Both the position numbers and the translations under genes were made by a program. A stretch of DNA of 12,086 nucleotides from Acinetobacter sp. N54.MGS-139 (lineage in GTDB: Bacteria; Pseudomonadota; Gammaproteobacteria; Burkholderiales; Burkholderiaceae_F): positions 1-12,086 of the forward strand of contig LARN01000044.1 in assembly GCA_000980495.1 (NCBI GenBank), given 5' to 3'. Position 1 is the stretch's first letter, and every line of letters begins with the position of its first letter. This document shows positions 1 through 12,086 of this stretch, one piece after another. Under the pieces are notes generated by a model. That model had not been told where the DNA came from. It ran no database searches and saw only the letters and a program-made list of their open reading frames with translations.

Positions 1-558
1 TGATCTTTTTCCGTAGAGACGGGCGCAGAAGACAGTCATCAGAGTAATAACGTCCTTGACGAGTTCCGTTTCGAAAGACTGCTGTTCCGGTTCATCAAGC
101 ATGACTACGCGAGTGCCCATGTAGTGAGCGATGTAATAAATCAATTCGGTACCGAATCGGAGGAGTCGATCGTCGTGAGAAAGAACCAACGTGCCGATAC
201 GATGAAGTAAAAGCAGTCTCAATAAACGCTTGAGCCCCGGCTTTTTGCAATTGAGCCCGCTTCCGAGGTCTTTGATTACCAACTGACATCCGTAGTGACT
301 GAGTCTTTCGGCTTGGGCTGCCAAGTCCGAGCGCTGGTCATAGCTTGAGACTCTTGCATACCCGACCATGATCCTTTTGTCGAGGTTCGGATGAAGTATT
401 TCATGAACTTCATCAGGATCAAAACGCCTTTGATTTCCGATTGTTCTGATGACTCGCGAGAATTTGCCGTTTTTGCACCACCGCCTTACGGTTGCAACAC
501 AAACGCCAAATGATTTGGCAACATCTCCGATAGACATTAAATTCTGCAGCTCTTTCAT
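1..558 (-). CDS. tnpA: IS607-family serine transposase/resolvase TnpA (runs off the left edge)
   Basis: Small serine recombinase that moves IS607-type elements by site-specific recombination. The frame is open for 186 codons from the ATG at 558 to base 1 with no stop, so the C-terminus lies outside the window. Residues about 7-50 form a MerR-like helix-turn-helix (SIGDVAKSFGVCVATVRRWC, then a GNQRRFD wing), the N-terminal DNA-binding part of IS607 TnpA. The resolvase domain starts at residue 65 with GYARVSSYDQ; Ser71 in the RVS motif is the expected catalytic serine. The visible end, CARLYGKRS, resembles the usual tail just before the stop, so little is missing (family about 190-220 residues). 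The start has a strong ribosome binding site (GGAGGG). Family assignment is firm. Whether a tnpB partner follows on the left cannot be seen. Confidence 0.87.
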   Translation of the reverse strand, partial: MKELQNLMSIGDVAKSFGVCVATVRRWCKNGKFSRVIRTIGNQRRFDPDEVHEILHPNLDKRIMVGYARVSSYDQRSDLAAQAERLSHYGCQLVIKDLGSGLNCKKPGLKRLLRLLLLHRIGTLVLSHDDRLLRFGTELIYYIAHYMGTRVVMLDEPEQQSFETELVKDVITLMTVFCARLYGKRS

Positions 559-607
559 ACTCACCCTCCAAAGAAAGCTGAGTATGTATAGGTTTGATTA
601 GATATTC
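1..607 (-). mobile_element. IS607-type element, one end (right boundary not resolved)
   Basis: The transposase reads leftward, so the element's tnpA-proximal end must lie in the roughly 50-130 bases right of the start codon at 558. IS607 elements have no long terminal inverted repeats, so the boundary cannot be placed from sequence alone; 607 is a guess set just before the palindrome cluster. The rest of the element is outside the window. Confidence 0.45.
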
Positions 608-654
608 AATGGCTAGCCATTAGCCCTATTGTGTTATAGGGGTAACATTAATGT
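608..654. promoter_or_regulatory. Cluster of overlapping palindromes upstream of the GntR gene
   Basis: Four inverted repeats are packed into 47 bases: AATGGCTAGCCATT (608-621), CCCTAT-N6-ATAGGG (624-641), TGTTA-N6-TAACA (632-647) and ACATTAATGT (645-654). They end about 33 bases before the GntR start codon at 688. GntR/HutC regulators bind short palindromes and commonly control their own promoter, so this is the obvious candidate operator. The leftmost palindrome may instead belong to the IS607 end. Confidence 0.5.
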
Positions 655-687
655 CATAAAAAGATAATTTATTTGAGAAGGCCTTAT

Positions 688-1416
688 ATGAAAAACGCAC
701 GCTGGGTAAGGCTCGCAGATGATCTGACTCGTGGTATCACCAACGGTGATTATCCCCTCGATTCGTATTTGCCAACCGAGATGGAGCTCTGTGAGAAATA
801 TAACGTTAGTAGGTATACCGTCCGACTCGCACTTGCAGACCTCACACGTATGGGGCTGATTAAACGGTGGCCAAGATTGGGTTCTAAAGTCGTGTCCGTG
901 GGATTCTACGAGACCTATGCCCATACCTACACCTCATTTGCGGATATCGACGGTTTGTCCTCTACACATAAAAGAGTTGTTCAGGGAACTCAGGAATGTG
1001 TTGTTGACCACGTTCTTGCCAAGAGATTGGAATGCGAGAGGTACCTGCGCTTCCTGCGTTTTTCTAATGTTCGAACCAATCCGACAGACAACGGAAAGCC
1101 TGTTGTTTGGACGGCCGTTTATGTGAACGCCGCATACTCCCGTCTGCCGGATTTGGCTCGGTTAAATCCTTTAGTCCTTCTTTCAACACTGATCGGGAAA
1201 GAATACGGGGAAAAGTGTCTTGAAGTCGTCCAGAAGATTTCCGCCGTTCCCCTTCCTGCAGAAGCCGCAATGTATCTGGATGCTCAGGTCGGCTCACCTT
1301 CTCTCCGTATTCTCCGCCACTACATGGGTATTAAGCGGAACATCCTCGAAATTTCGGAGTCTTACCATCCGGGAGACCGCTACGCATTGACAATGAATAT
1401 GCGAGCTAACCGCTGA
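688..1416 (+). CDS. GntR/HutC-family transcriptional regulator
   Basis: Ligand-responsive DNA-binding regulator of 242 residues. The N-terminal winged helix (about 9-70) has the classic GntR pattern: GDYPLDSYLPTEMELCEKY, then NVSRYTVRLALADLTRMGLI, then the LGSKV wing. The rest (about 95-238) has the length and character of a UTRA (HutC-type) effector domain, with a LRFLRF strand near the start and LRILRHYMG near the end. I chose ATG 688 over the TTG at 673 because GAGAAGG lies six bases upstream of 688. The gene is alone: the IS607 transposase lies divergently to the left and a terminator-like hairpin follows. No catabolic or transport gene sits next to it, so its ligand and targets are unknown. 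The palindromes at 608-654 suggest self-regulation. Confidence 0.88.
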   Translation: MKNARWVRLADDLTRGITNGDYPLDSYLPTEMELCEKYNVSRYTVRLALADLTRMGLIKRWPRLGSKVVSVGFYETYAHTYTSFADIDGLSSTHKRVVQGTQECVVDHVLAKRLECERYLRFLRFSNVRTNPTDNGKPVVWTAVYVNAAYSRLPDLARLNPLVLLSTLIGKEYGEKCLEVVQKISAVPLPAEAAMYLDAQVGSPSLRILRHYMGIKRNILEISESYHPGDRYALTMNMRANR

Positions 1417-1430
1417 AAAGTTAATTGATA

Positions 1431-1452
1431 GAATGCAATATGTAAAGCATTC
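1431..1452. repeat. Inverted repeat GAATGC-N10-GCATTC in the recG leader
   Basis: A perfect 6-base inverted repeat with a 10-base AT-rich spacer, between the GntR stop and the terminator-like hairpin. It could be a weak RNA hairpin or a protein site overlapping a recG promoter. Nothing decides between these. Confidence 0.3.
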
Positions 1453-1474
1453 GACTCACGAATAAAGAGGATCC

Positions 1475-1500
1475 GAGCTGCCTTACAGGCAGCTCTTCTT
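1475..1500 (+). terminator. Rho-independent terminator-like hairpin after the GntR gene
   Basis: GAGCTGCC (1475-1482), loop TTACA, GGCAGCTC (1488-1495), then TTCTT. The 8-bp GC-rich stem is perfect but the T tract is short and interrupted. It ends only 18 bases before the recG start codon, so it may act as a leaky terminator or attenuator for recG. Confidence 0.65.
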
Positions 1501-1518
1501 ATATAGGCTGTTAGGAAA

Positions 1519-3576
1519 GTGGCAGAAATTTCTTGGAAACGAAAACCCGGACAAAAAATGGCACCTCTGGCCGAACGCCTAAAAAAATTAGGTTTGGTCA
1601 GCGATTGGGATTTTGTCCTTCATTTGCCTCTTCGATATGAAGATGAGACTTCTATTACGCCTATCGAGGAGCTTGAGGTCGGTGTCGATGCGCAGGTAGA
1701 AGGCGTTGTCACTAACAACAGCGACAATCGGTTCGGAAATTTTGAGGCTTGGATCGATGACGAAACCGATATGCTCAAGGCTCGGTTTATTCACTACTAC
1801 CCTTCTATTCGTGAATTGCTGAAAGTCGGAAAACGCGTCCAACTCTACGGAAACCCGCGCGCCGCCTTCGGCGGCGGCCTTGAAATGATCCATCCGAAGG
1901 TTCGCGCACCGAAAGCCGAAGGCGATCTGCCCAAAACATTGACACCTGTATACCCTGCCGGTGAAGGTGTCACTCAGCTTTGGCTCAGAAAGCGCATTGA
2001 CCGTGCTTTAATGGACGTGGATATCTCCGACCTCTTGACCGAAGAAGAGCGGCAGGAACTGCACCTTCCTGGACTTGCTGAGGCGATTAATTCTTTGCAC
2101 CACCCGAAAGCCGGGGCTCCGATCGGCCCTTTGCAGAATCGAACGGATCCGGCTTGGCAGCGTCTGAAATTCGATGAGCTTTTGGCTCAGCAGATTTCCC
2201 TTAAAAAATCTCGTGAAATGCGGGATATGAACAAGGGCCCGGTGATGCCGCTGCGTAAAGGCGATAACAGTTCTCTGACGGCAAAGTTTTTCCATTCTCT
2301 GCCCTTCAAACTGACGAAGGCTCAAATCCGTGTCTGGAAAGATATTTACGAGTCGCTTGGAAGCGAACGTCCCATGAATCGATTGGTTCAGGGCGATGTC
2401 GGCAGCGGCAAAACCGTTATCGCAGCCCTTGCCGCATGTCAGGCGATCGACGCCGGCTATCAGGCCGCCCTTATGGCGCCGACGGAAATTTTAGCCGAGC
2501 AGCACTTCAAAAAGATTATTTCCTGGCTGGAGCCTTTTGGCGTCCGTGTGGTTTGGCTCTCGGGCAAACAAAAAGCCAAAGAAAAGCGAGAGGCTCTTGC
2601 GGCAATCGAAGACGGTGCCGAACTGGTGGTTGGAACTCACGCAATTATTCAGCCGGACGTCAAATTCAAAGCATTAGGGCTTGCCATCGTAGATGAACAG
2701 CACCGTTTTGGCGTGGACCAGCGCCTGGCAATACGTGCTCAGCAAAACGGCATGATGCCGCACCTACTGATGCTGTCGGCAACACCGATTCCTCGAACCC
2801 TGGCCATGAGCTACCTGGCGGATATTGACGTATCCGTTATTGATGAACTGCCTCCCGGAAGGCAGGAAATTTCGACGAAATTGGTATCCATGAGCCGCAA
2901 AGGCGATTTAGTCGAATGGATCGGCAAGTCTTTATCAGCCGGTCTGCAGGCTTATTGGGTCTGTCCGCTCATCGAAGAAAGCGAAAAAGTTGACCTTACC
3001 GCAGCCACTGAGACATGTGAAGAAATCAAACAAATTCTCCCTCAGTTCAAGATTGAGCTTCTGCACGGCAAGATGACGCCGGAAGACAAGAACGCTGTCA
3101 TGGAGCGGTTTGTTAAAGGAGAAACGAAGCTTTTAGTGTCTACAACTGTGATTGAAGTGGGTGTCGATGTTCCGAACGCTTCGATTATGGTTATAGAACA
3201 CGCTGAACGTTTCGGGCTCGCCCAGCTCCATCAGCTCAGAGGACGCGTCGGCCGAGGATCGATCAAGAGTTATTGCTTTGCGATTTTCGGCGACCAGCTT
3301 TCAAAGATCGGCAAAGAACGTCTCCAGGTATTCAATGACACAACAGACGGCTTTGAAATTTCCAGAAGAGACTTGGAGTTGAGAGGCCCGGGTGAGTTTT
3401 TAGGCGCTCGTCAGAGCGGAGCTGCCCTTCTGCGTTTTGCAGATTTTGAAACCGACGGCTTCTTAGTCGAGAAAGCCATGGCGATGGCAGATAAATGGAT
3501 TCGTGAAAAAGATCCGCGGGCAGAAAAGCATGCTGCTCGCTGGTATCAGTCTAAAGAAAAGTATTTAGAAGCCTAA
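1519..3576 (+). CDS. recG: ATP-dependent DNA helicase RecG
   Basis: Superfamily 2 double-stranded DNA translocase that remodels stalled replication forks and Holliday junctions. It has 685 residues (E. coli RecG 693). The N-terminal wedge region carries HLPLRYED and an OB-fold-like stretch (about 50-150). Helicase motifs follow in order: Walker A GDVGSGKT (292-299), DEQH box (392-395), SATPIPRT (from 420) and motif VI GRVGRG (575-580), then the RecG C-terminal region with ELRGPGEFLGARQSG. The GTG start at 1519 is kept because residues upstream of the internal ATG (1558) align with the conserved family N-terminus before AERLKKLGL. AGGA lies only two bases before the GTG, so the ribosome binding site is poorly spaced. 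It converges on the proC operon across a shared terminator. Confidence 0.97.
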   Translation: MAEISWKRKPGQKMAPLAERLKKLGLVSDWDFVLHLPLRYEDETSITPIEELEVGVDAQVEGVVTNNSDNRFGNFEAWIDDETDMLKARFIHYYPSIRELLKVGKRVQLYGNPRAAFGGGLEMIHPKVRAPKAEGDLPKTLTPVYPAGEGVTQLWLRKRIDRALMDVDISDLLTEEERQELHLPGLAEAINSLHHPKAGAPIGPLQNRTDPAWQRLKFDELLAQQISLKKSREMRDMNKGPVMPLRKGDNSSLTAKFFHSLPFKLTKAQIRVWKDIYESLGSERPMNRLVQGDVGSGKTVIAALAACQAIDAGYQAALMAPTEILAEQHFKKIISWLEPFGVRVVWLSGKQKAKEKREALAAIEDGAELVVGTHAIIQPDVKFKALGLAIVDEQHRFGVDQRLAIRAQQNGMMPHLLMLSATPIPRTLAMSYLADIDVSVIDELPPGRQEISTKLVSMSRKGDLVEWIGKSLSAGLQAYWVCPLIEESEKVDLTAATETCEEIKQILPQFKIELLHGKMTPEDKNAVMERFVKGETKLLVSTTVIEVGVDVPNASIMVIEHAERFGLAQLHQLRGRVGRGSIKSYCFAIFGDQLSKIGKERLQVFNDTTDGFEISRRDLELRGPGEFLGARQSGAALLRFADFETDGFLVEKAMAMADKWIREKDPRAEKHAARWYQSKEKYLEA

Positions 3577-3582
3577 AAAGCA

Positions 3583-3603
3583 GAGGCCTTCTTCGAAGGC
3601 CTC
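3583..3603. terminator. Bidirectional terminator between recG and proC
   Basis: Perfect 9-bp stem GAGGCCTTC (3583-3591), loop TTC, GAAGGCCTC (3595-3603). On minus the hairpin is followed by TGCTTTTTAG, a fair T tract serving proC. On plus the run is weaker (GTTCCAATAATTATTT). It lies seven bases after the recG stop and ten after the proC stop. Confidence 0.8.
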
Positions 3604-3613
3604 GTTCCAATAA

Positions 3614-4447
3614 TTATTTGTTCGAAGCTTCTACGCTTTCATGGAAAGCGTCGCCGAGTTCGACGGCACGCTTCTTGCAGGCGTCCATCGCATCCTGCAT
3701 CATTTCCATAAAGTGACGGTCATTCATGACTTTGAGCGCTTCATAAGTTGTGCCGCCCTTGCTCGTTACCTTTTCACGAAGGACAGACGGCGACTCACCG
3801 CTGCGCTTTGCCAGTTCGGCTGAACCGAGAACCGTTGCGATGGCCATTCTCTTGGCCTGGACATCGTTAAAGCCATAACGAAGTCCGGCTTCGGTTAGGG
3901 CTTCAATAAATCTGAAGACATAAGCGGGACCGGAACCGCTGATTGCTGTTACGCCGTCCAGCTCTTCTTCTTTCGTACACCAAATCAAATCGCCGCAGGC
4001 TGCAAAAACTTTGACAATAAAGCGATGGTCGGGCTCTGCTTCGGGTGTGGAATAAAGTCCGCAGACGCCGAGGCCGATTTTCATGGGTGTATTCGGCATA
4101 GTACGGCAAATGCAGTTATGGCCGATCATGGCCTCCAGGTCTTTAACTCGAACGCCGGCAGCAATAGAAATGACCAGTGCATCTTCAATCCATTCTTTGG
4201 AAGCGTTGATTGCGTCCGGGAGCTGCTGTGGTTTAACGGCCAAAACAACAGCGTCAATCTCTGCGAGCCAGGAGCCCGGTTCTTTGTGCGTATGAACGCC
4301 GTAAGCCGATGCAAGGTGCTCCAATCTCTCTTCATTGTGATCAATGACGTGAATATCGGTGCCCTTCCAATCACTGGAAACCATCTTAGAAATGATGGCT
4401 TCGCCCATATTGCCGCCTCCGATAAAGGCGATTGTTTTTCTGTCCAT
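3614..4447 (-). CDS. proC: Pyrroline-5-carboxylate reductase
   Basis: Reduces 1-pyrroline-5-carboxylate to L-proline with NAD(P)H, the last step of proline synthesis in the cytoplasm. It has 277 residues (E. coli ProC 269). The N-terminal Rossmann fold starts with IAFIGGGNMGEAI (glycine motif 10-15). The dimerisation/catalytic half contains AISGSGPAYVFRFIEAL, and the ProC signature is seen in LREKVTSKGGTTYEAL. I placed the start at ATG 4447, not the upstream in-frame start at 4522, because the protein family begins there and AAGGAG lies eight bases before it, inside the end of the YggS gene. Only five bases separate the two genes, so they form one operon. Confidence 0.96.
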   Translation of the reverse strand: MDRKTIAFIGGGNMGEAIISKMVSSDWKGTDIHVIDHNEERLEHLASAYGVHTHKEPGSWLAEIDAVVLAVKPQQLPDAINASKEWIEDALVISIAAGVRVKDLEAMIGHNCICRTMPNTPMKIGLGVCGLYSTPEAEPDHRFIVKVFAACGDLIWCTKEEELDGVTAISGSGPAYVFRFIEALTEAGLRYGFNDVQAKRMAIATVLGSAELAKRSGESPSVLREKVTSKGGTTYEALKVMNDRHFMEMMQDAMDACKKRAVELGDAFHESVEASNK

Positions 4448-4452
4448 GCTTT

Positions 4453-5178
4453 TTACTCCTTCTTGGTATAGTCTCGAGGTCCGAAAATTGCCGAGCCGAC
4501 TCTTACCATGGTACTCCCGCATTCCACAGCTTCTGCCATATCTGCACTCATGCCCATCGAGAGCGTGTCGATATCAAAATTCAGCTCATCTCTTAAATGC
4601 AGGAAGATTGCATGCATTTCTTTGAGCGGAGCCTTTTTGCCCTCTTCATTATCCGAAGGTGCCGGAATGGCCATGATGCCTCGAAGCTTCAAGTTCGGAA
4701 GCAATGTGATGGCTTGAGCAAGTGCCGGGACGTCGGCCGGCTGGCAGCCGCTTTTGCTCTCTTCGTCAGAGATATGAACTTCGATTAACACATTTAAGGG
4801 AGGCATATCTGCGGGTCTTTGCTCAGAAAGCCGCTGTGCGATTTTTAAGCGGTCTACCGTCTGAACCCAATCGAAATGTTCAGCTACAGGGCGGGTTTTG
4901 TTGGACTGAAGGTGTCCGATAAAGTGCCAGGTTATCGCCAGTTCAGGATGCATCTTTTTAAAATATTCGATTTTTTCGCACCCTTCTTGGACGTAGTTCT
5001 CCCCGAAGGTCCTCATGCCGCATTTAACTGCTTCTTCTAATGCCTCAATGCCGAACGTTTTTGAAACAGGAAGTAAAAAGACGCTGCCGGGTTTTCTGCC
5101 GCAGCGCGATTCGTCGTCTGTCAGTGATTGTTTTACCCTTTCATAGCGTTCTGTAAGTCCGGGTTTGAGTATGGACAT
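4453..5178 (-). CDS. yggS: YggS/PLPBP-family pyridoxal phosphate homeostasis protein
   Basis: Cytoplasmic PLP-binding protein with the fold of the alanine racemase N-terminal barrel and no known enzyme activity; the family buffers vitamin B6 and affects amino acid pools. It has 241 residues, normal for the family. Lys40 in LLPVSKTFG is the expected Schiff-base lysine. Further family motifs are RTFGENYVQEG, WHFIGHLQSNK, VDRL, LNVLIEVHISDEESKSG, LRGIMAIPA, LSMGMSADM and VRVGSAIFGPRDY. The ATG at 5178 has GGAGG five bases upstream. It lies directly before proC, an arrangement also seen in other bacteria. The promoter should lie in 5179-5290, but I see no convincing -35/-10 pair. Confidence 0.95.
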   Translation of the reverse strand: MSILKPGLTERYERVKQSLTDDESRCGRKPGSVFLLPVSKTFGIEALEEAVKCGMRTFGENYVQEGCEKIEYFKKMHPELAITWHFIGHLQSNKTRPVAEHFDWVQTVDRLKIAQRLSEQRPADMPPLNVLIEVHISDEESKSGCQPADVPALAQAITLLPNLKLRGIMAIPAPSDNEEGKKAPLKEMHAIFLHLRDELNFDIDTLSMGMSADMAEAVECGSTMVRVGSAIFGPRDYTKKE

Positions 5179-5439
5179 GAGCTCCTCCTATATAGATCAG
5201 ACACTGAATAGTAGAACGATTTATAGGAAAAAAACTAAGGTCGGGCAAGGAATGGTAACGTGTCAGGGTGATTCTCTTGAAAAAAATATTATTTAATTAG
5301 TTATTAACAACAATAATCTTTTTTTACCCTAAATGGTATCATTACTCATAGCTCAGAGAACATGGATAATAAAATAGTTATTCAAGTTTGATGAGCACTA
5401 CAAACCACATTGATAATCAGCATACCGGAGCATTTAGTT
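5179..5439. other. AT-rich intergenic region between divergent yggS and the HTH gene
   Basis: 261 noncoding bases with long A/T runs, especially 5278-5330. It must hold the promoters of both flanking genes, but no strong sigma-70 pair stands out on either strand. I see no RNA gene or long repeat. Confidence 0.5.
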
Positions 5440-5898
5440 ATGCCAAAGACAATCAAGACAGCAAGAGGCCTGGCTCGTTTTGCGAAGGCCCCGTACGCGT
5501 CCCGCCGCAAATCTCTTCCCAGACACTCCTTCGAAACTCGTCAGAAAGCATTGGCGATTTTCCAGGCCGGCGGAAGCTACAAAAATTGTGCAAAAACTCT
5601 CAATATTCCCGTATACACGGCACGCGACTGGCATCGCAGTTTCCTGATCGGGACCTTCCGTGCAGAACATGGCGCTCGCCAGCAGTCCTACACACCCGAA
5701 CAGAAAGCCGAAGTGCTTCGTCTGCGTAAGGAAGAAGGCAAATCCTACAACGTTATTTCTCAGTTAACGAAAGTCAACCGCGCAACTGTTCTGCAGTGGA
5801 TCCATAAGGATATCGCTCAGCAGCAGGCTGCCGAGGCTGCTGCACAGCAGGCTCCCGCAAACGACTCTGAAATGACTGAAACCGGTCCTACAGCCTAA
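5440..5898 (+). CDS. Small protein with two transposase-type helix-turn-helix segments
   Basis: I do not recognise a named gene. The protein has 152 residues. A basic N-terminal arm (3-28, rich in Lys/Arg) is followed by a first helix-turn-helix (about 31-70: SFETRQKALAIFQAGGSYKN, CAKTLNIPVYTARDWH). A second, similar unit follows (about 84-125: YTPEQKAEVLRLRKEEGKSY, NVISQLTKVNRATVLQWI). The tail (126-152) is rich in Gln/Ala and probably disordered. Both units resemble the DNA-binding front end of IS3/IS630-type transposases, but no catalytic domain follows, so this is a DNA-binding protein and not a transposase. Start ATG 5440 has GGAG nine bases upstream; the TTG at 5410 lacks one. It stands alone between yggS and queH. 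It could be a domesticated transposase domain acting as a regulator or nucoid protein, or a relic. Confidence 0.7.
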   Translation: MPKTIKTARGLARFAKAPYASRRKSLPRHSFETRQKALAIFQAGGSYKNCAKTLNIPVYTARDWHRSFLIGTFRAEHGARQQSYTPEQKAEVLRLRKEEGKSYNVISQLTKVNRATVLQWIHKDIAQQQAAEAAAQQAPANDSEMTETGPTA

Positions 5899-5913
5899 TT
5901 GATTATCTAAGAA

Positions 5914-5925
5914 TATTCGCGAATA
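5914..5925. repeat. 12-base perfect palindrome TATTCGCGAATA
   Basis: It lies 15 bases after the stop of the HTH gene and before the long hairpin at 5940. It could be a protein-binding site, for example for the neighbouring HTH protein. Function is not shown. Confidence 0.3.
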
Positions 5926-5939
5926 AATAAGCGAAAAGC

Positions 5940-6016
5940 AGCGCCGACAGCGGCACCGAAAAGATCGTCTTTCCGGTTTCCACTTCGGCGCTAATCTTGT
6001 TTTTACTCTTTTGTTT
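5940..6016 (+). terminator. Long imperfect hairpin plus T-rich run between the HTH gene and queH
   Basis: The outer stem AGCGCCGA (5940-5947) pairs perfectly with TCGGCGCT (5985-5992). The inner stem ACCGAAAAGA (5955-5964) pairs with TCTTTCCGGT (5968-5977) with one mismatch and a TCG loop. T-rich sequence follows (5993-6016, including TTGTTTTTACTCTTTTG). The simplest reading is the terminator of the HTH gene. Because it ends only 32 bases before queH and is unusually long, a regulatory leader is also possible. Confidence 0.55.
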
Positions 6017-6024
6017 AGATCAGC

Positions 6025-6627
6025 ATGAGTTCTCTGGTTTCGGGGCCGCTCCCCAAAGAAGTTCTTTTGCATTCCTGCTGCGCACCCTGCTCTGCCGCTA
6101 TTTTGGAGTGGCTCTTGCAAAATGACGTACGTCCGACGATCTTTTTCTATAACCCGAATATTTATCCGGTTAAAGAATATTTGATTCGTAAAAACGAACT
6201 GGATCGTTACGCTCAATCGTTGGGAATCCGCGTCATTGACGGGGACTACCGGCACGACCTTTGGAGGCTTGCTGTTATCGGATTAGAAAAAGAACCCGAG
6301 AGAGGACGCCGCTGCCTCGCTTGCTTCAAGCACCGCCTTCTCGTGACAGCAGAATGCGCTAAACGTGAAGGCATTGTACTTTACACAACGACTTTGGCCG
6401 GATCCCGATGGAAGAGAGCAGAACAAATTAGAGAAGCAGCAGCGCACGCCAAATCCTTAATTCCGGAAAGCACCTACTGGGACGTAAACTGGAAAAAAGG
6501 CGGACTGCAGGAACGCCGCGGTGTTTTGCTTAAAGAAAACGGTTTCTATAACCAGCAGTATTGCGGATGCGAGTTTTCGATGGGTCATCTCACCGAAGAA
6601 CAAAGAATTGAAATTTTGAGACGCTGA
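6025..6627 (+). CDS. queH: Epoxyqueuosine reductase QueH
   Basis: Reduces epoxyqueuosine to queuosine in tRNA, the final step of queuosine synthesis. QueH is the cobalamin-independent, non-homologous replacement of QueG. The protein has 200 residues. The family's cysteine motifs are all visible: HSCCAPCS (Cys18, Cys19, Cys22), RCLACF (Cys97, Cys100) and YCGCEFS (Cys180, Cys182). Other family motifs are FFYNPNIYPVKEYLIRKNEL, TTTLAGSRWK and YWDVNWKKGG. These cysteines hold the iron-sulfur and redox centres in characterised members. The ATG at 6025 has only a weak upstream AGAT, so translation may be modest. No other queuosine gene and no preQ1 riboswitch was seen nearby. It converges on the hydrolase gene. 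Confidence 0.93.
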   Translation: MSSLVSGPLPKEVLLHSCCAPCSAAILEWLLQNDVRPTIFFYNPNIYPVKEYLIRKNELDRYAQSLGIRVIDGDYRHDLWRLAVIGLEKEPERGRRCLACFKHRLLVTAECAKREGIVLYTTTLAGSRWKRAEQIREAAAHAKSLIPESTYWDVNWKKGGLQERRGVLLKENGFYNQQYCGCEFSMGHLTEEQRIEILRR

Positions 6628-6661
6628 TCCGGAATCTTTAAGTCCTGTTTCTGAAATACAA

Positions 6662-6697
6662 AAAGCGCAGGAGGTTTCATCCGCCCTGCGCTTTCTG
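6662..6697. terminator. Bidirectional terminator between queH and the hydrolase gene
   Basis: AAAGCGCAGG (6662-6671) pairs perfectly with CCTGCGCTTT (6685-6694) around a 13-base loop. The A/T ends of the stem give a T run on either strand (CTTTCTGC on plus, CTTTTTGTAT on minus), so it can serve both convergent genes. Confidence 0.72.
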
Positions 6698-6720
6698 CTC
6701 TCTAGGAAGTTGCCTTCAGA

Positions 6721-7770
6721 TTACTTTTTTAGATACTTGCCGAAGAATTCCTGAAGCTTGGCAGCTTCTTCATTGACGTATTTCGGGACCCAGTAAGTTT
6801 CAATGTGCTGAGCGCCCTTAACCAAATAAAGTTCTTTATCCTTTGTACCGGTTGCCTTCTTGAAGGCGTCATCGGTCATGTAACGAGTGTCGGAAACATC
6901 GCCGGCGATCATGAGAAGCGGCTGATGAATCATCGCCATGCGATCGTCAACGTCCCAGTTCATCAAATCCATCAGGCTGCTCTGTGTGTAGAGGAAAGTG
7001 GAATTGGGATGAGCATGAGTGCGGAAATAATAGAAGAAGCCGTCTCTGTAAAGTGCGAACGGCAGTTTCTTTGCCTGTTCGTCTGTCAGATTCATAGCAC
7101 CGACTAACCGAACATCGCCTTCTTTTTCAAAGGTTCTGGCTTCGGCAGCCTGAGCAAGTCTCTGCTGGATCGTATCCATCTGAGAATCTTGGAAGCCGTT
7201 TCTGCGGACGCGGCCGCTGTTGAACATAGAAATAGTGGCCACAGCCTTGATGCGAGGATCTTTCTGAGCAGCGCCAAGCGTGTATCTGCCTCCGCCACAG
7301 ATGCCTAATGCACCGATTTCATTTGCATTCACTCCCGGATAGGTTCTTATGTAATCAACCATACCGTTAATGTCTTCAATACGATTGGCAGGTTTGTCGG
7401 TGTGTCTCGGTTCACCGCCGCTGGCGCCCTGATAACGCGCATCGGCTGCAACAGTGATGTAACCCATACCGGCGAGTTTCTCGGCAAAGAGACCGGCAAC
7501 CTGTTCTTTCACGCCGCCGTTCGGGTGAGCAACAACGATGGCGGGATAGGATTTTTTCGGATCGTAGCCGGCCGGTGTGTAGACGTTGGCAGCCACGCGA
7601 ATGCCGTCGACTGTATAGGAAACAGGATGAATATTTACTTTACCGGCAACGTTTTCTGTAATTGCATTGTCATATACCAGGCCGTAAGGATTCTTAGAAA
7701 AATCCGCGGCGACAGCTGAATAAGTGGTCATAAGAGCTCCGACTAAAGCAGCACAAAGTAGTTTTTTCAT
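6721..7770 (-). CDS. Secreted alpha/beta hydrolase with a Cys nucleophile elbow
   Basis: Probable exported hydrolase of 349 residues; substrate unknown. A signal peptide is clear: MKKLLCAALVGALMTTYSAV followed by AA, with cleavage near residue 22. In the hydrolase core AHPNGG (81-86) is the oxyanion-hole motif and GICGGG (156-161) is the nucleophile elbow, placing Cys158 where most relatives have Ser, as in dienelactone hydrolase. Asp291 (IAGD) and His322 (GAQHIETYW) complete a plausible triad. The fold resembles the COG1073/dienelactone hydrolase-like group. I prefer ATG 7770 over GTG 7779 because it gives the cleaner signal peptide; neither has a strong ribosome binding site. It is divergent from tctBA, separated by 454 bases, so shared control is possible but unproven. 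Confidence 0.83.
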   Translation of the reverse strand: MKKLLCAALVGALMTTYSAVAADFSKNPYGLVYDNAITENVAGKVNIHPVSYTVDGIRVAANVYTPAGYDPKKSYPAIVVAHPNGGVKEQVAGLFAEKLAGMGYITVAADARYQGASGGEPRHTDKPANRIEDINGMVDYIRTYPGVNANEIGALGICGGGRYTLGAAQKDPRIKAVATISMFNSGRVRRNGFQDSQMDTIQQRLAQAAEARTFEKEGDVRLVGAMNLTDEQAKKLPFALYRDGFFYYFRTHAHPNSTFLYTQSSLMDLMNWDVDDRMAMIHQPLLMIAGDVSDTRYMTDDAFKKATGTKDKELYLVKGAQHIETYWVPKYVNEEAAKLQEFFGKYLKK

Positions 7771-7821
7771 GCTTCGCACCCATAAGTTAAAAATGAAAAA
7801 ATCAATAAATGATCGATGTGT

Positions 7822-7838
7822 ACATACTAGGGATATGT
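7822..7838. promoter_or_regulatory. Operator-like inverted repeat ACATA-N7-TATGT upstream of the hydrolase
   Basis: A short inverted repeat about 52 bases upstream of the hydrolase start at 7770, where an operator would be expected. It is only 5 bp per arm, so chance is a real alternative. Confidence 0.25.
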
Positions 7839-8101
7839 CTAAGGAGCCGATGTCACGTATTTCTAGAAGTTTTGCCTAATTCTTCGGCGAGCACGAAAAA
7901 GGAGATTTTTTTTAGGCTGTGGAAAGTACTTGTTGTCCGAAAAAACAATTGAGGCCAAATTCGGCTCAATTTCATGCACCCAAAATATCTTTCCGTGAAA
8001 ACAACAAAAATTACACAATTGGGTTAATTGATAATCGATTGAATTTTTGGAATATTTTCTAATCTTCCGGCGAAGCGCCTTATTAAAACCTTTGGTCGGC
8101 A

Positions 8102-8194
8102 ATGAGCCCTGATGTAGAATCACTCAGAATGGGCTATGTAAGTAATTATTTCAGCGGGATAAATCCCTGTTTTTCATAATCTCGACAGGCTCAT
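8102..8194 (+). promoter_or_regulatory. Foldable leader of tctB with competing pairings
   Basis: AGCCC (8105-8109) pairs with GGGCT (8131-8135), enclosing a small TGAT/ATCA hairpin (8110-8113 with 8119-8122). Alternatively ATGAGCC (8102-8108) pairs with GGCTCAT (8188-8194); the two cannot coexist. Between them GGGA-TAAA-TCCC (8156-8167) followed by TGTTTTTC looks like a weak terminator. The arrangement suggests an attenuator-type leader, but the stems are short. Confidence 0.3.
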
Positions 8195-8224
8195 AAACAA
8201 CCTCATTAAACAAGAGTCACAAAC

Positions 8225-8674
8225 ATGAAAGAGTCCGACTTATGCGTCATCGCGGTTGTCTATGGCGTTGCGACCTGGTTTTTGGTCATGACGCTCCAGC
8301 TGCCGCCGGCCGCTCAATCCTACCCTCTAATTCTCTTAACAGCGCTTTACCTCTGCAACACTCTATTTCTTGGTAAGCAGCTCTATTCCTTCTACCGCCA
8401 CCGAGTTGTTCTTAATGACTTCAGAAAACTGTTCGCCGGTTTCCTGCCCGGACAGTTTTTCGGCGTCTTGGCTGGCTGCATTATTTATATGGCCTTTGTG
8501 AACTATTTGGGCTATTACATCTCCAGCGTTCTGTATCTGCTGCTGGCCCAATTCTTCCTGAAGGTAAAACCGATCCCCGCAATTATCAGCTGCGCCTGCA
8601 TCATGATTGTGACTTATCTGGTTTTCTCGATGTTCCTGCATGTACCTCTTCCCCTCGGGGTCTGGTTTGAATAA
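8225..8674 (+). CDS. tctB: TctB-family small membrane subunit, tripartite tricarboxylate transporter
   Basis: Small integral membrane subunit of a TctABC-type secondary transporter for citrate-like or other carboxylates. The protein has 149 residues, the usual TctB size, with about four hydrophobic segments: roughly 6-25, 31-50, 77-97 and a long pair from 100 to 145. TctB proteins are weakly conserved, so the call rests on length, topology and position just before tctA. ATG 8225 has only a weak AAGAG upstream, while tctA has a strong site, hinting at unequal synthesis. The leader upstream is foldable. Only 12 bases separate it from tctA. Confidence 0.85.
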   Translation: MKESDLCVIAVVYGVATWFLVMTLQLPPAAQSYPLILLTALYLCNTLFLGKQLYSFYRHRVVLNDFRKLFAGFLPGQFFGVLAGCIIYMAFVNYLGYYISSVLYLLLAQFFLKVKPIPAIISCACIMIVTYLVFSMFLHVPLPLGVWFE

Positions 8675-8686
8675 GGAGAAGAAGCC

Positions 8687-10195
8687 ATGTTAGAAACACT
8701 CTCCTTGATGGGCATGGGTTTCATCCATGCGATGAATCCTCTTACATTGGTTCTGATGATCGGTGCCACTGCACTGGGTATTACGATTGGCTGTTTGCCC
8801 GGTTTGTCCGCAGCGATGGGCGTTGCCCTCCTGCTTCCGGTGACTTTCGGTATGGATCAAGCCACCGGTTTGATCGTCTTAGGCGGTATCTACTGCGGCG
8901 CCATCTTCGGCGGATCGATTTCCGCGATTCTGATTCATACCCCGGGTACGCCTGCTTCTGCCGCAACCGCTATTGAAGGCTACGAGCTGACAAAGAAAGG
9001 TTTGGCCGCTAAGGCGCTTGCTGTTGCCTGCTTTGCCTCTTTCTGCGGCGGTTTATTAAGCTGTATTTCTCTTTACTTCTTCTCTCCGTTCCTTGCCGAA
9101 CTGGCAATGAAGTTCAAGAGCCCGGAATATTTCTGGCTTTCGATTTTCGGCTTAACCGTGATCGCCGGTGTCTCCTCTAAATCGCTTCTCAAAGGTTTCA
9201 TCTCCGGTATCTTAGGTCTTCTGATTTCTACGATCGGTATGGACCCGATGGAAGGCGTCGAACGCTTCATGATGGGCAGCACAACTCTTTACAACGGTGT
9301 CAACGTTACTTGCGCGCTGATCGGTTTATTCTCTATGTCTCAGGTTTTGATCCTGGCAGAAAAAGCGATTAAGAAACGCGCAAAAGCCGCTAAATTCACG
9401 GGCAGCCTTCTTCTGAGCCGCTCCGATATTAAGAGACTGGCTCCGACCATCACTCGTTCTTGGATTATCGGCAACATCTTAGGTATCTTGCCGGGCGCCG
9501 GCGCAACAATCGCCTGCTTCATGGGTTACAACGAAGCGCGCCGCTTCTCCAAACATAAAGATGAATTCGGCAAGGGTTCCATTGACGGTGTGGCCGGTTC
9601 CGAAGCTGCCAACAACGCGGTGACCGGCGGCTCTCTTATCCCGACGCTGACGTTGGGTATCCCGGGCGAATCCGTAACAGCCGTGTTAATGGGCGGTTTG
9701 ATTATTCACGGTCTGCAGCCGGGTCCGGAACTGTTCTCGACTTACGCTCCGATGACTTATACATTCTTTGCCGGTTTCGTGCTTGTACAGTTTGCGATGC
9801 TCGGCGTCGGTCTCGTCGGCTGCCGTATGTTTGCTCAGGTTTCCCGCCTTTCCGACTCCATTCTGATTCCTTCCATCTTCCTGCTTTGCGTTGTGGGTTC
9901 TTTCGCTATTCACAACAACTTTGTGGAAGTGATCATCATGTTCATTTTCGGCATCATCGGCTACTTCGTTCGCAAGTTTGATTTGAACGCGGCCGCCATC
10001 GTGCTGGGCTTGATCCTCGGACCGATCGGGGAAAACGGTCTGCGCCGTTCGCTCTATCTCTCCGACGGCGATCCTTCGATCCTTTTCAGCACCCCGCTCT
10101 GTTGGATGCTCATCCTCTTGTGCGTCCTCGGTACTTGCTCTCCGTGGCTGATGGCTCGCTGGGAAAAGCATGTTGAAGCCAGAGCTCACCATTAA
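8687..10195 (+). CDS. tctA: TctA-family large membrane subunit, tripartite tricarboxylate transporter
   Basis: The large, pore-forming subunit of a TctABC-type transporter, in the inner membrane; it uses an ion gradient and normally a periplasmic TctC binding protein. The protein has 502 residues with about a dozen hydrophobic segments. Family signatures are strong: [39 protein letters not shown] followed by [34 protein letters not shown], and a repeat-like [12 protein letters not shown] with [14 protein letters not shown] 8687 has AAGGAG at good spacing in the tctB-tctA gap. No tctC is in view, so the substrate protein must be encoded elsewhere. Transcription ends at the strong hairpin at 10215. 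Confidence 0.97.
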
Positions 10196-10214
10196 TCTGT
10201 TGCTTTGACCACTC

Positions 10215-10240
10215 GCCTCCGCAGATGCGGAGGCTTTTTT
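10215..10240 (+). terminator. Strong rho-independent terminator of tctBA
   Basis: Perfect 8-bp stem GCCTCCGC (10215-10222), loop AGAT, GCGGAGGC (10227-10234), then six T. It lies 19 bases after the tctA stop, and the group II intron starts two bases after the T run. Confidence 0.92.
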
Positions 10241-10242
10241 AT

Positions 10243-10652
10243 GTGCGCTCGGCATGAGCGGATTCTATAGGGTGAAAGTCCCGAAGTGCAGGCGGTGGCG
10301 CCAAGCACATAGCCAAAGGCAAGGCCCGAATCGCGAGGTTCCGACTGAAGGAAGCCCGAGGCAAACCATTGACCTTACGAACAGGAACGGTCTCAGGCAT
10401 AAGCTGTCGGGTAAGACTGCATAACAAGTTGAAGCCCTAAGGCCACACGGAGACGGCAATGTATAGACCGAAGGTACATGATGGGAAAGAGTTCGTTCTT
10501 ACCCGAGGAGAACTCACGGACGCAAGCCAATCGGCTTGGCGGAGTAAAGCTTGCCGTGAGTGGTCAGCAGACGGCATAGTACTCGGTAGCAGTAGGCGAG
10601 GAAGGCCCGAATCTTAACGGGGTGTGTTACTGTAACTACGACAAAGGGAATC
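10243..10652 (+). ncRNA. Group II intron ribozyme, 5' domains
   Basis: The 5' part of the catalytic RNA, covering domain I and following domains up to the ORF. Landmarks are TATAGGGTGAAAGTCCCGAA (10266-10285), GACTGAAGGAAGCCCGAGGC (10343-10362), TTCTTACCCGAGGAGA (about 10496-10511) and GGTCAGCAGACGGCATAGTA (10562-10581). A clear stem CTCACGG/CCGTGAG (10513-10519 with 10554-10560) encloses CAAGCC/GGCTTG (10523-10528 with 10533-10538). Domain V is missing because the element is cut downstream. Confidence 0.85.
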
Positions 10653-11203
10653 ATGGATAGAAACAATGAAAAACCTTCATGCGAACGAGGAGCACGGAAT
10701 GCATCCAAGCTAGCACAAAAGGATCCGCCCGCGTCCATAGGAGCAGAAGAAGACACACATAACCTCAATTTATACGCAGGCATCACCTTAGAGGCGATAC
10801 TGGAGCCATCTAATCTGAAGGAAGCACTCAAAAGAGTAGTAGCCAACAGAGGGGCTCCCGGGATTGACGGAATGGAAGTTGGGCAACTGCTCGACTGGAT
10901 ACGTAACCATCCCGGCCAGCTTACAAAGACGATTAAGGAGGGAACTTACAGGCCTTCCCCTGTGAAAAGAGTAAGCATTCCGAAAGACGAACCCGGCAAG
11001 TTCCGGGATCTGAGAATTCCGACAGTCATAGGCCGTCTTGTGCAACAAGCAACAGCCCAAGTACTCGACTGGGCCTACGACAGGGACTTCTCACATCGGA
11101 GCTTCGGGTTCAGACGGAACATGCGTGCTCACCATGCTCTCAGAATCATAGCGGCAGAAGCCGATCAAGGCTACCGATGGGCAGTGGACATGGACTTAGC
11201 CAA
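10243..11203 (+). mobile_element. Group II intron (class IIC-like), 3'-truncated
   Basis: A retroelement made of a self-splicing RNA and a reverse transcriptase. It begins with GTGCG (10243-10247), the group II 5' consensus, directly after the tctA terminator. This is the target preference of class IIC introns. The RNA part matches the conserved layout of IIC introns, as I remember the Oceanobacillus iheyensis one. The reverse transcriptase gene follows at 10653. Recognisable intron sequence stops at about 11201-11203, where the IS110-related sequence begins. Domains V/VI and the 3' splice site are absent, so this copy cannot splice as it stands. Confidence 0.88.
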
Positions 11204-11261
11204 CGATAATGTTCCCGTGTTTTTACAACAAAGCAGTTTTGCTTGCGGCACGGCTCTTTAA
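10653..11261 (+). pseudogene. ltrA: Group II intron reverse transcriptase/maturase, truncated
   Basis: The N-terminal part of an intron-encoded protein, normally about 420 residues or more. Residues about 55-183 carry RT blocks 0-2: LKEALKRVVANRGAPGIDGM, GTYRPSPVKRVSIPK, DLRIPTVIGRLVQQATAQVL and SHRSFGFRRNMRAHHAL. The sequence then reaches WAVDMDLA, where Asp179 is the first catalytic aspartate. Where KFFD should follow, it turns into unrelated residues to a stop at 11261, so the junction is near 11203. The YADD block, the maturase domain and any endonuclease domain are gone, so the product cannot be active. ATG 10653 has AGGG five bases upstream. Confidence 0.9.
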
Positions 11262-11263
11262 CA
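11231..11263 (+). promoter_or_regulatory. boxB/boxA-like antitermination signal
   Basis: A hairpin AAGCA-GTTT-TGCTT (11231-11244) is followed by GCTCTTTAACA (11253-11263), which matches 11 of 12 bases of the rRNA boxA consensus as I know it (TGCTCTTTAACA); AATTT follows, as in enterobacterial rRNA leaders. The hairpin-then-boxA order is that of rRNA leaders. It stands before a long structured noncoding stretch, with no rRNA gene nearby. Confidence 0.5.
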
Positions 11264-11310
11264 ATTTCTCAATGACGGTGAACGCAAATATTTAACGCTT
11301 GAGTCTGTAA

Positions 11311-11341
11311 GACGGTTAAGGCTTCGAATGCCTTAACCGTC
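11311..11341 (+). ncRNA. Perfect 12-bp hairpin in the IS110 noncoding end
   Basis: GACGGTTAAGGC (11311-11322) pairs fully with GCCTTAACCGTC (11330-11341) around a 7-base loop. No T run follows, so it is not a terminator on plus. It could be an RNA domain or a DNA end structure of the IS. Confidence 0.5.
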
Positions 11342-11368
11342 CTACTCACAGCGTATTCATCTTTAGGC

Positions 11369-11440
11369 GTCAAGAACTTTCGCGACATATGGCTGTAACC
11401 TCGCTTCGTTCCGTTACAGCCTATTTCACGGTTTCTTGAC
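11369..11440 (+). ncRNA. Hairpin with large internal loop: candidate bridge-RNA-type element
   Basis: The outer stem GTCAAGAA (11369-11376) pairs with TTCTTGAC (11433-11440) and the inner stem GGCTGTAAC (11391-11399) with GTTACAGCC (11413-11421), both perfect. The unpaired sides, 11377-11390 and 11422-11432, form a large internal loop. IS110 bridge RNAs carry their target- and donor-recognising bases in internal loops bounded by two stems, so the shape fits. It is one sequence only, with no covariation evidence. Confidence 0.4.
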
Positions 11441-11464
11441 TCATTCAAGAGCCTAAGTTAAAAG
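11436..11464 (+). promoter_or_regulatory. Candidate sigma-70 promoter inside the IS110 end
   Basis: TTGACT (11436-11441) and TAAAAG (11459-11464) are spaced by 17 bases. The -35 match is 5 of 6 and the -10 match 4 of 6. It would start RNA near 11471, covering the structured region and the transposase. The -35 overlaps the right arm of the hairpin at 11369-11440. Confidence 0.35.
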
Positions 11465-11622
11465 CGAAGAGTTGTTTTTGTTTTTCATCAACGTAGTTAG
11501 ACGAAATGCATAAATCGGTGCAGCCAACCGTATTCAAAAACTTGTCGGCAATAAATTCTCTTTTGATTGCTTCTAAAGAGCGAACCGGCACTGGAGGCAA
11601 TGAATAGGAAGGGGTTGCTAAG

Positions 11623-11684
11623 GAGGATTTAGGAGTGACGAAGTGAGGAACTCCTGAGGTATAACCTCTGCGGCGTCAATCCTC
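11623..11684 (+). ncRNA. Possible three-way RNA junction before the IS110 transposase
   Basis: The closing stem GAGGATT (11623-11629) pairs with AATCCTC (11678-11684). Inside are two adjacent hairpins: AGGAGT/ACTCCT (11631-11636 with 11650-11655) and GAGGT-ATA-ACCTC (11656-11668). All stems are perfect. It ends 60 bases before the transposase ATG, so it lies in its 5' leader or in a separate small RNA. Confidence 0.45.
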
Positions 11685-11744
11685 GCGGATGCGACCATAT
11701 ATGCTTTTTCGACCACTAATCGAAAGATATTAAAGGAGCTCCTC

Positions 11745-11972
11745 ATGGATAATCATACACAATACTCGGGTTTTGCGGGCGTGGACCTTGCCAAAAAAGT
11801 AATGCAGATTCATTTTGTCACCGGAGACGGAGAAATCACTGACAAACAAGTCAAAAGAGCTGAGTTTCTCGATTTCTTCAGAAACCGGACTAAATGCCTT
11901 ATCGGGATGGAAGCCTGCGGTGCTTCTCAGGACTGGGCTAGTAGTTCAATCTATAAATACGTTATCAATTAA
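11745..11972 (+). pseudogene. IS110-family transposase, truncated after the N-terminal DEDD segment
   Basis: The start of an IS110-type transposase, normally 300-400 residues. Here 65 residues are genuine, followed by about ten unrelated ones and a stop. FAGVDLAKKVMQIHFV holds Asp14, the first acidic residue of the RuvC-like DEDD site. CLIGMEACGASQDW holds Glu56, the second. The other two acidic residues and the C-terminal Tnp20 domain with its serine are missing. Break point: after codon 65 (11937-11939). The start is clear: GGAG lies six bases before ATG 11745, within the palindrome AGGAGCTCCT, which could hide the ribosome binding site by pairing between RNAs. The product cannot be active. 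Confidence 0.88.
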
Positions 11973-12086
11973 GTAAATGCGGACTCGATGTCTTCAAGCT
12001 TCCATTTCCAGCGGTAGATCACCGGTTCCGCATTCACTTGCATGATCCAACGGTTAATGTGATTGACAAGCTCTTCTTTAGAACGA
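11969..12086 (-). CDS. C-terminal tail of a transposase-like ORF entering from the right edge
   Basis: On minus the frame is open from the window edge to the stop at 11969-11971, giving 38 residues: RSKEELVNHINRWIMQVNAE followed by PVIYRWKWKLEDIESAFT. A SKEELVNHINRWI helix, an Asn about five residues later and a YxW motif recall the C-termini of IS630-type transposases, but this is too short to be sure. Its end abuts the IS110 break, so a third element probably cut the IS110 copy. A TA dinucleotide sits at the break (11939-11940), as IS630 insertion would need. Confidence 0.4.
   Translation of the reverse strand, partial: RSKEELVNHINRWIMQVNAEPVIYRWKWKLEDIESAFT

Follow-up and report, generated by a model that had tools for sequence, protein, structure and literature searches.

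In the account of Durrant 2024 (PMC11208160), IS110-family insertion sequences pass through a circular form; elements of the IS1111 type have a short left end and a long right end that holds the bridge RNA, and the IS110 group shows the reverse arrangement, with a long left end as the typical state. For filamentous phages, the ICTV profile (PMC8491893) places the origin and the packaging signals in the intergenic regions of inoviruses, and describes a double-stranded packaging signal that is uncovered at the end of the filament. A satellite of a filamentous phage, RS1 of CTXphi, is named in a 2024 review of hitcher elements (PMC11389934). No paper on insertion sequences with inovirus signals was found among the titles and abstract openings listed by searches of open-licence literature. 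A plasmid satellite of an inovirus was reportedly presented by Schmid in 2024. Insertion sequences themselves are not known to reach new cells other than when carried by plasmids, phages or chromosomal DNA.

The locus compared here with these systems lies in a 12,086-nucleotide stretch of gut-bacterial DNA, called the window, where an IS110-family element carries a structured two-hairpin module in its non-coding left end. The analysis suggests that some jumping genes bear phage signals that could aid their travel between cells. The features concerned are as follows.

10248..11203 (start approximate), plus strand: group II intron with a reverse-transcriptase gene, interrupted by the IS110-family element (Rfam RF02001 and RF01998, RVT_1)
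11202..11219, plus strand: left terminal sequence AACGATAATGTTCCCGTG of the IS110-family element (similarity to intron homologs stops at 11203; end motif present in relatives)
11253..11264, plus strand: boxA-like sequence GCTCTTTAACAA, of which TCTTTAACAA also occurs in the left ends of L051, L053 and L052
11298..11442, plus strand: two-hairpin module, common to other insertion sequences and inovirus-like contigs, with covariation
11311..11341, plus strand: hairpin 1, a 12-bp perfect stem, with two-sided changes in 13 of 14 helix pairs (alignment A4)
11369..11440, plus strand: hairpin 2, with a conserved outer stem GTCAAG/CTTGAC, a conserved middle with two mismatches and a variable tip
11643..11746, plus strand: leader hairpin of the transposase gene (fold of -36.0 kcal/mol)
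11745..11972, plus strand: disrupted IS110-family transposase frame (tblastn matches in plasmids, matches in family genomes; about 65 residues of homology)

Boundaries and grouping of the IS110-family element

A hydrolase gene of the window shows 99% protein identity (best segment) to Parasutterella excrementihominis, and the chromosomal part of the window about 90% DNA identity, so the window derives from a close relative of that species. Similarity of the chromosome to L003 stops at 10247. Downstream of tctA, intron families were matched in Rfam at 10327-10497 and 10541-10607, and RVT_1 was identified by Pfam. The intron starts (at about 10248) directly behind a terminator-like hairpin of tctA, a site typical for one class of group II introns. 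At the other end of the window (1-564, minus strand) is a frame with MerR-like and serine-recombinase sequence, which we take to resemble TnpA of IS607.

Matches to the intron at E ≤ 1e-10 were found in five of the 67 genomes of the window's family, two of them (G001 and G065) over the full stretch. These two uninterrupted copies are 92% identical, and the match ends at window base 11203; L283 shows the uninterrupted sequence. In the window AACGATAATGT stands at 11202; this end motif recurs in all three relatives checked (L051 at 5209, L053 at 347 and L052 at 4357), where it precedes the transposase genes, and it is exactly at this motif that L052 and L053 (96% identity between the two) part. 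The stop of the intron at 11203, together with the occurrence of AACGATAATGT in relatives, indicates that the IS110 element begins at 11202-11204, and the AA at the terminus is probably common to element and target. The 541 bases of 11204-11744, up to the transposase ATG at 11745, are the true left end of the element. A left end near 11595, with the module outside the element, had been considered by analogy with ISEc11 and was overturned by the intron boundary and AACGATAATGT.

In a first-pass annotation, made from the letters of the window, a left limit at 11204, about 540 gene-free and structured bases and a dead transposase gene had been proposed, and these proposals were borne out. The boundary agrees with that limit, the left end is both long and strongly folded (z -8.1, see below), and no reading frame of at least 60 codons lies wholly within 11204-11744, with one frame fused to the intron gene extending to 11261. 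Similarity to IS110 transposases stops near residue 65, at about base 11939, and is followed at 11940-12086 by a minus-strand frame that, by resemblance, presumably encodes the C-terminus of another transposase; the IS110 gene has thus probably been interrupted by a further insertion sequence.

A Pfam scan of the 75-residue transposase frame gave no match. The fragment is 57% identical to a P. excrementihominis transposase and was matched in 12 of the 67 family genomes; no relative of it turned up in viral contigs or in an initial scan of genome contigs. Among the best 20 of 1388 plasmid records (tblastn), the transposases were 60-64% identical and many were labelled ISEc11, presumably a member of the IS1111 type. 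In ISEc11 and a relative in L002, whose ends are visible from empty versus occupied sites, the start codon follows a 13-bp subterminal repeat at a distance of 143 and 132 bases, respectively, and the repeat on the other side ends 270 bases beyond the stop. Candidate 11-bp repeats that overlap the common left-end motif, one of several candidates in each case, would give left and right ends of 229 and 367 bases in L051 and of 569 and 569 bases in L053. Long left ends thus do occur near this element, which makes its assignment to the IS1111 type, based on sequence comparison, probable only. The right end of the copy studied here falls outside the window. In several of the E. coli chromosomes listed, the right-end stretch of ISEc11 (L001 4074-4277) occurs alone, at about 78% identity, as solitary right ends.

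The leader hairpin pairs the ribosome-binding region with GTGAGGAACTCC and is recognisable by eye in six aligned relatives. The motif TCTTTAACAA was present in all four elements checked (at 5324 in L051, 414 in L053 and 4424 in L052). We liken GCTCTTTAACAA to the boxA of rRNA leaders, and the boxA-like TCTTTAACAA hints at a possible antitermination of the long leader.

Structure and covariation of the two-hairpin module

The perfect stems noticed in the first-pass annotation are exact at all three places, namely in hairpin 1 (GACGGTTAAGGC at 11311-11322 with 11330-11341), in the outer stem of hairpin 2 (GTCAAGAA at 11369-11376 with TTCTTGAC at 11433-11440) and in its inner stem (GGCTGTAAC at 11391-11399 with 11413-11421). 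What had been read as a large two-sided internal loop is instead an imperfect but mostly paired helix; a bulge of 3 bases and two mismatches interrupt it and, as judged by eye, recur in most relatives. Folded as RNA, 11290-11460 reaches -65.4 kcal/mol, against -35.0 (sd 3.7) for shuffled sequences, and none of 200 shuffles was as good. The copy of P. excrementihominis gave a z of -4.6 and that of a Turicimonas MAG a z of -2.2, with 5 of 200 shuffles as good.

By blastn with the module, only P. excrementihominis and the Turicimonas MAG match among the 67 family genomes. From these two copies and that of the window a covariance model, R1, was built, which matched 16 of the 67 genomes at E ≤ 1, including 11 at E ≤ 2.2e-4 (E-values of both models are rough, and G001 and G002 match by construction). 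When the 16 matches were aligned, 88.0% of cells were paired, compared with at most 43.5% in slid controls; two-sided changes occurred in 34 of 46 pairs (at most 24 in the controls), and the covariation score was 0.378 (at most 0.098). A second model, R2, of the second hairpin alone and built from 10 sequences, matched at E ≤ 0.01 in 17 of the 67 genomes of the family, 8 of which had supplied input sequences, and in 22 of 399 genomes of the order, 4 of them input suppliers. The second hairpin showed two-sided changes in 16 of 22 pairs over 38 distinct rows; among the 40 rows of the full alignment, some are the same hairpins matched on the reverse strand. The alignments A4, A7 and A8 were fitted to their own models, which favours structure in these counts.

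The compensatory change in the stems, which the first-pass annotation had set as a test, is strong and speaks for a real structure, but the hairpin family that shows it is not tied to IS110. At gathering scores, Rfam matched only intron families in the whole window; three sub-threshold matches (E 2.9-5.7) fell within 11150-12086, none of them over the module, and ten related loci gave no match at E ≤ 0.1.

Module relatives in insertion sequences and filamentous phages

With R1 at E ≤ 10, the module was absent from four related IS110 loci (L051-L054), and thus is not a standard part of these elements. Its relatives occur in diverse surroundings, of which part of the matches were classified. Genome G053 has 15 R1 matches of equal score. 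Seven of these loci were compared and have a transposon unit in common, five aligning with the seventh over 1909 bp at 99.9-100% and one over 926 bp; starting at 4571 of L089, the unit extends beyond a 497-residue transposase, with the module between the stop codon of that gene and the unit end and TGAGACT-type repeats near both ends. Another element, in G053 and G056, belongs to the IS110 family (Pfam DEDD_Tnp_IS110 and Transposase_20) and has the module in a 565-base right end, with 12-bp subterminal repeats, TGGACCACCCAC and its complement. One IS110 copy in G053 holds another insertion sequence inside its second hairpin (L154 1667-3812), with about 11 bases repeated at the junction.

The module also lies behind istB in G002 (Pfam IstB_IS21), behind a truncated istB in G193, and in G002 at the end of a frame that we take to be ISL3-like, whose last codons run into the module. 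In all these contexts, as in the window, it is on the strand of the transposase gene; in the window it precedes that gene and in the G053 unit, the G053/G056 IS110 element and the istB and ISL3-like contexts it follows it. Frames presumably of IS5-like and ISL3-like type are found downstream of copies in G003 and G020 and fit no simple pattern. A transposase for which Pfam gave only HTH_32 is presumably ISNCY/IS1202-like, and a remnant in G059, with no Pfam match, was likewise named tentatively. In G055 (L058), two near-identical tandem copies about 290 bases apart adjoin an opposite-strand recombinase frame, presumably IS607-like. Copies in G001 and G052 lie between apparently ordinary genes; for P. 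excrementihominis (the G001 copy) these are a permease gene and a LysR-type gene, with no IS110 element.

The Turicimonas MAG copy (L050) is adjoined by a Drt3a/Drt3b reverse-transcriptase pair (5421-8761, PADLOC); a link to DRT3 defence genes was dropped, as the other contexts inspected were without them. A link to IscB and omega-RNA, prompted by a frame behind one copy that we take to be IscB-like, was also dropped, since Rfam matched nothing at that locus (E ≤ 0.1).

In genomes of the order, the module was found beside Zot-like frames, one of them confirmed by Pfam; the frames of L100/L163 and L102 are presumably Zot-like. The 8.3-kb contig L162 contains a G2P-type replication gene and a Pfam-confirmed zot, and the hairpin follows zot at a distance of 36 bases. 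For the second hairpin, two exact patterns were found in 10 and 27 viral contigs (37 in total), and a permuted form of the first of these patterns and one intended control pattern in none. Blastn with the module found nothing in plasmids and phages, nor did an exact loop pattern in viral contigs. Pfam Zot scored above its cut-off in 18 of the 37 hairpin contigs, and in 14 of the 28 that are of at most 15 kb, and in none of 37 control contigs, these being drawn from 82 stretches with an unrelated 16-base word, which included 40 other contigs no longer than 15 kb, 37 of which were taken. The 19 hairpin contigs with no Zot match count against a phage assignment.

The hairpin is on the strand opposite the nearest zot in 17 of the 18 contigs. 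The exception is G488, in which hairpin and zot are some 74 kb apart; G482 carries zot on either strand. The 18 contigs are not independent, since five or more of them (G467, G476, G478, G479 and G484) have near-equal spacing and appear closely related. In most of the viral contigs the distance between hairpin and zot is about 0.5 to 8 kb, on either side, and this lack of a fixed place also counts against a phage signal. Of 40 phage or phage-like sources, R1, which covers both hairpins, matched 26 (E ≤ 0.01), and 17 of these matches span the whole model. The hairpin family occurs in inoviruses of Burkholderiales-type hosts, on the strand opposite zot. None of ten annotated inovirus records, whose labels name no Burkholderiales host, had the hairpin at E ≤ 10, and no nick site was identified. 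Zot (Pfam, E ≤ 1e-4) was found in none of the 67 genomes of the window's family, and thus no helper phage was seen there.

When folded with DNA parameters, 29 of 30 distinct hairpins were more stable on the complement of the element strand, the gene-sense strand of the phages (mean -16.2 versus -12.9 kcal/mol for the element strand), the sole exception being the G002 copy (L050). For this count 10 of the 40 rows of A7 were dropped, namely seven reverse-strand matches, one duplicate and both L136 matches. On the complement strand the two conserved mismatches read G-T and G-A. This strand preference favours a folded single strand of DNA over a transposase-sense transcript, with the proviso that the rows are related.

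Possible functions and comparison with known systems

Computation thus delineated a sequence-structure family with conserved pairing, which is present in other insertion sequences, is associated with Zot and keeps a near-constant orientation. The reading that accounts best for this is that the module is an inovirus-type single-strand DNA signal, for packaging or as an origin, which insertion sequences carry and by which they may hitch-hike with a helper phage; we put its probability at roughly 0.53. In the phage, the hairpin would act as folded single-stranded DNA, either as packaging signal or as complementary-strand origin. Given the circular form of IS110-family elements, a circle with an inovirus signal could be replicated or packaged by a helper phage. 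In an insertion sequence, the module may let the excised circle be treated in this way by a helper filamentous phage, and the element would thereby hitch-hike between cells. The window copy, being interrupted, could at most act in cis. More tentatively, and with the odds somewhat against it, unrelated insertion sequences of the IS110 family, of IS21 and of two further transposase families may repeatedly have taken up, beside their transposase genes, a single-strand packaging or origin signal of filamentous phages, with their excised circles packaged in the manner of phage satellites.

The strongest rival is that the module is a neutral or selfish dispersed repeat, MITE-like or ERIC-like, of no benefit to its carriers. 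Such a repeat would account for the G001 and G052 copies with ordinary-looking neighbours, for the tandem pair of G055 next to the opposite-strand IS607-like frame and for the variable place in phage contigs. A neutral repeat should, however, sit either way round, and the module is opposite the nearest zot in 17 of 18 contigs (not all independent) and on the transposase-gene strand in the window, the G053 unit, the G053/G056 IS110 element and the istB and ISL3-like contexts; casual inspection noticed no terminal repeats of its own. This explanation is judged rather unlikely.

A leader RNA controlling the transposase gene, with a promoter formed at the circle junction, the boxA-like site preventing early termination and the RNA folding upstream of the gene, is a good deal less probable. 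It agrees with the occurrence, in left ends of this IS110 subgroup, of a boxA-like sequence and a leader hairpin, and with a TTGACA near the right end of L051 and a TAATGT in the left end, but wherever other insertion sequences were inspected the transposase gene precedes the module, related IS110 loci are without it, phages have it too and it is the complementary strand that folds better.

The first-pass annotation had taken the structure to be a bridge RNA of this IS110 element. A strongly structured module in a long non-coding left end, as in the IS110 group, and behind the place where a junction promoter would be, is what such an RNA would look like. Against this, the module is missing from the four related IS110 loci, occurs where there is no IS110 element and in unrelated transposons and phages, and folds better as the complement, and the nearest plasmid matches are of the IS1111 type, in which the bridge RNA belongs to the right end. 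It was on these grounds, together with the loop comparison that follows, that bridge RNA was dropped as the leading reading. The annotation had further proposed 11377-11390 and 11422-11432 as guide loops, and neither showed a match beyond chance in what is a weak test, the loop limits being uncertain: against 60 bases around the intact insertion site the two loops matched over at most 5 and 6 bases (equalled by 257 and 68 of 500 shuffles), and against the left terminus over 4 and 5 bases (387 and 152 of 500). A bridge RNA is accordingly considered very improbable here.

Least probable of all is a recombination site, attC-like or Xer-type, used as a folded single strand in phage or insertion-sequence recombination: a long imperfect hairpin with conserved mismatches and a variable tip resembles attC sites, but the outer repeats here are GTCAAG/CTTGAC, with neither the GTT/AAC of attC nor recognisable Xer arms.

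If the single-strand DNA signal reading is true, insertion sequences would have a phage-type signal of their own, repeatedly gained, by which they could spread through filamentous phages, and a structured non-coding IS110 end need not be a bridge RNA. The hairpin family can also be used to search Burkholderiales-type genomes for filamentous phages and for elements that may hitch-hike with them.

Compared with IS621 and the bridge RNAs of the IS110 group, the locus has the same kind of long, structured, non-coding left end, but its module occurs in unrelated transposons and phages, is missing from related IS110 loci and shows no recognised guides. It resembles ISEc11, of the IS1111 group, in its N-terminal transposase (60-64% identity, best 20 of 1388 records) and in a recognisable leader hairpin, and differs in a left end of 541 bases instead of about 140 and in the phage-type module inside it. 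With the packaging or intergenic hairpins of filamentous phages (Inoviridae) the module shares its non-coding nature, its occurrence in zot genomes, a near-constant orientation and a better fold on the gene-sense strand; it departs from them in its absence from the ten annotated inoviruses, in its variable place relative to zot and in its presence in insertion sequences, and the function suggested for it is inferred. Unlike in known phage satellites, the proposed hitch-hiker is an insertion sequence, and no helper was seen in the 67 family genomes; like satellites and other hitchers, it would be a small element that uses the particle of a helper filamentous phage.
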